From Streptomonospora nanhaiensis (GTDB lineage: Bacteria; Actinomycetota; Actinomycetes; Streptosporangiales; Streptosporangiaceae), in assembly GCF_013410565.1 (NCBI RefSeq), contig NZ_JACCFO010000001.1:5642001-5706000 (forward strand): DNA of 64,000 nucleotides, read 5' to 3'. The notes below the pieces were generated by a model. That model saw only the letters and a program-made list of their open reading frames with translations, searched no databases and had not been told where the DNA came from. Position numbers and translations under genes: made by a program. Every line of letters begins with the position of its first letter. The stretch's first letter is position 1. Shown piece after piece: positions 1 to 64,000 of this stretch.

Positions 1-1
1 G

Positions 2-406
2 CCCGTCTTCGACCGTTCGGCCGTGCTGTTCGGGGCCGCCACGCACGACATCGGCAAGGTTCGGCACCCCGACGAACTGCTCGGGCCGGGGTCGCGGCAC
101 GAGGAGGCCGGGCACCGCCTGCTGCGGGAGCGCGGCGTGGAGGAGCGGCTGGCGCGGTTCGCCCGCACCCACGCCGCTTGGCGCACGGAGCCGGTGGAGT
201 TGGAGGACCTGCTGGTCAGCCTCGCCGACAAGGTGTGGAAGGGCAGGCGCGAGGCCGACCTGGAGGAGATGCTGGCCGCGCGGCTGGCGGAGTGCGCGGG
301 AGGGCGGGCGTGGGAGTGGTTCCTGCGGCTGGACGACGCCGTCGCCCCGGTGACCGCCACCGCTGACGCCCGGCTGGCCTACCAGAGCGGCCACGCGGCC
401 CGCTGA
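2..406 (+). CDS. HD-domain phosphohydrolase, 5' end missing
   Basis: The reading frame is open to the left edge of the window, so the gene starts upstream and only the C-terminal 134 residues are present. A THDIGK motif lies near the left edge, and an HEEAG stretch follows about 25 residues later. These are the metal-binding His/Asp signatures of the HD superfamily, whose members hydrolyse nucleotides or other phosphoesters. A later segment with LADKVWKGRRE fits the helical core. The substrate cannot be told. Translation could initiate at the GTG at 23, but in-frame codons before it also read as protein (FDRSA), so a more upstream start is likelier. Confidence 0.7.
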   Translation, partial: PVFDRSAVLFGAATHDIGKVRHPDELLGPGSRHEEAGHRLLRERGVEERLARFARTHAAWRTEPVELEDLLVSLADKVWKGRREADLEEMLAARLAECAGGRAWEWFLRLDDAVAPVTATADARLAYQSGHAAR

Positions 407-669
407 TCCGGACGACCGGCCCACCGGTGCCCACCGACCCACTGGCACCCACCGCACCGGCGCCCACCGGCCCGACGCCCATCCGGCGCTCCGGTGCCCG
501 CCCCGCCGACCGCGCCAGCCGCCGGCAACCGTGCCCCCGGCTCTCCCCGCCGCCCCGGCCGACCGTGCCCCGGCCCTCCGCGCCCCTCGACCACCCCCCT
601 GTCCTCCCGCCCGCCCAGCCGACCGCGCCCCGCCCTCCCGTTGCCCGCCCCGCCGCTCCCGCCGCCGCC
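407..669. other. Non-coding gap, proline-rich in translation
   Basis: This C-rich stretch gives open frames of Pro/Ala/Arg repeats on the plus strand, but none has a plausible start site or a recognisable fold. It separates the HD gene from the 3' end of the histidine kinase, which points toward it. No clear terminator hairpin was found. Confidence 0.5.
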
Positions 670-2826
670 TCAGTCCGGCTCGGCGGTCGGCTCGGTGCCG
701 CCGCGGGGTAGGCGCAGGGTGAACACCGCGCCCTCGCCCGGTGCGCTGGCGACCGCCACCGTCCCCCCGTGCAGCTCCACGAGGTTGCGCACGATGGCCA
801 GCCCCAGCCCGCTGCCGCCCGTCTGGCGGCTGCGGGACTTGTCGGCGCGCCAGAACCGGTCGAACACGTTGGGCAGGTGCTCCGGGCTGATCCCGGTACC
901 GGTGTCGGCGACCTCGATGACCGCCGAGTCGTCCTCGGCCCGCGCCCGCACCGTCACCCGCCCTCCGGCCGGTGTGTGCCGCACCGCGTTGCCCAGCAGG
1001 TTGCCCAGCACCTGGAGCATGCGCACCCGGTCGGCCACCAGCACGACCTCGTCGGCCGGGGCGGCGGCGACCAGTTCCACCTCGGCCGAGGCGGCGGCCA
1101 GGCGGTGCCCGGCCACCGCCTGCTCCACCAGGTCCCGGGCGTCCAGCGGCTCGGGCACCAGCGTCAGCTTGCCCGCCTCCGCCAGCGCCAGGTCCTGCAG
1201 GTCGTCGATGATGCGCTGGAGCAGGATCGTCTGCTCCACCAGCAGCGCGGTCCGCTCCGGCTCCAGCTCCGCCACCCCGTCCTGGGCCGCCTCCAGCCAG
1301 CCGCGCAGGTTGCTCAGCGGCGTGCGCAGCTCGTGGGAGACGTCGCTGACCATGGCGCGGCGCTGGGCCTCCAGCCGCTCCAGGTGCTCCGACATCTCGT
1401 TGAACGCCTCGGCCAGCCGCCCGATCTCCCCGGAGTCGCGCACCGGCACCCGCGGCGAGCCCGCGCCGGCGCGCATGCGCCGCACCGCGTCGGTGAGGTC
1501 GCGCACCGGGCGCACCAGCCGCGCGGCCACCGCGGCGCTGACGCCCACCGTCAGCAGCAGCACCAGCAGCACCACCCCCGTCACCCGCAGGAGGCCCTCG
1601 CGCGACAGCTCCAGCCCGCCCTCGGCCCGGGGCTCGGGGTCGCCGATGAACAGCAGCGCCGCCGGAGCGGTGTAGGGGTCCAGTTGGCGGCGCCGGCCCG
1701 AGTCGAAGCAGTCGGCCGCGCGCGGGTCCAGCTCCGCCGCCGAGCCGTAGGGCTGGGCCGCCGGGTCGGCGGAGCGCTCCGGCGTCTCCTCGGGCACCGG
1801 GGTGGCGACGGGCGCCGCGCCGTCGGCCTCCGGCGGCTCGGGAGTGGCCGCGGTGTCCTCCTGCGGCGCGCCCGGGTCGCTCATCCCCGGCCAGGGGTAC
1901 TCCTCGACGGGCTCGGGGGCGGAGGAGGGGGCGCCGGGCGGGGCGGAAGGGTCGTCGCCCGGAGGCGAGTCCGCCACCTCGGGCGGCCGCGCCTCGTCGG
2001 CGGCGCCGGAGCCGACCTCCGGCGGCGCGGGCGGCTCCACCACGGCGGCGGGGGCGCCGGTGGCGGCGTCGATCCGCGCGCGCACCCGCAGCCCGTGCTC
2101 GCGGGCGCAGGGGGCGATGAGCCGGTTGAGCTCCGCCAGGGCCGCGCGCTCGGTGTCGGTGGGGTCCTCCAGCTCCGCCAGCTCGCAGGCGGCCCACTCG
2201 GGCTCGGTCACCGGGCCGTCGGGCACGGTGACGAACGGGCGCCCCGAGGGCGCCGTCTCGGTCTCGGCGGCCATGCCGAACCGCACGCCCAGGCAGTCGG
2301 CGCCGGACTCGGCGATGCGCCGCAGCCGTCCCCGCTCGTCCTCGGGCAGCGCGAACGGGCCGACCGCGCGCGGGTCGATGCGGTCGGCGTCCTCGGCGGC
2401 CAGGGTGAGGTCCACCGCCAGCGGGTCGACCACCGAGGCGGTGCGCGCGGGCAGCGGGGTGCCACCGGCCGCGGAGTCCGCGATCAGGCGCCGGTTCTCC
2501 GTCGTCAGCGCGATGCGCCGCCCGGTGTCCTCGGCCAGCTCCTCGACCACGTCGTCCACCCCGCGCCACTCGGGGTGGGTCGCGGCGTGGGCCACCAGTT
2601 CGTCGTGGATGCGGGTGTCGATGGTGAGCGTCTGGCCCTGCTCCACGCTGATCGACTCGGATGTGCCCTCCACCGCCAGCCACGCCGTCGCGGTGATGGA
2701 GCACACCGCCACCACCACCGAGGTGGTCAGCAGGCGGCCCAGCAGGCTGTGCCGCAGCGCGCCCCGCACGCGTGCGCCGCGCGGCACCGCCCCGCGGCGC
2801 CGCGCGCCCTCACGCCGGCGTCTCAC
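670..2826 (-). CDS. Membrane sensor histidine kinase with Pro-rich sensor insert
   Basis: This is a 718-residue kinase. A first membrane helix lies at about residues 29-50. The extracytoplasmic domain of roughly 370 residues includes about 100 residues rich in Pro, Glu and Ala. A second helix (VVLLVLLLTVGV) is followed by HAMP, the phosphoacceptor helix with SHELRTPLSN, and an HATPase with an N box (GNAVRHTP) and G boxes (DTGTGIS, GSGLGLAIV). It should autophosphorylate and pass phosphate to the regulator encoded just upstream, whose 3' end it overlaps by 17 nt; the chosen start is the GTG in that overlap. The HAMP/HisKA arrangement resembles BaeS/MprB kinases. The signal is unknown; the long Pro-rich insert suggests a wall-spanning sensor. 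Confidence 0.9.
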   Translation of the reverse strand: MRRRREGARRRGAVPRGARVRGALRHSLLGRLLTTSVVVAVCSITATAWLAVEGTSESISVEQGQTLTIDTRIHDELVAHAATHPEWRGVDDVVEELAEDTGRRIALTTENRRLIADSAAGGTPLPARTASVVDPLAVDLTLAAEDADRIDPRAVGPFALPEDERGRLRRIAESGADCLGVRFGMAAETETAPSGRPFVTVPDGPVTEPEWAACELAELEDPTDTERAALAELNRLIAPCAREHGLRVRARIDAATGAPAAVVEPPAPPEVGSGAADEARPPEVADSPPGDDPSAPPGAPSSAPEPVEEYPWPGMSDPGAPQEDTAATPEPPEADGAAPVATPVPEETPERSADPAAQPYGSAAELDPRAADCFDSGRRRQLDPYTAPAALLFIGDPEPRAEGGLELSREGLLRVTGVVLLVLLLTVGVSAAVAARLVRPVRDLTDAVRRMRAGAGSPRVPVRDSGEIGRLAEAFNEMSEHLERLEAQRRAMVSDVSHELRTPLSNLRGWLEAAQDGVAELEPERTALLVEQTILLQRIIDDLQDLALAEAGKLTLVPEPLDARDLVEQAVAGHRLAAASAEVELVAAAPADEVVLVADRVRMLQVLGNLLGNAVRHTPAGGRVTVRARAEDDSAVIEVADTGTGISPEHLPNVFDRFWRADKSRSRQTGGSGLGLAIVRNLVELHGGTVAVASAPGEGAVFTLRLPRGGTEPTAEPD

Positions 2827-3508
2827 CGCCGCCTCTCAGCTTGTAGCCCACCCCGTAGACGGTGACCAGCCGCCGGGGCGACCGAGGGTTGGGCTCCAGC
2901 TTCTTGCGCAGGTTCTTCACGTGCACGTCGATGGTGCGCTCGGTGAAGAACCGGTCGATGCCGTGGATGCGCTCCAGGAGCTGGGAACGGGTGAAGACCT
3001 GCTCGGGCCGGGCCGCCAGCGCCGCCAGCAGCTGGAACTCCGCCGGCGTGCACTCCACCTGCGCGCCGTCCACGTGCACCGTGTGCCGCGCGGGGTCGAC
3101 CACCACCGCCCCGGCGCGCAGCGGCCGGTCGGGGCCGCCCGGCGCGGCGGCGCGCCGCAGCAGCGTGCGGATCCGCGCCATCAACTCGCGCGGGCTGTAG
3201 GGCTTGGTCACGTAGTCGTCGGCGCCGATGTCCAGGCCGGCGAGCAGGTCGTCCTCGGTGGAGCGCGCCGTCAGCATCAGCACGGCCACGTCGGACTCCG
3301 CGCGCAGCCGCCGGCACACCTCCAGCCCGCTCATCTCGGGCAGCATCACGTCGAGCACCACCAGGTCGGGCCGGCTGCGCCGGTACTCGGCAAGGGCCGC
3401 GCCGCCGTCGTGCACGACGGCCGTGGTGTGGTCCTCGCGCTCCAGGTAGCGCCGGACCAGATCGGCCTGCTGCACGTCGTCCTCGGCGATGAGCACATGG
3501 GCGCACAC
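2810..3508 (-). CDS. OmpR-family response regulator
   Basis: This 232-residue regulator has an N-terminal receiver with the acidic pair (EDD), the phosphorylated Asp in VVLDVMLPEMSG, the Thr/Ala switch (MLTAR) and the Lys in VTKPYSPRE. A C-terminal winged helix of the Trans_reg_C type ends in VYGVGYKLRG. It is the first gene of a two-gene operon with the overlapping histidine kinase. The start used is a GTG; a second GTG five codons later would also work. It is divergent from the L,D-transpeptidase gene, separated by 237 nt, so it may control cell-wall functions there (inference). Confidence 0.92.
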   Translation of the reverse strand: MCAHVLIAEDDVQQADLVRRYLEREDHTTAVVHDGGAALAEYRRSRPDLVVLDVMLPEMSGLEVCRRLRAESDVAVLMLTARSTEDDLLAGLDIGADDYVTKPYSPRELMARIRTLLRRAAAPGGPDRPLRAGAVVVDPARHTVHVDGAQVECTPAEFQLLAALAARPEQVFTRSQLLERIHGIDRFFTERTIDVHVKNLRKKLEPNPRSPRRLVTVYGVGYKLRGGGETPA

Positions 3509-3745
3509 GACGCCGGCCCCCTTCCGCGCGATCTCCTGTCGGGTGATCGTATGCCGCCCGGCCGCGCCGGTCCGCCCCGAGGAGGCGATGCGGGCGCGGG
3601 AACACAGAATTCACACATTTCCCTCACGACCGACACACATCCGGCGGGCAGCGTGCGTTGCCGTCCCTCCCCGCACCGCCCCGGCGGGCCCGGATCGCCG
3701 ACGACCCGGCGCCCCCGGCCGCGGACCACCCGACCGGATGGAAGC

Positions 3746-4519
3746 ATGAACCCTCATCCCCTGACGCGGCGCCCCGGCGCCGCCGTGCGCGGCGCCGCGG
3801 CGCCGGCCCTGGCGGCCCTGCTGCTGGCGCTGGCCGGCTGCTCCTCGGACGGCGCCTCCGACGGCGCCGCCGAGCAGGCCGACACCGCCCCGACCTCCGA
3901 CGCGTCCGCGGGCCGGGGCCAGGAGCCCGCGCGGATCGCCACCGCCACCGGCTCGGAGATCGACGTGCACGCCGAGCCGGACGGCGCCGTGACCCAGACC
4001 CTGGCCAGCCCCAACGACTTCGGCGCCGACCGCACCTTCCTGATCGAGGACGAGCGGGGCGAGTGGCTGGAGGTGCTGCTGCCCGTCCGCCCCAACGGCA
4101 GCACCGGGTGGGTGCGCGCCTCCGACGTCTCCCTGAGCACCACCACCCTGAGCCTGCACGTGGACCTCGGCGACTTCGCGTTCCGCGTCCTCGACGGCGG
4201 TGAGGAGGTGCGCTCCGGCGACGTCGCGATCGGTACCGAGGACACCCCCACCCCGCCCGGCCGCTACTACTTCACCGAGCTGCTGCGGCCGCCCGAGCCC
4301 GACGGCGACTACGGCGCCTACGCGTTCGGCCTCAGCGGGTTCTCGCCCACCCTGGAGGAGTTCGCCGGCGGCCCCGGCCAGCTCGCGGTGCACGGCACCG
4401 ACGACGAGTCGGGGCTGGGCGGCGAGGTCAGCCACGGCTGCATCCGCGTGGCCAACGACGACATCACCTGGATGGCGGAGAACCTGCCGCTGGGCACCCC
4501 GGTCGAGGTCACCGAGTGA
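3746..4519 (+). CDS. L,D-transpeptidase lipoprotein (YkuD family)
   Basis: The 257-residue product starts with a twin-Arg-poor signal peptide ending in the lipobox LAGC, so it should be a membrane-anchored lipoprotein. An SH3-like stretch at about residues 65-130 is followed by a YkuD catalytic domain with HGTDD and the active-site SHGCIRV near the C-terminus, containing the nucleophilic Cys. Such enzymes form 3-3 cross-links in peptidoglycan or attach proteins to it. The ATG at 3746 is chosen because it directly precedes the signal peptide; the frame is open much further upstream but without protein-like sequence. It is transcribed away from the two-component system. Confidence 0.9.
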   Translation: MNPHPLTRRPGAAVRGAAAPALAALLLALAGCSSDGASDGAAEQADTAPTSDASAGRGQEPARIATATGSEIDVHAEPDGAVTQTLASPNDFGADRTFLIEDERGEWLEVLLPVRPNGSTGWVRASDVSLSTTTLSLHVDLGDFAFRVLDGGEEVRSGDVAIGTEDTPTPPGRYYFTELLRPPEPDGDYGAYAFGLSGFSPTLEEFAGGPGQLAVHGTDDESGLGGEVSHGCIRVANDDITWMAENLPLGTPVEVTE

Positions 4520-4706
4520 GCACCGAGCGAGGACGCCGTGGGCACCGGGCGCGCACCGGGTGTGCACCCGCTGAGCACGTGAGCGCACCCCCGCGATGAG
4601 CCCCGGCCCCGCGCCTGTGCGACGTGATCCCGGGTGCGGCGCCGGCCCCTCGGTGCGGCGCGGGCACACCGTCCCGCCGCACCGTCCCAACACACCAACG
4701 AAAGGC

Positions 4707-5075
4707 ATGTCAGTGCGACTCAAGATGTCCCTGGTCGCCGGGTTCGTCGCCGCGGCGGCGCTCTTCGGCGGCGGCTCCGCCCTCGCCGACTCCGAACCGC
4801 CCCGGCCCGACGACCCCGGGGCCGCGCTCCCGCCCTCGGCCTCCCCCATCCCGCCCGGCAACGACGATCCCTCCCGGCCCCCGGCCGAGGACCCGTCCGC
4901 GCCGCCGGAGGCCGAGCCCACGCCGCCCGGCGAGGGTGCCGACCCCGCCGATCCTCCCATCGCCGAGCCGGTCGCGCCGCCGGAGGCCGAGGAGTCCGAG
5001 GTCTTCGAGTGGGACGCGGTGCCCGAGGCGGAGCCCGGCGCCCCGCAGGAGGCGCAGCCCACCTACACCGGCTGA
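4707..5075 (+). CDS. Small secreted Pro/Glu-rich protein
   Basis: This 122-residue product has a signal peptide (MSVRLKMSLVAGFVAAAALF, cleavage near ALA-DS) followed by about 95 residues made almost only of Pro, Glu, Ala, Asp and Gly, ending in a Thr-Tyr-Thr-Gly tail. No catalytic domain is visible. It lies 187 nt after the L,D-transpeptidase, so it may be a wall-associated spacer or a substrate of cross-linking (inference). The start is the ATG following a GAAAGG ribosome site. A convergent hairpin follows. Confidence 0.65.
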   Translation: MSVRLKMSLVAGFVAAAALFGGGSALADSEPPRPDDPGAALPPSASPIPPGNDDPSRPPAEDPSAPPEAEPTPPGEGADPADPPIAEPVAPPEAEESEVFEWDAVPEAEPGAPQEAQPTYTG

Positions 5076-5088
5076 CCCTCCGCAGACG

Positions 5089-5128
5089 CGCCGCGGCGCC
5101 CGCACCGCACCGTGCGGGCGCCGCGGCG
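5089..5128. terminator. Bidirectional hairpin terminator
   Basis: A perfect 17-bp inverted repeat (5089-5105 and 5112-5128) with a 6-nt loop lies between two convergent genes. There is no strong T-run, as is common in high-GC actinomycetes. Confidence 0.65.
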
Positions 5129-5200
5129 TCCCGTGCTCCGCGGCGGCCGGCGCAGGTGTTCCCGGCGCCCGCGTGCCCGCCGGCCGGGGCGCCCGGCCCC

Positions 5201-5884
5201 TCAGTCCGCCTCCCCGCCCTCGGACGGGGGCTCCAGCGGGTCCGCCGCCCCGCCCGCGCGCCGGCGCTCCCGCAGGTAGGTCGTGTGGTCGTCCTGCCGG
5301 CGGGCGTGGGCCTCCAGCATCCGCTCGGCCGTGCGGTCCACGTCGCGGTCCAGCAGCTCCACCTGCTCGCGCAGGTGCGCGGCCGCGCTCGTGCCGCCCC
5401 CCGCCCGCCGCGAGGCGTCGTACCACCACGGCAGGTTGAGGTAGGTCTCCAGCGCCTCGGGCAGGTCGCGGCGCACGATCCGCTCCAGCTCGTAGCCGAC
5501 CTCGGGGTCGGCCGCCACCACCTCCTCCTGGCGCAGCAGGTAGCGCAGCCTGTCCGCCATGTTCGCGAACCGCTCGGGCACCCCCTCGGGCAGCCGCGAG
5601 CGCCGCTCGCCCACGCGCGCGGCCAGCCGGTCCAGCGCGTCCAGGGTGCGCCGCAGCTCGGCCCGCGTGGACTCGGCGACCAGGTGCACCCGGGGCGGTG
5701 GCGCCGCCAGGGCGCCTGCGGCGTAGAGCGCGGCCACCGCCGGCGGCCAGAACCCGCCCAGCACCCCGGTGAACGCCAGCACCAGGCCCACGAGCCCGGC
5801 GGTCGCGCCCCACAGGTTGCGGGTGGAGCCCAGGTAGTCGACCGCGGCGCGCAGCGGGCCGCGGCGCCGGTCACTGGTAGCCAC
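5201..5884 (-). CDS. XpaC-like membrane protein of TelA operon
   Basis: This 227-residue protein has two N-terminal membrane helices (about residues 24-42 and 45-62) and then a long charged helical region. The middle segment, with helices ending in RRDLPEALETYLNLP, recalls the XpaC family (5-bromo-4-chloroindolyl phosphate hydrolysis protein), which is paired with the TelA homologue YaaN in Bacillus. The homology is judged by eye and is tentative. It is the last gene of the four-gene operon and starts 14 nt inside the preceding gene, so its translation is probably coupled. Its biochemical role is unknown. Confidence 0.7.
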   Translation of the reverse strand: MATSDRRRGPLRAAVDYLGSTRNLWGATAGLVGLVLAFTGVLGGFWPPAVAALYAAGALAAPPPRVHLVAESTRAELRRTLDALDRLAARVGERRSRLPEGVPERFANMADRLRYLLRQEEVVAADPEVGYELERIVRRDLPEALETYLNLPWWYDASRRAGGGTSAAAHLREQVELLDRDVDRTAERMLEAHARRQDDHTTYLRERRRAGGAADPLEPPSEGGEAD

Positions 5885-7493
5885 GGATCTCCCGGAACGC
5901 CTGGTCGAGGGAGTCCTCGCGGGCGTCGAAGGCGCGCCCGCCGGTCAGCTCCGCCAGCTCCTCCAGCTCGGCGGGGTCGGACTCCCCGAAGACCACCGGG
6001 AACACCGGCACCTCCCGCAGCTCCGCCGGCAGGCCGGCGTGCTCGGCGCGGAACTCCTCCAGGGTGAGCCCGGCGTTGACCTCGCCGTCGGTCATCAGCA
6101 CCACCGAGGTGAAGCGGTCGGCCACGTCGTCCTCGCCGCGCAGCCGTTCGAACGCCTCGTCCAGCGCGGAGTAGGCGGCGGTGTCGCCGGCCGGCTCCAT
6201 CGCCTCCACGGCGGCCTGGATGTCGTCCAGCACCGGCCCGGGGTCCTCCTCGGGCACCTCGAAGGTCTCGGCGGGCCGCACGGTGCCGTCGAAAGGCAGC
6301 AGGGTCACCCGCTCGCGGCCGTAGAAGCGCTGGAACCGGCCGCTGACCGAGCTGGTGTCGCCGCCGGTCAGGGTGCCCATGGCGGTGCGCATGCCGGCGA
6401 TGCGGTCCCCGGCCATCGACCCCGACAGGTCAAGGACGTAGACGGTGCGGGCGGGCCGGCGCAGCTCGTCGAAGTAGCTGCGGACCAGACCGGTGGCGAC
6501 CTCCTCCCGGGCGGGGAACGGCAGCTCGGCCACCTGCGGGAACTCCACCTCGGCGCTGACCTCCGCCGACAGCGGGCGGCGGTGCGTGGTGTCGGTGATC
6601 TCCCGCTGCACCTCGGCCGACAGCAGGTGGTCCACCAGCCGGCCGTAGCCCTCGGCGACCCCCTCGTCGGCGCCGGCCAGCAGCGAGAGCGGGTAGTCGG
6701 CGGTGACCGCGCCGTCGGCCGGGTGTATCAGGGTCAGCGGCTCGGGCAGGTCCCCGGACTCGTTGAGCGACAGCAGCACCGACTCGTAGTTGATGAGGGC
6801 GTCCACGCGGGCTCCGGAGCCCTCCGCGCCGGCGCGGCGGATGTAGGCGTCGGCCAGCCACCCCGAGGACCCCGCGGTCAGCTCCTGGCCGGAGAAGAAC
6901 GCCCGCAGCTGGGGCGCCACGGCCTCCACGTCCTCCTGGCGCAGCGCCGACCCGGTGTCGGCCAGCGCCGAGGCGACGCCCACCAGCGCGCTGAAGCCGG
7001 AGTTGGAGGCGGCCGGGTTGGTCATGCCGAAGGCGAGGTCGCCGCTGGACGCGGCCTCGGCGATGTCGCCCCAGGTGACCTCGGCGCCGCCGGCCCACCC
7101 CAGGTCGGCCGCCGCCGACTCGGTGACTCCCAGCACCACCGGCGAGGCCATCACCGGGGTCTCCTCGGCCACCGCCTCGGCGCCGCCCGGCTGGAGGTTG
7201 AGGTAGCGGTTGGAGGAGAACCACACCGCGTCGTAGCGGTCGTCGGTGCGCCCGGACACCACCTCCTCGACGCCCTCCAGGGTGCCGGTGTAGTCCAGGT
7301 GGACGGTCACGCCCACCTCGTCGGCGGCGCGCTCCAGGATCGGCTCCAGGTCGCGGATCTCGCTGCCGGCCAGCACCCGCAGCTCGCCGGCCACGCCCGG
7401 TCCGGCCGAGGGGCCCTCGGCGCCGGGCGTGCAGCCCGACAGGGCGACCACCGCCGCGGCGGCGGCCGCCGCCCACGCCCGCACCCGGCTCAC
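5871..7493 (-). CDS. Lipoprotein with binding-protein domain and vWA domain
   Basis: This 540-residue product begins with a signal peptide and lipobox (VVALSGC). Residues of about 40-330 resemble a periplasmic substrate-binding domain (LRVLAGSEIRDLEPILERAA, with a later ASNSGFSALVG stretch). Residues of about 350-520 form a von Willebrand A domain with an intact MIDAS motif, DLSGS, and a second metal-ligand region (LMTDGEVNAG). The GTG start overlaps the telA stop codon by 4 nt. It is the third gene of the TelA operon. A lipid-anchored receptor that joins ligand capture to metal-dependent protein contact is a reasonable inference, but no ligand is known. Confidence 0.85.
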   Translation of the reverse strand: MSRVRAWAAAAAAAVVALSGCTPGAEGPSAGPGVAGELRVLAGSEIRDLEPILERAADEVGVTVHLDYTGTLEGVEEVVSGRTDDRYDAVWFSSNRYLNLQPGGAEAVAEETPVMASPVVLGVTESAAADLGWAGGAEVTWGDIAEAASSGDLAFGMTNPAASNSGFSALVGVASALADTGSALRQEDVEAVAPQLRAFFSGQELTAGSSGWLADAYIRRAGAEGSGARVDALINYESVLLSLNESGDLPEPLTLIHPADGAVTADYPLSLLAGADEGVAEGYGRLVDHLLSAEVQREITDTTHRRPLSAEVSAEVEFPQVAELPFPAREEVATGLVRSYFDELRRPARTVYVLDLSGSMAGDRIAGMRTAMGTLTGGDTSSVSGRFQRFYGRERVTLLPFDGTVRPAETFEVPEEDPGPVLDDIQAAVEAMEPAGDTAAYSALDEAFERLRGEDDVADRFTSVVLMTDGEVNAGLTLEEFRAEHAGLPAELREVPVFPVVFGESDPAELEELAELTGGRAFDAREDSLDQAFREIRGYQ

Positions 7494-8572
7494 CGGTCCG
7501 GCTCTCCGGGCCGGCGCGAACGGGCCAGGTGCTCGCCGGCGGCCTCCAGTTCGCCGCGCAGGGCCTCGGTCGTGGCGGCCATGTTCTCCACCGCCTGCTC
7601 CTTGAAGTGGTCGATCTTGTCGATGGTGGCGTAGATGCGGCGGAAGGCGTCGCGCAGCGTCTCCACGCCCACCGCCGGGTCGGCGGCGATGCGCTGGACG
7701 TCCTCGCTCTGGGTGGCCAGCATCTCGGCGTTGGCCGCGATGATGTCCTCGGTGGTGCCGCGCAGCGCGTCGACCTGCTCCACCACCCGCTTCTGGTTGG
7801 CCAGCGCCTGGGCCACGGTGACCGCCACCCGCAGCGCCGAGACCGTGGTGGTGGCGGCGCGGTCCACGCCCTTGATCAGCTCCTCGTTGCCGCGCCGCAG
7901 CGTGTCCAGCGCCAGGTAGCCCTGCACGCACACGGCGAGCTGGGTGAGCAGGTCCTGGTGGCGCCGGCGCACCGGGAACAGCACGTCGGCGCGCAGCCGG
8001 GAGGCGGTGTCGGGGTCGGCGGCGTCGACCCGGCGCTGCACGGCCGCGTCCAGCGCCTCGGCCAGCACCGCGTACTCCTGCAGCCGGCCCATGGTCTCCC
8101 ACAGCCGGGCCCGCTCGTTCTGCAGCGCGGCGTTGCCGAACGGCAGGAAGCCCAGCAGCCGCCGCCCGGTCAGGCGGCCGGCGTCCTTGGGGTCGAGGTC
8201 CTCGACCGTGCGGCGCAGCTCCAGCAGCCCCTCGCCCACCCGCCGCTGGGCGTCGGCGCCCTCGCCCCGGGCGCCGCTCATGCCCGACACCGAGCGGCGC
8301 AGCAGCCGGTTGGTGGACTCCGCCGAGGCGCGCATCTCGCTGTCGCCCAGCGCCGTGATGTCGCCGACGCGGGTGAGGAACTCGGGCGAGCGGGGGTCCA
8401 GGCCGGCCAGCGCGGCGGCGTAGCCGTCGGCGCGCCGGCGCAGCTCCGCGCGCTTGGCCTCCTCGATGGGGACGAGGTCGCGGGCGCGCTCGGGCCGGAC
8501 CGGGCGCACCGGTTCGGGCGGGGTCAGGACGAGGTCGTCCTCGGGGGGCGAGAGCGGGGTGTCGGCGCTCAC
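7490..8572 (-). CDS. telA: Toxic anion resistance protein, TelA/YaaN family
   Basis: This 360-residue cytoplasmic, largely helical protein matches the TelA family: a charged N-terminus, a long helix with ITALGDSEMRASAESTNRLL, and a core with LRADVLFPVRRRHQDLL, QALANQKRVVEQVDAL and IDKIDHFKEQAVENM. TelA proteins are linked to tellurite and other stresses, but their biochemistry is unresolved. The start is a GTG overlapping the upstream stop by 4 nt (GTGA), and its own stop overlaps the next GTG in the same way, so the operon is translationally coupled. The open frame extends upstream, but only as a shadow of the neighbouring gene. Confidence 0.9.
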   Translation of the reverse strand: MSADTPLSPPEDDLVLTPPEPVRPVRPERARDLVPIEEAKRAELRRRADGYAAALAGLDPRSPEFLTRVGDITALGDSEMRASAESTNRLLRRSVSGMSGARGEGADAQRRVGEGLLELRRTVEDLDPKDAGRLTGRRLLGFLPFGNAALQNERARLWETMGRLQEYAVLAEALDAAVQRRVDAADPDTASRLRADVLFPVRRRHQDLLTQLAVCVQGYLALDTLRRGNEELIKGVDRAATTTVSALRVAVTVAQALANQKRVVEQVDALRGTTEDIIAANAEMLATQSEDVQRIAADPAVGVETLRDAFRRIYATIDKIDHFKEQAVENMAATTEALRGELEAAGEHLARSRRPGEPDR

Positions 8573-9732
8573 GTGCGCACCACTTCCTCCGGTACGGGTG
8601 TTGTCACTGCCGCGGTGCCGCCGGCGGCGCCGTCGTCCCCGGCGGGCGCGGGCCTCCCGTCGGCGGTGTAGCGCTCCTCGATGCGGCCGATCAGGTCCTC
8701 GACCACCTCGTAGGAGGGGGCGGGCACGACGTCGGCGACCTGGTCGCGCACGGGCAGCTCCCGCTCGCGCGCGAGGTCGGCGAAGCGCCGGGCGTCGGTG
8801 GTACGGAACCCGTGCTCGGCCGCCAGGCGCTGCAGCTCGGGGTCCTCGGTCAGCAGCCCGCCGAACGCGTCGCCCTCCTCGGTGAGCGGGAGCAGGGTGT
8901 GGGTGGCCACGGTGGTGGGGCCGGGGTAGAGCAGCACGACGTCCTCGGGCAGGCCGCCGGGGCCGGTGCGGGCGGTGATGTACTGCTGCTCGTAGGCCCA
9001 CAGCAGCGGCGTGTGGCCGGCGCCCAGCGCCACGAACTGGTCGAAGGGCTGCTGGGAGCTGGCGGGCGGGCTGCCCTGGGCGAGGAACAGCCGGGCGGCC
9101 TCCTCCACCAGGCCGGGCTCGGCGGCGGCGTCGGTGACCACCTCCTCGCCGTTGAGCAGGTAGCTGACGACCACCAGGTACATCGCGGCGGAGTTGGAGG
9201 TGCGCGGGTCGGTGGTGCGTATCAGCACCTCGCCGCGCCCGGCGCCGCCGAGCGCGTCGCCGGGCAGGTCGCGCCAGCGGGTGCGCTCCTCGGTGAGGTC
9301 GAGGTAGGCGGCCATGTCCAGGTCCCAGGCGCCGTCCTGGGCGCGCCGGGCGACCCCGGCGCGCGCCAGCGCCTCGGCGACGGGCCGGTAGCTGAGCACC
9401 ACCATCGGCGAGTAGAACGGCCGGTACACCCGCTCCACGGCGTTGTTGCGGCGCAGGACCTCGGCGGAGGGGTCGCTGCTGGGGAAGGCGAAGTCCACCC
9501 CGTCCAGGTCGGTGGTGGCGATCTCGCGGGAGCCGCCGGTGCGGATGTCGGCCTCGTAGCCGAGTTCGGCCAGGCGCTCGACCACCTGGGGATCGGCGAA
9601 GAACGTGGCCTTCTCCGAGCCGATCACGCCGCTGACCACCGTGGGGGAGGAGCCCCACAGGTTCCACACGGCGGCGACCGCCACGCCCGCCACCAGGAGA
9701 GCCGATACCACCAGCGCACCGACGCGTCTCAC
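8569..9732 (-). CDS. Membrane-anchored substrate-binding-like protein
   Basis: This is a 387-residue protein with one N-terminal membrane helix (residues 4-25, no lipobox Cys) and an extracytoplasmic domain resembling bacterial solute-binding proteins: VVSGVIGSEKATFFADPQVVERL, then repeated alpha/beta segments and TSNSAAMYLVVVSYLL. The TSNS/Ala signature recurs in the vWA partner encoded two genes later (ASNSGF), which suggests two related binding domains. The start is the GTG at 9732, preceded by a strong GGGGAG ribosome site. It is the first gene of the TelA operon. No transporter gene is present, so a sensing or scaffold role is more likely than import (inference). Confidence 0.8.
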   Translation of the reverse strand: MRRVGALVVSALLVAGVAVAAVWNLWGSSPTVVSGVIGSEKATFFADPQVVERLAELGYEADIRTGGSREIATTDLDGVDFAFPSSDPSAEVLRRNNAVERVYRPFYSPMVVLSYRPVAEALARAGVARRAQDGAWDLDMAAYLDLTEERTRWRDLPGDALGGAGRGEVLIRTTDPRTSNSAAMYLVVVSYLLNGEEVVTDAAAEPGLVEEAARLFLAQGSPPASSQQPFDQFVALGAGHTPLLWAYEQQYITARTGPGGLPEDVVLLYPGPTTVATHTLLPLTEEGDAFGGLLTEDPELQRLAAEHGFRTTDARRFADLARERELPVRDQVADVVPAPSYEVVEDLIGRIEERYTADGRPAPAGDDGAAGGTAAVTTPVPEEVVRT

Positions 9733-9875
9733 CGGTCTCCCCTCACCCGCGCCGATGCCCGGCGGCGGCGCTCCGCGTTGTCCGGGGGAATTGTCCGCCC
9801 GGCAGGCGGCCGGTGCGGGGCGGCCAGGTGGCGCGGAGGTGGACCGGAGGTATCCGGCCGTGGCGGGAGGCCCGG

Positions 9876-9933
9876 CGGCGGCGGGGTTCGCGCACGCCGG
9901 CCCGGGTGCACGGACCCGGCGGCCCCGCCGCCG
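9876..9933 (-). terminator. GC-rich hairpin after Rieske oxygenase gene
   Basis: An 11-bp perfect inverted repeat (9876-9886 and 9923-9933), with a long GC-rich loop that can itself fold, follows the stop of the oxygenase gene on the minus strand. It probably separates the betaine operon from the TelA operon. Confidence 0.35.
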
Positions 9934-9946
9934 CGCGGGCCGGCCG

Positions 9947-11119
9947 CTACCGGCCGCCGGCGGTGTCGGCGGTGTCGGCGGTGCCGGAGTCCGGCTCGGC
10001 CAGCATGCGCCCCACCCAGGCGTGGAAGGCGCCGATGTGGTGCTCCACCGGCACCAGCACCCCGCCGTCGCGGTAGGCCCGGGATTCCATGGCCGGCTGG
10101 CAGCGCTCGCAGGCGTCGAAGTCCTGCCGGTTGACCCGGTCGAACAGCTCCACCGAGCGCGACAGGTCGGCACCGGAGGCCACCACCTCCGGGCTGTAGA
10201 GCCAGTCGCACTCCACGCGGGTGCGGTCGGGCGCCAGCGGGAACATGCGGTGCACGATGACGTGGTCGGGCACCAGGTTGACGAACACCTGCGGCGGGAC
10301 GGTGATGGCGTAGTAGCGGCGGTCCTGGTGGTCGCCGATGCCGTCCAGGCGGCCGAACCCGGCGCCGCCGTCCACGGTGAACCCGTCGATCCCCTCGCCG
10401 AACTGCGCGCCGTGGCCCACGTAGTACTGGGCGGCGTAGCCCTCGGCGAACTCCGGCAGCACCTCGGTCAGCTCCGGGTGGATGGTGCCGCAGTGGTAGC
10501 ACTCCATGAAGTTCTCGACGATCAGCTTCCAGTTGGCCGCCACGTCGTAGCCGATGCGCCGGCCCAGCGCGAGGTCCGCCACCCCGTAGCGGTCGATGGC
10601 GGCGGGGTCGCCCAGCCGCTCGGCCACGGCCGCCTGCACGGTATCGGCGAAGGACGGCGGCTCGTCGGCCAGGCACACCCATACGTAGCCCAGCCACTCG
10701 CGCACGTGCACCCCGATCAGGCCCCGGTCCTCGCGGCGGACGCCGGCCATGTCGGCGAGGTTGGGCGCGGCCACCAGGCGGCCGTCCAGGTCGTAGGTCC
10801 AGGCGTGGTAGGGGCAGCGCAGCGACCGCTTGACGCTGCCGGCCTCCTCGGTGCACAGCCGCGCGCCCCGGTGGCGGCACACGTTGAGGAAGGCGCGGAC
10901 GGCGCCGGAGCGGTTGCGGGTGAGCAGCACGCTCTCGCGGCCCACCCGCACGGTGCGGAAGTCACCGGGTGCGGCCAGGTCGGCGCCGCGCACCGCGCAG
11001 AACCAGGTGCGTTCGAAGATCAGCCGCTGCTCGCGGGCGAAGACGCCGGGGTCGGTGTAGTCGCGGCCGGGCGGGGTCGGGATCAGGCTGGGCGTGGCGG
11101 GCAGGTCCGTCGCGGTCAC
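9947..11119 (-). CDS. Rieske oxygenase alpha subunit, GbcA-like
   Basis: This 390-residue enzyme carries a Rieske [2Fe-2S] domain (CRHRGARLC and CPYHAW at about residues 80-105) and a mononuclear-iron domain with [19 protein letters not shown], where the two His bind iron. The sequence class is that of glycine betaine or choline monooxygenases, which demethylate the substrate and release formaldehyde. Its operon neighbours, a sarcosine-oxidase-like flavoenzyme and a dimethylglycine-oxidase-like enzyme, support glycine betaine as substrate; stachydrine or carnitine remain possible. The GTG start overlaps the upstream stop by 4 nt. The C-terminus carries a short Ala-Asp-Thr repeat. Electrons should come from the divergent ferredoxin and reductase. 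Confidence 0.85.
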
Positions 11120-12378
11120 GTGGTCACCTCGTGCTGGGTCTGCCGGACGCGGCGCGGCCGGGGGTCGAACAGGCCGATGGGGTGCGCGGTGGTGCCGGTG
11201 GTGGCCAGGTCGGCCAGGATCTCGCCGACCACCGGCGTGAACTTGAACCCGTGCCCGGAGAACCCGCAGGCCACCGTGACCTGCGGGTGGTCGGGGTGGG
11301 CGGCGATCACGAAGTGCTCGTCGGGCGTGGTGGTGTACATGCAGGTGGCGGCGCGCAGGAACCGGCCGGGCAGGTCGGGCAGCCGGTCGCGCAGGTGCGC
11401 GGCCATCGCCTCGACCTCCTCGGGCGCCACGCTCCGCTCGACGGTGTCGGGGGTGCAGGGGGCGCCCTTGCGGAAGAACGCCGCCTTGACCCCGTCCTGT
11501 GGCCCCTCGTAGGCGGGGAACCCGTAGATCTGCACGCCCCGGGCGTCCTCCCACACATAGACCGGGTGGCGGTCGGCGGCGAAGGGCGCGGTGCCCCCGC
11601 GCGGGTGGAACCAGTACTGCACCTGGCGCTCCACGGTGAGGGGGACGCCCAGGCCGGCCAGCACCTCCGGTGCCCAAGCCCCGGGGCAGACGACCAGGTG
11701 GTCGGCGGTGTAGGCGCCCGCGTCGGTGGTGACGCGCACGCCGCCGCCCGGCAGCGCAGTCCAGGTGCGGGCGGGCTCGCCGAAGCGCAGGTCGGCGCCG
11801 TCGCGCGCGGCGAGGTCCAGGTGGGCGGCCACGGCCGCCTCGGGCCGCACGAACCCGCCGCGCGCCTCGTACAGCGCGACCTCGTCGGGGCGCGGCGCGA
11901 AGGTGGGGAAGCGGCGGCGGATGTCGGCGGGCTCCAGGATCTCGTGCGGCAGCCCCCAGCGCCGCGCCGACTCCCGGCTGCCGGCCACCGTGCGGCTGTC
12001 GGGGCGGCCCAGCATCAGGGCGCCGGTCAGCGTCATCAGGTCGGCGCCGGAGTCGCGCTCCAGCGCCTCCCACAGCTCATAGGAGCGCAGCAGCAGCGGC
12101 ACGTAGTCGGGGTGCTCGAAGTAGGCCTGGCGGATGATGCGGGAGCCGCCGTGGCTGGACCCTTGGTCGTGCGCGGGGCCGAAGCGCTCCAGGCCCAGGA
12201 CGCGCCGGCCGCGCGCGGCCAGGTGGCGGGCGGCGGCGCCGCCCATCGCGCCCAGGCCCAGGACGGCGACGTCGTAGGAGCGCCCGGCGCCTCCGGTGAC
12301 CGCCGTGCTGACCGCCCTTTTCGTGCCGCCTGCGCTGTCTGTGCTGCCAGTGCTGCCTGTGCTGCCGGTGTTCTGCAT
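11116..12378 (-). CDS. Monomeric sarcosine oxidase / N-methyl amino acid oxidase
   Basis: This is a 420-residue FAD enzyme. The dinucleotide-binding motif [14 protein letters not shown] follows an unusual N-terminal extension of about 35 residues with Gly-Ser-Thr repeats. [13 protein letters not shown] is typical of the MSOX/MTOX family, and the Cys of [12 protein letters not shown] matches the residue that covalently holds FAD. It oxidatively demethylates sarcosine to glycine, giving formaldehyde and hydrogen peroxide. The start at 12378 is supported by GGAGG nine bases upstream, so the low-complexity extension seems to be translated. It lies between the dimethylglycine-oxidase-like and Rieske genes as the last step of the pathway. 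Confidence 0.88.
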
Positions 12379-12417
12379 GGACGCGTACCTCCGTGCGGGT
12401 CGGTTCGGCGATCGGCC

Positions 12418-14895
12418 TCAGCGGCGGATGCGGGCCATGTCGGGGTCGACCAGGGGCTCGGCCGCCACGGTGGCCGCCAGCGCCTCGCCGAAGTACTCCA
12501 CGTGCACCCCGGTGCCGGGCTCGGCGGCCTCGGCGGGCAGCCAGGCGTAGGCGATCGTGCGGCCCAGCGTGGTGCTGCGGGCGGCGCTGGTGACGTATCC
12601 GGCGGGGGCGCCGCCGACGAGCACCGGTTCGCGGCCCATGACCACCCGGTGCGGGTCGTCCAGGGTGAGGCAGGCCAGGCGGCGCCGCGGCGGGCGCTCG
12701 GCCGCCGCCGCGGCGGCGGCGCGGCCGACGAAGTCGCCCTTGCCCAGGCGCACGGCGAACCCCAGGCCCGCCTCGTAGGGGTCGTGCTCGGTGGTCATGT
12801 CGGTCCCGGCCAGCCGGTAGCCCTTCTCCAGCCGCAGGCTGGTGAAGGCGCCGCGCCCGGCGGCGACCGCGCCCAGGGGCCGGCCCGCCGCCCACAGGGT
12901 GTCCCACAGCAGCAGGGCGGTGTCGGCGCCGGTGTAGACCTCCCAGCCCAGTTCGCCGACGTAGGAGACCCGCAGCGCCAGCACCGGCACATGGCCGATG
13001 TGGGCGCGCCGCGCCTTGAAGTAGCCGAACCCGGCGTGGGAGAAGTCGTCGTCGGTGAGCGGCTGCACCAGGTCGCGCGCCAGCGGCCCCCACACGCCCA
13101 CGCACGCGGTGCCGCCGGTGATGTCGCGCAGCACCACCGAGCCGTCGGCGGGCAGGTGGCGGGTGAGCCAGTCGGTGTCGAGCCGGCCGCTAACCCCCAC
13201 CTGGAAGGCGTCCTCGGCCAGGCGGGTGACGGTGATGTCGGAGCGCACCCCGCCGGCGTGGTCGAGCAGCAGCGTGTAGGTGACCGTGCCGGGGGCCCGG
13301 TCGAGCTGGTTGGTGCACATGCGCTGGAGGAACGCCAGGGCGCCGGGGCCGCTGACCTCCAGCCGGGTCAGCGGTGTCATGTCGTAGAGCGCGACGCGCT
13401 CGCGGGTGGCGCGGGCCTCGGCGTCCACGACGGGCGACCAGTGGCGGGCCGACCAGGGGTCGCGTTCGGGGGTGTCCGGATCGGCCAGGCCGGCGTTGGC
13501 CGTGAACCACAGCGGGCGCTCCCAGCCGCCCGCCTCGCCGAAGACGGCGCCCAACTCCCGGTGGCGGAGGTAGAACGGGCTCGTGCGCAGCGGCCGGGGC
13601 CGCTCGATCGGCTGGAGCGGGTGCACCACGTCGTAGACCTCGACGAAGCTCTGCTCGCCCCGGTCGGCGATGTAGGCGGGGGACAGCTGCGCCTCCTCGA
13701 AGCGGTGGACGTCGCACTCGTGCACGTCCACCCGGGGCCGGCCCTCGACCATCCACTCGGCCACCGCCCTGGCGGCGCCCGCCGAGTGGGTCACCCACAC
13801 CGCCTCGGCCAGCCAGAACCCGGGCAGTTCGCGCGCCTCGCCCAGCAGCGGCATGCCGTCGGGCGTGAAGGAGAACACGCCGTTGAAGCCCTCGTCCACC
13901 TTGGAGTCGGCCAGGGCCGGCAGCAGCGCGCAGGCGTCGCGCCAGCTCGGCTCGAAGTCCTCGGCGGTGAACGGCAGCATCGAGGGCATCTCGGCCGCCT
14001 GCCCCGGCGCGGCCACGGCCGCCAGGTCCACCGGCAGCGGACGGTGGGCGTAGGAGCCGATCCCGATGCGGTCGCCGTGCTCGCGGAAGTAGAGGTCGCG
14101 GTCCTGGTGGCGCAGCAGCGGCAGCGCGGCCTCCAGGTCGGGCGGGTTGGCGGTGCCGGGCAGGGGCGCGGTGTAGGCGTACTGGTGGGCCAGCGGCAGC
14201 AGCGGCACGGTGACGCCCGCCATCCGCCCGATCGCCGGACCCCAGAATCCGGCGGCCGAGACGGCGATGTCGGCGGGGAAGGTCCCCCGGTCGGTCACCA
14301 CCGCGCTGACCCGGCCGCCGGAGCGCTCGACCCCCACCACCGTGTGGTGGCCCAGGAACCGCGCGCCGCGCGCCATGGCGGCGCGGGCCTGGGCCTCGCC
14401 CGCGCGCACCGCCTTGGCCAGGCCGTCGTCGGGGGTGTGCAGGCCGCCCAGCACCGCGCCGGGGGCCAGGCCCGGCCACAGCCGGGCGCACTCGGCGGGG
14501 TCCAGCAGCGCCGCGCGCACGCCCCACGCGCGCGCCCAGCCGTACTTGCGCTTCAGGTCGGCCAGGCGCTCGGGCGTGGTGGCGACCTCCAGTCCGCCCA
14601 CCGCCCGGAAGCACCAGCGGCCGTCCAGGCTCAGTCCGGAGTACTTGCGCACGGTGTAGGCGGCGAAGGCGGTCATGGTCTTGGAGGCGTTGGTCTGGAA
14701 CACCAGGCCCGGCGCGTGGGAGCTGGAGCCGCCCGTCGCGAAGAGGGGGCCCTGGTCGAGCACGGTGACGTCGGTCCACCCCCGTGCGGTCAGCTCGTCG
14801 GCCAGCGCGCAGCCGACGATTCCGGCGCCGATGACCACGACGCGGGGGCGGGAGGTGGGGCGGGCGGGGTGCGGCAGGTCGGAGGCGGTACTCAT
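12418..14895 (-). CDS. Dimethylglycine oxidase/dehydrogenase (FAD plus GcvT)
   Basis: This 825-residue two-domain enzyme has an N-terminal FAD domain (VVVIGAGIVGCALADEL) with the motif FATGGSSSHAPG; its His is at the position used for covalent FAD in dimethylglycine dehydrogenases. From about residue 445 onward the protein is GcvT-like (aminomethyltransferase, tetrahydrofolate-binding), with LTRLEVSGPGALAFLQ and ELGWEVYTG. Size and order match Arthrobacter dimethylglycine oxidase, which turns dimethylglycine into sarcosine and passes the methyl carbon to folate. The ATG at 14895 is preferred over an upstream in-frame ATG because an AAAGGGA site precedes it. It is the first gene of the minus-strand betaine operon. 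Confidence 0.88.
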   Translation of the reverse strand: MSTASDLPHPARPTSRPRVVVIGAGIVGCALADELTARGWTDVTVLDQGPLFATGGSSSHAPGLVFQTNASKTMTAFAAYTVRKYSGLSLDGRWCFRAVGGLEVATTPERLADLKRKYGWARAWGVRAALLDPAECARLWPGLAPGAVLGGLHTPDDGLAKAVRAGEAQARAAMARGARFLGHHTVVGVERSGGRVSAVVTDRGTFPADIAVSAAGFWGPAIGRMAGVTVPLLPLAHQYAYTAPLPGTANPPDLEAALPLLRHQDRDLYFREHGDRIGIGSYAHRPLPVDLAAVAAPGQAAEMPSMLPFTAEDFEPSWRDACALLPALADSKVDEGFNGVFSFTPDGMPLLGEARELPGFWLAEAVWVTHSAGAARAVAEWMVEGRPRVDVHECDVHRFEEAQLSPAYIADRGEQSFVEVYDVVHPLQPIERPRPLRTSPFYLRHRELGAVFGEAGGWERPLWFTANAGLADPDTPERDPWSARHWSPVVDAEARATRERVALYDMTPLTRLEVSGPGALAFLQRMCTNQLDRAPGTVTYTLLLDHAGGVRSDITVTRLAEDAFQVGVSGRLDTDWLTRHLPADGSVVLRDITGGTACVGVWGPLARDLVQPLTDDDFSHAGFGYFKARRAHIGHVPVLALRVSYVGELGWEVYTGADTALLLWDTLWAAGRPLGAVAAGRGAFTSLRLEKGYRLAGTDMTTEHDPYEAGLGFAVRLGKGDFVGRAAAAAAAERPPRRRLACLTLDDPHRVVMGREPVLVGGAPAGYVTSAARSTTLGRTIAYAWLPAEAAEPGTGVHVEYFGEALAATVAAEPLVDPDMARIRR

Positions 14896-15322
14896 CGGCG
14901 GCGTCCCTTTCGCGCATGGGCGACCGAACTCAAGTTGCGTATCATGCACCGCTCTGCACGATCATCAACAGGCTGAAGTCCAGCCCGGCCCGCCGTCAAC
15001 CCCCGGACTGTTAATCAATATTTCGCGGAAGTTGCTGACTGGTAGGCGATTCGGAGGGCTTGACGCGGGTAGGAGGGCGAGCCGACACTGTTGCGTGTTC
15101 GGCGCGCTGTTGCGCATCGGGCGACTTCGGCCCGTGGTCGTGGAAGCCCTGCGCACTCCGCCGTGTGCTCTGTGGCGTATTCCGCCGAGGCCGCCGCCTC
15201 CCGACACCACTGGTCCCCGCGCCCGGTCCCGGGCGCCCGGCTCCCGCCCGCCCCGGCACCCGCCGGGGACGACAAGCGGAACCTTCGGCGCACGACAGCT
15301 CCGCCGCCAGATGGGAGATGCC
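14896..15322. promoter_or_regulatory. Divergent promoter region of betaine cluster
   Basis: This 427-nt region between divergent operons contains an AT-richer core (14930-15035) where promoters for both directions probably lie. No regulator gene is adjacent. An imperfect inverted repeat at 14940-14963 is listed separately. TGTTGCG occurs twice (around 15089 and 15110), which could be half-sites. Confidence 0.5.
14940..14963. promoter_or_regulatory. Imperfect inverted repeat, possible operator
   Basis: TATCATGCA, six bases, then TGCACGATC match as an inverted repeat in 7 of 9 positions. It sits 45 nt upstream of the dimethylglycine-oxidase start, where a repressor or activator could act. No binding protein is identified. 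Confidence 0.35.
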
Positions 15323-15655
15323 ATGATCTACGCCTGCCACCTCGATGACCTGCCCAAGGGCGAGTCCGTCCGGGTGATGGCCGACGTGCCGATCGCCGTG
15401 TTCAACGTCGACGGCCGCCTGTACGCGGTCGACGACACCTGCACCCACCAGAACGCGTCGCTCTCCGACGGCTGGCTGGAGGGCTGCTTCATCGAGTGCC
15501 CGCTGCACGAGGCGTCCTTCGACCTGCGCACGGGCGCCCCGACCTGCCTGCCGGCCAAGCGCCCGGTGCGCACCCACGCCGTCACCGTCGCCGAGGACGG
15601 CGCCGTCTACGTGCACGCCTCCGTGCCCCAGGCCGTCGCCGAAGGCGCCGCGTGA
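15323..15655 (+). CDS. Rieske-type [2Fe-2S] ferredoxin
   Basis: This 110-residue protein carries the Rieske ligands CTH and CPLHEASFD (about residues 42-65). It is the single-domain electron carrier type used by bacterial ring-hydroxylating and demethylating oxygenases, such as the BphA3 class. The ATG at 15323 has GGGAG five bases upstream. Its stop overlaps the GTG of the ferredoxin reductase by 4 nt. Being divergent from the Rieske oxygenase operon, it probably supplies electrons to that enzyme. Classical GbcB is instead a reductase with an in-built ferredoxin, so this cluster uses a three-component layout. Confidence 0.88.
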   Translation: MIYACHLDDLPKGESVRVMADVPIAVFNVDGRLYAVDDTCTHQNASLSDGWLEGCFIECPLHEASFDLRTGAPTCLPAKRPVRTHAVTVAEDGAVYVHASVPQAVAEGAA

Positions 15656-16809
15656 AGGCCGTCACCGTGGTCGGCGCGTCCCTCGCCGGCCTGGCCGCCG
15701 CCCGCGCGCTGCGCGAGCAGGGGTACACGGGCGCGCTGACCGTGGTGGGCGCCGAGCGCCACGCGCCCTACGACCGCCCGCCGCTGTCCAAGGACTTCCT
15801 CCTGGGCAAGGCCGAGGCCGCCGACCTCGCCCTGACCGCCGAGGACGACTCCGACCTGGACGTGCGCTGGCGGCTGGGAGCGCGGGCGGTGGCGCTGGAG
15901 CCGCGCCGCCGGGCCGTGGTGCTGGCCGACGGCACCGAGGTCGCCTCCGACGCCGTGGTGGTGGCCACCGGCGCCGCCGCGCTCCCGCTGCCGGGGGCGC
16001 CCCGGCTCGCCGGCGTGCACACCCTGCGCACCCTCGACGACGCCGAGGCCCTGCGCGCGGAGCTGGCGTCCGGGTCGCCGCGCGTGGCCGTGGTCGGCGG
16101 CTCCTTCATCGGCGCCGAGATCGCCTCGGCCTGCGCCGCGCTGGGGCTGGAGACGACCGTGGTCGAGGCCGCCGCCGCGCCGCTGGAGCACGTGCTGGGC
16201 CCCGAGGTCGCCGCCGCCGTGGCCGGGCTGCACGCCGCCAACGGGGTGCGGCTGCTGTGCGGCACGCCGGTGGCCGCCCTCGCCGGCGCCGACCGGGTCA
16301 CCGGGCTGGTGCTGGCCGACGGCCGCACGGTGCTCGCCGACGTGGTCGTGGTGGGGATCGGCGCCCGGCCGGCCACCGACTGGCTCACCGGGTCGGGACT
16401 GGAGCTGGACCGCGGCGTGGTGTGCGACCCCGGGCTGCGCACCGCCCTGCCCGGGGTGGTGGCGGTGGGCGACGCCGCGCGGGTGCGCCGCGCCGACGGC
16501 ACCACCACGCGCGCCGAGCACTGGAGCGCCGCCAACGACCAGCCGCCGGTGGCCGTGCGCAACCTGCTCGCCGGCCGGACCGTGGCCGCCTACGCCCGCG
16601 TCCCCTACTTCTGGTCCGACCAGTACGGCCGGCGCCTCCAGTTCGCCGGCGAGACCCGGCCCGGCGACACCCTGCGGGTGGTCGACGGCGCGCTCGCCGA
16701 AAGCGCCTTCGCCGCCGTCTACGAGCGCGGCGGCCGGGCGGTGGCGGCCGTCGCCCTGGACCGCCCGCGCGCCTTCACCCGGCTGCGCAAGGGCCTGGCC
16801 GCGGCCTGA
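15652..16809 (+). CDS. FAD-dependent ferredoxin reductase
   Basis: This 385-residue flavoprotein has two dinucleotide-binding folds: VVGASLAGLAAARALRE at the N-terminus for FAD and VVGGSFIGAEIASACAALG near residue 145 for NAD(P)H. It also has the PYDRPPLSK motif and a GDAARV segment, typical of the BphA4/rubredoxin-reductase family. A C-terminal dimerisation-type domain is present. It should pass electrons from NAD(P)H to the ferredoxin encoded by the overlapping upstream gene, and from there to the Rieske oxygenase. The GTG start overlaps the ferredoxin stop (GTGA). Confidence 0.9.
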   Translation: MKAVTVVGASLAGLAAARALREQGYTGALTVVGAERHAPYDRPPLSKDFLLGKAEAADLALTAEDDSDLDVRWRLGARAVALEPRRRAVVLADGTEVASDAVVVATGAAALPLPGAPRLAGVHTLRTLDDAEALRAELASGSPRVAVVGGSFIGAEIASACAALGLETTVVEAAAAPLEHVLGPEVAAAVAGLHAANGVRLLCGTPVAALAGADRVTGLVLADGRTVLADVVVVGIGARPATDWLTGSGLELDRGVVCDPGLRTALPGVVAVGDAARVRRADGTTTRAEHWSAANDQPPVAVRNLLAGRTVAAYARVPYFWSDQYGRRLQFAGETRPGDTLRVVDGALAESAFAAVYERGGRAVAAVALDRPRAFTRLRKGLAAA

Positions 16810-16879
16810 CCGCCGGCCGGGCGCGCCGCGGCCGCCGGGGGGAGCGGGGGCGCCGGGGCACCGGGCGGACACGCGAAAA

Positions 16880-16922
16880 GGGGCGGTGCGGCGGCCCCGC
16901 GAGCAGGCCGCCGCACCGCCCC
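16880..16922 (-). terminator. Intrinsic terminator of xyl operon
   Basis: A perfect 17-bp stem (16880-16896 and 16906-16922) with a 9-nt loop is followed on the minus strand by TTTTCG. It lies 25 nt beyond the xylA stop and may also stop the convergent reductase transcript. Confidence 0.8.
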
Positions 16923-16946
16923 GGACCGCGCCGGAGCCGGAGGGTG

Positions 16947-18104
16947 CTAGCGCACGCCGAACAGGTGGTCCATCGCCAGCTGGTCCAGCCGCTCGAAGTG
17001 GTAGCCGCGCTCGCCCGCCGCCGCCAGGTCGAGGTCCTCGGCCAGCAGGTCCTCCAGCGACTCGCCCGGCGCCAGCGTCGGCTGGGCCAGCTCGGCCACC
17101 CGCGCCGCCTCCAGCGCCTTGGCGACCTCGGGGTCGGCGCGGAACGCCGCCGCCTTCTCGCGCAGGATCAGGTAGTTGCGCATGCAGGCCGCGGCCGACT
17201 CCCACACGCCCGACATGTCCTCGGTCCGCGGGGGCTTGAAGTCGAAGTGGCGCGGACCGTCGTAGCCCGCGGTCTCCAGCAGGTCGACCAGGAAGAACGC
17301 CTCCTTGACGTCGCCCGCGCCAAAGCGCAGGTCCTGGTCGTACTTCACGCCCCGCTGGCCGTTGAGGTCGATGTGGAACAGCTTGCCGTGCCACAGCGCC
17401 TGGGCGATGCCGTGGACGAAGTTCAGCCCGGCCATCTGCTCGTGGCCGACCTCGGGGTTGAGGCCGACCATCTCGGGGTGCTCCAGCTCGTTGATGAACG
17501 CCAGCGCGTGGCCCACCGTGGGCAGCAGGACGTCGCCGCGCGGCTCGTTGGGCTTGGGCTCCAGCGCGAACCGCAGGTCGTAGCCCTTCTCGCGCACGTA
17601 GCCGCACAGGATGTCGAACGCCTCGCGCAGCCGGTCCAGCGCCGCGCGGTCGTCCTTGCCCGCCTCGGACTCCGCGCCGTCCATGCCGCCCCAGCACACG
17701 TAGGTGCGCGCGCCCAGCTCGGCCGCCAGGTCGACGTTGCGGATCACCTTGCGCAGGGCGTAGCGGCGCACGTCGCGGCTGTTGGAGGTGAAGCCGCCGT
17801 CGCGGAACACCGGGTGGCTGAACAGGTTGGTCGTCATCATCGGCACGGTCAGCCCGGTCTCGTCCAGCGCCGCGCGGAACCGCGTGAGGATCTGCTCGCG
17901 CTCGGCGGCGCCGGTGCCGGGCGGGAACAGGTCGTCGTCGTGGAAGGTGATCCCGTAGGCTCCCAGGTCGGCGAGCCGGCGCACCGCCTCGGCGCCGTCC
18001 AGCGGCGGCCGGACCGCCTGGCCGAAGGTGTTCACTCCGGGCCAGCCCACGGTCCACAGGCCGAAGCTGAACTTGTCCTCCGGCACCGGCTGGTAGTCGT
18101 TCAT
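16947..18104 (-). CDS. xylA: Xylose isomerase
   Basis: This 385-residue enzyme is typical of actinobacterial class I xylose isomerases. It starts [21 protein letters not shown] and contains the metal-binding segments KPNEPRGD and [15 protein letters not shown] and the active-site FHDDDL. It interconverts D-xylose and D-xylulose using two divalent metal ions. The ATG at 18104 is fixed by a GAGGA site six bases upstream. It is the second gene of the xylBA operon, 79 nt after xylB on the minus strand, with a terminator behind it. Confidence 0.97.
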
Positions 18105-18183
18105 CAGGTGTCCTCGCTCGTTTCGGTGTTGGGGCAGGACGGCGCCGGGTGGCGCCGGGGAGCCGGCCGGGCCGGGGCCCGGG

Positions 18184-19593
18184 TCAGGCGGTGCCGGTGA
18201 GGGCGGCGCGCGCCTGGGCGTAGCGCTCGCGCACACCGGGCGCGGGGTCGGCCTCGTAGGTCTCGGCCGCGGCGGTCGAGCCCCACTCCGGCGGCTCGGC
18301 GGTGCCCGCCAGCGCCCAGGCGGCCTGGCGCGCGGCGCCGTCGGCCACGTACTCGCCGGGCTCGGGCACCACCACGGGCCGGCCGAGGATCTGGGGCGCG
18401 ATGGCGCGCACCGCCGCCGAGCGCGCGGCGCCGCCGATGAGCAGCACCCGCCGCACGGGCACGTCCTGGGCGGTCAGCGCGTCCACGGCGTCGGCCAGGC
18501 CGCACAGCATGCCCTCCACGAACGCGCGGGCGATGGCGGGCGGGGTGAGGTTGGCCCGGGTGAGGCCGTCGAGGCGGCCGGTGGCGTCGGGCAGGTTGGG
18601 CGTGCGCTCGCCGTCGAGGTAGGGCAGCAGGGTGAGCCCGTGGGCGCCGGAGGGCGCCTCCAGCGCGAGCCGGCCGAACTCCGCCAGGTCCACCCCGAGC
18701 ATCCGGGCGCCGGCGTCGAGGACCCGGGCCGCGTTGAGCGTGCACACCAGCGGCAGGAACCGGCCGGTGGCGTCGGCGAACCCGGTGACCAGGCCGGAGG
18801 GGTCGGCGGTGGGTTCCTCGGCCACGGCGAAGGCGGTGCCCGAGGTCCCCAACGACACCACGACGTCGCCGGGCCCGGCGCCCAGCCCCAGCGCGGCGGC
18901 CATGTTGTCGCCGGTGCCCACCGAGACGGTGCCGATCCCGGGCAGCCCGGCGGCGCGCACCGGCCCGGCGGTGTCGGCCGGGCCGGCCACGCGCGGGGTG
19001 GCCAGGTCGCGGCCGAAGGCCGCGCGCAGCAGGTCGGTGCGGTAGGCGCCCTCGGCGGGGGAGTAGTAGCCGGTGCCCGAGGCGTCGCCGCGGTCGGTCA
19101 GCGCCTCGCCGCCGCCCGTGCCGCCGGTCAGCCGCCAGGTGAGCCAGTCGTGCGGCAGCAGCACCCGCTCGGCCCGCGCGGCGTTGGCGGGCTCGTGCTC
19201 GGCCAGCCAGCGCAGCTTGGTGACGGTGAGGCTGGCCACCGGGACGCTGCCCACCGCCTGGGCCCACGCCCGGGGCCCGCCGAGTTCGGCGATGAGGTCG
19301 CGGGCGGCCCCGGCCGACCGGTTGTCGTTCCACAGCAGCGCGGGCCGCACGACCTCGCCGGCGGAGTCGAGCGCGACCATGCCGTGCTGCTGGGCGGCCA
19401 CGCCGATGGCGGACACCCCCTCCAGCATGCCGTCGGCGCAGACGGCCAGGAGCGCCTCCCACCAGTGGCGGGGGTCGATCTCGGTGCCGTCGGGGTGGGG
19501 CGCCTGGGCGGCGCGCACCGGTTCGCCGGTGTCGGCGCGGCGCACCACGATCTTGGTGCCCTGGGTGGAGGAGTCCACTCCCGCGACCAGCAT
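18184..19593 (-). CDS. xylB: Xylulokinase
   Basis: This 469-residue FGGY-family kinase begins [17 protein letters not shown] (the phosphate-1 motif), contains QQHGMVALD and WNDNRS, and the C-terminal ATP-binding segment [14 protein letters not shown]. It phosphorylates D-xylulose for entry into the pentose phosphate pathway. The ATG at 19593 is chosen because the protein begins there as in the family; upstream in-frame ATGs give non-homologous sequence. It leads the xyl operon, and an operator of the XylR type lies 58-82 nt upstream of the start. Confidence 0.95.
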
Positions 19594-19650
19594 CGTCGGC
19601 CTCCAAGCGCTGTGGGGGTAGGGGAACGTGATCCACGACATGCTCGCGGG

Positions 19651-19675
19651 GATTAGTTTGGTTTCCGGACTAATC
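19651..19675 (-). promoter_or_regulatory. XylR-type (ROK) operator upstream of xylB
   Basis: This is a 25-nt inverted repeat. GATTAGTTTGG and CCGGACTAATC flank TTT and match in 9 of 11 pairs. The half-site TTAGTTTG equals the known Bacillus XylR operator half-site. It should hold xylBA repressed unless xylose is present. No ROK repressor gene lies in this window. Confidence 0.75.
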
Positions 19676-19747
19676 AAAAGTCAATCCCGCCGGAGGGGGT
19701 GGAAACGGGCGGGTCGGGGTGTCCGTCCGCCCAGCACCGCACAGCAC

Positions 19748-19786
19748 GAAGCCGCCGCGGGGGCTCAGGGCCCTCGCGGCGGCTTC
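19748..19786. terminator. Hairpin between xyl operator and XRE gene
   Basis: A 17-bp stem with one mismatch and a 5-nt loop lies 51 nt downstream of the XRE regulator stop on the minus strand. No T-run follows. Confidence 0.5.
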
Positions 19787-19836
19787 GAAAGGCGGCCGTG
19801 GCGCGGCGGCGGGCGCGGCCCGGCCGGCGGCGGCCG

Positions 19837-20745
19837 TCAGGCCATGTCGTCGAGGATGCGGCGGAGGAAGCGCGGGGTCTCCGAGGCCGGCGCGGCCTCA
19901 AGGCACAGCCGGTCCATGACCGCCATGTAGTGGTCGGTCTCCTCGGGCTTGTCGAAGTAGACGGAGCTGGTGAGCTGCTCCAGGTACACCACGTCGGGGA
20001 GGTCGGCCCCGGTGAAGCGCAGGATGCTGAACGGCCCGCCCGCGGCGGCGTGCCCGCCCCGGTTGAACGGCACGATCTGCAGCGTGACGTTGGGCAGTGT
20101 GGCCATCTCGATGAGGTGCTCGAGCTGGGCGCGCATGGCGTGGGCGCCGCCCAGCGGACGGCGCAGCGCGGCCTCGTCGACCACGGCCCACAGCCGGGGC
20201 GCCTCGGGCCCGGTGAGCCGCTTCTGGCGGGTCATGCGCAGGTGCACGCGGCGGTCGATCTCATCGACGGGCGCGCTGCCGTGGGCCAGCATGATGACGG
20301 CGCGGGCGTACTCCTCGGCCTGGAGCAGGCCGGGCACGAACTGGAGTTCGTAGGTGCGGATGATCGACGCGGCTTCCTCGAGCCCGACGTAGACCTCGAA
20401 CCAGTTCGGCAGCACGTCGCTGAACTTGTGCCACCACCCGGGGGTGTTGGCCTGCCGGGCCAGGGAGAGCAGGGTCTCGCGCTCCTCGGGCTCGGTGACG
20501 CCGTAGAGCGTGAGCAGGTCGGCGACGTCGCGCTCCTTGAAGCTCACCTGGCCCAGTTCCAGGCGGCTGATCTTCGCGTGCGAGGCGCGGATCTCGTACC
20601 CGGCGGCCTCGCGGCTGATGCCCTTCGCGGTGCGCAGCCGCCGTAACTGCGTGCCGAGCAGGATGCGCAGCACGGTCGGCCCGCCGCGTGACTGGGCGAG
20701 TACGTTCGCCGGAGGGGACTCGTCCTCCGTCCGCACTACCTCCAT
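19837..20745 (-). CDS. XRE-family regulator with DUF5753 domain
   Basis: This 302-residue protein has an N-terminal Cro/C1-type helix-turn-helix (LRRLRTAKGISREAAGYEIRASHAKISRLELGQ) and a C-terminal DUF5753 domain (YELQFVPGLLQAEEYARAV, TLQIVPFNRGGHAAAGGPFSILRF). Actinomycetes carry many such genes, usually next to a DUF397 gene, often linked to differentiation and possibly to toxin-antitoxin behaviour. The ATG at 20745 is supported by GGGAGG. The DUF397 partner here is 597 nt upstream on the same strand, which is unusually far. Confidence 0.9.
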   Translation of the reverse strand: MEVVRTEDESPPANVLAQSRGGPTVLRILLGTQLRRLRTAKGISREAAGYEIRASHAKISRLELGQVSFKERDVADLLTLYGVTEPEERETLLSLARQANTPGWWHKFSDVLPNWFEVYVGLEEAASIIRTYELQFVPGLLQAEEYARAVIMLAHGSAPVDEIDRRVHLRMTRQKRLTGPEAPRLWAVVDEAALRRPLGGAHAMRAQLEHLIEMATLPNVTLQIVPFNRGGHAAAGGPFSILRFTGADLPDVVYLEQLTSSVYFDKPEETDHYMAVMDRLCLEAAPASETPRFLRRILDDMA

Positions 20746-21342
20746 TTGCCCTCCCGAGAGCGCTGGTCGACGCCAGTGAATCAGAATAACGACCATTACG
20801 GCAATCGCCGTCGAACCGCGCGTAACTCTCCCGGCGGCGGCGACGACGCCCTGTGATGGCGGGCGCGAAATCGCCGAGCCGCTCGGCATTGCGCGAGGCG
20901 GCGGGGGTTGCGGTGCCCACCGGTGACCGGTCGAATGCGAATAGTGCGCTATCCGGTTCCGAGGGTAGCCGGGGATCCGCGGTGCGCGGGCGCGTTCGCA
21001 CCACACGCCGACCGGGGAAATTGCCGGCCTATTGCGCTGTACCGCGAAAGTGCAGGTAATCCGGCGGGAATCCGGTGATCGCGGTGCGGCGCGCGGGGTA
21101 ATACGCGGCATTTCACCTGGCCACCCGGTGCCGTCGGGGCCCGGCCGGTGCCCGCCGGGACGGTCCCGCGAGAGGCGGGCGGCGGACAGAGGGGCGGGCC
21201 GCGGCGCGGCCGCCGGAGGCGGTGCCTTTGCCGGCGTGGGGGCTTTGCCGGCGTGCGCCGTCCCACCTTCGGACCCGGCGCCCGCGCGGGCGGTGGCGCG
21301 CGTGCCGGCCTCGGCGGGCCGTGCGCGCGGCGGGAGCCGCGG
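20746..21342. other. Long non-coding gap between XRE and DUF397 genes
   Basis: These 597 nt hold no credible gene. The half nearest the XRE gene is AT-richer and probably holds its promoter. A 13-nt direct repeat, CTTTGCCGGCGTG, occurs twice near 21228 and 21243. No terminator or RNA motif was recognised. Confidence 0.5.
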
Positions 21343-21579
21343 TCAGTCGATCAGGTGGTCGAACTCGCCCTGTTTGGCGCCGCGCAGGAACGCCTTCATC
21401 TCGGCCGGGGTGTAGATCAGCGCCGGGCCGTTGGGGTGGCGCGAGTTGCGGACGGCGATCGCTCCGTCAGGCAGCTGGGCCACCTCGACGCAGTTGCCGC
21501 TGGGGTTGCTCAGCTCCGACTTGCGCCACACGACCCCCCGCAGCCGGCTGGCGGGGATGCCGTTGTAGGTCTGCTGCAT
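21343..21579 (-). CDS. DUF397 domain protein
   Basis: This 78-residue protein has the DUF397 signature: W-[RK]-K-S-x-x-S in VVWRKSELSNPSGNCVEVA, an RNSRHPNGPALIYTPAEMKAFL segment and a short acidic end. DUF397 proteins are small partners of XRE/DUF5753 regulators in actinomycetes. The ATG follows an AGGAGA site. A 12-bp palindrome lies 60 nt upstream of the start and may be an operator for the XRE partner. Confidence 0.9.
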   Translation of the reverse strand: MQQTYNGIPASRLRGVVWRKSELSNPSGNCVEVAQLPDGAIAVRNSRHPNGPALIYTPAEMKAFLRGAKQGEFDHLID

Positions 21580-21638
21580 CTGTGGTCTCTCCTATCTGCC
21601 GCGCCACAAGATCATCCGCGACTCGCGCAGACTACCGG

Positions 21639-21650
21639 ATGCACGTGCAT
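21639..21650. promoter_or_regulatory. 12-bp palindrome ATGCACGTGCAT
   Basis: A perfect palindrome sits upstream of the DUF397 start. A related sequence (TGCACATGCATTCGTGC) occurs near 21968 before the anti-sigma-like gene. Both could be sites for the XRE regulator; this is inference. Confidence 0.35.
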
Positions 21651-22060
21651 ATGTGTTTGCAGGGGTGCTTGCGTCAGTAAACCACGCCAAGTGCGTCGAT
21701 ACCCGTCCATCTACCTCCGTCGGGCGCAAGTCGGGCGCTTTGTGACGATTGGGGAGTTATGGGACTGACTGCGGGCCGATATCGCCCCAGGTCACGGCGG
21801 CCTGGGGCGGCTGGTTCCCGTGACGCTTCGTGATGTGCTTTGGTGACCTGCGATAAAGCGGAACGCGCGCACGCGCGGGACGCCCGAGTGTTCCCGGGGT
21901 TCGCTTAAGTTTTCATAACGAACGACTTCGGGGAGGACACGCGCAGCACTTCTCACTAGACTCTGTTTTGCACATGCATTCGTGCTTACGTCTGTAAGTG
22001 ACGAGAGAAAAGGGTGCACGTGAACCCGTACGGTGCGAGCCCGACAGCGCAAGGAGCGCG
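21651..22060. promoter_or_regulatory. Intergenic region with -10 element for RsbW-like gene
   Basis: No gene is visible in this AT-richer stretch. TAGACT at 21957-21962 is a good -10 element for the plus-strand gene at 22061 and would give a leader of about 90 nt. A matching -35 is not evident. Confidence 0.45.
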
Positions 22061-22618
22061 ATGACTGCGCACTCTGCCCACTTCAGAGCCGGTGGCCTGT
22101 TCCTGGAGTCCAGCAGCGGACGGCTGCCGCCCGTCCGCCTCGACGTGCCGGGAGGCTGGCAGGGGCTGTCACCGGCTCCGCTGCCCGTGGGGGAGCACTT
22201 CGTCCGGCCGGTCACCGCGGTGCGCGGCCTTGGCTTCCACCCGGCCTCGGTGAAGGACGCGCGCGACTTCGCCCACGCCGTGCTCGCCGAGTGGGGGTTC
22301 GCCGGCCTGTCCGCCGACGTGCGCCTGGTGGTCTCCGAACTCGTCACCAACGCCTGCCGGCACGCCGCGCCGGTCGACGCCGGGCTCCTTTCGGAGTGGT
22401 CCATCCAGTTCGGGCTCGTGCGCGACGACCACGAGCTGACCTGCATGGTCTTCGACCCCAGTCGCGTCGCCCCGGCCATGGCCGACCCCGACGACTGCGA
22501 AGAGGGCGGCCGCGGGCTCCGCCTCATCGACACCTACAGCTCCAAGTGGGGCTGGAACATCCTCGACGGGCAGGGAAAGGTGGTCTGGGCCGCGTTCTCC
22601 ATTCCCGACGCGCCCTAG
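22061..22618 (+). CDS. RsbW-like ATP-binding protein (anti-sigma kinase family)
   Basis: The 185-residue product has a GHKL ATPase fold in its C-terminal 130 residues: VVSELVTNACRHAAP (N box), a VFDPSRVAP stretch where the G1 Asp lies, and GGRGLRLIDTYSSKWGW. The N-terminal 50 residues are not recognised. Actinomycetes carry many stand-alone proteins of this kind, related to RsbW/SpoIIAB anti-sigma kinases. No sigma factor or anti-anti-sigma gene is adjacent, so its partner is unknown. The ATG at 22061 follows an AAGGAG site, and a strong terminator follows the gene, making it monocistronic. Confidence 0.85.
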   Translation: MTAHSAHFRAGGLFLESSSGRLPPVRLDVPGGWQGLSPAPLPVGEHFVRPVTAVRGLGFHPASVKDARDFAHAVLAEWGFAGLSADVRLVVSELVTNACRHAAPVDAGLLSEWSIQFGLVRDDHELTCMVFDPSRVAPAMADPDDCEEGGRGLRLIDTYSSKWGWNILDGQGKVVWAAFSIPDAP

Positions 22619-22654
22619 AGGGGCACCACCGAGCACCTCTGCCCTTCCGAAAGA

Positions 22655-22692
22655 GGGCGCCGCCGCCGGTCCGGCGGCGGCGCCCGTTTTTT
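22655..22692 (+). terminator. Rho-independent terminator
   Basis: The hairpin has 14-15 bp arms (GGGCGCCGCCGCCGG and its complement) with a 2-nt loop, followed by GTTTTTT. It ends the RsbW-like transcript and is one of the few classical T-run terminators in the window. Confidence 0.9.
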
Positions 22693-22827
22693 CTCCCCCC
22701 CCCCCGGCCGCCGCGCCGCGCGGGCGCGCCGCCCGGGTGACCTGGGGCGTTGGGTCCCGCCCCCGGATGAGTGTTTTCTCATCTGGCTTTCATGGCGCCT
22801 CCACGGTGGCGGGCCATGATCACAGGC

Positions 22828-23187
22828 ATGAAACCGCTGTACCGCGTCATGCTGATCGGCGGCGTCGCGATCGCCGCCCTCGTCACCGCCGCCCTGGCCT
22901 GGGGTGTGAGCCGCGACCCCGCGCCCGAGCCCCCTCCCGAGCAGGTCATAGTGGGAGAGTCGCCCGCGTCCAACCCCGCCGGACAGGGACCCGGCCGCGA
23001 AGCGTCGGCCAGCCCCTCGGCGGCGCCGTCGGACAGTCCGTCCCCGCACCCCTCCGAGGACGACATCGTCTCGCCGCCGCCCCCCGTCACCGGCGACGAC
23101 GACGCGGACGATGACGACGAGGAAGGGGACGATGACGGCGACGACGACGGTGACGACGACGGTGACGACGACGGTGACGACGACTGA
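22828..23187 (+). CDS. Single-pass membrane protein with Asp-rich repeat tail
   Basis: This 119-residue protein has one N-terminal membrane helix (VMLIGGVAIAALVTAALAWGV), a Pro/Ser-rich linker and a tail almost entirely of Asp and Gly that ends in four Gly-Asp-Asp-Asp units. Such an acidic extracytoplasmic tail could bind cations, but this is speculation. It is the first gene of an operon with a histidine kinase and response regulator. The repeat tail overlaps the probable start region of the kinase in another frame. The ATG at 22828 is chosen because the membrane helix follows directly. Confidence 0.7.
   Translation: MKPLYRVMLIGGVAIAALVTAALAWGVSRDPAPEPPPEQVIVGESPASNPAGQGPGREASASPSAAPSDSPSPHPSEDDIVSPPPPVTGDDDADDDDEEGDDDGDDDGDDDGDDDGDDD
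23137..23184 (+). repeat. Four 12-nt tandem repeats (GGYGACGACGAC)
   Basis: Four tandem copies encode Gly-Asp-Asp-Asp in the membrane protein frame. In the kinase frame the same bases read Thr-Thr-Val-Thr, with GTG codons that could each serve as kinase starts. Confidence 0.9.
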
Positions 23188-24673
23188 CGACCGCGCTGCC
23201 GCACCGCCGCCGCCTGCGGCGCCCTCCCTGTGGCGGCGCATCCCCGCCCGGGTGCGGATCATGGTCTGGGTGGTGCTGCTGATGGTGGGCGTGCTCACCC
23301 TGGTGAACGTCATCACCTGGCAGGCGCTGCGCAGCGGGGTGGACGACCGCATCGACAGCGCGCTGACCCAGGAGCACGACGAGTTCTCCCGGTTCTTCAA
23401 AAGCGAGGCCCCTGAGACCCGGCAGCACTTCAGCTCGGTCGACGCGGCGCTGCGCACCTACGTGGTCGGCCAGTACCCCGACGACAACGAGATCATCTTC
23501 GGCCACGTGGACGACGCGCCGGGCGCCCAGGTGCCCACCGGCCGCGTGCGCCAGTACCCCGAACCGCTCTACGACGTCTCGGCCGACGAGGAATTGCGCG
23601 AGGAGATCCTGGGCTCGCCCGCCGCGCGCGGGGAGGTGGACACCCCCGCCGGCGTGCTGCGCTGGCACAAGGCCCGGCTCAACCTCGCCAACGCGTCCGC
23701 GGACAACCCCGGCGGCTGGTTCGTCATCGGCTACTTCGTCGAGGCCGAACGGGCCGACGTCAACCGCACCATCGGCACGCTGGGGCTGGTCAGCGCGGTG
23801 GGCCTGGTCATCGCGGGCGCGGCCGCCTGGTGGGTCTCCGGCCGGATCCTGGCGCCCATCCGGCTGGTGCGCCAGACCGCGGCCCAGATCAGCGAGGAGG
23901 ACCTCACCCGGCGCATCGACGTCCCCGGCAACGACGACGTCGCCGCGCTGGCCGAGCAGTTCAACGCCATGCTCGACCGGTTGGAGGAGTCGTTCTCGGC
24001 GCAGCGGCGGTTCGTCGACGACGCGGGACACGAGCTGCGCACGCCCATCACCATCGTCCGGGGCCATCTGGAGCTGATGGGCGACGACCCCGAGGAGCGG
24101 CGCGAGGTGGTCCGGCTGGTCACCGACGAACTGGACCGCATGGCCCGCATCGTGGACGACCTCCTGCTGCTGGCCAAGGCCGAGCGCCCCGACTTCGTCC
24201 AGCCGCGCACGGTGTGGCTGGCCGAGCTGACCGGCGACATCGACGCCAAGGTCCGGGCGCTGGCCGACCGCAACTGGCGGCTGGAGCACGTCGGCGAGGG
24301 CGCGGTGCACGTCGACCCGCAGCGGATCACCCAGGCCATGGTGCAGCTGGCCTCCAACGCCGCGCAGCACACCGGGCCCGGCGACACCATCAGCATCGGG
24401 TCGGCCATGACCGAGGACGGCGGTGCCGTGCTGTGGGTCGGCGACACCGGCCCGGGGGTCCCCGAGGCCGACCGCGAGCGGATCTTCGAGCGCTTCTCCC
24501 GGGGCTCGGGCACCCGCAACCGCAGCGGCGCGGGCCTGGGCCTGGCGATCGTGCGCGCGATCGTGGAGGCCCACCACGGCCGCGTGGAGCTGCGCTCGGT
24601 CCCCGGTCGGGGCGCGGAGTTCTCGCTGGTCCTGCCCCCCACCCACCCCGACAGAGCCAAGGAGCGGATGTGA
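23174..24673 (+). CDS. Sensor histidine kinase (HAMP, HisKA, HATPase)
   Basis: This kinase of about 499 residues has a membrane helix (VRIMVWVVLLMVGVLTLVNVI), an extracytoplasmic domain of about 150 residues, a second helix (LVSAVGLVIAGAAAWWV), HAMP, HisKA with GHELRTPITIVRGH, and HATPase motifs (NAAQHTG, DTGPGVP, GAGLGLAIV). The start is uncertain: the GTG at 23174 overlaps the previous stop by 14 nt, while ATGs at 23111 and 23129 would add 15-21 Thr-rich residues encoded by the repeat. The response regulator overlaps its stop by 4 nt. The acidic membrane protein upstream may be an accessory sensor (inference). Confidence 0.9.
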   Translation: MTTTDDRAAAPPPPAAPSLWRRIPARVRIMVWVVLLMVGVLTLVNVITWQALRSGVDDRIDSALTQEHDEFSRFFKSEAPETRQHFSSVDAALRTYVVGQYPDDNEIIFGHVDDAPGAQVPTGRVRQYPEPLYDVSADEELREEILGSPAARGEVDTPAGVLRWHKARLNLANASADNPGGWFVIGYFVEAERADVNRTIGTLGLVSAVGLVIAGAAAWWVSGRILAPIRLVRQTAAQISEEDLTRRIDVPGNDDVAALAEQFNAMLDRLEESFSAQRRFVDDAGHELRTPITIVRGHLELMGDDPEERREVVRLVTDELDRMARIVDDLLLLAKAERPDFVQPRTVWLAELTGDIDAKVRALADRNWRLEHVGEGAVHVDPQRITQAMVQLASNAAQHTGPGDTISIGSAMTEDGGAVLWVGDTGPGVPEADRERIFERFSRGSGTRNRSGAGLGLAIVRAIVEAHHGRVELRSVPGRGAEFSLVLPPTHPDRAKERM

Positions 24674-25329
24674 GTCGGATCCTGATCGCCGAGGACGAGG
24701 AGCGCATCTCCGCCTTCGTCCGCAAGGGACTGGTGGCCAACGGGTTCTCGGCCGCCGTGGTGGCCACCGGCGCCGAGGCGGTGGACTACGCGCTCTCGGG
24801 CGAGTTCGACCTGCTGGTGCTCGACATCGGCCTGCCCGACCTCGACGGGTTCGCCGTGCTGCGGCGGGTGCGCGCCGGAGGCTCCACCCTGCCGGTGATC
24901 TTCCTCACCGCCAGGGACGGGATCGCCGACACCGTCACGGGCCTGGAGAACGGCGCCGACGACTACATGACCAAGCCGTTCCGGTTCGAGGAGCTGCTGG
25001 CCCGGGTGCGGCTGCGGCTGCGCACCGATCGGACCGCCGAGCACACCACGCTCAGCGCCGCCGGGCTCACCCTGGACCTGCGCACCCGCCGGGCGGCCAC
25101 CAGCACCGGCACGGTCGACCTCACCGCGCGGGAGTTCGCCCTGCTGGAGCTGCTGCTGCGGCACCGCGACCACGTGCTCTCGCGCCAGCAGATCCTGTCG
25201 CACGTGTGGGGCTACGACCACGACCCCGGCTCCAACGTGGTGGACGTCTACGTCCGCGCGCTGCGCAAGAAGATCGGCGCGGGGCGGATCGAGACCGTGC
25301 GGGGCATGGGCTACCGCCTGGCGGGCTGA
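24670..25329 (+). CDS. OmpR-family response regulator
   Basis: This 219-residue regulator has a receiver domain (acidic pair in AEDEE, phospho-Asp in LLVLDIGLPDLDG, FLTAR, MTKPFRFEE) and a Trans_reg_C winged helix ending in RIETVRGMGYRLAG. The GTG start overlaps the kinase stop (GTGA), which fixes both. It pairs with the upstream kinase. Its target genes are not visible; autoregulation of the three-gene operon is common in this family. Confidence 0.93.
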   Translation: MSRILIAEDEERISAFVRKGLVANGFSAAVVATGAEAVDYALSGEFDLLVLDIGLPDLDGFAVLRRVRAGGSTLPVIFLTARDGIADTVTGLENGADDYMTKPFRFEELLARVRLRLRTDRTAEHTTLSAAGLTLDLRTRRAATSTGTVDLTAREFALLELLLRHRDHVLSRQQILSHVWGYDHDPGSNVVDVYVRALRKKIGAGRIETVRGMGYRLAG

Positions 25330-25370
25330 CCCGCGGGAGGCCGGGGCGCGGAGGTCCGCGGCCGGCGCCG

Positions 25371-25994
25371 CTACTCGCGCGGGCGGCCGAGGTGGTGGTG
25401 GATCACCAGGTCGGCGTTGACGTCGCCCAGTTCGGCCAGGGTCAGGCCGCCCTCGGGGTCGTACCAGTCGAGCACGGAGTCGAGGGTGTCGACCACGGTG
25501 GCGGCGGCGCTGACGGGGTTGGCGACGCGGAACTCGCCGGCGGCGACGCCTTCGGCGATGAGGGCGCGCAGGTGCGCCCGGTAGCCCTGGAGGAGGCCGG
25601 TCAGCTCCCGGTGCCGCTCGGGGTGGATGGCCCGCAGCGTGGGCAGCAGGGCGCGCCGCAGGTGTTCGGCGGTGCGCTGCCGCCAGCAGTGCCGGATGTG
25701 CCGCCGCACCAGGCGGTCGACGCGCTCGGTGGGGGAGAGGCCGTCGGCCGGGGAGCCGAGTTGGGCGTCCACGAGGTCGCGGGTGGAGTGCAGCGCCACC
25801 GCGTAGGCGAGGTCGAGCCGGGTGGGGAAGGTTCTGCGGAAGGCCACGGGGTCGACACCGGTGGCGGCGGTGACCTCGTGGGCGATGGCGGCCATGCCGA
25901 TGCCGTTGAGGCCGTGGCGGGCGAACAGCCCCGCCGCGGTGTGGAGCGCGCGGTCGAAGGCGCGCGCGTCGATGTGGGACAGGTCCGCTGTCAT
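25371..25994 (-). CDS. TetR-family transcriptional regulator
   Basis: The 207-residue product has an N-terminal TetR helix-turn-helix, although degenerate: GLNGIGMAAIAHEVTAATGVDPVAFRRTFPTRLDLAYAVAL. The C-terminal ligand-binding half is divergent. Two starts are close together (26000 and 25994); 25994 has better spacing from a GAGA-rich site. The gene upstream on the same strand is the degenerate glycerophosphodiesterase, 351 nt away, so a shared transcript is doubtful. The ligand is unknown. Confidence 0.8.
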   Translation of the reverse strand: MTADLSHIDARAFDRALHTAAGLFARHGLNGIGMAAIAHEVTAATGVDPVAFRRTFPTRLDLAYAVALHSTRDLVDAQLGSPADGLSPTERVDRLVRRHIRHCWRQRTAEHLRRALLPTLRAIHPERHRELTGLLQGYRAHLRALIAEGVAAGEFRVANPVSAAATVVDTLDSVLDWYDPEGGLTLAELGDVNADLVIHHHLGRPRE

Positions 25995-26345
25995 GATCAT
26001 CTCTGCAATGCCCCGGGTGTCGCGGGCGTAGACGAGGGGTGGGAGCGGGTGCGGTGGCGTGCCGGGGAAGCCGTGCGCGCGGCGCGGATGGGCGAGCGCT
26101 GCCGCGGGTGCGGAGGCGGGCCGCGGGTTCGGCCGGCCCGGTGCACCGCGATCGCCGATGCGGGGAACACCGGCCGTTTCCAGCATAGCGGCGCCCGGGG
26201 TCGCTTTCAGGGAAAAGCGGGCAGGTTGCCCGGAGGAAAATCCGCGCGGTATTTTGCATGCACGGCAGCCGGAATGAATTGAATTCAGTTCCACTCGCGG
26301 GGGCTGCAATTCCGGTCCGCCAGCGGGAGGAGAATTGGGTCGAGC
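25995..26345. other. AT-richer intergenic region with palindrome
   Basis: No gene is visible in these 351 nt. Their base composition is clearly less GC-rich than the neighbours. A perfect 13-nt palindrome, TGAATTGAATTCA, lies at 26275-26287, well upstream of the tetR-type gene. It probably holds the promoter of that gene. Confidence 0.45.
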
Positions 26346-27143
26346 TCAGCGCCGGGGGTCGCCCGGGTGCAGGTCATAGGGGGGAGTGGCGGGGGCGTTT
26401 GCGGCGCTGTAGGAATCGTGCGGGCCGCGGGGCAGGCCCGAAATACCCGGCGGGGCCTGGCGGCCGCTGAGGTTGGCGAGTTCGGCGATGTTGTTGGTGA
26501 TGATCGCGTCAACGCCCATTCCGGCCAGGCGGACCATTTCCGGAAAGTCGTCGACCGTCCAGGTGGCGATCCGGTACCCGTGCCGCTGGATCTCCGCCAC
26601 GAGTTCCCGCGTCAGCAGCCGGTGCTCGGTGCTGTAGTAGCGCGGGCGCACCGACTGCCACACGTCGGGCGGCGGCAGCGAGGGCAGCTCCCAGGACAGC
26701 AGGAGGCCCGCCTGCGGCCGGTGCGCGCGCAGCGCCCGCAGGACCTCCAGGGGGCCGGTGTAGATGATGTGGTCGCCCATGCCGTGCTCGCCCACCACCG
26801 ACTCGGCCGCCAGGGCGGTCTCCAGGCGGTCGACGTCGAGCAGCAGCGCCCGCACCGGGGGGCCGGCCGCCTCGGCCAGCACCTCCATCAGGGTGGGGAT
26901 GCGCTGCTGGACGTCGTGGCCCAGCACGGCGAGGTCGGCCAGGGTGGCCTGGGACACCGGGCGCGCCAGGCGCCAGGTGTACTCCAGGGCGTGGTCGCGC
27001 ACGACGACGACGTGGCCGTCGGCGGTGGTGCGCAGGTCGACGGCCACGACGTCGGCGCCTTCGGCGAACGCCGAGCGGATGGCAGGCAGCGTGTTCTCGC
27101 GGAACCGGGTGGTGTCACCGCGGAGGGCGATCGCCAGCGTCAT
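26346..27143 (-). CDS. Glycerophosphodiester phosphodiesterase-like protein, catalytic His lost
   Basis: This 265-residue protein has the TIM-barrel layout of GDPD enzymes: RENTLPAIRSAFAEGADVVAVDL, TADGHVVVVRDH and the C-terminal ATWTVDDFPEMVRLAGMGVDAIITNN. However, the usual HRG motif reads LRG, the metal-binding Glu of the ExD pair is Ala (VAVDL), and the later ExK strand reads LLDVD. The enzyme is therefore likely inactive or altered. The last 35 residues are Pro-rich and not part of the fold. The ATG at 27143 has only a weak ribosome site. Non-catalytic GDPD homologues could act as binding proteins. Confidence 0.75.
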   Translation of the reverse strand: MTLAIALRGDTTRFRENTLPAIRSAFAEGADVVAVDLRTTADGHVVVVRDHALEYTWRLARPVSQATLADLAVLGHDVQQRIPTLMEVLAEAAGPPVRALLLDVDRLETALAAESVVGEHGMGDHIIYTGPLEVLRALRAHRPQAGLLLSWELPSLPPPDVWQSVRPRYYSTEHRLLTRELVAEIQRHGYRIATWTVDDFPEMVRLAGMGVDAIITNNIAELANLSGRQAPPGISGLPRGPHDSYSAANAPATPPYDLHPGDPRR

Positions 27144-27343
27144 GTGCCCAGTCTTTCGTTGCCCCGAGGAACCGGCGAGGGATGCCGCCGGGTGCTGCAG
27201 ACTAGAGTGCCAAAGTCCGCGCGCGCACGGGGGCGGGACCCGCAAATCCGTCTCCCCGCGCGCCCGAGTGCGACCGTCCTCACCCGGGGCGGGCCGCGTC
27301 GCACGGCGGCCGGCTGGGAAACTTGTGGTGTGTCCCGCGCGTC

Positions 27344-27357
27344 TTCACACTGGTGAA
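27344..27357. promoter_or_regulatory. TTCAC-N4-GTGAA inverted repeat before deoR-type gene
   Basis: TTCAC ACTG GTGAA lies 32 nt upstream of the DeoR-family start codon, a good place for autoregulation. Similar half-sites recur between the VOC and PhzF genes at 28910-28987. Confidence 0.5.
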
Positions 27358-27388
27358 CACGCCCCCGCATCGACTCCGAAGGCGAAGA

Positions 27389-28159
27389 ATGATCCCCGAC
27401 CAGCGCCGCGAGCACATCCTCAAGCTGCTGCAGGAGCGGCACGTGCTCAGCATCAACGAGCTGACCTCGATGCTGTCGGTGTCGCACATGACCGTGCGGC
27501 GCGACATCCAGGCGCTGGAGAACGACGGCAAGGTGCTCTCGGTCACCGGCGGGGTGCGGCTGGCGGCGCGGCTCAAGAGCGAGCCGTCCTACCTGGCCAA
27601 GGCGCAGCTGGAGGTCCCGGCCAAGCGGGCGATCACGCGGGCCGCGGCGCAGCTGGTGCGCGAGAACTTCACGATCTTCCTCGACGCCGGCACGACCTCG
27701 CTGCAGATGGTGCCCATGCTCACCGACAAGGTCGGGCTGACCGTGGTCACCAACGACTTCAACGTCGTGGGCCACCTCATGGAGTACCCCAACATCGAGC
27801 TGATCCACACCGGCGGCGTGGTCTCCCACGCCGACCACTCCTCGGTGGGGCAGTTCACCGCCGACTTCCTGCGCCGGGTCAACGTCGACATCGCGTTCAT
27901 CGCCAGCAGCTCCTGGGACGTCGACCGCGGCTCCACGACCCCCTCCGAGGCCAAGGTCGTGGCAAAGCAGCAGCTGCTGCGGATCGCCTCCAAGAGCGTC
28001 CTCACGGTCGACAGCACCAAGTACGGCAAGTTCGGGACGTTCCGGGTGGCCCGCCTGGAGGAGTTCGACCTGATCATCACCGACGACCGGCTGCCGCAGT
28101 CGGCGGTCGACGAGATCCGCGCCCAGGACGTCCGGCTGGAACTGGTCTCGCCGGACTAG
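27389..28159 (+). CDS. DeoR/GlpR-family transcriptional regulator
   Basis: This 256-residue regulator starts MIPDQRREHILKLL. Its DeoR helix-turn-helix reads INELTSMLSVSHMTVRRDIQALENDG, and the DeoRC sensor domain has DAGTTSLQMVPML, GGVVSHADHSSVG and the VDSTKYGKFG segment that binds phosphosugars in this family. Such proteins usually repress sugar or sugar-phosphate catabolism. No sugar operon follows directly. The ATG at 27389 follows a GAAGGCGAAG site. An inverted repeat just upstream suggests autoregulation. It is divergent from the phosphodiesterase-like gene. Confidence 0.92.
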   Translation: MIPDQRREHILKLLQERHVLSINELTSMLSVSHMTVRRDIQALENDGKVLSVTGGVRLAARLKSEPSYLAKAQLEVPAKRAITRAAAQLVRENFTIFLDAGTTSLQMVPMLTDKVGLTVVTNDFNVVGHLMEYPNIELIHTGGVVSHADHSSVGQFTADFLRRVNVDIAFIASSSWDVDRGSTTPSEAKVVAKQQLLRIASKSVLTVDSTKYGKFGTFRVARLEEFDLIITDDRLPQSAVDEIRAQDVRLELVSPD

Positions 28160-28276
28160 CCGCACGGGCGGCGCCGGCCGGTCCCGGCCCGGCGGCGCGG
28201 GTGTGGTCGTGGCGCGGCCCGGCGGGACGGGCGGGCGCGGCTCCGGCGAACGGCGCCGCCGCGCGGGCGCGCCCGG

Positions 28277-28684
28277 TCAGTCCTCGCTGACCAGCTCCGC
28301 CGGGCAGTACAGCTCCAACTGGATGCCGTCGGGGTCGGAGAAGGAGATCATCGACCCGTGGTCGGCGTGCACGATCGGCGAGTGGTCGATGTCGAGGTCG
28401 GTGAGGCGGTCCTCCCAGTAGTCCAGCTCACCGAGGCTGCCCACCTGGAAGGCCAGGTGGTCCATGCCGGTGTGGCGGTAGTCGAAGCTCGCCTTGAACT
28501 GGTCCCTGTGCTGGATGAACCCGAGCACGACACCGCTGGGGTGGCGGCACTCGGTGAGCAGCCACTGCTTGCCGTCCCGGGTCTTGAACTCCTTGAACCC
28601 GAGCACGGTGCGGTAGAAGTCGATGCTGGCATCGCGGTCGCGCACCGACAGGGTGATGTGCGCCAGACCGGTCACTCGGGGCAC
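28277..28684 (-). CDS. VOC-family protein (glyoxalase/dioxygenase fold)
   Basis: This 135-residue protein has the paired beta-alpha-beta-beta-beta modules of the vicinal oxygen chelate superfamily: HITLSVRDRDASIDFYRTVLGF, MDHLAFQV and FSDPDGIQLELYCP. A His near residue 8, a central His and the C-terminal Glu are the usual metal ligands. The GTG start follows an AAGAGG site. The substrate cannot be predicted; the group includes lyases, isomerases and dioxygenases. It is divergent from the PhzF gene. Confidence 0.88.
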   Translation of the reverse strand: MPRVTGLAHITLSVRDRDASIDFYRTVLGFKEFKTRDGKQWLLTECRHPSGVVLGFIQHRDQFKASFDYRHTGMDHLAFQVGSLGELDYWEDRLTDLDIDHSPIVHADHGSMISFSDPDGIQLELYCPAELVSED

Positions 28685-28909
28685 GGAGACCTCTTTTCGA
28701 CGGTCCGGTGTCCGTCTGCGGGGTGGGAACAGCGTAAGCACGGTTCCCGAGAATACGTGGGGGACCGCCACGCTCAACCCCCCCTTAATGCAGGCTTAAC
28801 GGGGCGAATGGCGCGCAGGTCGCGGGCGGTGCGGCGGCGGCTCCGCACCCCCTGCCGCCAGGGCGTTCCCGGGCCCCGCCGCGTGCTCCCATGGCGCCGC
28901 GTGAGGCTG

Positions 28910-28987
28910 TTCACACTTGGGGTGACGAAGGGCCGGGCCGGTCGCGGTGCGCGCGGACCCCGAAGAAGAACTTCACCATCGGTGAAG
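28910..28987. promoter_or_regulatory. Two inverted repeats between VOC and PhzF genes
   Basis: The 349-nt intergenic region 28685-29033 has no gene. It contains TTCACACTTGGGGTGA (28910-28925) and a perfect 7-bp inverted repeat CTTCACC-ATC-GGTGAAG (28971-28987). Both share TTCAC/GTGA half-sites with the repeat before the nearby DeoR-type gene, so they may be bound by that regulator (inference). Confidence 0.45.
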
Positions 28988-29033
28988 GAAGGGTAAGTGG
29001 AGCTTCGCGGTCGGTCCTGGCAAAATGGCGGGC

Positions 29034-29717
29034 ATGAGCACAACCACCACACTCCACGTCGTCACCGTCTTCCTCGGCGACGGCGGCACGGGCGGCAACG
29101 AACTCGGCGTCTTCCTCGGCTCGTCGGGGCTGCCCGCCGCCACCCGGCAGGCGGTCGCCGCCGACCTCGGGTTCGCCGAGACCGTCTTCGTGGAGGACAC
29201 CGCCACCGGCCGGATGCACATCCACACCCCGGCGATCGAGCTGCCGCTGGCCGGCCACCCGCTCGTGGGTACCTCCTGGCTGCTGCGCCACCAGGGGATG
29301 GGCCGCGACTCCCTGTACCCGCCGGCCGGCGTGGTGCCCACCTGGGAGGACGGCGACCACACCTGGATCCGCGCCGACCCCGCGCTGGCGCCCGAGTTCG
29401 ACACCCGCCAACTGCCCTCCCCTGCCGAGGTCGACGCCCTGGCCGGCGGCGAGCCCGGCGTCAACCTGCACGTGTGGGCGTGGGAGGACGAGACCGCCGG
29501 GCGGGTGCGCGTGCGGGTGTTCCCCGCCGAGATGGGCATCGGCGAGGACGAGGCCACGGGCGCGGCCGCACTGCGGCTGTGCGGGCTGCTGCGCCGCCCG
29601 CTGGTGATCCGCCAGGGGGTGGGGTCGCGCATCGACGCCCGGCCCGGCCCCGAGGGCACGGTCGAGATCGGCGGCCGGTGCGCCCTCCTCGACACGCGGG
29701 AGTACCGCCTGCCCTAG
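29034..29717 (+). CDS. PhzF-family isomerase-like protein
   Basis: This 227-residue protein has the PhzF signatures GGNELGVF, the AETVFVED segment with the catalytic Glu, and ELPLAGHPLVGTSWLL in its first half. The second half keeps GEDEATGAAALRL. Full PhzF proteins are about 260-300 residues, so this is a short member with a reduced second domain. PhzF itself isomerises a phenazine precursor, but most homologues have unknown substrates and no phenazine genes are present. The ATG at 29034 is preferred over the one at 29025 because of the GGCGGG spacing. Confidence 0.85.
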   Translation: MSTTTTLHVVTVFLGDGGTGGNELGVFLGSSGLPAATRQAVAADLGFAETVFVEDTATGRMHIHTPAIELPLAGHPLVGTSWLLRHQGMGRDSLYPPAGVVPTWEDGDHTWIRADPALAPEFDTRQLPSPAEVDALAGGEPGVNLHVWAWEDETAGRVRVRVFPAEMGIGEDEATGAAALRLCGLLRRPLVIRQGVGSRIDARPGPEGTVEIGGRCALLDTREYRLP

Positions 29718-29761
29718 CGCGGGCGGCGGCACGGGCCGCGCCTGATCGTCCGCGCCGCCGT

Positions 29762-30379
29762 TCAGCCCCGCGCCAGGGTGCCGTAGACGATCAGGTTGCG
29801 CTCGTAGTGGCCGGTGGCGTGGTCGAAGGCGCCCGCGCAGGTGATGAGCCGGATCTCGGGGCGCGCCACCGGGCCGTAGACCGCCTCGGTGGGAAACGCG
29901 TCCTTGTCCACCCGCTCGCTGCGCCGCACCTCGAACACCGCGTCGCGGCCGTCGGCCCGGCGCACCCGGACCTCGTCGCCGGGCCGCAGTTCGCCCAGGC
30001 GCCAGAAGACCGAGGGCCCGGTGCGGGTGTCGCGGTGCCCGCTGATGACGGCGGCCCCGGGGTCGCCGGGGGCCGGGCCCAGGGCGTACCACCCGGCCGC
30101 GCCGGTGTCCTCCAGCGGGGGCGGCGCCAGGCCGCCGGCGGAGTCCAGGCCCAGGGGCAGCAGCCGTGCGCGCAGCCCGATGGCGTCGATCTCCAGGCGG
30201 GCGGGTGCGGTGGCCGGGCGGGCTGCGCCGGCGGGCCCGGCTGGGGCGCCGTCCGGGGACGGGCGCTCGGGTCCGCGCGCGGCGGCCTCGGGGGCGGCCA
30301 CCGGGCCCAGCGAGGCGGTCAGCAGCGCGCCGGCGGCGCAGACGGCCGCCAGCGCGTGGGCCGCCGCCTCACCGGCCAC
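29762..30379 (-). CDS. Class F sortase
   Basis: This 205-residue protein has an N-terminal membrane helix, an Ala/Pro linker and a sortase barrel. The catalytic His is in ISGHRDT, the Cys in LITCAG and the Arg in HYERNLIVYG. The IGLRARLLPLGLD segment and the short size are typical of actinobacterial class F sortases. The GTG start lies 11 nt inside the previous gene, which encodes an exported protein with an xPxTG-like motif and is probably its substrate. It would join that protein to the cell wall. Confidence 0.88.
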   Translation of the reverse strand: MAGEAAAHALAAVCAAGALLTASLGPVAAPEAAARGPERPSPDGAPAGPAGAARPATAPARLEIDAIGLRARLLPLGLDSAGGLAPPPLEDTGAAGWYALGPAPGDPGAAVISGHRDTRTGPSVFWRLGELRPGDEVRVRRADGRDAVFEVRRSERVDKDAFPTEAVYGPVARPEIRLITCAGAFDHATGHYERNLIVYGTLARG

Positions 30380-30863
30380 GGCGTGCGGCGCGGCGCGCCA
30401 GGGCCAGGGCCGCGCCCGCCAGACCCAGCAGGAGCCCGGCGGCCATGGCGCGCGCCGGCTGTGCCGACTCCGGAGCGCCGCCCCCGCCGGTCTGCGGTGC
30501 GCCCGAGGGCGTGGGCGTGAGCGCGCCGCGGATGACGGTGACCTTGCCGAGAGCGGTCTCGGTGGAGGTGCCGCCGACGCATTCGGCGCGGACGGCGTAG
30601 ACGCCCGGCGGGGTGCCCGGCGCCACCACCACGGGCACGGTGCCGAAGGTGTTCACCAGTTCGGCCGAGGCGGTGCCGGGGAACACGTCGGAGGTGAACT
30701 CCACCTGCCGGGCGTCCCCCTCGCAGGCGGTGGTCAGGGTGATCGACTGGCCCGGGGCCACCGCCTCGGGGGAGACCTCGATCTGTGCGGCCTCGGCCCA
30801 GGCGGGCGCGGTGCCCGGCACGAGCGCGCCCACGGTGATTCCGGCCAGCACCCAGACCTTCAT
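30369..30863 (-). CDS. Exported protein with APQTG sorting-like signal
   Basis: This 164-residue protein has a signal peptide (MKVWVLAGITVGALVPGTAPAWA), a beta-rich domain of about 100 residues with one Cys pair (TACEGD, RAECVGG), a Thr/Pro linker, an APQTG motif, a hydrophobic helix (AAGLLLGLAGAALALA) and an Arg-rich end. The motif-helix-Arg order is that of sortase substrates, with Ala in place of the first Leu. The overlapping downstream gene is a class F sortase, which supports the pairing. Its role at the surface is not known. Confidence 0.82.
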   Translation of the reverse strand: MKVWVLAGITVGALVPGTAPAWAEAAQIEVSPEAVAPGQSITLTTACEGDARQVEFTSDVFPGTASAELVNTFGTVPVVVAPGTPPGVYAVRAECVGGTSTETALGKVTVIRGALTPTPSGAPQTGGGGAPESAQPARAMAAGLLLGLAGAALALARRAARRGR

Positions 30864-31088
30864 GTCGTCTCCCCACTGCCAAGCGTCGCCTTAGCCGAAC
30901 CATGTCACACTGAGTGAGAACGCGTCACGCACAGTTCGTGCGCGTAAGGCATCTTTTAACCGGCAAGACGGGTGAATTGACGGTGTGCGCGGGCGGCGCG
31001 GCCGGTCGGGGCGGTGTCCCCGCGGCCCGGCGGAGCCGCCCGCCGACCTAGGCTCGGGTGAGGAGTCCGAGGAGAGCGGGAGCGCGAG

Positions 31089-31724
31089 ATGTCGGCGACG
31101 AGGCTGCTGGTACTGGGCATGGTGCGGTCGTTCGGACCCGCCCACGGCTACCAGGTCCGGCGCGAGCTGCTGTCCTGGGGCGCCGACAAGTGGGCCAACG
31201 TCAAGCCCGGCTCGATCTACCACGCGCTGCGCCAGCTGCTCAAGGGCGGCATGCTGCGCAGCGCGGGGGTGGAGGAGAGCGGCGAGGGCCCCGAGCGCGC
31301 CCTGTTCGAGGTGACCGCCGCCGGCGAGGAGGAGTTCTTCCGGCTGCTCCAGGAGGCCCTGTCCGACGCCGAGGCCAAGCCGGAGTACTTCGGGGCGGCC
31401 ATCACGTTCATGACCGCGCTGCCGCGCGCCCGCGCCGTCGGGCTCCTGCGGTTCCGCCTGGAGGGGCTGGAGGCGGCCCGGCGCACGGCGGAGTCGCTGC
31501 TGGAGGCCGAGGTCATGGGCTACAAGCCGGCGCACGTGTTCGAGCTGTTCCGGTCCTGGGTGGTGGCGGCCGAGGCGAATGTGGCCTTCACCCGGGAGCT
31601 GATCGAGCGGCTGGAGGGCGGCGCCTACAGCATGGCGGGCGAGGGCGGGCGGTCGTTCGGCGAGCCGGCCGCCGCGTCGCAGGCGACGGGCGGGGTGCCC
31701 GGGGAGCGTCGCGAGACCGGGTAA
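31089..31724 (+). CDS. PadR-family transcriptional regulator
   Basis: This 211-residue protein has an N-terminal PadR winged helix (LLVLGMVRSFGPAHGYQVRRELLSW, KPGSIYHALRQLLKGGMLR) and a C-terminal helical Vir_act_alpha-type region. The ATG has a GGGAGCG site upstream. The next genes encode an ABC exporter, and two copies of a palindromic sequence lie between, the first overlapping this gene's stop codon. It most likely represses the exporter and is relieved by its substrate, as known for PadR regulators of drug pumps. Confidence 0.9.
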   Translation: MSATRLLVLGMVRSFGPAHGYQVRRELLSWGADKWANVKPGSIYHALRQLLKGGMLRSAGVEESGEGPERALFEVTAAGEEEFFRLLQEALSDAEAKPEYFGAAITFMTALPRARAVGLLRFRLEGLEAARRTAESLLEAEVMGYKPAHVFELFRSWVVAAEANVAFTRELIERLEGGAYSMAGEGGRSFGEPAAASQATGGVPGERRETG

Positions 31725-31786
31725 TCAAATTTGACTACCTGGTTCTCCGGCGGGATGATTCAAGCCGAGTAATCAAATTTGACTAC
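31721..31786 (+). promoter_or_regulatory. Twin PadR-type operators
   Basis: The 18-nt sequence GTAATCAAATTTGACTAC occurs twice, at 31721-31738 and 31769-31786. It is itself palindromic in 16 of 18 positions and very AT-rich for this genome. The first copy includes the TAA stop of the padR-type gene. Both lie before the exporter start at 31834, a typical two-site repression layout. Confidence 0.8.
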
Positions 31787-31833
31787 CGGACGCGCGGCGC
31801 CGGGCCGCCCGGCGGCCGCCCGCAGGGGGCACT

Positions 31834-32790
31834 GTGATCCACACCCGCGATCTCACCCGCAGCTTCACCACGAAGTCCGGCACCGTCCAAGCGGTGCGCG
31901 GCCTGACCCTCGACGTCGAGGCGGGCGAACTCGTCGCCTTCCTCGGCCCCAACGGGGCCGGAAAGTCCACCAGCCTGCGCATGCTCACCACGCTCCTGGC
32001 GCCCACCTCGGGCAGCGCCACCGTGGCCGGGCACGACGTGGTCGCCGACCCCCACGGGGTGCGGCGCCGCATCGGCTACGTCGGCCAGGGCCACGGCGCC
32101 GGATACGGCCAGCGCCTCGGCGAGGAACTGGTCACCCAGGGGCGGCTCTACGGGCTGACCCGCGCCGAGGCGCGCACGCGCGCCGCCCGGCTCATGGCCG
32201 ACCTGGAGTTGGAAGGGCTGGAGAAGCGCCACACCTCCCAGCTCTCCGGTGGGCAGCGGCGCCGCCTCGACATCGCCATGGGCCTCATCCACCGGCCCGA
32301 CCTGCTGTTCCTGGACGAGCCCTCCACCGGGCTCGACCCGCACAGCCGCGCCAACCTGTGGGCCCACATCGCCCGGCTGCGCGACGACTACGGCACCACG
32401 ATCTTCCTGACCACCCACTACCTGGACGAGGCCGACACCACGGCCGAACGGGTGGTGGTCATCGACCACGGCACGGTGATCGCCGACGGCACCCCCGACG
32501 ACCTCAAGGGCAAGGTGGCCGGCGACCTGGTGACCCTGGAGACCGCGAGCGAGGGCGACGCCCGCCAGGCGGCCGAGGCCGTCGCCGCGTTCGCCGCCGG
32601 CGGCTCCCTCGACACGAGCGGGCCCACGGTCCGCCTGCGCGTGGACCGGGGCGACAGCGCCCTGCCGCAGATCCTGCGCGCCGCTGACGCGCGCGGGCTG
32701 GAGTTGCGCACGGTCCAGGTCCAGCGGCCCTCGCTGGACGACGTCTTCCTCACCCTCACCGGCCGCAGCCTGCGCGAGAGCGCCGCGTGA
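31834..32790 (+). CDS. ABC exporter ATPase, DrrA type
   Basis: This 318-residue ATPase has a Walker A motif (GPNGAGKST), Q loop, signature LSGGQRRRLDIAMG, Walker B (LLFLDEPSTGLD) and switch His (TTHYLDEAD), followed by a C-terminal extension ending in LDDVFLTLTGRSLRE. This is the DrrA/NodI class that powers drug or lipid export with ABC-2 permeases. The start is GTG, after a GGGGGC site. Its stop overlaps the permease start by 4 nt. Control by the upstream PadR regulator is likely. Confidence 0.93.
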   Translation: MIHTRDLTRSFTTKSGTVQAVRGLTLDVEAGELVAFLGPNGAGKSTSLRMLTTLLAPTSGSATVAGHDVVADPHGVRRRIGYVGQGHGAGYGQRLGEELVTQGRLYGLTRAEARTRAARLMADLELEGLEKRHTSQLSGGQRRRLDIAMGLIHRPDLLFLDEPSTGLDPHSRANLWAHIARLRDDYGTTIFLTTHYLDEADTTAERVVVIDHGTVIADGTPDDLKGKVAGDLVTLETASEGDARQAAEAVAAFAAGGSLDTSGPTVRLRVDRGDSALPQILRAADARGLELRTVQVQRPSLDDVFLTLTGRSLRESAA

Positions 32791-33593
32791 GCGCCGCCGC
32801 CGCTGTTCCGCACACCCCGAAAGGCACGCAGACCCCGATGTCCTTCCTCCGCGACACCTGGATCGTCTTCCTCCGCCAACTCCGGCCCACCCTCCACGCG
32901 CCCCTGCTCGGCCTGGGGTTCAGCATGCTCCAGCCGGTGCTCTACCTGGTGCTGTTCGCACCGCTGCTGTCGGGCATGCCCGGCGCCATGGGCGACAACT
33001 CCCTCCAGTGGTTCGTGCCGGGCGTGCTCGCCATGCTCGGCCTGTTCGGCACGGCGTTCGCCGGGTTCGGGCTGCTGCCCGAGATCCGCGGCGGCGCGCA
33101 CGAGCGGATGCTGGCGACCCCGGCCAGCCGCGTGGCGCTGCTGCTGGGGCGCGTCCTGCGCGACGTGGCCGTCCTGCTCGTCCAGTCGGTGGTCATCCTG
33201 CTCGCGGTGCTGCCCTTCGGCCTGGAGGTGTCGCTGCCGGGTGCGGCGGCCGGGCTGGCCCTGCTGATGGTCCTGGGCACCGGGCTGGGGACGCTGTCCT
33301 ACCTGCTGGCGATGACGCTGCGGGAGGAGAGCATGTTCGCCGCCGCGCTCCAGACGATGATCATGCCGCTCATCCTGCTCTCAGGCGTGATGCTGCCGAT
33401 GGACCTGGCCCCGGCCTGGCTCTACGCGCTCTCCCGCGCCAACCCGGTCAGCCACGTGGTCGACGCCGAGCGCGCCCTGTTCGCGGGCGACTTCGGCGAC
33501 GTCTCGGTCCTGGCGGGAACGGGCGTGGCGGTGGCGATCGCCGCCGTCGCCCTGGCGGCGGGCACCCGGATGATGCGCCGCCTGGCGGTCTGA
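32787..33593 (+). CDS. ABC-2 type permease
   Basis: This 268-residue membrane protein has six predicted helices and the ABC-2 pattern (LQPVLYLVLFAPLL, LPEIRGGAHERMLATPASRVALLLGRV, MIMPLILLSGVMLPMDLAPAWL, ANPVSHVVDAERAL), matching DrrB-type permeases. It would form an efflux pump with the ATPase encoded upstream; GTGA overlap couples them. The first 17 residues may not be translated: an in-frame ATG at residue 18 (MSFLRDTW) is also plausible. Confidence 0.92.
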   Translation: MSAAAAVPHTPKGTQTPMSFLRDTWIVFLRQLRPTLHAPLLGLGFSMLQPVLYLVLFAPLLSGMPGAMGDNSLQWFVPGVLAMLGLFGTAFAGFGLLPEIRGGAHERMLATPASRVALLLGRVLRDVAVLLVQSVVILLAVLPFGLEVSLPGAAAGLALLMVLGTGLGTLSYLLAMTLREESMFAAALQTMIMPLILLSGVMLPMDLAPAWLYALSRANPVSHVVDAERALFAGDFGDVSVLAGTGVAVAIAAVALAAGTRMMRRLAV

Positions 33594-33613
33594 CCCGCAC
33601 TGGGGACAGGGCA

Positions 33614-33648
33614 CCCGTGCCCCGGGACCGCGGGTCCCGGGGCACGGG
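33614..33648. terminator. Bidirectional hairpin terminator
   Basis: A perfect 16-bp stem with a 3-nt loop lies 20 nt after the permease stop, between it and the convergent lrp-type gene. Confidence 0.65.
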
Positions 33649-33816
33649 GCAGGTGCGGGCGAGGGGGAGGGCTGCCGCCCGTCCTTCGTGCGGCCGTGGA
33701 GGACGTGCGCCCCGGCCGAGGCGTGGAGCCGATGGGGCCGAGGCGCCGGTGCGGGTTGCCCGGCCGCACCGCGCCGAAGACGCGGCTCGGGAGTACTCCC
33801 TCCGGGCATGCGGCGG

Positions 33817-34251
33817 TCAGGGGCGGACGGGGCGCCAGGGGTAGGGGCTGGACAGGACCATGGTGCTGGAGGGGCGGCCGTGTTCGGCGAGGTGGTCGAT
33901 GATCCGCTCGAAGTGAGCCATGGACGCGACGGCGATGAGCAGGACGCAGCAGGCGTCGCCCGTCACCCGGTGCAGTTGCAGAATCTCCGGGCGGGACATC
34001 GCGGCCTCGTCGCGCAGCAGGCACAGCGGGCCGAAGCACTCCATGCGCACCAGCGCCGTCACCGGAAGGCCGGCCGCCGCCGGGTCGACGTGGGCGTGGT
34101 AGCCGGTGATCACGCCCCGGTCCTGGAGGCGGCGGACCCGGTCGGCCACCGCCGGAGGGGACAGGTTCACCCGGCGCGACAGCTCGTTGTAGGACAGCCG
34201 GGCATCGGCCTGGAGTTCGGCGAGGATGCGGCGGTCCACGTTGTCGAGCAT
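33817..34251 (-). CDS. Lrp/AsnC-family regulator, probably of kynurenine genes
   Basis: This 144-residue protein has the Lrp helix-turn-helix (LDNVDRRILAELQADARLSYNELSRRVNLSPPAVADRVRRL) and a RAM ligand-binding domain. The ATG at 34251 has GGGAGACC just upstream. It is divergent from tryptophan 2,3-dioxygenase and, like KynR of Proteobacteria, may sense tryptophan or kynurenine (inference from position). Confidence 0.88.
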   Translation of the reverse strand: MLDNVDRRILAELQADARLSYNELSRRVNLSPPAVADRVRRLQDRGVITGYHAHVDPAAAGLPVTALVRMECFGPLCLLRDEAAMSRPEILQLHRVTGDACCVLLIAVASMAHFERIIDHLAEHGRPSSTMVLSSPYPWRPVRP

Positions 34252-34441
34252 GGTCTCCCGATCGGCAGGGAATGGTCCCAATTCACTTATGAATGCTAAG
34301 TCCGTCCCGGTCAGGCGCTCGCGTTCGCGCTTCAGCCGACGGCGTCAACGGGAGCATCCTTGGGGGACTCCCGCCGCACCGGCCACAGGCGCGTGCGCGG
34401 CGGGCGGCGGCGACCGGCGACGGCACGAGGGGGAACGGATC

Positions 34442-35314
34442 ATGGCGGTGGCAGCGGCGGCCCACGACCGGGACGCGGCCGGCGGCGGTACCGGGGCGGC
34501 CGGAGCATGCCCCCTGGAGGCCGCCGACCGGGCCGCGGCCTACGCCGACTACGTGCGCACCGAGACCCTGCTCGACCTGCAGCGGCCCCGCACCGGCGAG
34601 CCCGCCGAGCTGTCGTTCATCATCGCCACCCAGGTCATGGAGCTGCTGTTCACCCTGGTCCGGCAGCACTGGACCGCCGCGCGCGACGCGCTGGAGGCCG
34701 ACGACGCCGAGGCGGCGATCGCGGCCCTGCGGCGGGGAACCGGCGCCCAGGACGTCCTGGTGGAGTCGTGGGCGCTGCTCGGCACCCTCACCCCCGCCGA
34801 GTTCGACCGGTTCCGCGACTCCCTCGGCGTGGCCTCGGGCGTGCAGTCGCCCGGCTACCGGCACCTGGAGTTCCTGCTGGGCAACAAGTCGGCGGGCATG
34901 ATCCGCCCCTTCCGCGGCCAGCCCGACGTGCACCGCGACCTGGAGCGCGCCCTGGCCGAGCCCGGCCTCTACGACGCCGCGCTGCGGCTGCTGCACCGGC
35001 GCGGCCTGGGCGTCCCCGCCGCCGCGGCCGACCGCGACTGGCGCCGCCCCTACACGCCCCACCCCGATGTGGAGAAGGCGTGGGCGCGGGTCTACGCCGA
35101 CGACCGCCCGGGCAACGAGCTGCTGCGCCTGGCCGAGGCCCTGGTGGACACCGCCGAGCGGGTCACCCGCTGGCGGCACCGCCACCTCATGGCCGTCAAG
35201 CGCGCCATGGGTGCCAAGCCCGGCACCGGCGGGTCCACCGGCCTGGACTGGCTGGCGCGCAACGCGGGGCAGGACGTGTTCCCCGAGCTGTGGTCGCTGC
35301 GGACCGCGCTGTGA
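34442..35314 (+). CDS. kynA: Tryptophan 2,3-dioxygenase
   Basis: This 290-residue heme enzyme has the family motifs FIIATQVMELLF, SGVQSPGYRHLEFLLGNKS, RHRHLMAVKRAMG (the proximal heme His region) and GTGGSTGLDWL. It opens the indole ring of tryptophan to give N-formylkynurenine, the first step of the kynurenine route. The ATG at 34442 follows a GGGGAACGG site. Kynureninase follows after 247 nt. No formamidase is found in the window. Confidence 0.95.
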   Translation: MAVAAAAHDRDAAGGGTGAAGACPLEAADRAAAYADYVRTETLLDLQRPRTGEPAELSFIIATQVMELLFTLVRQHWTAARDALEADDAEAAIAALRRGTGAQDVLVESWALLGTLTPAEFDRFRDSLGVASGVQSPGYRHLEFLLGNKSAGMIRPFRGQPDVHRDLERALAEPGLYDAALRLLHRRGLGVPAAAADRDWRRPYTPHPDVEKAWARVYADDRPGNELLRLAEALVDTAERVTRWRHRHLMAVKRAMGAKPGTGGSTGLDWLARNAGQDVFPELWSLRTAL

Positions 35315-35561
35315 GACCGCCCGTCCGCCTCAGCCGCCCGCACCGTCCGCGCCCCCGTGCGCCCCGGGGCGGCCGCCTCCCGGCGCGCACGGCCGGACCT
35401 GGCCGGATCCGGCGGGGGTCGGCAGGTCTGAACCGGCGGCGCGCGGGGATACTGGCCACCGGCCGTGCGGATCGCGCGCCCCGCACCCCCGTGCGGGCGC
35501 CTGGGTCCGGGCGCCCGCTGGACCGCGCCGAGTGCCCGAAGGCTAGGAAGGCCCTGCCGAG

Positions 35562-36797
35562 ATGACACCGACCACCCGCGAGGACTGCCTCCGCCGCGAC
35601 GCCGCCGACCCCCTGGCCGCCTTCCGCGCGGAGTTCGCGCTGCCCGAGAACGTGATCTACCTCGACGGCAACTCGCTGGGCGCGCTGCCCGCCGCCACCC
35701 CCGGGCGGGTCGCCGAGGTGGTGGAGCGCGAGTGGGGCCGGGGACTCATCGCGAGCTGGAACGACGCCGGCTGGTGGGACAAGCCGCGCACGCTCGGCGC
35801 CAAGCTCGCACCGCTGGTGGGCGCGGCCCCCGACGAGGTGGTGGTGGGCGACGGCACCTCGGCCAACCTGTTCAAGGCGCTGGTGGCGGCCCTACGGCTG
35901 AACCCCGGCCGGCGCGCGGTCGTGGGGGAGTCCACCAACTTCCCCACCGACCTCTACGTCACCCAGGGCGCGGCCGAGCTGATGGACGTGGTCGAGCGCC
36001 GGGTCGACCCCGACAACCGCGCCGCGCTGGCCGCCGCGCTGGCGGCCGGGGACGTGGCCGCCGTGGTGCTGAGCCACGTCGACTACCGCACCGGCGCGCT
36101 GCGGGACATGGCCGAGATCAACCGGCTGGCGCGGGCCAACGGCGTGCTGACGGTCTGGGACCTGTGCCACAGCGTGGGCGCGGTGCCGGTGGAGCTGGCG
36201 GCGACCGGCGCGGACTTCGCCGTGGGCTGCACCTACAAGTACCTCAACGGAGGTCCGGGCGGCCCCGCGTTCACCTACGTCGCCCACCGCCACCAGGCCG
36301 CCGCCCGCCAGCCCCTCACCGGCTGGCACGGCCACGCCCGCCCGTTCGACTTCGCCGCCGAGTACGTGCCGGCCGAGGGCGCGAGCCGCTTCCTCAGCGG
36401 GTCGCAGTCGCTGATCGCGGCCGCCGCCCTGGAGTCCGCCCTCGACCTGTGGGCGCGGGTGGACCTCGGCCGGCTGCGCGCCAAGAGCCTGGCGCTGACG
36501 GAGCTCTTCCTGGAGCTGACCGAGCGGGCCGGGTTCGCCTCGGTCACCCCGCGCGCGGCCGCGCGGCGCGGCAGCCAGGTGTCGCTGCGCCATCCCGAGG
36601 GCTACGCGATCGTGCAGGCGCTCATCAAGCGCGGCGTGGTCGGCGACTTCCGCGCGCCCGACATCATGCGGTTCGGCTTTGCCCCGCTTTACCTGCGCTA
36701 TGTCGACGTCTACGACGCCGCCGCCGCGCTGGCGGACGTGGTGCGCACGGGGGAGTGGCGTGACCCGGCCTTTGCGCGGCGCCGCCAGGTGACCTGA
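35562..36797 (+). CDS. kynU: Kynureninase
   Basis: This 411-residue PLP enzyme has YLDGNSLGALP near the N-terminus, a TSANLFKALVAAL segment, the PLP-binding region VWDLCHSVGAVPVEL, and Lys in CTYKYLNGGPGGPAF as the Schiff-base residue. It cleaves kynurenine to anthranilate and alanine. It lies downstream of tryptophan 2,3-dioxygenase in the same direction. Use of anthranilate for biosynthesis versus breakdown cannot be told from the window. Confidence 0.95.
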   Translation: MTPTTREDCLRRDAADPLAAFRAEFALPENVIYLDGNSLGALPAATPGRVAEVVEREWGRGLIASWNDAGWWDKPRTLGAKLAPLVGAAPDEVVVGDGTSANLFKALVAALRLNPGRRAVVGESTNFPTDLYVTQGAAELMDVVERRVDPDNRAALAAALAAGDVAAVVLSHVDYRTGALRDMAEINRLARANGVLTVWDLCHSVGAVPVELAATGADFAVGCTYKYLNGGPGGPAFTYVAHRHQAAARQPLTGWHGHARPFDFAAEYVPAEGASRFLSGSQSLIAAAALESALDLWARVDLGRLRAKSLALTELFLELTERAGFASVTPRAAARRGSQVSLRHPEGYAIVQALIKRGVVGDFRAPDIMRFGFAPLYLRYVDVYDAAAALADVVRTGEWRDPAFARRRQVT

Positions 36798-36868
36798 GCC
36801 ACGGCGCGCCGGCCGCCGCCGCGCCGTTCACTCGCCCCGAAACCCCCGTGGCAAGCTCTGGCCGGCAT

Positions 36869-36884
36869 TGTGACACGAGTCACG
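36869..36884 (+). promoter_or_regulatory. CRP-like site TGTGA-N6-TCACG
   Basis: It matches the cAMP receptor protein consensus TGTGA-N6-TCACA with one mismatch. It is about 145 nt upstream of the likely transcription start of the envelope-protein gene at 37320. In Streptomyces and mycobacteria, CRP sites precede resuscitation-promoting factor genes. Confidence 0.55.
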
Positions 36885-37010
36885 ATTTCGCATGTTTAAA
36901 GCCCGCAAATCCCGTGTGCGCCAGCGGATCGGGGGCGTGTCCATGTTGTCCCGAGGTGTCTGATCTGCGGTTTTACGTTTTGAGTCGTGGCATTTGACTT
37001 TTTCGTGGGC

Positions 37011-37016
37011 TAGAGT
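37011..37016 (+). promoter_or_regulatory. -10 element TAGAGT
   Basis: TAGAGT fits the TANNNT consensus and sits in an AT-rich stretch. Transcription from about 37023 would give a leader of about 300 nt. TTGACT at 36994-36999 is too close (11 nt) for a normal -35. Confidence 0.5.
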
Positions 37017-37020
37017 CCTT

Positions 37021-37202
37021 CGTGATCGGTTCGTGACCTGCGGATTACCTTGCGGGTCAGACCGATGCCGAGCCCCAGGTGCCCCCCGGCACCGGGGAAC
37101 GAGGCCCCCAACCTCCAGCGGGTGGGCCGCGCGGTCTCAACGCCGGCCCGGTGCGCCGTTCCCAACGGCGGCCGACCTCCCGCAGCGCCCAGCGATCCAC
37201 GC
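37021..37202 (+). ncRNA. Structured leader, candidate c-di-AMP (ydaO) riboswitch
   Basis: The leader begins CGTGATCG and 165 nt later contains CGATCCACG, which can pair with it as a closing P1 helix. Inside are ACCGGGGAACG, several GC-rich helices and a CCGAC...CGCAG segment near the 3' side, loosely like ydaO-yuaA riboswitches. Those RNAs often precede actinobacterial cell-wall hydrolase genes. The core GGGTGAATC motif is not seen as such, so the call is tentative. Confidence 0.35.
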
Positions 37203-37319
37203 GGGCGCCCCCACCAGGTAACCGCCCTTATTCGGGCTGCCCACCCGGCATGCCCGGAGCAGGGACCCACGCCTGTACCCGGCCTCGCTCGGCCCTGCAC
37301 CCAAACTTTGGTTCATTTG

Positions 37320-38294
37320 ATGAGTTCTGAGAATCCTGTCCAGTACGGCAACGTCAAGGCTTCCTACTTCTGGGACGACGGTTCCGGCATCAACGGCGAC
37401 ACCGGCGCCCCCGCTTCGGGCAAGCCCATGCAGGAGGGCCTGGCGGCCAGCCCGAGCTGGCCGCTCGGCACCGAGGGCTACGTCGAGTACAACGGCAAGA
37501 AGGAAGAGTTCTTCATCGGCGACCGCGGTCCCGGCGACCCCGCCGAAGGCTGCAACGTCCTCCTCGACCTCGACGGCAAGACCTTCGCCAAGCTCACCGG
37601 TGAGTCCTGGAACGACGACTCCTACACCGTCACGGGCGGTCAGGGCCACATCGACGTCGAGTACTACATCACCAAGTGGGGTGACGGCGCGGGTACCCCG
37701 GGCGCTCCCCAGCCGATGAGCGGGTCCGAGGTCTGCGACGACGCCGTCTCGCCGATCCCCGCCTCCGCCAAGAAGGACGACGGCGGCGAGGAGAAGAAGG
37801 AGTCCCAGGGCGACCAGGGCGAGAAGCAGCAGGCCAAGGACGGCTCCAAGGACGAGTCCGAGGAGCAGTCCGCTGACGAGGGCTCGTCCGGCAAGGGCGA
37901 GGACTCCGAGGAGCAGCAGGCCGCCCCGTCCGGCAAGAACGACGGCGGCGACGGCTCCGGCCAGGGGCTGACCGCCGAGACCGCGGCCAACGACACCTCC
38001 GGTATCGCGCTGGCGGGCGACGACCTGCCGATGGCCGCCGGCCTGCTCACCCTGGCGATCGTTCCGGCCCTGCTGGTGGCGTTCCTCTTCGGCCGCCGCC
38101 GCACGGCCACCGACTACGCCACGGAGGGCGGCCGCCACCGCGCGGACTCCCTGCTCACCGCCGAGGGCCTGCGCGAGACGATGCAGTCCGTCCGCGACCG
38201 GCTCCCCGGCTCCTGGACCGAGGCCAAGGCCACGGCCGGCGAGTACTGGACCCGCGTCCGCGACCGCCGGTCCGGTTCGCAGGGCGGCGAGTAA
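37320..38294 (+). CDS. Envelope protein with C-terminal membrane helix, signal peptide not visible
   Basis: The 324-residue product starts MSSENPVQYGNVKASYFWDD. A domain of about 120 residues has GDRGPGDPAEGCNVLLDLDG, reminiscent of 3D-like cell-wall enzyme folds. An acidic, Lys/Glu/Gln-rich linker of about 100 residues, a membrane helix (GLLTLAIVPALLVAFLF), an Arg cluster and a cytoplasmic tail of about 60 residues follow. Topology demands an exported N-terminus, yet the sequence begins like a mature protein, and neither the upstream frame nor other frames provide a signal peptide. The ribosome site before ATG 37320 is also weak. The true start may involve lost sequence or an unusual route. 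Confidence 0.65.
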   Translation: MSSENPVQYGNVKASYFWDDGSGINGDTGAPASGKPMQEGLAASPSWPLGTEGYVEYNGKKEEFFIGDRGPGDPAEGCNVLLDLDGKTFAKLTGESWNDDSYTVTGGQGHIDVEYYITKWGDGAGTPGAPQPMSGSEVCDDAVSPIPASAKKDDGGEEKKESQGDQGEKQQAKDGSKDESEEQSADEGSSGKGEDSEEQQAAPSGKNDGGDGSGQGLTAETAANDTSGIALAGDDLPMAAGLLTLAIVPALLVAFLFGRRRTATDYATEGGRHRADSLLTAEGLRETMQSVRDRLPGSWTEAKATAGEYWTRVRDRRSGSQGGE

Positions 38295-38366
38295 CCACCG
38301 CCGCACCGCACCGCGGGTGTGAGCCGGCGGACCGGTGGCCACCGGCCCCGGCCCCGCCGCGCACCG

Positions 38367-38402
38367 ACGGCGCCCCCGCCCGGCAACGGGCGGGGGCGCC
38401 GT
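38367..38402 (+). terminator. Hairpin terminator
   Basis: A perfect 16-bp stem with a GCAA tetraloop (38367-38382 and 38387-38402) lies 72 nt after the envelope-protein stop. Confidence 0.7.
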
Positions 38403-38439
38403 TCGCGTTCAGGGGCAACGAGGCAAAGAGGAGACGACG

Positions 38440-38484
38440 AGAGGTGTGGTGGCGCCCCGGCCGCGGGGGCGCCACCACACCTCT
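38440..38484 (-). terminator. Hairpin terminator of oxoacid dehydrogenase operon
   Basis: A perfect 19-bp stem with a 7-nt loop lies 31 nt beyond the E2 stop on the minus strand. The sequence that follows is moderately T-rich. Confidence 0.75.
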
Positions 38485-38514
38485 TTCCATGGGGGAGGGG
38501 AGGAGGGACGCGGG

Positions 38515-40197
38515 TCACATGTCGCCGATGAGCAGTTCCGGGCGCTCCACGCAGTCGGCGACGAACCGCAGGAACCCCGCCGCCACCGCGCCGTCGCACA
38601 CCCGGTGGTCGAACGCCAGGGTCAACTCGGTCACCGGCCGCACGGCGAGGTCGTCGCCCACCACCCAGGGCCGCTTGACGATCCGCCCGATGCCGACGAT
38701 GGCCGACTCGGGGTGGTTGATCACGGCGGCGGCGCCGTCCACCCCGAAAACCCCGTAGTTGTTCACCGTGAACGTGCCGCCGGAGAGCCGGTCCGGCGGC
38801 AGGCCCCCGGCGCGCGCCCGCTCGGTCAGTCCGGTGAGTTCGGCGGCCAGTTCCCGCGTCGTCAGTTCGTGGGCGTCGCGCACCACGGGCACGACGAGCC
38901 CGCGCGGTGTCTGCGCCGCGAACCCCAGGTGCACGCCCGGCGGCTCCAGGAGTTCGCCGCGCTCGGCGTCGAACCGGGAGTTCAGCGCCGGGAAGCGGCG
39001 CAGCCCCAGCACGCAGAACCGGGCCACGAGGGCGAGCAGGCTCACCGGGCGGTCGGGGTCGGCCGCGGTGAGGGCCGCCCGCAGGTCCAGCAGGCCGGAG
39101 GCGTCCACGTCCACCCACACCGTGGCCTCGGGGATCTCCCGGCGCGAGCGCGCCATACGCCGCGCCATCTCCCGGTGCGGACCGCTCAGCGCGATGCGCC
39201 GCGCGCCGGCGGGCGCGGTCGCCGCGCCCGGTTCCGGACCCGGCTCAGACCAGGCCCGCGGCTGCCGGTCGGGCGCGGGCCGGGCGGCGGGCACGGCCGC
39301 CGGCGCCGTGCCGGCGTGGGGCGCCGGGGCGGCCGGCGCGGTCCCCGCGCGGCGGGCGGCGGCCGCGGCCTCCACGTCGCGCCGCAGGACCAGGCCGCCC
39401 TCGCCGCTTCCGGCCACCTGGGCGACGTCGATCCCGTGCTCGCGGGCGAGCCGCCGGACCAGGGGCGACACCACCGCCACCGGGTGCCGCGCGCCGCGGG
39501 GTCCGGGATCGGCGGGGGGCGGGGGCGGCGCCGCGGACGCCGTTGGCCGCGGGCCGCCCTCCGCCGGGTCTCGCCGCTGGGGGCGGCGGCGAGACGGGCT
39601 GTGCCGCTGTTCGGCGCGGGTGCCGTAGCCCACCAGCACGGCGCCGGACAGCGGGGCGGAGCCGTCGGCGCCGCCGGGCGCGGGTTCCCCGCCGCGTGCC
39701 GCCGGTACCGGCCCGGGTCCGTCCGGCGCGCCGACAGGGGCGTCGGCGGGGAGCGCGCGGGGGCCGGCGAGGACGCGTTCGGCCGGGGTCGGTCCCGGCC
39801 GAGAGGGCGCCGCCGGGGAGGGGGAGCCCGCGGCCCCGGCGGCCGGGGCCGGGGCACCGTCGGCGTCCGCGCCGCCGTCGGCGGCGGCGCGGGCCGCCGG
39901 CGCGGGGCCGGCGGCCGGTCCGCCACCGGCCTCCGTCCGACCGGTGTCCACGCTGATCAGGGGCGCGCCCACCGGGATGGACTCCCCGGGGGCGCCGTGC
40001 AGGGCCGTGACCCGTCCGGCGTAGGGGCAGGGGACCTCGACGGTGGTCTTGGCCGTCTCGACCTCGGCCACCGGCTGGTCCACCGCGACCTCGTCGCCGA
40101 CCGCGACCCGCCAGGCCAGGATCTCGGCGTCGGCGAGCCCCTCGCCCAGGTCGGGCAGCAGGAAGCGGCGCACGCCGCCGCTCTCGGCCGCGCTCAC
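38515..40197 (-). CDS. 2-oxoacid dehydrogenase E2 (dihydrolipoamide acyltransferase)
   Basis: This 560-residue protein has an N-terminal lipoyl domain (FLLPDLGEGLADAEI, lipoyl Lys in VETAKTTVEV), long Pro/Ala-rich linkers, a peripheral subunit-binding domain near residue 245 (VSPLVRRLAREHGIDV) and a catalytic acyltransferase domain ending with the active-site HRVCDG. It forms the core of the branched-chain 2-oxoacid dehydrogenase complex. The GTG start overlaps the E1-beta stop (GTGA). The linker is longer than usual for an E2 with one lipoyl domain. Confidence 0.92.
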   Translation of the reverse strand: MSAAESGGVRRFLLPDLGEGLADAEILAWRVAVGDEVAVDQPVAEVETAKTTVEVPCPYAGRVTALHGAPGESIPVGAPLISVDTGRTEAGGGPAAGPAPAARAAADGGADADGAPAPAAGAAGSPSPAAPSRPGPTPAERVLAGPRALPADAPVGAPDGPGPVPAARGGEPAPGGADGSAPLSGAVLVGYGTRAEQRHSPSRRRPQRRDPAEGGPRPTASAAPPPPPADPGPRGARHPVAVVSPLVRRLAREHGIDVAQVAGSGEGGLVLRRDVEAAAAARRAGTAPAAPAPHAGTAPAAVPAARPAPDRQPRAWSEPGPEPGAATAPAGARRIALSGPHREMARRMARSRREIPEATVWVDVDASGLLDLRAALTAADPDRPVSLLALVARFCVLGLRRFPALNSRFDAERGELLEPPGVHLGFAAQTPRGLVVPVVRDAHELTTRELAAELTGLTERARAGGLPPDRLSGGTFTVNNYGVFGVDGAAAVINHPESAIVGIGRIVKRPWVVGDDLAVRPVTELTLAFDHRVCDGAVAAGFLRFVADCVERPELLIGDM

Positions 40198-41258
40198 GCC
40201 CCCACCTCCAGCCGGTGCGCCGGGCCCGTGTCCGCCGCCGCGCCGCCGTCCGAGCGCGCGGCCTCGGGGCGGGGCACCCACGCCGCCTCCCACTGCAGCC
40301 GGTCGATCGCGGCCAGGATGCGGTCCACGCTGGGCAGGTGGTACTCCTCCAGCCGGGGCGGGGGATAGGGGATGTCCAGCCCGGCCACCCGCAGCACCGG
40401 CGCCTCCAGGTAGTGGAAGCACCGCTCGGTGACGCGCGCGGCCACCTCGGCGCCGTACCCGGCGAACGCCGACGCCTCGTGCACCACCACCGCGCGCCCG
40501 GTGCGGCGCACCGACGCGGTCACGGTGGCGTCGTCGAACGGCGCCAGGCTGCGCAGGTCCACCACCTCGACCTCGCGGCCCTCCTCGGCCGCCGCCTCGG
40601 CGGCCAGCAGCGCGGTGTCGACGGTGGGCCCGTAGGCGATCAGGGTGGCGTCGCGGCCCGGCCGCCGCACCACCGCCTGGTCCATGGGCGCGGTGCGCAC
40701 CGGAAGCTCGACGTCCTCGGTGGCCCAGTAGCGGCGCTTGGGCTCCAGGAACACCACCGGGTCGGGGCAGGCGATGGCCTCGCGCAGCATCGAGTAGCCG
40801 TCGGCGGGCGTGGCGGGGGTGACCACGCGCAGGCCGGGGGTGTGGGCGTAGTAGGTCTCGGAGGAGTCGCCGTGGTGCTCCACCGCGCCGATCCCGCCGC
40901 CGTAGGGCACCCGGATGACGATGGGCAGGGCCACGCGCCCCCGGGTGCGGTTGCGCATCTTGGCCACGTGCGAGACGACCTGCTGGAAGGCGGGGTAGGC
41001 GAAGGCGTCGAACTGCATCTCGACCACGGGCCGGTGCCCGTACATGGCCATGCCCACCGCCGTGCCCACGATCCCGGACTCCGCGAGGGGGGAGTCGAAG
41101 CAGCGGTCCTCGCCGAACTCGGCCGTGAGTCCGTCGGTGACCCGGAACACCCCGCCCAGCGGGCCGACGTCCTCGCCGTAGACCAGCACGTCGGGGTCGG
41201 CGGCCAGGGCGTCGCGCAGCGCGCGGTTGAGCGCCCGGCCCAGGCTGACCTCGGCCAT
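40194..41258 (-). CDS. 2-oxoacid dehydrogenase E1 beta subunit
   Basis: This 354-residue subunit has VYGEDVGPLGGVFRVT, the FDSPLAESGIVGTAVGMAMYGHRPV segment, RVPYGGGIGAVEHHGDSSETYYAHTPGL and a C-terminal VHEASAFAGYG. It pairs with E1-alpha to form the thiamin-dependent decarboxylase for branched-chain 2-oxoacids. The C-terminus is about 25 residues longer than common. It starts one base after the E1-alpha stop and overlaps E2 by 4 nt. Confidence 0.94.
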   Translation of the reverse strand: MAEVSLGRALNRALRDALAADPDVLVYGEDVGPLGGVFRVTDGLTAEFGEDRCFDSPLAESGIVGTAVGMAMYGHRPVVEMQFDAFAYPAFQQVVSHVAKMRNRTRGRVALPIVIRVPYGGGIGAVEHHGDSSETYYAHTPGLRVVTPATPADGYSMLREAIACPDPVVFLEPKRRYWATEDVELPVRTAPMDQAVVRRPGRDATLIAYGPTVDTALLAAEAAAEEGREVEVVDLRSLAPFDDATVTASVRRTGRAVVVHEASAFAGYGAEVAARVTERCFHYLEAPVLRVAGLDIPYPPPRLEEYHLPSVDRILAAIDRLQWEAAWVPRPEAARSDGGAAADTGPAHRLEVGA

Positions 41259-41259
41259 C

Positions 41260-42423
41260 TCAGACCTCCTCGCCGGTGTCGGCGGCGGGCGCGCCCGCCC
41301 GGGCGGCGCGGCGGGCCTCGGCCCAGGCCCGCACCTCCTCGCGCTGGCCGCGCAGCGGTGCCGTCGGCGCGGCGTAGACGTGGTCGAACAGCTCCTCGGG
41401 GCGGGGGCCGCCCAGCCGGGCGATCCGCTCGCGCACCGAGATCGCCAGCCGGTCGGCCGCGTCGACCATCGCGCGGTGGCCGGCGTCGTCGAGCCGCCCC
41501 TCGCGGCGCAGCAGCGCCTCCAGCCGCGCCACCGGGTCGCGCCGCCGCCAGTGGTCGACCTCGGAGTCGTCGCGGTAGCGGCGGGGGTCGTCGGAGTTGG
41601 TGTGCGGGTCGATCCGGTAGGTGCGCGCCTCGACCAGCGCGGGCCCGGCGCCCGCCCTGGCCTCGGCCAGGGCCCGCGACACCACCGCGTGGACGGCGGC
41701 GGCGTCGTTGCCGTCGACGTGGTAGCCGCGCATGCCGTAGCCCACCGCCTTGTGCGCGAGCGTGGGCGCGGCGCTCTGCCGGCGCAGCGGGACGCTGATG
41801 GCCCACTGGTTGTTCTGCACCAGGAACACCACCGGGGTGTTCCACACCGCCGCGAAGTTGTAGGCCTCGTGCGCGTCGCCCTCGCTGGTGGCGCCGTCGC
41901 CCATGAGCACCAGCGCCGCGACGTCCTCGCCCTTGCGGCGGGCGGCGTAGGTGAGCCCGACCGCGTGGGAGGCGTTGGTGGCCAGCGGCGTGCACTGCGG
42001 CGCGCAGCGGTGGCGGGCGGGGTCGTAGCCGCTGTGCCAGTCGCCGCGCAGCAGGGTCAGCACCTCGACCGGGTCGACCCCGCGGGTGACCAGCGAGACG
42101 CAGTCGCGGTAGGTGGGGAACAGCCAGTCGGTCTCGGCCAGGGCGAGCACGCCGCCGACCTGGCAGGCCTCTTGGCCGTGGGAGGAGGGGTAGACGGCGA
42201 GGCGGCCCTGCCGCGCCAGGGCGTCGGCCTGGCGGTCGAAGCGGCGGCCCACCACCATGGCGCGCAGCAGCGCCAGCAGGACGGCGGGCTCGGGCAGGGC
42301 GAAGCCCGCGCCGGCTTCGGGGGCGGCGCGGGTGCCGTCGGGATCGATGAGCCGGACCGGCTCCAGCGAGGGCAGCAGGTGGGCCGGGTCGGCCGGGCTG
42401 CCGGGTGCGTCGCTGGTCGTCAT
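41260..42423 (-). CDS. 2-oxoacid dehydrogenase E1 alpha subunit
   Basis: This 387-residue subunit has the thiamin diphosphate motif MGDGATSEGDAHEAYNFAAVW with VFLVQNNQWAIS, the DWLFPTYRDCVSLV segment and the phosphorylation-loop-like YRIDPHTNSDDPRRYRDD of branched-chain E1-alpha proteins. The ATG at 42423 lies immediately before a palindromic operator. It leads the E1-alpha, E1-beta, E2 operon; no E3 gene is present here, so a shared E3 elsewhere is likely. The complex supplies branched acyl-CoA starters and degrades Val, Leu and Ile. Confidence 0.94.
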   Translation of the reverse strand: MTTSDAPGSPADPAHLLPSLEPVRLIDPDGTRAAPEAGAGFALPEPAVLLALLRAMVVGRRFDRQADALARQGRLAVYPSSHGQEACQVGGVLALAETDWLFPTYRDCVSLVTRGVDPVEVLTLLRGDWHSGYDPARHRCAPQCTPLATNASHAVGLTYAARRKGEDVAALVLMGDGATSEGDAHEAYNFAAVWNTPVVFLVQNNQWAISVPLRRQSAAPTLAHKAVGYGMRGYHVDGNDAAAVHAVVSRALAEARAGAGPALVEARTYRIDPHTNSDDPRRYRDDSEVDHWRRRDPVARLEALLRREGRLDDAGHRAMVDAADRLAISVRERIARLGGPRPEELFDHVYAAPTAPLRGQREEVRAWAEARRAARAGAPAADTGEEV

Positions 42424-42431
42424 GCCTTGAA

Positions 42432-42452
42432 TATGCGGTCGGCCGCCGCATA
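42432..42452. promoter_or_regulatory. Palindromic operator between bkd and lrp-type genes
   Basis: TATGCGG and CCGCATA form a perfect 7-bp inverted repeat separated by 7 nt, beginning 9 nt upstream of the E1-alpha start. ATAATGCGGC follows at 42460 as a possible extra half-site. It is probably bound by the divergent Lrp-type regulator. Confidence 0.6.
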
Positions 42453-42557
42453 CTGTCCATAATGCGGCGCGGACCGTGGACGGGTGGCCGCGCGGAGCGG
42501 TCGCCGCGACGCATTCGTCCCCGGCGTCCAGCATGTGGACGGTGTGAGGTGAGACAC

Positions 42558-43010
42558 ATGGCCGTGCCCCTCGACGACGTCGACCGCCGCATCATCGACC
42601 TCCTGCGCGCCGACGGCCGCATGTCCATCCGGGCGGTCGCCGAACGGGCGCACATCTCCCGCGCCAACGCCTACGCCCGGCTCGACCGGCTGCGCGCCGA
42701 CGGCGTGATCCGCGGCTTCACCGCGGTCATCGACCACGAGAAGTACGGCAAGGGGCTGTCGGCCTACGTGTCGGTGCGCATCCAGCAGCACTCCTGGGAG
42801 CGGTTCCGCGCCTACCTGCGCGACATCCCCGAGGTCGACCACGCCGCCCTGGTCTCGGGCGACGTCGACCTGCTGCTGCTGGTCCGGGTGGCCGACCCCG
42901 CCGCGCTGCGCACGTTCGTGCTGGAGCGGCTGCAGCGCATCCCCGAGGTCCGCAGCACCCAGACCATGTTCATCCTCGACGAGCCGGCGCTGGGCCAGGC
43001 CGGCCGGTGA
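42558..43010 (+). CDS. Lrp/AsnC-family regulator (BkdR-like)
   Basis: The 150-residue protein has an Lrp helix-turn-helix (LDDVDRRIIDLLRADGRMSIRAVAERAHISRANAYARLDRL) and a RAM domain with GDVDLLLLVRV. It is divergent from the branched-chain dehydrogenase operon, the arrangement of BkdR in Streptomyces and Pseudomonas. The ATG at 42558 follows a GAGGTGAG site. It likely responds to branched-chain amino acids. Confidence 0.9.
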   Translation: MAVPLDDVDRRIIDLLRADGRMSIRAVAERAHISRANAYARLDRLRADGVIRGFTAVIDHEKYGKGLSAYVSVRIQQHSWERFRAYLRDIPEVDHAALVSGDVDLLLLVRVADPAALRTFVLERLQRIPEVRSTQTMFILDEPALGQAGR

Positions 43011-43023
43011 GCGCCCGGGCGCC

Positions 43024-44451
43024 TCAGCCCACGATCGGCCGCTCCTCGGGGTACTCGAACCGCCGGGGGTGGCGGCGCAGCGCCAGGGCCGAGGCCAGCG
43101 TGATCGGCCCCACGCGGCCGGTGAACATCAGGAAGACGAGGATGAGCTGGCCCGGCAGCGGGATGTCGGCCGTGATTCCCGTGGACAGCCCCACCGTGGC
43201 GAACGCCGAGACCACCTCGAACAGGACCTGGTCGAGGGTGAAGGAGGTCATGGTCAGCAGGCACAGCGTCGAGAGGAACACCAGGCCCAGCGCCATGGTG
43301 ACCACGGTGATGGCCTGCTCGATGGCCCCCCGCGCCACCCGCCGGTTGCCCACGTGCACCGTGGTCTCGCCGCGGATGTTGGTGTAGATGACGAACGCCA
43401 GCAGCGCGAACGTGGTGACCTTGATTCCGCCGGCCGTGCCCGCGCTGCCCCCGCCCACGAACATCAGCGCGTCGGTGACGAACAGGGTCTGGGTCGTCAT
43501 CTCACCGAACGGCAGCGAGTTGAACCCGGCCGTGCGCGGCACCACCGCCTGGAAGAACGCGTTGAGCAGCTTGTCGGCCACGCTCATCGAGCCCAGGGTG
43601 TGGGGGTTGCGCCACTCCAGCGCCGCGAAGGCGACGAACCCCACCACCAGCAGCGCGGCCGTGGTGGCCAGGGTCAGCTTGGCGTGCACCGTCCAGTGGT
43701 GCCGCTCGCGGCGGCGCCGCGCGTGCCGCCACAGCTCCACCCAGATGGGGAACCCCAGCCCGCCGAAGACCACCGCGAAGGCCAGCGGCAGCAGGATCCA
43801 GGGATCGGAGGCGAAGTCCTCCAGGTTGTAGGTGTAGAGCGCGAACCCGGCGTTGTTGAACGCCGAGACCGCGTGGAACACCCCCAGGTACAGCGCCCGG
43901 CCCAGCGGTTCGCCGTGGCCCAGCAGGAAGCGCGCGGTGAGCAGCGCGGCCACCCCGGCCTCGACCACGGCGGTGACCACCACGATCCCGGTGACCACCT
44001 GCCGCACGTCGCCCAGGGTGAGGCTCTTGGTCTCGGCCTCGGTGCGCACCTGCTAGCGCAGCCGCACCCGCCGGGTCACCAGCAGGCTCAGCATCGTGGC
44101 CAGCGACATGATCCCGAACCCGCCGACCTGGATCAGCCCGAGGATGACCACCTCGCCGAAGGCGGACCAGTAGACGGGGGTGTCCACGATGATCAGCCCG
44201 GTGACGCACACCGCCGAGGTGGCGGTGAACAGCGCGGTGAGCCATCCGGCCGACTCGCCGGTCTCGGTGGCCGCCGGCAGCGTCAGCAGCGCGGTGCCGA
44301 GGGCCACCACCGCGGCGAACGCCGCCGCCGTCAGCTGCGGCGGCCGGCCCCAGCCCGGCAGCCGGTGCAGGCTCGACTCCAGGCCCAGCCTGCCGCGCAG
44401 CAGCAGGCGCGACCACCGTGAGACGTCGCTCGCAGAACCGCGTCCGATCAC
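43024..44451 (-). pseudogene. TrkH/KtrB potassium transporter with in-frame TAG
   Basis: Two open frames in the same register, separated only by a TAG codon at 44053-44055, together encode a complete 475-codon TrkH/KtrB channel subunit. All four pore loops are intact: SAVCVTGL before the stop, then SAFNNAGF, VVPRTAGFNS and SAFATVGLS after it. The context reads RVRLR-stop-QVRTEAETKSL, and a Gln codon changed by one C-to-T step would restore it. As written, only the first 132 residues are made unless the stop is read through or translation restarts at the GTG at 44049. Sequencing error is the main alternative. No KtrA partner gene is adjacent. The start at 44451 is GTG. Confidence 0.85.
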
Positions 44452-44858
44452 TGTGTCTTCCGTGCTTTCCGTGTGCTTACCAGGTGCTGTGGCGGGCTGT
44501 GCGGCTGTCCTTGGCGGGGTGTGACGACTCGGCGGCGCTGTGTGCTCGGGGCCGACCGCGGGCGGCCGCCCGGCTCAGGCGGGCGCCACGGGGCCGGGCA
44601 CCCCGGGGTCCGTGCCATGAAACCGGATTCTCCAGGACAAACTAACCATGCCGGGGACAGTGTGACCGAACTTCGCGGGCGCGCTCGGCGTGGCGCCGTT
44701 TCCTTCGCGCCGTCTTAACGCGAGCCTGCACGCGGACCCGGCGGGTAGGGGGAGACCGGCGGCGGCGACCGCCGCCCGCGCCCGGCACCGGCCGGCACCG
44801 GCCGGCGGCCGGGGACCCACCCGGACGAGACGGACAAGGAAGAGAGGTACCCGCGGCA
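44452..44858. other. Intergenic region between divergent genes
   Basis: These 407 nt hold no supported gene. A tiny frame of 18 codons (44661, GTG start) is present but unsupported. AT-richer sequence near 44620-44660 may hold the promoters. Confidence 0.45.
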
Positions 44859-46634
44859 ATGCCAGGACGGTACGGCGGCCAGGAGCGCCGCCACGGCGGG
44901 GGACGTCCCGAACGGCGCGGCGGCCACGGCGGCCCGCCCCACGCCGGGCGGCGCCCCGAACCCGAGATCCGCGGCCGGCGCGACGACGCGCGGCTGGCCG
45001 AGGAGCTGCGCCGCATGGACGGCGCCTCCTACGGCCGCTACAAGTCGCTCACCGGCGACTGGTCCTTCCCCGACTTCACCCTCACCGTCGAGCGCGTGCA
45101 GTCCGACCCCTTCGCGCCGCCCTCCCGCGTGGCCGTGCGCGTGCCCGCCGAGGTCGCCGAACTCCCCGACCACGCCTGGCGCGACCCGGTGCGCCGCCGC
45201 GCCACCGCCGACTACCTGGTGCGCCGCGCCCACCGCGAGCTGAAGGGCGCCCGGCTGCGCATCGACGCCGGCGGCCAGCAGGTGATCGCCCGCGCCTCGG
45301 GGCGTATCCGCGACGGCGCCGTCGAGCTGCGCCTGGGCATCGAGCTGCCCGGCCACGGCCGCCGCATCGACGCCCGCACCGCCGAGCGCGAGCTGTGCGA
45401 GCGGCTGCCCGACCTGGTCGACGCGCTGCGCTGGCCCGCGCTGGACACCGCAGAGGCCACCGCCTTCGCCGACTCGGTTGAGGACACCGTGGCGCTGCGC
45501 GACCTGCTGCCCGGGCTGGGCCTGGTGGCGTTCGTCGCCGACGGCGCGGTCCTGCCCCGCCGCAGCGGTGTCAGCGATTCGCCGATGGAGGGCGCGGCCG
45601 TCCCCTTCACCGCGCCCGAGAGCATGCGGGTGGCCGTCGACCTGCCGCACGCCGGGCGCGTGACCGGCCTGGGCATCCCCGAGGGCATCACGCTCATCGT
45701 CGGCGGCGGGTTCCACGGCAAGTCCACCCTGCTGCACGCCCTGGAGCGCGGCGTCTACGACCACGTCCCCGGAGACGGGCGCGAACTCGTGGTCACCCGC
45801 CCCGACGCCGTGAAGATCCGCGCCGAGGAGGGCCGCCGGGTCGAGCGCACCGACGTCAGCGCGTTCGTGCGCAACCTGCCCACCGGCGCCGACACCGCCG
45901 ACTTCTCCACCGACAACGCCTCGGGGTCGACCTCCCAGGCCGCCAACATCGCCGAGGCTCTGGAGGCGGGCGCGCGCACCCTGCTGGTGGACGAGGACAC
46001 CACCGCCACCAACCTGATGATCCGCGACGCCCGCATGCAGCGGCTCGTGCACGGCGACCGCGAGCCGCTCACCCCCTTCGTGGACCTCGTCCGCCCCCTG
46101 CACCGCGGCCACGGCGTCTCCACCGTGCTGGTCATGGGCGGCAGCGGCGACTACTTCGACGTGGCCGACCGGGTGGTCATGCTCGACGGCTACCGGCCCT
46201 ACGACGTCACCGAGCGCGCCAAGGAGCTGGCCGCCGAGCGCGCCGACGCCGACTTCGCCATGCCCGCCGCCCGCGTGGTCGACCCCCGCTCCGTCGACGC
46301 CACCGCGCGCGGGCGCGCCCGCGTCAAGCGCCGCGACATGGACGTGCTCACCTTCGGCGAGGACGAGATCGACGTGCGCGGGCTGACCCAGCTCGTGGAC
46401 CCCGGCCAGGTCATCGGGGTGGGCCTGGCACTGCGGCTGCTGGCCGAGGACGGCCTGCTCGACGGCGAGCGCACGCTCGCCCAGGCGCTGGACGCCCTGG
46501 AGGAGCGGCTGGGCGCCGACGGCGCGGCCGCGCTGGGCCGGGGCTATGCCGGCGACTACGCGCTGCCGCGCCGCCACGAGGTGGCCGCGGCGCTCAACCG
46601 GCTGCGCAGCCTGCGGGTCCTGCGCTCCACGTGA
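44859..46634 (+). CDS. ABC-class ATPase (COG3044 type)
   Basis: This 591-residue protein belongs to the predicted ATPases of the ABC class that lack membrane parts. It has an RNA-binding-like N-terminal region rich in Gly and Arg, a Walker A motif GGGFHGKSTLL near residue 288, TDNASGSTSQAANIAEAL as the signature region, and Walker B LLVDEDTTATNLMIRD. The function of this family is not established. The ATG at 44859 has an AGAGAGG site. The PAC2 gene follows in the same direction after 121 nt. Confidence 0.88.
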   Translation: MPGRYGGQERRHGGGRPERRGGHGGPPHAGRRPEPEIRGRRDDARLAEELRRMDGASYGRYKSLTGDWSFPDFTLTVERVQSDPFAPPSRVAVRVPAEVAELPDHAWRDPVRRRATADYLVRRAHRELKGARLRIDAGGQQVIARASGRIRDGAVELRLGIELPGHGRRIDARTAERELCERLPDLVDALRWPALDTAEATAFADSVEDTVALRDLLPGLGLVAFVADGAVLPRRSGVSDSPMEGAAVPFTAPESMRVAVDLPHAGRVTGLGIPEGITLIVGGGFHGKSTLLHALERGVYDHVPGDGRELVVTRPDAVKIRAEEGRRVERTDVSAFVRNLPTGADTADFSTDNASGSTSQAANIAEALEAGARTLLVDEDTTATNLMIRDARMQRLVHGDREPLTPFVDLVRPLHRGHGVSTVLVMGGSGDYFDVADRVVMLDGYRPYDVTERAKELAAERADADFAMPAARVVDPRSVDATARGRARVKRRDMDVLTFGEDEIDVRGLTQLVDPGQVIGVGLALRLLAEDGLLDGERTLAQALDALEERLGADGAAALGRGYAGDYALPRRHEVAAALNRLRSLRVLRST

Positions 46635-46755
46635 GGTCGGCGACGTCCGGGATCGGGGGGTATGCCGGTCCCGGTCGTCTATTCTGGATCGCGAACCCCG
46701 CGTGCCGTGCGCCCACCGCGCGTACAGCCGTCCGTGTGCGAATGGAGCATGCCAG

Positions 46756-47676
46756 GTGCGTGACCACGCAGCCGATCTTTACCGGTTGACCCCGGGCGCC
46801 GAAACCGACGCAACGGTCATGCTGGTCGTTCTCGACGGGTTCGTGGACGCCGGCACGGTCGGCCGCCAGACGGCCGAGGCCCTGTTCGACGCCTTCGAGG
46901 CGCGCGAACTCGCCGCGTTCGACATCGACCGCCTGCTCGACTACCGCTCGCGGCGCCCCGTGATGACCTTCGTCGAGAACGCCTACACCGCCTACACGCC
47001 CCCGCAACTCGCGCTCTATGAGATGCGCGACTCCGAGGGCACCCCCTTCCTGCTGCTCTACGGTCTGGAGCCCGACCGGGAGTGGGAGGCGTTCGCCGAG
47101 GCCGTCCGCCTGCTGATCGAGCGCTTCGGGATCACGCTCACGGTGGGCGTGCACGGCATCCCCATGGCGGTGCCCCACACCCGCCCGGCCACCGTCACGG
47201 CCCACGCCACCCGCGCCGACCTGGTCGCCGACCACACCCCCTGGGTCAGCCGGGTCACCGTGCCCGCCAGCGCCGCCGCGCTGCTGGAGTACCGCTTGGG
47301 CGAGGCCGGCCACGACGTCGTGGGCTACGCCGTCCACGTGCCCAGCTACCTCGCGCAGTCGGAGTACCCGCGCGCCGCCATCGCCGCCCTGGACTACGTG
47401 TCGGGCGCCACCGGCCTGGCGCTGCCCGGCGACCGGCTGGAGGACTCCGCCCGCCAGACCGACACCGAGATCGACCAGCAGGTGTCGGCCTCCGAGGAGG
47501 TCCAGCGGGTGGTGGCCAACCTGGAGCGGCAGTACGACGAGTTCATGTCGGCGCGCGAGGACGGCACCGGCGACACCCTGTTCGGCGGCGACCTGTCCGA
47601 CCTGCCCACCGCCGACGAACTCGGCGAGGAGCTGGAGCGCTTCCTCGCCGAACGCGAACGCGGCACCGAGGGCTGA
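46756..47676 (+). CDS. PAC2-family protein
   Basis: The 306-residue protein has the PAC2 (proteasome assembly chaperone 2) pattern: [48 protein letters not shown] and [19 protein letters not shown]2 homologues are frequent in actinobacteria, which have 20S proteasomes, though their bacterial role is unclear. The GTG at 46756 is chosen because GGAG lies nine bases upstream and the family similarity begins soon after. The C-terminal 70 residues are acidic and helical. Confidence 0.85.
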
Positions 47677-47679
47677 GCC

Positions 47680-47721
47680 GGGGCGGTGCCGGGCGGCCTC
47701 GAACCCGCCCGGCACCGCCCC
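47680..47721 (+). terminator. Hairpin between PAC2 and pyrD genes
   Basis: A perfect 17-bp stem (47680-47696 and 47705-47721) with an 8-nt loop starts 3 nt after the PAC2 stop. No T-run follows. Confidence 0.55.
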
Positions 47722-47765
47722 GCCGCCTCCGCGCGCCCACCACACCCACCGACCACAGGAACCCC

Positions 47766-48893
<1,128 letters not shown>

Positions 48894-48949
48894 GCCCTCG
48901 GTGGGCCCCTGAACCCTGGAGCCGCTGCGCCGCTGCGTCCCGGGCGCGG

Positions 48950-50467
48950 TCAGGGGCAGCCCGCCAGCTGTGCGCACACCGCGTTGGCGGCGGGGTCGGC
49001 GCTGTAGTACACCTCGCCGGGCTCGGTGCCCTCCAGCAGGTCGGCCACGGTCACCAGGGCGTAGCCCTGGGCGGTGAAGTACTCCAGGATCTCCGGGAGC
49101 GCCTCGACGGTGGCGTCCTCGGTGTCGTGCAGCAGCACCAGCCCGTTGGGCGGGGTGCGCGCGATGGTGTTGGCGACGATCTGCTCGGTGTCCCGGCCGG
49201 TCCAGTCCTCGGTGTCGGTGTCCCAGATGACCTGCGCCTGGCCGTGCTCCCGGGCGACCTCGGCGACCGTGGGGTCGGTCAGCCCGAAAGGCGGGCGCAT
49301 CACGTCCACCTCCGTGCCGGTCTCGCGGCGGATCAGCGCGTCCACCGCGGTCAGCTCGGCGTCAAGGCGGTCGAAGTCGCCGCCCGCGAACGTCTCGTGG
49401 GTGTCGCCGTGGTTGCCCAGTTGGTGGCCCTCGGCGAAGGCGCGGCCCACCGTCGCCGGCTCGTTGCGGATGGAGTGGCCCGGCATGAAGAAGGTGGCCT
49501 TGGCGCCGTACTCGGCGAGCAGGTCCAGCACCTCGGGCGTGCGCTTGTCGGGGCCGTCGTCGAACGTCAGGGCCACGCAGGTGACGGTGGCGCCGCAGTC
49601 GTGGTCCTGGGCCGGGGGCCGCGAGCCGGGGGCGGGCGGCACCTCGGAGGCGGCGTCCCGGGCCGGCGGCTCGGCGATCTCGAAGGCGTGCGGCGCCAGC
49701 GCGGACGCGGCGCGGGCGCGGCGGCCCAGGTCCGACAGCAGCGGGCGGGCGTCCTCGGCGGCGACCACCGCCGCCACCCGGCCGCGCTCCAGCGGCGCCA
49801 CCCGCCCGGCGTCGAACTCCACCACCAGGTCGCCGTCGTGGTTGAAGGCCAGGGAGTCGTAGAGGCGGAAGCCCGGGTGGAGGGCGCCGGGGTCGCCGGG
49901 GCCCTTCCCCAGCGCCGCGGCCACCAGGCGGTCCAGGCGGCGCAGTTCGGCGTCACCCGCCAGCAGTTCGGTGGAGTAGGCGGTGCGGCCGGTGGCGGTG
50001 TCGTACCAGTAGGTGGCGTAGGAGTCGTGCACGCCGCGGTGGTCGTGCTCGGTGCGGACCAGCCGCACGCCCACCAGGCCCCGGCCGGCCGCGGTCAGCT
50101 CCCAGTCGACCTCCAGCCGCGTCGCGGAGTCCACGGCGGCGCGGAAGTCGGCGGCCTCCTGGCGCACCACCCCGGCCAGGTGGTCGGCCAGGGGAGCGGC
50201 GTTGGGGATGTCGGGCACCGAGGCGCGCACGGTGAATCCGGCGCCGCCCAGGCCGGCGCCCGCCGAGCGCGCGTCGATGCCGGGGACGTTGCCGTCGGCC
50301 ACGCGCGTGGTGTCGGTGGGCGCGGGGTCGGGCGGCTTGAGGCTGCCGCAGCCGGCCGCGGCGGCCAGCAGGGCGCCGGCGGCCAGGACGGCGGCGGCCC
50401 GGGCGGTGCGGCGCGGCCGGCCCGGCTGCGGCACCGGGGCGGGGGAGCCGTGGGGGAGGCTGGGCAT
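48950..50467 (-). CDS. Polysaccharide deacetylase lipoprotein, PdaC-like, paralogue 1
   Basis: This 505-residue protein has a signal peptide and lipobox (LAAAAGC), a DUF4163/DUF3298-like N-terminal domain of about 220 residues, and a NodB-type deacetylase domain: VALTFDDGP (catalytic Asp and metal Asp), GNHGDTHE (metal His pair), RPPFG and LVLLHDTED. It should remove N-acetyl groups from peptidoglycan or another glycan outside the membrane. It shares the full domain layout with the gene at 51727-53274. The ATG at 50467 follows an AAGGAG site. Confidence 0.9.
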   Translation of the reverse strand: MPSLPHGSPAPVPQPGRPRRTARAAAVLAAGALLAAAAGCGSLKPPDPAPTDTTRVADGNVPGIDARSAGAGLGGAGFTVRASVPDIPNAAPLADHLAGVVRQEAADFRAAVDSATRLEVDWELTAAGRGLVGVRLVRTEHDHRGVHDSYATYWYDTATGRTAYSTELLAGDAELRRLDRLVAAALGKGPGDPGALHPGFRLYDSLAFNHDGDLVVEFDAGRVAPLERGRVAAVVAAEDARPLLSDLGRRARAASALAPHAFEIAEPPARDAASEVPPAPGSRPPAQDHDCGATVTCVALTFDDGPDKRTPEVLDLLAEYGAKATFFMPGHSIRNEPATVGRAFAEGHQLGNHGDTHETFAGGDFDRLDAELTAVDALIRRETGTEVDVMRPPFGLTDPTVAEVAREHGQAQVIWDTDTEDWTGRDTEQIVANTIARTPPNGLVLLHDTEDATVEALPEILEYFTAQGYALVTVADLLEGTEPGEVYYSADPAANAVCAQLAGCP

Positions 50468-50822
50468 GCGCCGGGGGCTCCTTCTCGGACGGCCGGCGGC
50501 CGCGGCGGGGGCGCGGTCGCGCGGCGGTGGACGGGCCGCGTGCCGGCGGCCGGAGGAAACGGTCGGCGAACGTGCGAGGGGCGTAGAAGACGAACGTAGA
50601 TCGCCCGGCGCCGGAGCGGCACCGCGCACCGGACATGTGGCCACATCAGGACACGCGCCCGCGCGGGCGGCCGGGGGGCGGGCGGCGGGCGGTTGCGGCC
50701 GCCCGGCCGGGTGCGGGCGGGGCCGTGCCGGCGCCCGGCGGCGGGGCGCTCGCGGGCGCGGCAGGGGGTGCGGCGGTGCCGGGCCGCGCGCGGCGGCCGC
50801 GTCGTGGTCGGGAAGCGGCGGA
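50468..50822. promoter_or_regulatory. Intergenic region with 12-bp palindrome
   Basis: No gene is visible in these 355 nt. A perfect palindrome, ATGTGGCCACAT, lies at 50635-50646, upstream of the deacetylase start. The rest is GC-rich. Confidence 0.4.
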
Positions 50823-51431
50823 CTAGCGCTGGGCCATCGGCAGGGCGGCGTCGAGTTCGGCGCCCAGGAGCGGCCCGGCCAGGTGGGAGGAGCGGATGCG
50901 CACGCCGGTGACCCGGTCGGCCAGGGCCAGCACGGCGGCGCCGGGGTCGGTGGCGGGGGTCCGGCCGTCCAGGCCCACGGCGCCCATCTGCGCCACCAGG
51001 GCGTCGGGGCGGGTGCCCCGGCGCACCTGCGGCGCGCGGGCGTCGAAGAAGGTCTGGAGAACGCCGTCGATGACCCAGCGGAACTCATAGCGGTGGCCCA
51101 TCAGCACCCGCACCGACACGAGTTCGGTCTCGGCCGACAGGGTGCGGTAGCACTCCGGCCGGGTCACGCGGCAGCCGGTGGGCTCGACGATCACGGTCCA
51201 GCCGTTGACCGACAGCGCGTGCACGGTCATCGGCGGACGCCCCTCAGCGCACAGCGCCGCCTCGACGGCCTCGGCGATGGGCAGGGAGCGCAGGTCGCGC
51301 TCGGCGACCCCCAGCCGCCCCAGCGCGGCGGCCTTGCTCAGCCCCCGCACATAGGAGAGGCAGTACGCTTCGGCGAGGTCCGGCTGGGTCTCCCGCAACC
51401 AGGCATAGTCGCGCGCGCACGCAACGGCCAT
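50823..51431 (-). CDS. DUF6461-like protein
   Basis: This 202-residue soluble protein has no signal peptide. Its sequence (AYCLSYVRGLSKAAALGRLGV, VIVEPTGCRVTRPECYRTLS, LMGHRYEFRWVIDGVLQTFFDARAP) resembles the actinobacterial DUF6461 family, judged by eye. These have no known activity. The ATG at 51431 follows GGGAAG. It sits between two deacetylase paralogues on the same strand. The reason is not clear. Confidence 0.65.
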   Translation of the reverse strand: MAVACARDYAWLRETQPDLAEAYCLSYVRGLSKAAALGRLGVAERDLRSLPIAEAVEAALCAEGRPPMTVHALSVNGWTVIVEPTGCRVTRPECYRTLSAETELVSVRVLMGHRYEFRWVIDGVLQTFFDARAPQVRRGTRPDALVAQMGAVGLDGRTPATDPGAAVLALADRVTGVRIRSSHLAGPLLGAELDAALPMAQR

Positions 51432-51726
51432 CGGACTTCCCTTCACACATCCACGGGTCACGCTGTGGTGGCTGCTCTCTTCGTCGGGAACGACCGCCTT
51501 TATACCTCGGGTTCCCGCTGGCGCCGCCGCCAAGCGGACCGGTTCAGGCCACGCCCCGGCGGTTGGGAGGTCGCCGGGCGGGTACCGCAGGAGGCGCTCC
51601 CACCACGGCGACCCAGCCTACGCGCGCCGGCGGGGTGCCCCCGCACCGGGGACACCCCGCCGCGTGTCGCGCGCGCCACATGCGCCCCGACCCGGAGGAT
51701 TTGCGAACGCCCTGGTCAGCGCCTGG

Positions 51727-53274
51727 TCAGTCGCTGGGCGACGGCGACTCCTCCGGTTCGGGGTGGCCGTCGATGTAGGAGCGGCCCGGTTCGGTCTCGC
51801 CGAGCAGTTGCGACACCGTGACCATGGTGTAACCCTTCTCGTCGAGCCGCTTGAGGATGTCGGGCACGGCGTCGATGGTGGTGTCGTGGATGTCGTGCAT
51901 CAGCACGATGGACCCCGGGCGCGCGTCCTCCACCGCCCGGTCCGCCACCAGGCCGGGGTTGTGGTCGCGCCAGTCGTTGGTGTCGATGCTCCACAGGATC
52001 TGCGCCTGGCCCAGCCGCTCGGTGACCTCGTCGACCTGGCCGTCGGTGGCGCCGTAGGGCGGGCGCATCAGGTCCATGGTGTAGCCGGTCTCCCGGCGCA
52101 CCAGCTCGTTGACCGTGGACAGCTCCTCGTCGATCTCGTCCTTGCCCACCGAGGTGAGGTCGGGGTGGTGGACCGTGTGGTTGGCGACCTCGTGGCCCTC
52201 GGCGTACTCCCGCCGCACGACGTCGGGGTGCTCGCGCACCGGGCCGCCGGTGACGAAGAACGTCGCCCGCGCGTCGTACTCGGCCAGCGCGTCCAGCAGT
52301 TCGGGCGTGCGCGCGCCCGGGCCGTCGTCGAACGTCAGCGCGATGCACTTGGACTCGGGGTCGGAGCAGTCGACCTCGGAGTCGGCGGCGGCCATCACGC
52401 CGGGCACCCCGCCCTCGGGCGGGCCGTCCTTGGGCGCGTTGGCCGCGCGGCCGATCCGGAACTCCGGCGTGACCACCACGGCGGCCGACCGCGCCCGCTC
52501 GCCGAACTCCGACAGCAGCGGCTCGGCGTCCTCGCGGGGCACCACCGCGTGCACCCGCCCGTCCTTGACCGGCGCGATCTGGCCCTCGTCGAACTCCACC
52601 ACGAGGTCGCCGTCGGGGTTGAACCCGATAGAGTCGTAGAGCCGGGCGATGGGGTGCAGCGTGGAGACGTCCACCCCGTCCTCGTCCTTCAGCCGCTTCT
52701 TGACCTGCGCGTCGAGCCGGTCGAGCTGGCGCTGGCCGCCCAGCAGCTCGGTGGAGTAGGCCGTGTGGCCGGACTCGGTGTCGTACCAGTAGGTGGAGTA
52801 GCCGGTGCGCTCGCCCTCGCCGTCCTTCTCGCGCTGGGTCAGCCGGACCGCCATGACGCCCGGCCCGGCCACGCTCAGCTGCCAGTCGACGGTGTAGGAC
52901 TTCGGGTCGTCGGCCGCGCCGGCGAAGTCGGCGGCGTCCTGCTCGGTGATCTCGGCCAGCCGCTCGGCGAACGGCCCGGCGTTGCGGACCGTGGGGTAGG
53001 CGACGTCGATCTCCACCCCGCCGTCCTTGCTCGCCGTGCGCTCCTCCGACAGCCCGGGCACGTGCTTGGTGTCGACCACCGTCAGTTCGTCGGCCTCGCC
53101 CGTGGCCGGCGTCGGCTCGGGCGCCTCGTCCCCCGAGGTCGGCCGCGCCTCATCGCCCGAGCAGGCGGTCAGGGCGAGCAGCGACAGCACGGCGGCGCCC
53201 GCGGCCGCGCGCAGGGCCGGTCCTGGGCGGGCGGCGCGCCGGCGCCGGTCAGAGGTCAACGGTTGCGGGCGCAC
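51727..53274 (-). CDS. Polysaccharide deacetylase lipoprotein, PdaC-like, paralogue 2
   Basis: The 515-residue protein has the lipobox LLALTAC, a DUF4163/DUF3298-like domain, and a NodB deacetylase domain with [26 protein letters not shown] and IVLMHDIHD. The layout mirrors paralogue 1 across the whole length (SYSTYWYDT and TAYSTELL recur), so the two arose by duplication. The start is not an ATG: GTG at 53274 with GAGGA eight bases upstream is the best choice, since no hydrophobic leader precedes it. Confidence 0.9.
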
Positions 53275-53365
53275 GGGCTGGTTCCTCAATGGGTGAGCGT
53301 CCTTCGCGGTCCTGGGTTCAAGTGCCGGTGACTCTGTCGCCCCTGACAACCGGGCGAGTTCCGCG

Positions 53366-53379
53366 ATTGATATATCAAT
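53366..53379. promoter_or_regulatory. 14-bp AT-rich perfect palindrome
   Basis: ATTGATATATCAAT lies 92 nt upstream of the second deacetylase start in a very GC-rich genome. An operator is likely; the regulator is unknown. Confidence 0.5.
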
Positions 53380-53708
53380 TCGGACACGGTCCATCGGTCG
53401 AGCGTAAAAGGCGAAAAGCCAGGACAGGCAACAGAGAGCGTCATGATGCGGGCAACTACGGCAAGGTTTGTTCATCCCACGCGAATCGGTCGCGGGCCGG
53501 GGAGCGGCTGAGCACCCGGGCGCGCCGTGGGCCGGCGCCCCGCCGGGCGCCCGCGGGCGTCATGACAGCCGCGCCCATCCTGCCAGCCGCGGCCCGGCTG
53601 CGCACGCCGAGCCGTGCGTGTCGCGGGGCCGACCGCGCGAATCCGCGCGCCGGCCGGCGCGTTGGGCACCGCCCGCACCGCGCCCCGGGGCGGCGCGAGG
53701 GCCGCGCC

Positions 53709-53714
53709 TATACT
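53709..53714 (+). promoter_or_regulatory. -10 element TATACT of the metE transcript
   Basis: TATACT is a good -10 match, placed just before the conserved riboswitch sequence, giving a start near 53721. The -35 is not clear. Confidence 0.55.
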
Positions 53715-53721
53715 GGCGCTC

Positions 53722-53925
53722 GCGGTCGGTACACGCGCGCCCGGCGTGCGTGTCGTAAGAGGGAACCCGGTGCGAATCCGGGACTGCCCCGCAGCGGTAA
53801 GCGGGAACGAAAGCCGTCATCGGCACTGGGCGCCGCAGGCGCCTGGGAAGCGACGGCCGGTAGGAGGACGCGGCCAGGATCGGCCGCCTCCGCGCCCGCG
53901 AGTCCGAAGACCTGCCACCGCCCGT
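53722..53925 (+). ncRNA. Cobalamin riboswitch
   Basis: The conserved core is present in order: GAACCCGGTGCGAATCCGGGAC, the B12-box-like GCCCCGCAGCGGTAAG region, GTAGGAGG-like helices and the 3' GTCCGAAGACCTGCC. It lies about 145 nt before metE. With cobalamin it should block expression of the B12-independent methionine synthase, as described in other actinobacteria. Boundaries are approximate. Confidence 0.92.
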
Positions 53926-54071
53926 GGCCGCGCCCCGCGCCCACGGCTGGGTCCGTGCGCCCCGAGGGAGGGCCAGGGCGGTGCGTCGGCGTGCCCGTGC
54001 GCGCCCTCCCCCTCCCCTCGGGACGCCAGCGGTCCCGCAGGCTGATCGACGAGGGAGAGAACACGCCGACC

Positions 54072-56366
54072 ATGACCACCACCGCCGTCCACGGCTACCC
54101 CCGTATCGGGCCCGACCGCGAGCTGAAGAAGGCGAGCGAGGCCTACTGGGCCGGGCGCATCGGCGCCGCCGACCTCGACGCCGCGGCCGCCCGGCTGCGC
54201 CGCGGCGTCTGGGAGACCCTGCGCGACGCCGGCGTCACCGCCGTCTGCTCCAACACCTTCTCCTACTACGACCACGTGCTCGACCACGCCGTGCTGTTCG
54301 ACCTGGTCCCCGAGCGGTTCCGCCCCCTGGTGGACGCCGCCGGCGACCGCGACGCCGAACTGCGCGCCTACTTCGCCATGGCCCGGGGCACCGACCACCT
54401 CGCGCCCATGGAGATGACCAAGTGGTTCGACACCAACTACCACTACCTGGTCCCCGAGCTGTCGCCGGCCACCCGGCCGCGCCTGGCCGGCCGCAAGCCG
54501 CTGGCCGAGTACACCCAGGCGCGCGGCCTGGGAATCCCCACCCGCCCGGTGCTGGTGGGCCCGCTCACCCTCCTGCTGCTGGCCAAGCCCGCCCCCGGCG
54601 CCCCCGCCGGCTGGCGGCCCCTGGAGCTGCTGGACGAGCTGGTGGAGTGCTACGCCGAACTGCTGGGCCTGCTGCGGGCGGCCGGCGCGGCGTCGGTGCA
54701 GCTGGACGAGCCGGTGCTGGCCACCGACGAGGGCCGCGCCGAGACCGCCGCGCTGGAGCGCGCCTACACGCGCCTGGGCGGCCTGGCGAAGCGCCCCGGC
54801 CTGGTGGTGTCCACCTACTTCGGCGCCGTGGGACCGGCCGTCCTGGAGGCGCTCAAGCGCACCCCGGTCGAGGCGGTGGGCCTGGACCTGGTCAGCGGCC
54901 CGGAGTCGGTCGAGGACCTGGCCCGGGTGTCGGGGCTGGGCGGCAAGACGCTCGTGGCCGGGGTGGTCGACGGCCGCAACGTGTGGCGCTGCGACCTGCC
55001 GCGCGCCCTGGCCGCGCTGGGCTCCCTGCTCGGGCTGGCGCGCGAGGTCGAGGTGAGCACCTCCTGCTCGCTGCTGCACGTGCCCATCGACCTGGCCGCC
55101 GAGCCCGGCCTGGACCCCGCGCTGCGCGAGCGCCTGGCGTTCGCCCGGCAGAAGGTGGACGAGGTCGTGCTGCTGGGCCGGGCGCTGTCGGAGGGCGACG
55201 CCGAGGCCGCGGCCCGGCTGGAGGCCGCCCGCGCGCCCCGGCCCGCCCCGGCGGTCGACGCGCGGGTGCGCGCCCGCCTGGACGCCTTGGGGGAGTCGGC
55301 CGAGCGCGCCGGCGAGCAGCGGCGCGGCGCGCCCGGACGCGAGCCGCTGCTGCCCACCACCACCATCGGGTCCTTCCCGCAGACCCCCGAGGTGCGGCGG
55401 GCGCGGGCCGACCACCGGGCCGGGCGGATCGACGACGCCGAGTACACCCGGCTGATGCGCGCCGAGATCGACCGGGTGATCGCGCTCCAGGAGGACATCG
55501 GCCTGGACGTGCTGGTGCACGGCGAACCCGAGCGCAACGACATGGTGCAGTACTTCGCCGAGCGGCTCGACGGGTTCGCCACCACGACCAACGGCTGGGT
55601 GCAGTCCTACGGGTCGCGCTGCGTGCGCCCGCCCATCCTGCACGGCGACGTCGCGCGGCCCGCGCCGATGACGGTGGGGTGGACCACCTACGCCCAGTCG
55701 CGCACCGCCAAGCCGGTCAAGGGCATGCTGACCGGCCCGGTCACCATGCTGGCGTGGTCGTTTGTGCGCGACGACCAGCCGCTGGGCGACACCGCCCGCC
55801 AGGTGGCGCTGGCGCTGCGCGACGAGATCGCCGACCTGGAGCGCGCGGGCATCCGGCACATCCAGGTGGACGAGGCGGCGCTGCGCGAGCTGCTGCCGCT
55901 GCGCGAGGAGCGCCGCGCCGACTACCTGGCGTGGGCCGTGGGCGCGTTCCGCCTGGCCACCTCCGGGGTGGCGGCGGGCACCCGCATCCACACCCACATG
56001 TGCTATTCGGAGTTCGGCCGCATCGTGGGGGCGATCGAGGCGCTGGACGCCGACGTCACCAGCGTCGAGGCGGCGCGCTCGCACATGGAGCTGGTGGGCG
56101 ACCTGGCGGCGGCCGGCTACCGGCGGGGGATCGGCCCGGGCGTCTACGACATCCACTCACCGCGCGTGCCCTCGGTGGAGGAGATCGAGGCGGCGCTGCG
56201 GGCCGCGCTGCGGGCGGTGCCGCCCGAGCGGCTGTGGGTCAACCCCGACTGCGGCCTGAAGACCCGCTCCTACGCCGAGGTGGAGCCGAGCCTGCGCAAC
56301 ATGGTGGCGGCCGCGCGGCGGGTCCGCGCCGACCTGGCGGGCACGGCGTCCGGGGCGGCCGGCTGA
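54072..56366 (+). CDS. metE: Cobalamin-independent methionine synthase
   Basis: This is a 764-residue two-barrel enzyme. The N-terminal barrel starts [21 protein letters not shown], includes [15 protein letters not shown], and the linker is followed by the catalytic half with [55 protein letters not shown], and the zinc ligands in HTHMCYSEF and NPDCGLKTR. It transfers a methyl group from methyl-tetrahydrofolate to homocysteine. The ATG at 54072 lies downstream of a B12 riboswitch, which explains its likely repression by cobalamin. Confidence 0.96.
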
Positions 56367-56381
56367 CGCGCTGAGCGGGGC

Positions 56382-56452
56382 GCCGTCCGGGGCGGCCGGC
56401 CCCGGACGGCCCCGCACAGCACAGCGGGGGCGCGGCCCGCGGCCGCGCCCCC
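56382..56452. terminator. Double hairpin, bidirectional terminator
   Basis: Two perfect 12-bp stems (56382-56410 and 56426-56452) lie between convergent metE and the Pro-rich membrane protein. Both can act in either direction. Confidence 0.7.
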
Positions 56453-56485
56453 GCGCCCGACGCCCGTGGTGTGCGGGCGGCGGGC

Positions 56486-57559
56486 TCAGCCGCCGACCGG
56501 GCCCAGGGCCTCCTCGCCGAGCTGGTGCATCATGTCCTCGACGTCGGAGAACTCCAGCGGAGGCGGCGTGTCCTCCGAGGCGCTGAGGCCCGGGGACAGC
56601 GAGTAGCGGATCTCGATGTTCATGTTCTCCTTGCGGATGAGCATCGTCGCCACCGAGTCCTGCGTGGTGAGGATGACCTCCGTGGAGAAGACCAGCTTGG
56701 CCTCGTCGCCGAGGTCCACGTCCTCCTCGTTGTGGACTTCCAGCTCGCTGAAGCTGCCGCTCTCGTCGGTGACGTAGTCCAGGTTGGTCTGGAACTCCTC
56801 CTTGGCGCCCTCGACGGAGTCCGAACCCGCGTAAGGGGTCTGGTAGGTCAGCGTGACGCCGCCGTAGGTCTCGCCCTCGCCGTCGACGTACCAGTTGCAG
56901 GACGAGGAGGAGTCGGTGAGGCTCTTGCTGCCGTCCTCGATGCCGTACTGCGACAGCGTGCCGTCGGAGATCGCGCTGCAGGGGTCCTCGGGCAGAGCGT
57001 AGGGCGGACCGCCCGCGGCCGGCTCGGTGGACTCCTCGGGCGGGGCGTCGGTGGTCTGCTCCTGGGAGGGCGCCGTGGAGGGGTCGGGCACCGGCGGCGG
57101 GTCCTCGGGGTTGCGCAGCAGCACCACGAGCACCGCGATCACCAGGGCGACGATGACCACGCCGCCGCCGATGACCACGAACAGCCCGGCGTTGCTCTTC
57201 TTGGGGGGCTGCTGGTAGCCGCCGGAGTCCATGGGGCCGGGGCCGTAGGGGGGCTGGCCGCCTCCAGAGAACATCTGCTGGTCGGCCGGCTGCTGGAACT
57301 GCGGTCCGCCCTGCGGGCCGTAGCCGGGACCGTAGCCCCCCTGGCCGGCTCCGGGGTCGCCGCCGTAGGGCCCCTGGGGGCCCTGCGGGCCCTGGGGCGA
57401 CGGGTAGGGGCCGCTCCCGTAGGGCTGGCCGGGGTAGGGGGCACCCTGTTCGGGACCGGGCTGGCCGTAGTTGCCGCCGTAGGGCGGCTGCTGCCCGCCG
57501 GTTCCGCCCTCGCCTTCCGGATACTGCGGAGGCTGTGTGTAGGGTCCGTTGTCGCTCAT
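56486..57559 (-). CDS. Membrane protein with Pro/Gly/Tyr-rich cytoplasmic half
   Basis: This 357-residue protein has about 115 N-terminal residues rich in Pro, Gly, Gln and Tyr, one membrane helix (GLFVVIGGGVVIVALVIAVLVVLL), a Pro/Thr-rich linker and an extracytoplasmic domain of about 155 residues resembling DUF3558-type folds, with DPCSAI and SCNWYV holding a likely disulfide. Such proteins are common in actinobacterial envelopes; the function is unknown. The ATG at 57559 follows a GAGGGG site. Confidence 0.75.
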   Translation of the reverse strand: MSDNGPYTQPPQYPEGEGGTGGQQPPYGGNYGQPGPEQGAPYPGQPYGSGPYPSPQGPQGPQGPYGGDPGAGQGGYGPGYGPQGGPQFQQPADQQMFSGGGQPPYGPGPMDSGGYQQPPKKSNAGLFVVIGGGVVIVALVIAVLVVLLRNPEDPPPVPDPSTAPSQEQTTDAPPEESTEPAAGGPPYALPEDPCSAISDGTLSQYGIEDGSKSLTDSSSSCNWYVDGEGETYGGVTLTYQTPYAGSDSVEGAKEEFQTNLDYVTDESGSFSELEVHNEEDVDLGDEAKLVFSTEVILTTQDSVATMLIRKENMNIEIRYSLSPGLSASEDTPPPLEFSDVEDMMHQLGEEALGPVGG

Positions 57560-58032
57560 GACTCCCCTCGCGCCAGCTTTGCTTTAAACGCATTGTGAGA
57601 CGCGCGTCGGCGCGCTTCCGGTTCCACCTGCCGCACACGATCCGCCGGGGGCGCCCGCGGGCGTTGCCGCGCTCCGCCGCACGGTGGCGCGGCGGCGCGG
57701 GCGGAACGTGACGTGACGACCCGCCCCTGGGGCGCGGGCGGCACCGCGCAAGCGGTGCGGGGCCGAGCGGGGGCAGGACGTTCGCATCCTAGCCACCGAG
57801 TGTGCCCCGCGAGGCCCCATGAACGGGACGAAAGGGCGAAGATCGTCACCGATTCGTGGTGGGAACGGGTTGTTCCGTTTCCCTGCGGGAATCCGCGGGC
57901 GGCGGCGATCGTTGCGCGATCGCAACCGGCGGACCGCCGCCGCGCGGGGGCGGCGGCTACGGTGGACGGCGACCCCTCCACCCGGTGTCCGCGCACCCGC
58001 CTCCGCGGGCCCGCGCGGTGGGAAGGCCGGCG
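57560..58032. promoter_or_regulatory. Divergent intergenic region with nested inverted repeats
   Basis: These 473 nt hold no other gene. At 57905-57923 GCGATCG and CGATCGC flank TTGCG, and at 57911-57926 GTTGCG and CGCAAC flank CGAT. The two repeats overlap and sit upstream of the small membrane protein. Confidence 0.4.
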
Positions 58033-58194
58033 ATGAGCCCCACCGACCCCGCACCGCCGGACGACCCCGGCCCGCCCCGGCAGCGCCACGGGATCTTGGC
58101 CTGGACCGTCTTCGTCGCCGCGATCGCGGCGGTGCTGACCCTGATCACCGGCTGCCTGTCGGTGCTCTACGGCCCGCTGATCACCGGGGGCTGA
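58033..58194 (+). CDS. Small single-pass membrane protein
   Basis: This 53-residue protein has a Pro-rich cytoplasmic start (MSPTDPAPPDDPGPP) and one membrane helix (ILAWTVFVAAIAAVLTLITGCLSVLYG). The ATG follows a GGAAGG site. No homology is recognised. It is convergent with the NlpC-like wall-associated gene downstream. Confidence 0.5.
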   Translation: MSPTDPAPPDDPGPPRQRHGILAWTVFVAAIAAVLTLITGCLSVLYGPLITGG

Positions 58195-58244
58195 CAGCGC
58201 GGCCCGCAGCCGCGCCCGGCCGGGCCGGGCGGAGCCAAGAACCC

Positions 58245-59258
58245 CTAGAACATCGAGATGTGCACGTGGTCGAAGTGGTTCTCGGTGATGCTGCCGCGGT
58301 CGGACATGTCGCGCCAGCCCTCGTCGCCGCGGCGGACGTCCCAGATCTGCTGGCGGTAGATGATGTACATGATCCCCAGCCGCTCGGCGTTGTCCTGCGC
58401 CCACTTTGAGATGGCGTAGCCGCGGTCGATCTGGTCCTGTGAGGGCATCTCGCCGTTGGCGTTGAGCATGAAGTCGCAGGCGCGGCCCTTGGGGTGCTCG
58501 CCCACCACCCAGCCGCCCACGGGGCGGTAGCAGCCCACGCCGCCGGTCTCGGGGCTCTCGCCGAACTCCTCGATCACCAGCTCGCGCATCTGCTCGGTGC
58601 GCGGGGTGAGGTTGTAGGGGCCGCCCATCTCCTGGGCCGGGTAGTCGGCGATCAGCTCCTGCACCTCCGAGCGCCGGCTCTCCAGCTCCTCCAGGTCCTC
58701 CTCGGCGGCCTCCAGCTTCTCCTCGGCGTTGTCGCGCGCCTTCTCATCGCGCTCGATGGCCTGCTGGAGCCGGTCGATCTTGTCCTGGTTGGTGTTTGAG
58801 AGGTGGCCCACCAACTGGGCCTGGTCGAGGATCGACTGGGGGTCGTCCTCGACGAACATCGCCATGGCGGGGTCGATGCCGCCGTTGGCGTAGCTGGCCG
58901 CGGCGAGCTCGCGCACCTGCTCCCGGGCGTCGTCGACCTCCTCGCGGGTGGCGTCGGCGCGCTCCTCGGCGGCCTCGGCCGCCTCGATGACGCCCTCCAT
59001 GTCGCGCAGCTCGCCCCGGTACTCCTCGCTCAGGGCGTCGGAGCGCTCGCGCAGCTCCTCCAGGCTCTCCACGGGCAGCGGCGCGGCCTGGCTCGCGGGA
59101 GAGGACGCCAGCCCTCCGGCCAGCACGCACGCCGCCAGGACGGCGGAGGCGGGCCGGCGGGGGCGGCCGGCGCGCACGGCGGGGTCGCGCGGGCACGGGG
59201 GGTCGGGGGCCCAGAAGTCGGCGAAGTCGCGCGCGCGGTCGGATCGGTCGGGTTCCAC
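58245..59258 (-). CDS. Secreted coiled-coil protein with ARB_07466-type C-terminal domain
   Basis: This 337-residue protein has a signal sequence (SAVLAACVLAGGLASSPASQA) after about 30 N-terminal residues and a long coiled coil (about residues 65-220, many EExxx heptads). A C-terminal domain of about 100 residues contains GCYRPVGGWVVGEHPKGRACDFML and HFDHVHISMF, the pattern of the ARB_07466 family. Similar coiled-coil plus domain proteins act at the cell wall, for instance as hydrolase regulators. The start is a GTG with AGGAG nine bases upstream; the extended N-terminus is unusual for a signal peptide. Confidence 0.8.
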   Translation of the reverse strand: MEPDRSDRARDFADFWAPDPPCPRDPAVRAGRPRRPASAVLAACVLAGGLASSPASQAAPLPVESLEELRERSDALSEEYRGELRDMEGVIEAAEAAEERADATREEVDDAREQVRELAAASYANGGIDPAMAMFVEDDPQSILDQAQLVGHLSNTNQDKIDRLQQAIERDEKARDNAEEKLEAAEEDLEELESRRSEVQELIADYPAQEMGGPYNLTPRTEQMRELVIEEFGESPETGGVGCYRPVGGWVVGEHPKGRACDFMLNANGEMPSQDQIDRGYAISKWAQDNAERLGIMYIIYRQQIWDVRRGDEGWRDMSDRGSITENHFDHVHISMF

Positions 59259-59494
59259 GAGGGTTCGCTCCTCGGCTGGCGCGCGGACCCGGGCGGAGCA
59301 GGGGGCCGCGCGCTGGGGTCGGTTGCTCGGGCCGGCCGCGGCGGTCGAAGGCGCGGGCACGGGCGAGCACCCGCGGGACGTGCGGGCGCGGGCCTCAGCA
59401 GGGTAGGGCACCGCACCGGGTTTGCCAATCGATCGGCCGCCCTTGGGCCGCCTCTGGATTCTACGGAAGCCCCGCCCCGCCCGGAGGTGCGGAC

Positions 59495-59530
59495 GCGCCC
59501 GGTGGGGCGGGCGCGCCCGGTGGGGCGGGC
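59495..59530. repeat. Two 18-nt direct repeats
   Basis: GCGCCCGGTGGGGCGGGC occurs twice in tandem in the gap before metNIQ. No function is apparent. Confidence 0.8.
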
Positions 59531-59637
59531 GCGGCGCGCGGCGGCACCGGGCGCGGTGGGGCTTTTGTGGCGAACCTAACGCCCTGACCTCGCGCTGCGG
59601 CGTGGCATTTGGGCGGTCCTGTGGTTAGCTGGAGGAC

Positions 59638-59736
59638 GTGCCCACGACAGACCGCCGCGACGTTGACCCCGGCCGCCGACCCGTAGTCGGCGGCGCGTGT
59701 CGGCGCTGTCGAATGCGCGGGCACTGTACCGGCTGA
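59638..59736 (+). CDS. Cys-containing upstream ORF, possible leader peptide of metNIQ
   Basis: This 32-codon frame begins at a GTG and reads VPTTDRRDVDPGRRPVV, then a short Cys-containing end (GGACRRCRMRGHCTG) and TGA. It starts right behind TTAGCT, a possible -10, and GGAGG, so it may be leaderless or nearly so. Three Cys codons follow a stable hairpin. In mycobacteria and streptomycetes, Cys-rich leader peptides attenuate sulfur genes. Here the downstream genes import methionine. The evidence is only sequence pattern. Confidence 0.35.
   Translation: MPTTDRRDVDPGRRPVVGGACRRCRMRGHCTG
59672..59694 (+). promoter_or_regulatory. 9-bp hairpin inside the metNIQ leader
   Basis: GCCGCCGAC and GTCGGCGGC form a perfect stem with a 5-nt loop. 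It lies inside the Cys-containing frame, just before its Cys codons, where ribosome position could control folding. Confidence 0.5.
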
Positions 59737-59927
59737 GGACCCCCTCCACCGTCTTCGCCCCCTTCCGCGATCCGGCGCCCCGGCCCCTCGGCCGCGCGCG
59801 ACCGCCGGGTCCGCTCGCCGCGCCCCCGCCCGGACGCGTGCCCCACCGTTCCCCCGATGTCCCCTGACGTCCCATCATCCCGCCCGCGCACAGCCGTGCG
59901 CGCGGTGCGACAACGACGAGGAATCCC

Positions 59928-60893
59928 GTGATTGAGGCTGTGGGCCTGCACAAGGTCTACCGATTGAAGGGACGCGAGGTGCGCGCGCTCGACGGCGTGG
60001 ACCTGCGCGTCGAGCAGGGCGAGGTCTACGGCGTCGTCGGCCAGAGCGGCGCCGGCAAGAGCACCCTGCTGCGCTGCGTCAACCTCCTGGAGCGCCCCAC
60101 GTCGGGCACCGTCACGGTGGACGGCACCGAGCTGACCGCGCTGCGCGGCCCCCGGCTGCGCGCCGCGCGCCGCGGCATCGGCATGGTGCACCAGCACTTC
60201 GCGCTGCTGTCCTCGCGCACGGTCGCCGGCAACGTCGCCTTCCCGCTGGAGGTCGCCGGCATGGCCCGCGCCGAGCGGCGCCGCCGGGTGGGCGAGCTGC
60301 TGGAGCTGGTGGGGCTCTCGGACAAGGCCCGCGCCTACCCCGCCCAGCTCTCCGGCGGGCAGAAGCAGCGCGTGGGGATCGCCCGCGCGCTGGCGTCCAA
60401 CCCCACCGTGCTGCTCAGCGACGAGGCGACCTCGGCGCTGGACCCCGCCACCACGGAGTCGATCCTCGACCTGCTGCGGGGGCTCAACCGCGAGCTGGGC
60501 CTGACCATCCTGCTGATCACCCACGAGATGGACGTGATCAAGCGGGTGTGCGACTCCGCGGCGATCCTCACCGGCGGGGCCGTGGAGGAGTCGGGCCGGG
60601 TCATCGACCTCATCGGGCGCCCGGGCTCGCTGCTGGCGCGCTCGCTGTTCCCCCTGCCCGCCACCGACCACCCCGACGCCGTGCACATCACCTACACCCG
60701 CTCCTACGACGAGCCGCTGATGTCGGAGCTGACCCGGCGCTACGACGTGGACGTCAACGTCCTGGGCGGGGCGATCGAGGAGGTGTCGGGCCACGCGGTG
60801 GGCCGGCTGGCCGTGCAGGTCAGCGGCGACCGCCGGGCCGACGCCCTGGCCTGGCTGAACGGAAAGGGACTGCTCGTGGAGGCCGCGCGATGA
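59928..60893 (+). CDS. metN: Methionine ABC transporter ATPase
   Basis: This 321-residue ATPase has Walker A (GQSGAGKST), signature LSGGQKQRVGIARAL, Walker B (VLLSDEATSALD) and switch His (LLITHEMDV), followed by a C-terminal NIL domain (about residues 250-320) that binds methionine in MetN and inhibits transport. The GTG start has GAGGA five bases upstream. It overlaps metI by 4 nt. Confidence 0.95.
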   Translation: MIEAVGLHKVYRLKGREVRALDGVDLRVEQGEVYGVVGQSGAGKSTLLRCVNLLERPTSGTVTVDGTELTALRGPRLRAARRGIGMVHQHFALLSSRTVAGNVAFPLEVAGMARAERRRRVGELLELVGLSDKARAYPAQLSGGQKQRVGIARALASNPTVLLSDEATSALDPATTESILDLLRGLNRELGLTILLITHEMDVIKRVCDSAAILTGGAVEESGRVIDLIGRPGSLLARSLFPLPATDHPDAVHITYTRSYDEPLMSELTRRYDVDVNVLGGAIEEVSGHAVGRLAVQVSGDRRADALAWLNGKGLLVEAAR

Positions 60894-61573
60894 CGGCTCT
60901 GATCGACGAGATCGTGCACCGGTGGCCCGAGATGGCCCCCCAGCTGTGGCTGGGCACGCTCGACACGGTGTACATGGTGGTGTGGTCGGCGCTGTTCGCG
61001 GTCCTGGGCGGCCTGCCCCTGGGCGTGCTGCTGGTGACCACCGACCGCGGCGGGCTCACCCCGGCGCCCGCGCTGCGCGCGGTGCTCAGCGCCGTCGTCA
61101 ACGTGGGCCGCTCCCTGCCCTTCATCGTCCTCATGGTCGCGGTGCTGTCGCTGACCCGCCTGCTCACCGGCACCACGCTGGGTCCCACGGCCGCGATCGT
61201 GCCGCTGAGCATCGGCGCGATCCCGTTCTTCGCCCGGCTGGTGGAGACCGCCGTGCGCGAGGTCGACCGCAGCGTGGTCGAGGCCGCGCACGCCATGGGC
61301 GCGGGCAAGCCGACCATCGTGGCCAAGGTGCTGCTGCCCGAGGCCCTGCCCGGCCTGGTCGCCGGCCTGGTCATGACCCTGGTGACGCTGGTGTCCTACT
61401 CGGCCATGGCCGGCGCCATCGGCGGCGGCGGACTGGGCGACATCGCCATCCGCGAGGGCTACCAGCGCTTCGACGACCTCTACCTGTGGGCCACGGTCGT
61501 GCTGCTCGTGATCGTGGTGCAGGCCGCCCAGTCCCTGGGCGACCTGGTGATCCGCCGGATCTCCCACCGCTAG
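60890..61573 (+). CDS. metI: Methionine ABC transporter permease
   Basis: The 227-residue permease has five to six membrane helices and the EAA-loop motif VEAAHAMGAGKPTIVAKVLLPEALPGL, characteristic of MetI. It forms the channel with MetN. The ATG overlaps the metN stop (ATGA). Confidence 0.95.
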   Translation: MTALIDEIVHRWPEMAPQLWLGTLDTVYMVVWSALFAVLGGLPLGVLLVTTDRGGLTPAPALRAVLSAVVNVGRSLPFIVLMVAVLSLTRLLTGTTLGPTAAIVPLSIGAIPFFARLVETAVREVDRSVVEAAHAMGAGKPTIVAKVLLPEALPGLVAGLVMTLVTLVSYSAMAGAIGGGGLGDIAIREGYQRFDDLYLWATVVLLVIVVQAAQSLGDLVIRRISHR

Positions 61574-61644
61574 CCGGCCCCTTTCGACCGCCCCCCGCCG
61601 TCCCCGGTGCCGACCCGGCACCCCGTCCCCATTGAGAAGGAACC

Positions 61645-62508
61645 ATGAACAGCGAGCTGCGAAAGATCTCCGGAGTGCTGGGCGCCGCCGCCCTGGCCGT
61701 GGGGCTGAGCGCGTGCGGGAGCCCCAGCGAGCAGGCGGCCGAGGAGGACTCCGGCGGCGGCGACCGCACCACGCTGCGCGTGGGCGCCACGCCGGTGCCC
61801 CACGCCGAGGTGCTGCGCTTCGTGCAGGAGGAGTTGGCCGCCGACGCCGGGCTGAACATCCAGATCGTGGAGTTCACCGACTACAACCAGCCCAACGCGG
61901 CGCTGGCCGAGGGCGAGATCGACGCCAACTACTTCCAGACCAAGCCGTTCCTGGCCGACTACGAGAACGGCAACCCCGACGCCGACCTGACCTGGGTCTC
62001 CGACATCCACCTGGAGGCGTTCGGGCTGTACTCGGAGTCGCTGGAGGAGGTCGGCGACATCGAGCGGGGCGCCGAGATCGCGGTGCCCAGCGACGCCTCC
62101 AACATGGGACGCGCGCTGAACCTGCTCGACGCCGAAGGCGTCATCACCCTGGCCGAGGGCGCGGGGGAGACCGCCGGCGAGGGCGACATCGAGGAGAACC
62201 CCAAGGACGTCGAGCTGGTCCCGGTGGACGCCGCCCAGCTGCCGCGCTCGCTGGCCGACGTCGACGCCGCCGTCGTCAACGGCAACTTCGCCCTGGAGGC
62301 GGGGCTGGCGGAGTCCGCCAACGCGCTCGCCTGGGAGGAGACCGAGGGCAGCCCCTACGGCAACGGCCTGGTGGTGCCCGCGGGTCAGGAGGATGACGAG
62401 AACATTGCCAAGCTCGACGAGCTGCTGCACAGCGAGGACGTCCGCGCCTTCATGGAGGAGGAGTGGAACGGCGTTGTGCTGCCCCTGGAGGGCGGCGGCG
62501 AGTCCTGA
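61645..62508 (+). CDS. metQ: Methionine-binding lipoprotein
   Basis: This 287-residue protein has a lipobox (GLSAC) and the NlpA/MetQ pattern: LRVGATPVPHAEVL, FTDYNQPNAALAEGEIDANYFQTKPFL, PSDASNMGRAL and VVNGNFAL. It captures D- or L-methionine outside the membrane and delivers it to MetNI. It is the third gene of the operon and is followed by a terminator. Confidence 0.95.
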   Translation: MNSELRKISGVLGAAALAVGLSACGSPSEQAAEEDSGGGDRTTLRVGATPVPHAEVLRFVQEELAADAGLNIQIVEFTDYNQPNAALAEGEIDANYFQTKPFLADYENGNPDADLTWVSDIHLEAFGLYSESLEEVGDIERGAEIAVPSDASNMGRALNLLDAEGVITLAEGAGETAGEGDIEENPKDVELVPVDAAQLPRSLADVDAAVVNGNFALEAGLAESANALAWEETEGSPYGNGLVVPAGQEDDENIAKLDELLHSEDVRAFMEEEWNGVVLPLEGGGES

Positions 62509-62560
62509 TGCCGCTTCGCGTTTAGGGGTTACGTCAACGCAGGTCAGGGGCTTACTCTTG

Positions 62561-62601
62561 CGGGGTGCCGGCGCGGTCGCGCCGGCACCCCGCCGTGTTT
62601 T
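62561..62601 (+). terminator. Intrinsic terminator of metNIQ
   Basis: A perfect 14-bp stem with a GGTC loop (62561-62574 and 62579-62592) is followed by CCGTGTTTT. It lies 52 nt after the metQ stop. Confidence 0.8.
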
Positions 62602-62703
62602 GCGCCGGGTCGGCGCCTGCGGCGGGAGGGGCCCTGCGGGTAACGGTTGAATTTCGTCAGTGTGTCCGGGCATTGACTGCGGCGGGTGATGGGGCTTGTC
62701 TTG

Positions 62704-62717
62704 TGGGAGCGCTCCCA
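62704..62717 (+). promoter_or_regulatory. CebR/CelR operator (perfect palindrome)
   Basis: TGGGAGCGCTCCCA is identical to the known CebR (Streptomyces) and CelR (Thermobifida) binding site. It lies 60 nt before the binding-protein gene. A LacI-family repressor released by cellobiose should act here; its gene is not in the window. Confidence 0.9.
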
Positions 62718-62776
62718 AGAAGGGGGTACGGGGACGCGGTCAACAGGTATTCCTCGTGACGTAAGGGGTCGCAACC

Positions 62777-64000
62777 ATGTGGAAGCGTAGGCGCGGTGCC
62801 AGAGTGGCCGCCGCGATGCTGGGTGGCGGAGCGGTGCTTCTGGCCACCGCGTGCGGCGGAGGCGGCGGCGAAGAGGACGGCGAGATCACCCTCGTCCTCG
62901 ACACGTTCGGCGTGATGGGCTACGACGCTCTCATCGAGCAGTACGAAGAAGAGCACCCCAACATCACGATCGAGGAGCGCAACGTCACCGACCTCGCGAA
63001 CTACACGCCGCAGCTGCAGCAGAACATCGCGGCGGGCAGCGGCGCGGGCGACGTGGTCGCCATCGAAGAGGCCAACATCGCCCAGTTCCTCGCCCAGCCC
63101 GACCAGTTCGTGGACCTCAACGACCACGGGGGCGCCGAGCTGGAGGACAACTTCCTCGGCTGGAAGTGGGAGCAGGGCCACGCGGCCGACGGCCAGCTCA
63201 TCGGCCTGGGCACCGACATCGGCAGTATGGGCATGTGCTACAACGTCCCGCTCTTCGAGGACGCGGGCCTGCCCACCGAGCCCGACGAGGTAAGCGAGCT
63301 GTGGCCGACCTGGGAGGACTTCATCTCCACGGGCGAGGAGTTCACCGAGGCCGACACCGGCGCCTCCTTCGTCTCGACCATCCAGCCCTACTTCCGCTCC
63401 GTGGTCGCCCAGCAGGGCGGTGAGCCCTTCCAGAACCGCGAGGGCGACCTGGTCGTGGAGCAGAGCGACACCACCCGCGAGGCCTTCGACACGGTGACCG
63501 CCATGGCCGACGCCGGCCTGTCGGCCAGCCTGCCGATCTGGTCGGAGGAGTGGAACGCCGGCATCCAGAACAACGCGTTCGCGACCCTGCCCTGCCCCGC
63601 CTGGATGCTCGGCCACATCGAGAGCACCGCCGGCGAGGAGGGCGAGGGCCAGTGGAACGTCGCCGACGTCCCCGGTGAGGGCGGCAACTGGGGCGGCTCC
63701 TTCCTCGCGGTCCCCGCGCAGAGCGAGCACCCCGAGGAGGCCGCCGAGCTGGCCAAGTTCCTGACCAGCCCCGAGGGCCAGCTCAGCGCCTGGGAGGAGG
63801 CCAACGTGCTGCCGTCCTCGCCCGAGGCGCTGGAGAGCGCGGAGGTCACCGGGTTCACCCGCCCCTACTTCAACGACGCCCCGGTCGGCGAGATCTACAG
63901 CGCCACCGCCCTGGAGCTGGAGCCGGTCTACTTCGGACCGGACATGCAGGCCATCGACGACGCGTTCCGCCAGGCGCTCGAATCGGTCGAGCAGGGCCAG
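62777..64000 (+). CDS. cebE: Cello-oligosaccharide-binding lipoprotein, 3' end missing
   Basis: The 408 codons in the window start with a signal peptide and lipobox (LLATACGG), then ITLVLDTFGVMGYDALIEQYEEEHPNI, FLGWKWEQGHAADGQLIGLGTDIGSM and LFEDAGLPTEPDEVSELW, close to CebE of Streptomyces. It binds cellobiose or cellotriose for uptake by CebFG with MsiK. A perfect CebR box upstream supports this. The start at 62777 has AAGGGG nine bases upstream. The frame is still open at the window edge. Confidence 0.8.
   Translation, partial: MWKRRRGARVAAAMLGGGAVLLATACGGGGGEEDGEITLVLDTFGVMGYDALIEQYEEEHPNITIEERNVTDLANYTPQLQQNIAAGSGAGDVVAIEEANIAQFLAQPDQFVDLNDHGGAELEDNFLGWKWEQGHAADGQLIGLGTDIGSMGMCYNVPLFEDAGLPTEPDEVSELWPTWEDFISTGEEFTEADTGASFVSTIQPYFRSVVAQQGGEPFQNREGDLVVEQSDTTREAFDTVTAMADAGLSASLPIWSEEWNAGIQNNAFATLPCPAWMLGHIESTAGEEGEGQWNVADVPGEGGNWGGSFLAVPAQSEHPEEAAELAKFLTSPEGQLSAWEEANVLPSSPEALESAEVTGFTRPYFNDAPVGEIYSATALELEPVYFGPDMQAIDDAFRQALESVEQGQ

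Follow-up and report, generated by a model that had tools for sequence, protein, structure and literature searches.

The window, a stretch of 64,000 nt from the genome of Streptomonospora nanhaiensis, carries four genes on its minus strand (A, B, C and D; Table 1), with overlaps of 4 nt between A and B, 4 nt between B and C and 14 nt between C and D. This confirmed the overlapping four-gene operon that the initial annotation had described at 5201-9732. A start codon lying 14 nt before the end of C was present in 96 of 100 loci with B, compared with 5 of 41 loci without it.

Table 1 Features of the four-gene operon (positions are those of the window)
Feature	Position	Strand	Remark
Gene A, membrane-anchored binding-protein-like subunit, 387 aa	8569..9732	(-)	
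A, sulfate-binding-protein-like domain, about residues 28-361	8650..9651	(-)	structure matches span 28-361
A, S179-N180-S181 segment, predicted ligand loop	9190..9198	(-)	invariant in 21/21
Gene B, TelA, 360 aa	7490..8572	(-)	PF05816, E 2.4e-64
telA, site at which it is 102 bp (34 codons, in frame) shorter than in the nearest relative, L024	8135..8136	(-)	
Gene C, predicted lipoprotein, binding-protein domain and vWA, 540 aa	5871..7493	(-)	ORF
C, binding-protein domain, about residues 34-347	6453..7394	(-)	
C, S163-N164-S165 segment	6999..7007	(-)	S163 and S165 invariant, N164 at least 90%
C, vWA domain, about residues 348-540	5874..6452	(-)	
C, MIDAS DxSxS, residues 355-359	6417..6431	(-)	invariant in 21/21, with T438 and D469
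C/D overlap, 14 nt	5871..5884	(-)	D start codon within the codons of C-terminal R-G-Y-Q of C
Gene D, membrane protein, predicted cytoplasmic helical domain, XpaC-like, 227 aa	5201..5884	(-)	ORF
D, membrane stretch, about residues 23-60	5705..5818	(-)	read as a two-helix hairpin

A and C contain homologous sulfate-binding-protein-like domains. The predicted models of both (pLDDT 87 for C) adopt the binding-protein fold, with sulfate-binding proteins among their closest folds. An hhalign comparison of A with seven TIGR00971 proteins extended over 143 columns (p 5.7e-5), and C gave p 4.7e-4 against sulfate-binding proteins. The SNS loop of A was aligned to the TSGGAR loop of these proteins, and the segment of this type that the initial annotation had noticed in both binding-type proteins proved to be strongly conserved in each (Table 1). 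ModA was rejected as the nearest relative, with no signal for A (p 0.29) and p 2.3e-4 for C. Searches by sequence found no solved structural relative of A or TelA, and no credible one of D. In Pfam, C matched VWA and VWA_3 above the cut-off and SBP_bac_8 below it. All the MIDAS residues (DxSxS, T and D) of its vWA domain are kept, and metal binding is predicted. The earlier description of C as a lipoprotein, a predicted one, joining a binding domain to a vWA domain with an intact MIDAS therefore holds.

B matched PF05816 with 217.9 bits against a cut-off of 30, despite 34 missing residues, and is the only TelA found in the window's genome. The missing stretch is present in all 20 other rows of the alignment. 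TelA, which is named for tellurite and was found in both bacteria and archaea among the control genomes, has been tied to nisin tolerance, by a mechanism that the paper in question describes as unknown (PMC12791056).

In gene calls made with a custom script, all 20 named actinomycete loci carried A-B-C-D in this order on a single strand. The laboratory strain Streptomyces lavendulae CCM 3239 (L043) is one carrier of the operon. The same order was found on a Sphaerotilus plasmid, and Variovorax has one extra small ORF (A-TelA-ORF-C-D); both replicons are plasmids from a different phylum. Members of another class have the rearranged orders A-C-D-B (L074) or C-D-A-B (L075 and L076), and D was assigned there by slot, the D profile having no match to these proteins. 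The protein in the D slot matched PF10112 above the cut-off in L075 (E 1.2e-9) and below it in L076, and was recognized by alignment only in L074. Thus, the gene order is kept well beyond close relatives, in other actinomycete genera, in another class and on plasmids of another phylum, which argues against the restriction to close relatives that the initial annotation had set out as its own counter-case.

D was assigned to no Pfam family. The profile search against PF10112 (XpaC / Halogen_Hydrol) suggested earlier for the 227-residue protein gave a match for none of 20 D members at E 0.1, so that D is not a plain XpaC, and no PF10112 protein was found in the window's own genome. A weak profile similarity was kept as a lead. 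The profile-profile score between D and XpaC was 31.3 over 156 columns with a probability of only 18%, compared with 17.2 for the best of 100 column shuffles and 18.6 for the reversed profile; the hhalign probability was 10% over 44 columns with a smaller alignment and 18-24% with others, and the D of the window gave E 1.1 against a custom-built XpaC profile. The proposed XpaC-like partner is thus supported by this weak similarity and by its slot, which holds a PF10112 protein in L075, but not by the PF10112 search with D itself. As for the two-helix topology claimed for D, hydropathy supports a membrane stretch covering about residues 23-53, and the second helix was read from the alignment rather than predicted by a program.

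We examined the presence of the four genes in 110 loci of one order. B and D were both present in 73 loci and both absent in 36, and D occurred alone in 1 (counting as absent the D of L220, whose slot lies beyond the contig end). The presence of B and D therefore agreed in 109 of 110 loci, though the two genes are not adjacent. Of the loci, 31 have A and C but neither B nor D, and another 5 have only C. A tree was built from 141 C proteins, with one genome or more represented twice; for it, the TelA of L188 (cut by the contig end) and B and D of L074-L076 were scored as present by hand. It requires 11 or more changes of B, and D followed B in about 6 of the 7 independent pairs that were supported, never going against it (median p 0.031). 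No TelA was detected anywhere in the 35 genomes lacking B at the locus, while each of the seven four-gene genomes tested had exactly one. These data indicate that A and C are the core of the system and that B and D come and go together. The single obligate TelA complex implied by the initial annotation is ruled out by the census and by the TelA search, and the persistence of A and C without B, D or any TelA means that they have a TelA-independent job. Across the phylum, A and TelA occurred together in 9 of 396 genomes (A in 11, TelA above the cut-off in 17; p 2e-12, ignoring phylogeny). The distribution is patchy: within the genus of the window only one of the five other genomes has C, and A occurs in 11 of the 396. 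In L131, TelA and D are neighbours with neither A nor C present, and in L132 the neighbour of TelA is a short D-like protein. L079 encodes a membrane protein and PspA after a distant homologue of C; the membrane protein that follows distant C homologues was rejected as a D homologue (p 0.014, not significant).

The operon contains no ABC permease or ATPase, and no such transporter is shared across genera among the 14 largest flank families listed, where cross-genus sharing was limited to a generic ABC ATPase (5 loci) and a histidine kinase (3 loci). L074 and L075 have ABC transporters with their own binding proteins immediately upstream and in the same orientation. Clustering covered 29 of the 36 A-C or C loci that lack B and D, and 11 of these have a downstream transporter of the sugar type encoded on the other strand. 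In 9 of the 11 it brings its own binding proteins, with transporter kinds read from sequence. The earlier statement that these binding proteins lack a permease is therefore true of the operon and less so of its surroundings. Neither TerD, TerC or TerB (by Pfam) nor PspA was found among the eight neighbours checked or the recurrent flank families. C had no match in 50,697 phage records and was not confirmed in viral contigs; phage cargo was rejected on this basis.

The four genes probably form a conserved bacterial unit, apparently undescribed, that acts as a cell-envelope stress sensor and shield. As the operon has no permease, a ligand-sensing, non-transport role remains the best reading, as the initial annotation had suggested. 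Our leading explanation, to which we give somewhat less than an even chance, is a two-part envelope system without its own permease, in which an A-C ligand sensor is combined with a TelA-D membrane-protection pair. A and C would lie outside the membrane, A held by one N-terminal helix and C by lipid, and the vWA domain of C, with a metal at its MIDAS, may dock a partner upon ligand binding. An oxyanion or a phospho- or sulfo-group is favoured as the ligand with low confidence. B and D would form the effector, the hairpin of D being embedded in the membrane and its helical domain lying next to TelA on the cytoplasmic side. TelA may assemble beneath the membrane and protect it during envelope stress, as proposed for XpaC-TelA of Bacillota, with its assembly set by a ligand signal that A and C would pass to D or to the membrane itself. 

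Excerpts of several papers bear on the Bacillota pair. XpaC-TelA belongs to the core sigma-W genes (PMC3498285), and its transcripts are listed as raised in a study of CesSR, an envelope-stress couple (PMC3139573). Listeria lmo1966-1967 shows a modest rise under bacteriocin, and the same paper cites an lmo1967 mutant with heightened sensitivity to nisin and tellurite (PMC12791056). In a bacteriocin-resistant mutant of L. lactis, an XpaC-like gene is truncated alongside other mutations, and its role was uncertain to the authors (PMC7864038). We count this truncation against the two-part envelope system, together with the lack of a long cytoplasmic part in A and C, the 34-residue gap in the window's TelA, the patchy distribution, the nearby same-strand ABC transporters of L074 and L075, the lack of a PF10112 match in D and the loci in which A and C, or C, occur without B, D and TelA.

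The independence of A and C also suits another explanation, which we consider rather unlikely, namely that one operon houses two separate functions called upon by the same stress: a self-sufficient A-C pair at the surface, which might scavenge a ligand or act through its MIDAS as a cell-wall or adhesion protein, and an independent, co-transcribed B-D membrane-protection pair. The 31 loci with A and C only, the 5 with C alone, the 35 such genomes without TelA and the B-D pair of L131 are in line with it. However, the standard order places B between A and C and D after C, and the parts stay together despite shuffling (with D assigned by slot) and on plasmids of another phylum. A and C might instead serve as receptors for an importer of the ABC type that takes up sulfate, molybdate or some other oxyanion and has its permease gene elsewhere, with TelA relieving the toxicity of mis-imported anions. 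The sulfate-binding proteins among the closest folds, the transporters near L074, L075 and the 11 loci, and a Vibrio TelA operon with an ABC permease, an ATPase and other binding proteins point in this direction, but the nearby transporters differ in kind and bring their own binding proteins, and a permease is neither in the operon nor common across genera in the flank families listed. To our knowledge, a vWA fusion and a fixed pairing with a second receptor are not features of importers. The importer reading, rejected as the main one for want of such a permease, is improbable.

We hold it quite improbable, more so than the importer, that TelA and the vWA protein build a sub-membrane barrier for Ter-type chemical or phage defence. 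TelA and the TerF vWA are described as sub-membrane structures excluding phage and xenobiotics in an excerpt of PMC7824862, and genes of the Wadjet type are found some 2.4 kb away from the operon in Variovorax, plasmid carriage being compatible with such a role. Yet the vWA domain here is predicted to be extracytoplasmic, no Ter gene was found in the neighbourhood searched, C was neither found in the phage records nor confirmed in viral contigs, and PADLOC gave no match for A, B or C and weak matches only for D (best DrmD, E 0.0092).

The operon equips TelA with a component for ligand binding that is predicted to be extracytoplasmic and to have a pocket. Relatives that keep this sensor pair but have no TelA serve as a natural control, so that what a TelA system senses becomes directly testable. 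It would add to the known use of binding proteins in sensing, for example with sensor kinases (PMC11113362). A bolder version of the two-part system, possible but doubtful, is a new class of transmembrane sensor-effector in which two binding proteins of the transporter type, one of them fused to a MIDAS vWA domain, have lost any transporter and directly gate a sub-membrane TelA scaffold via an XpaC-like hairpin, without kinase, transcription factor or permease. Lineages would retain the sensor pair and gain or lose TelA together with D, and PspA may take the place of TelA in a distant branch. Our literature search found no paper on the four-gene combination; a mention in the 2012 Ter-system paper or the 2010 Listeria TelA paper is possible.

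Among known systems, the XpaC-TelA pairs of Bacillota (xpaC-yaaN, lmo1966-lmo1967 and llmg_1115-1116) likewise combine TelA with a membrane protein having a helical C-terminal domain, and B and D here are gained and lost jointly. In contrast to these pairs, D fails PF10112, and two extracytoplasmic proteins with binding domains, one of them also carrying vWA, accompany the pair. The unit may be a variation on an already known theme, an XpaC-TelA-like pair joined to A and C. Ter systems (TerB/C/D, TelA and the TerF/TerY vWA) also place TelA and a vWA protein in one operon, whereas here no Ter partner occurs among the checked neighbours and the vWA domain is fused to a binding domain in a predicted extracytoplasmic lipoprotein. 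The TelA operon of Vibrio alfacsensis pSEA2 (L085) contains TelA (profile B, 7e-56), a vWA protein, binding proteins and a membrane/coiled-coil-like protein, but differs in its ABC permease, ATPase and OmpA-like domains, in a weak vWA match to C and in having no match to A or D. According to an excerpt of PMC11237479, PspA operons with ABC genes and a PBPB-OmpA protein similarly link the membrane-associated PspA to a binding-domain protein, although PspA replaces TelA and a transporter is present. Finally, the sulfate/thiosulfate-binding proteins Sbp and SubI share the fold, and their NPxTSGG and YE align with TDPxTSNS and YE of A; compared with them, the loop letters have changed to SNS, the operon is without an importer, and a membrane anchor or a vWA fusion has been added.

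The four genes (A to D, B encoding TelA) of the initial annotation are real and lie where it placed them, with overlaps of 4, 4 and 14 nt at A/B, B/C and C/D. The host genome (6.28 Mb) is close to Streptomonospora mangrovi (locus L024), with identities of 92.8% (A), 87.0% (B), 92.7% (C) and 83.6% (D). The window's TelA, the sole TelA found in the host genome, has 102 bp (34 residues) less, in frame, than its closest relative, in which near-identical short direct repeats flank the site on both sides. This stretch is kept in 20/20 other alignment rows, and the shorter TelA is either a real deletion or an assembly collapse.

Features of the window and of homologous loci (L numbers)
Feature	Position	Strand	Content
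A	9732-8569	minus	387 residues; single N-terminal hydrophobic stretch
B	8572-7490	minus	TelA
Site of TelA length difference	8135-8136		
C	7493-5871	minus	predicted lipoprotein, 540 residues
D	5884-5201	minus	227 residues; hydrophobic region near N-terminus, read as hairpin
Downstream of operon	673-4516		histidine kinase, response regulator, plus-strand L,D-transpeptidase (YkuD) (Pfam)
Upstream of operon	9950-16806		Rieske oxygenase, two FAD oxidoreductases, Rieske ferredoxin, ferredoxin reductase (Pfam)
L072	9525-11006		A homologue with additional N-terminal part
L073	9081-10535		A homologue with additional N-terminal part
L074	10909-13584	as operon	ABC transporter with own binding protein, directly upstream of operon
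L075	12911-17823	as operon	ABC transporter with own binding protein, directly upstream of operon
L079	1707-5224		SBP-vWA protein followed by a membrane protein, then PspA

The proposed gene order, A-B-C-D on one strand, was kept in 20/20 loci from Streptomonospora, Nocardiopsis, Actinoallomurus and Streptomyces (in L025, D is interrupted by the contig end); L063, with C alone, is an exception to this rule. A Sphaerotilus sulfidivorans plasmid also carries A-B-C-D, with a 43-nt gap from A to TelA and overlaps of 4 nt (B/C) and 14 nt (C/D). A Variovorax plasmid, the one record read out of three, has A-TelA-small ORF-C-D, and a Deinococcus plasmid has A-C-D, TelA being absent from that plasmid; gene identities on all three plasmids were upheld by profile searches. 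Genomes of a different class within the phylum carry A-C-D-B (L074) or C-D-A-B (L075 and L076), D being assigned there by slot (D profile matches, 0/3). The D-slot protein is Pfam XpaC in L075 (E 1.2e-9), falls under the cut-off in L076 and is placed by alignment only in L074. The distribution of the system is patchy: C is present in 14/60 relatives and, among the other five genomes of the genus, in G003 only, and among 396 genomes of the phylum A was found in 11, TelA over the cut-off in 17 and both in 9. The A homologues of L072 and L073 also depart from the A-B-C-D rule: C, TelA and D were not called beside them, and each adjoins a gene whose sequence was read as oxidoreductase-like.

Among 297 genomes of the order, C was matched at 1e-20 in 127 and at 3e-169 or better in 109 (row count). 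Surroundings were read for 108 of these 109 (G006, whose contig ends in the operon, was omitted) and for two weaker paralogous loci. The resulting 110 loci comprised ABCD (68), ABCDA (1), BCD (4, with A past the end of the fetched flank or of the contig), ACD (1), AC (31) and C alone (5). Of these loci, 73 had both B and D, 36 had neither (counting L220, where D's slot lies past the contig end), one had D but not B, and none had B but not D. TelA was absent genome-wide in 35/35 genomes lacking B at the locus, and each of seven chosen ABCD genomes had exactly one TelA, located at the operon. A tree built from 141 C proteins requires at least 11 changes in B and 10 in D; across seven supported independent pairs, D tracks B in an average of 5.8 and goes opposite in none (median p 0.031, range to 0.0625). 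Since B and D are not adjacent in the standard order, their joint loss is not one deletion. Together, census and tree support B-D as a working pair and A-C as a self-sufficient pair. Because A-C persists without TelA, it must also act alone or via another partner; clustering of 29 of the 36 loci that lack B and D showed no recurrent same-strand substitute gene, except for upstream genes common to three C-alone loci. The distribution of A-B-C-D holds a built-in natural experiment.

The D start codon sits inside the codons for the C-terminal R-G-Y-Q of C, and a start codon is present 14 nt from the end of C in 96/100 loci with B versus 5/41 without B. C ends in EIRGYQ in 92/100 loci with B, and because this tail is retained in 30/39 loci without B and D, it must be conserved for its own sake. 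The initial annotation had likened D to XpaC (PF10112), but none of 20 members matches that family and D falls in no Pfam family. Against six XpaC-type proteins, the D profile scored 31.3 over 156 columns (best of 100 column shuffles, 17.2; reversed profile, 18.6) with a probability of only 18-24%; an earlier profile comparison gave 10%, and the window's D alone gave E 1.1 against the XpaC profile. These comparisons suggest that D is XpaC-like rather than XpaC. TelA is followed by D (6.7e-31) in L131, where A and C are absent, and is accompanied by a short D-like protein (9e-5) in L132, where its neighbours, named from sequence, are presumably TerD-like and TerC/DUF475-like.

In L079, L088, L090, L136 and L137, the gene after a weaker C homologue (C2; homologous to C, probability 100) encodes a protein whose N-terminal part includes a hydrophobic stretch; gene calls after C2 in L078, L138, L139 and L140 include no such membrane-type gene. 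This membrane protein was rejected as a D homologue, the similarity not being significant. In L079, PspA (PF04012, E 1.2e-29) directly follows it, where TelA might be expected. The TelA operon of Vibrio alfacsensis pSEA2 (L085) includes an ABC permease, an ATPase, a vWA protein and OmpA-linked binding proteins.

Most of the 14 largest flank families (32 sources) are limited to Streptomyces or Nocardiopsis; the only ones to recur across genera are a generic ABC ATPase, at 5 loci, and a histidine kinase, at 3. The window's downstream genes form an envelope context, and a related kinase lies close to the operon in L024 and L061. One of the two upstream FAD oxidoreductases has GCV_T domains, in a cluster that we take to resemble the glycine-betaine demethylation pathway. 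On the Variovorax SRS16 plasmid (L081), an ASCH-domain gene follows the A-TelA-C-D operon, with Wadjet-type genes (JetA and partners) ~2.4 kb farther on and a flotillin-domain gene upstream.

The upstream transporters of L074 and L075, probably of thiamine and branched-chain amino-acid type, respectively, count against a non-importer role for the operon; unlike these loci, L076 has no such ABC transporter directly upstream. Of the 29 clustered loci without B and D, 11 have a sugar-type ABC transporter encoded downstream on the other strand. The initial observation of a permease-less TelA operon was confirmed, and its reading as a ligand-sensing membrane complex is supported in part, in refined form: A and C would constitute an extracytoplasmic ligand sensor, metal-dependent via the vWA MIDAS, alongside D and TelA as a pair that would protect the membrane. 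Coupling of the two halves is the least certain step. Based on the SNS loop and the fold, an oxyanion or a phosphate/sulfate group is, with low confidence, the first ligand to try.

An account of the A-B-C-D combination was not found in the literature searched, and an earlier mention outside that search is possible. The B. subtilis xpaC-yaaN pair appears in a core sigma-W regulon list (PMC3498285), and a study of CesSR, an envelope-stress couple, has a transcriptome table in which XpaC-like llmg_1115 and telA1 are up (PMC3139573). The Listeria XpaC-TelA pair rises modestly under a bacteriocin, in a paper that also cites greater sensitivity of a TelA mutant to nisin and tellurite (PMC12791056). 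In a less clear case, a bacteriocin-resistant L. lactis mutant has a truncated XpaC-like gene alongside other mutations (PMC7864038). TelA and TerF have been proposed to form sub-membrane structures (PMC7824862), and operons have been described in which PspA is accompanied by a PBPB-OmpA protein and a transporter (PMC11237479). A-B-C-D is the TelA-XpaC envelope theme in a new form, in three phyla, the plasmid read from the third being without TelA.
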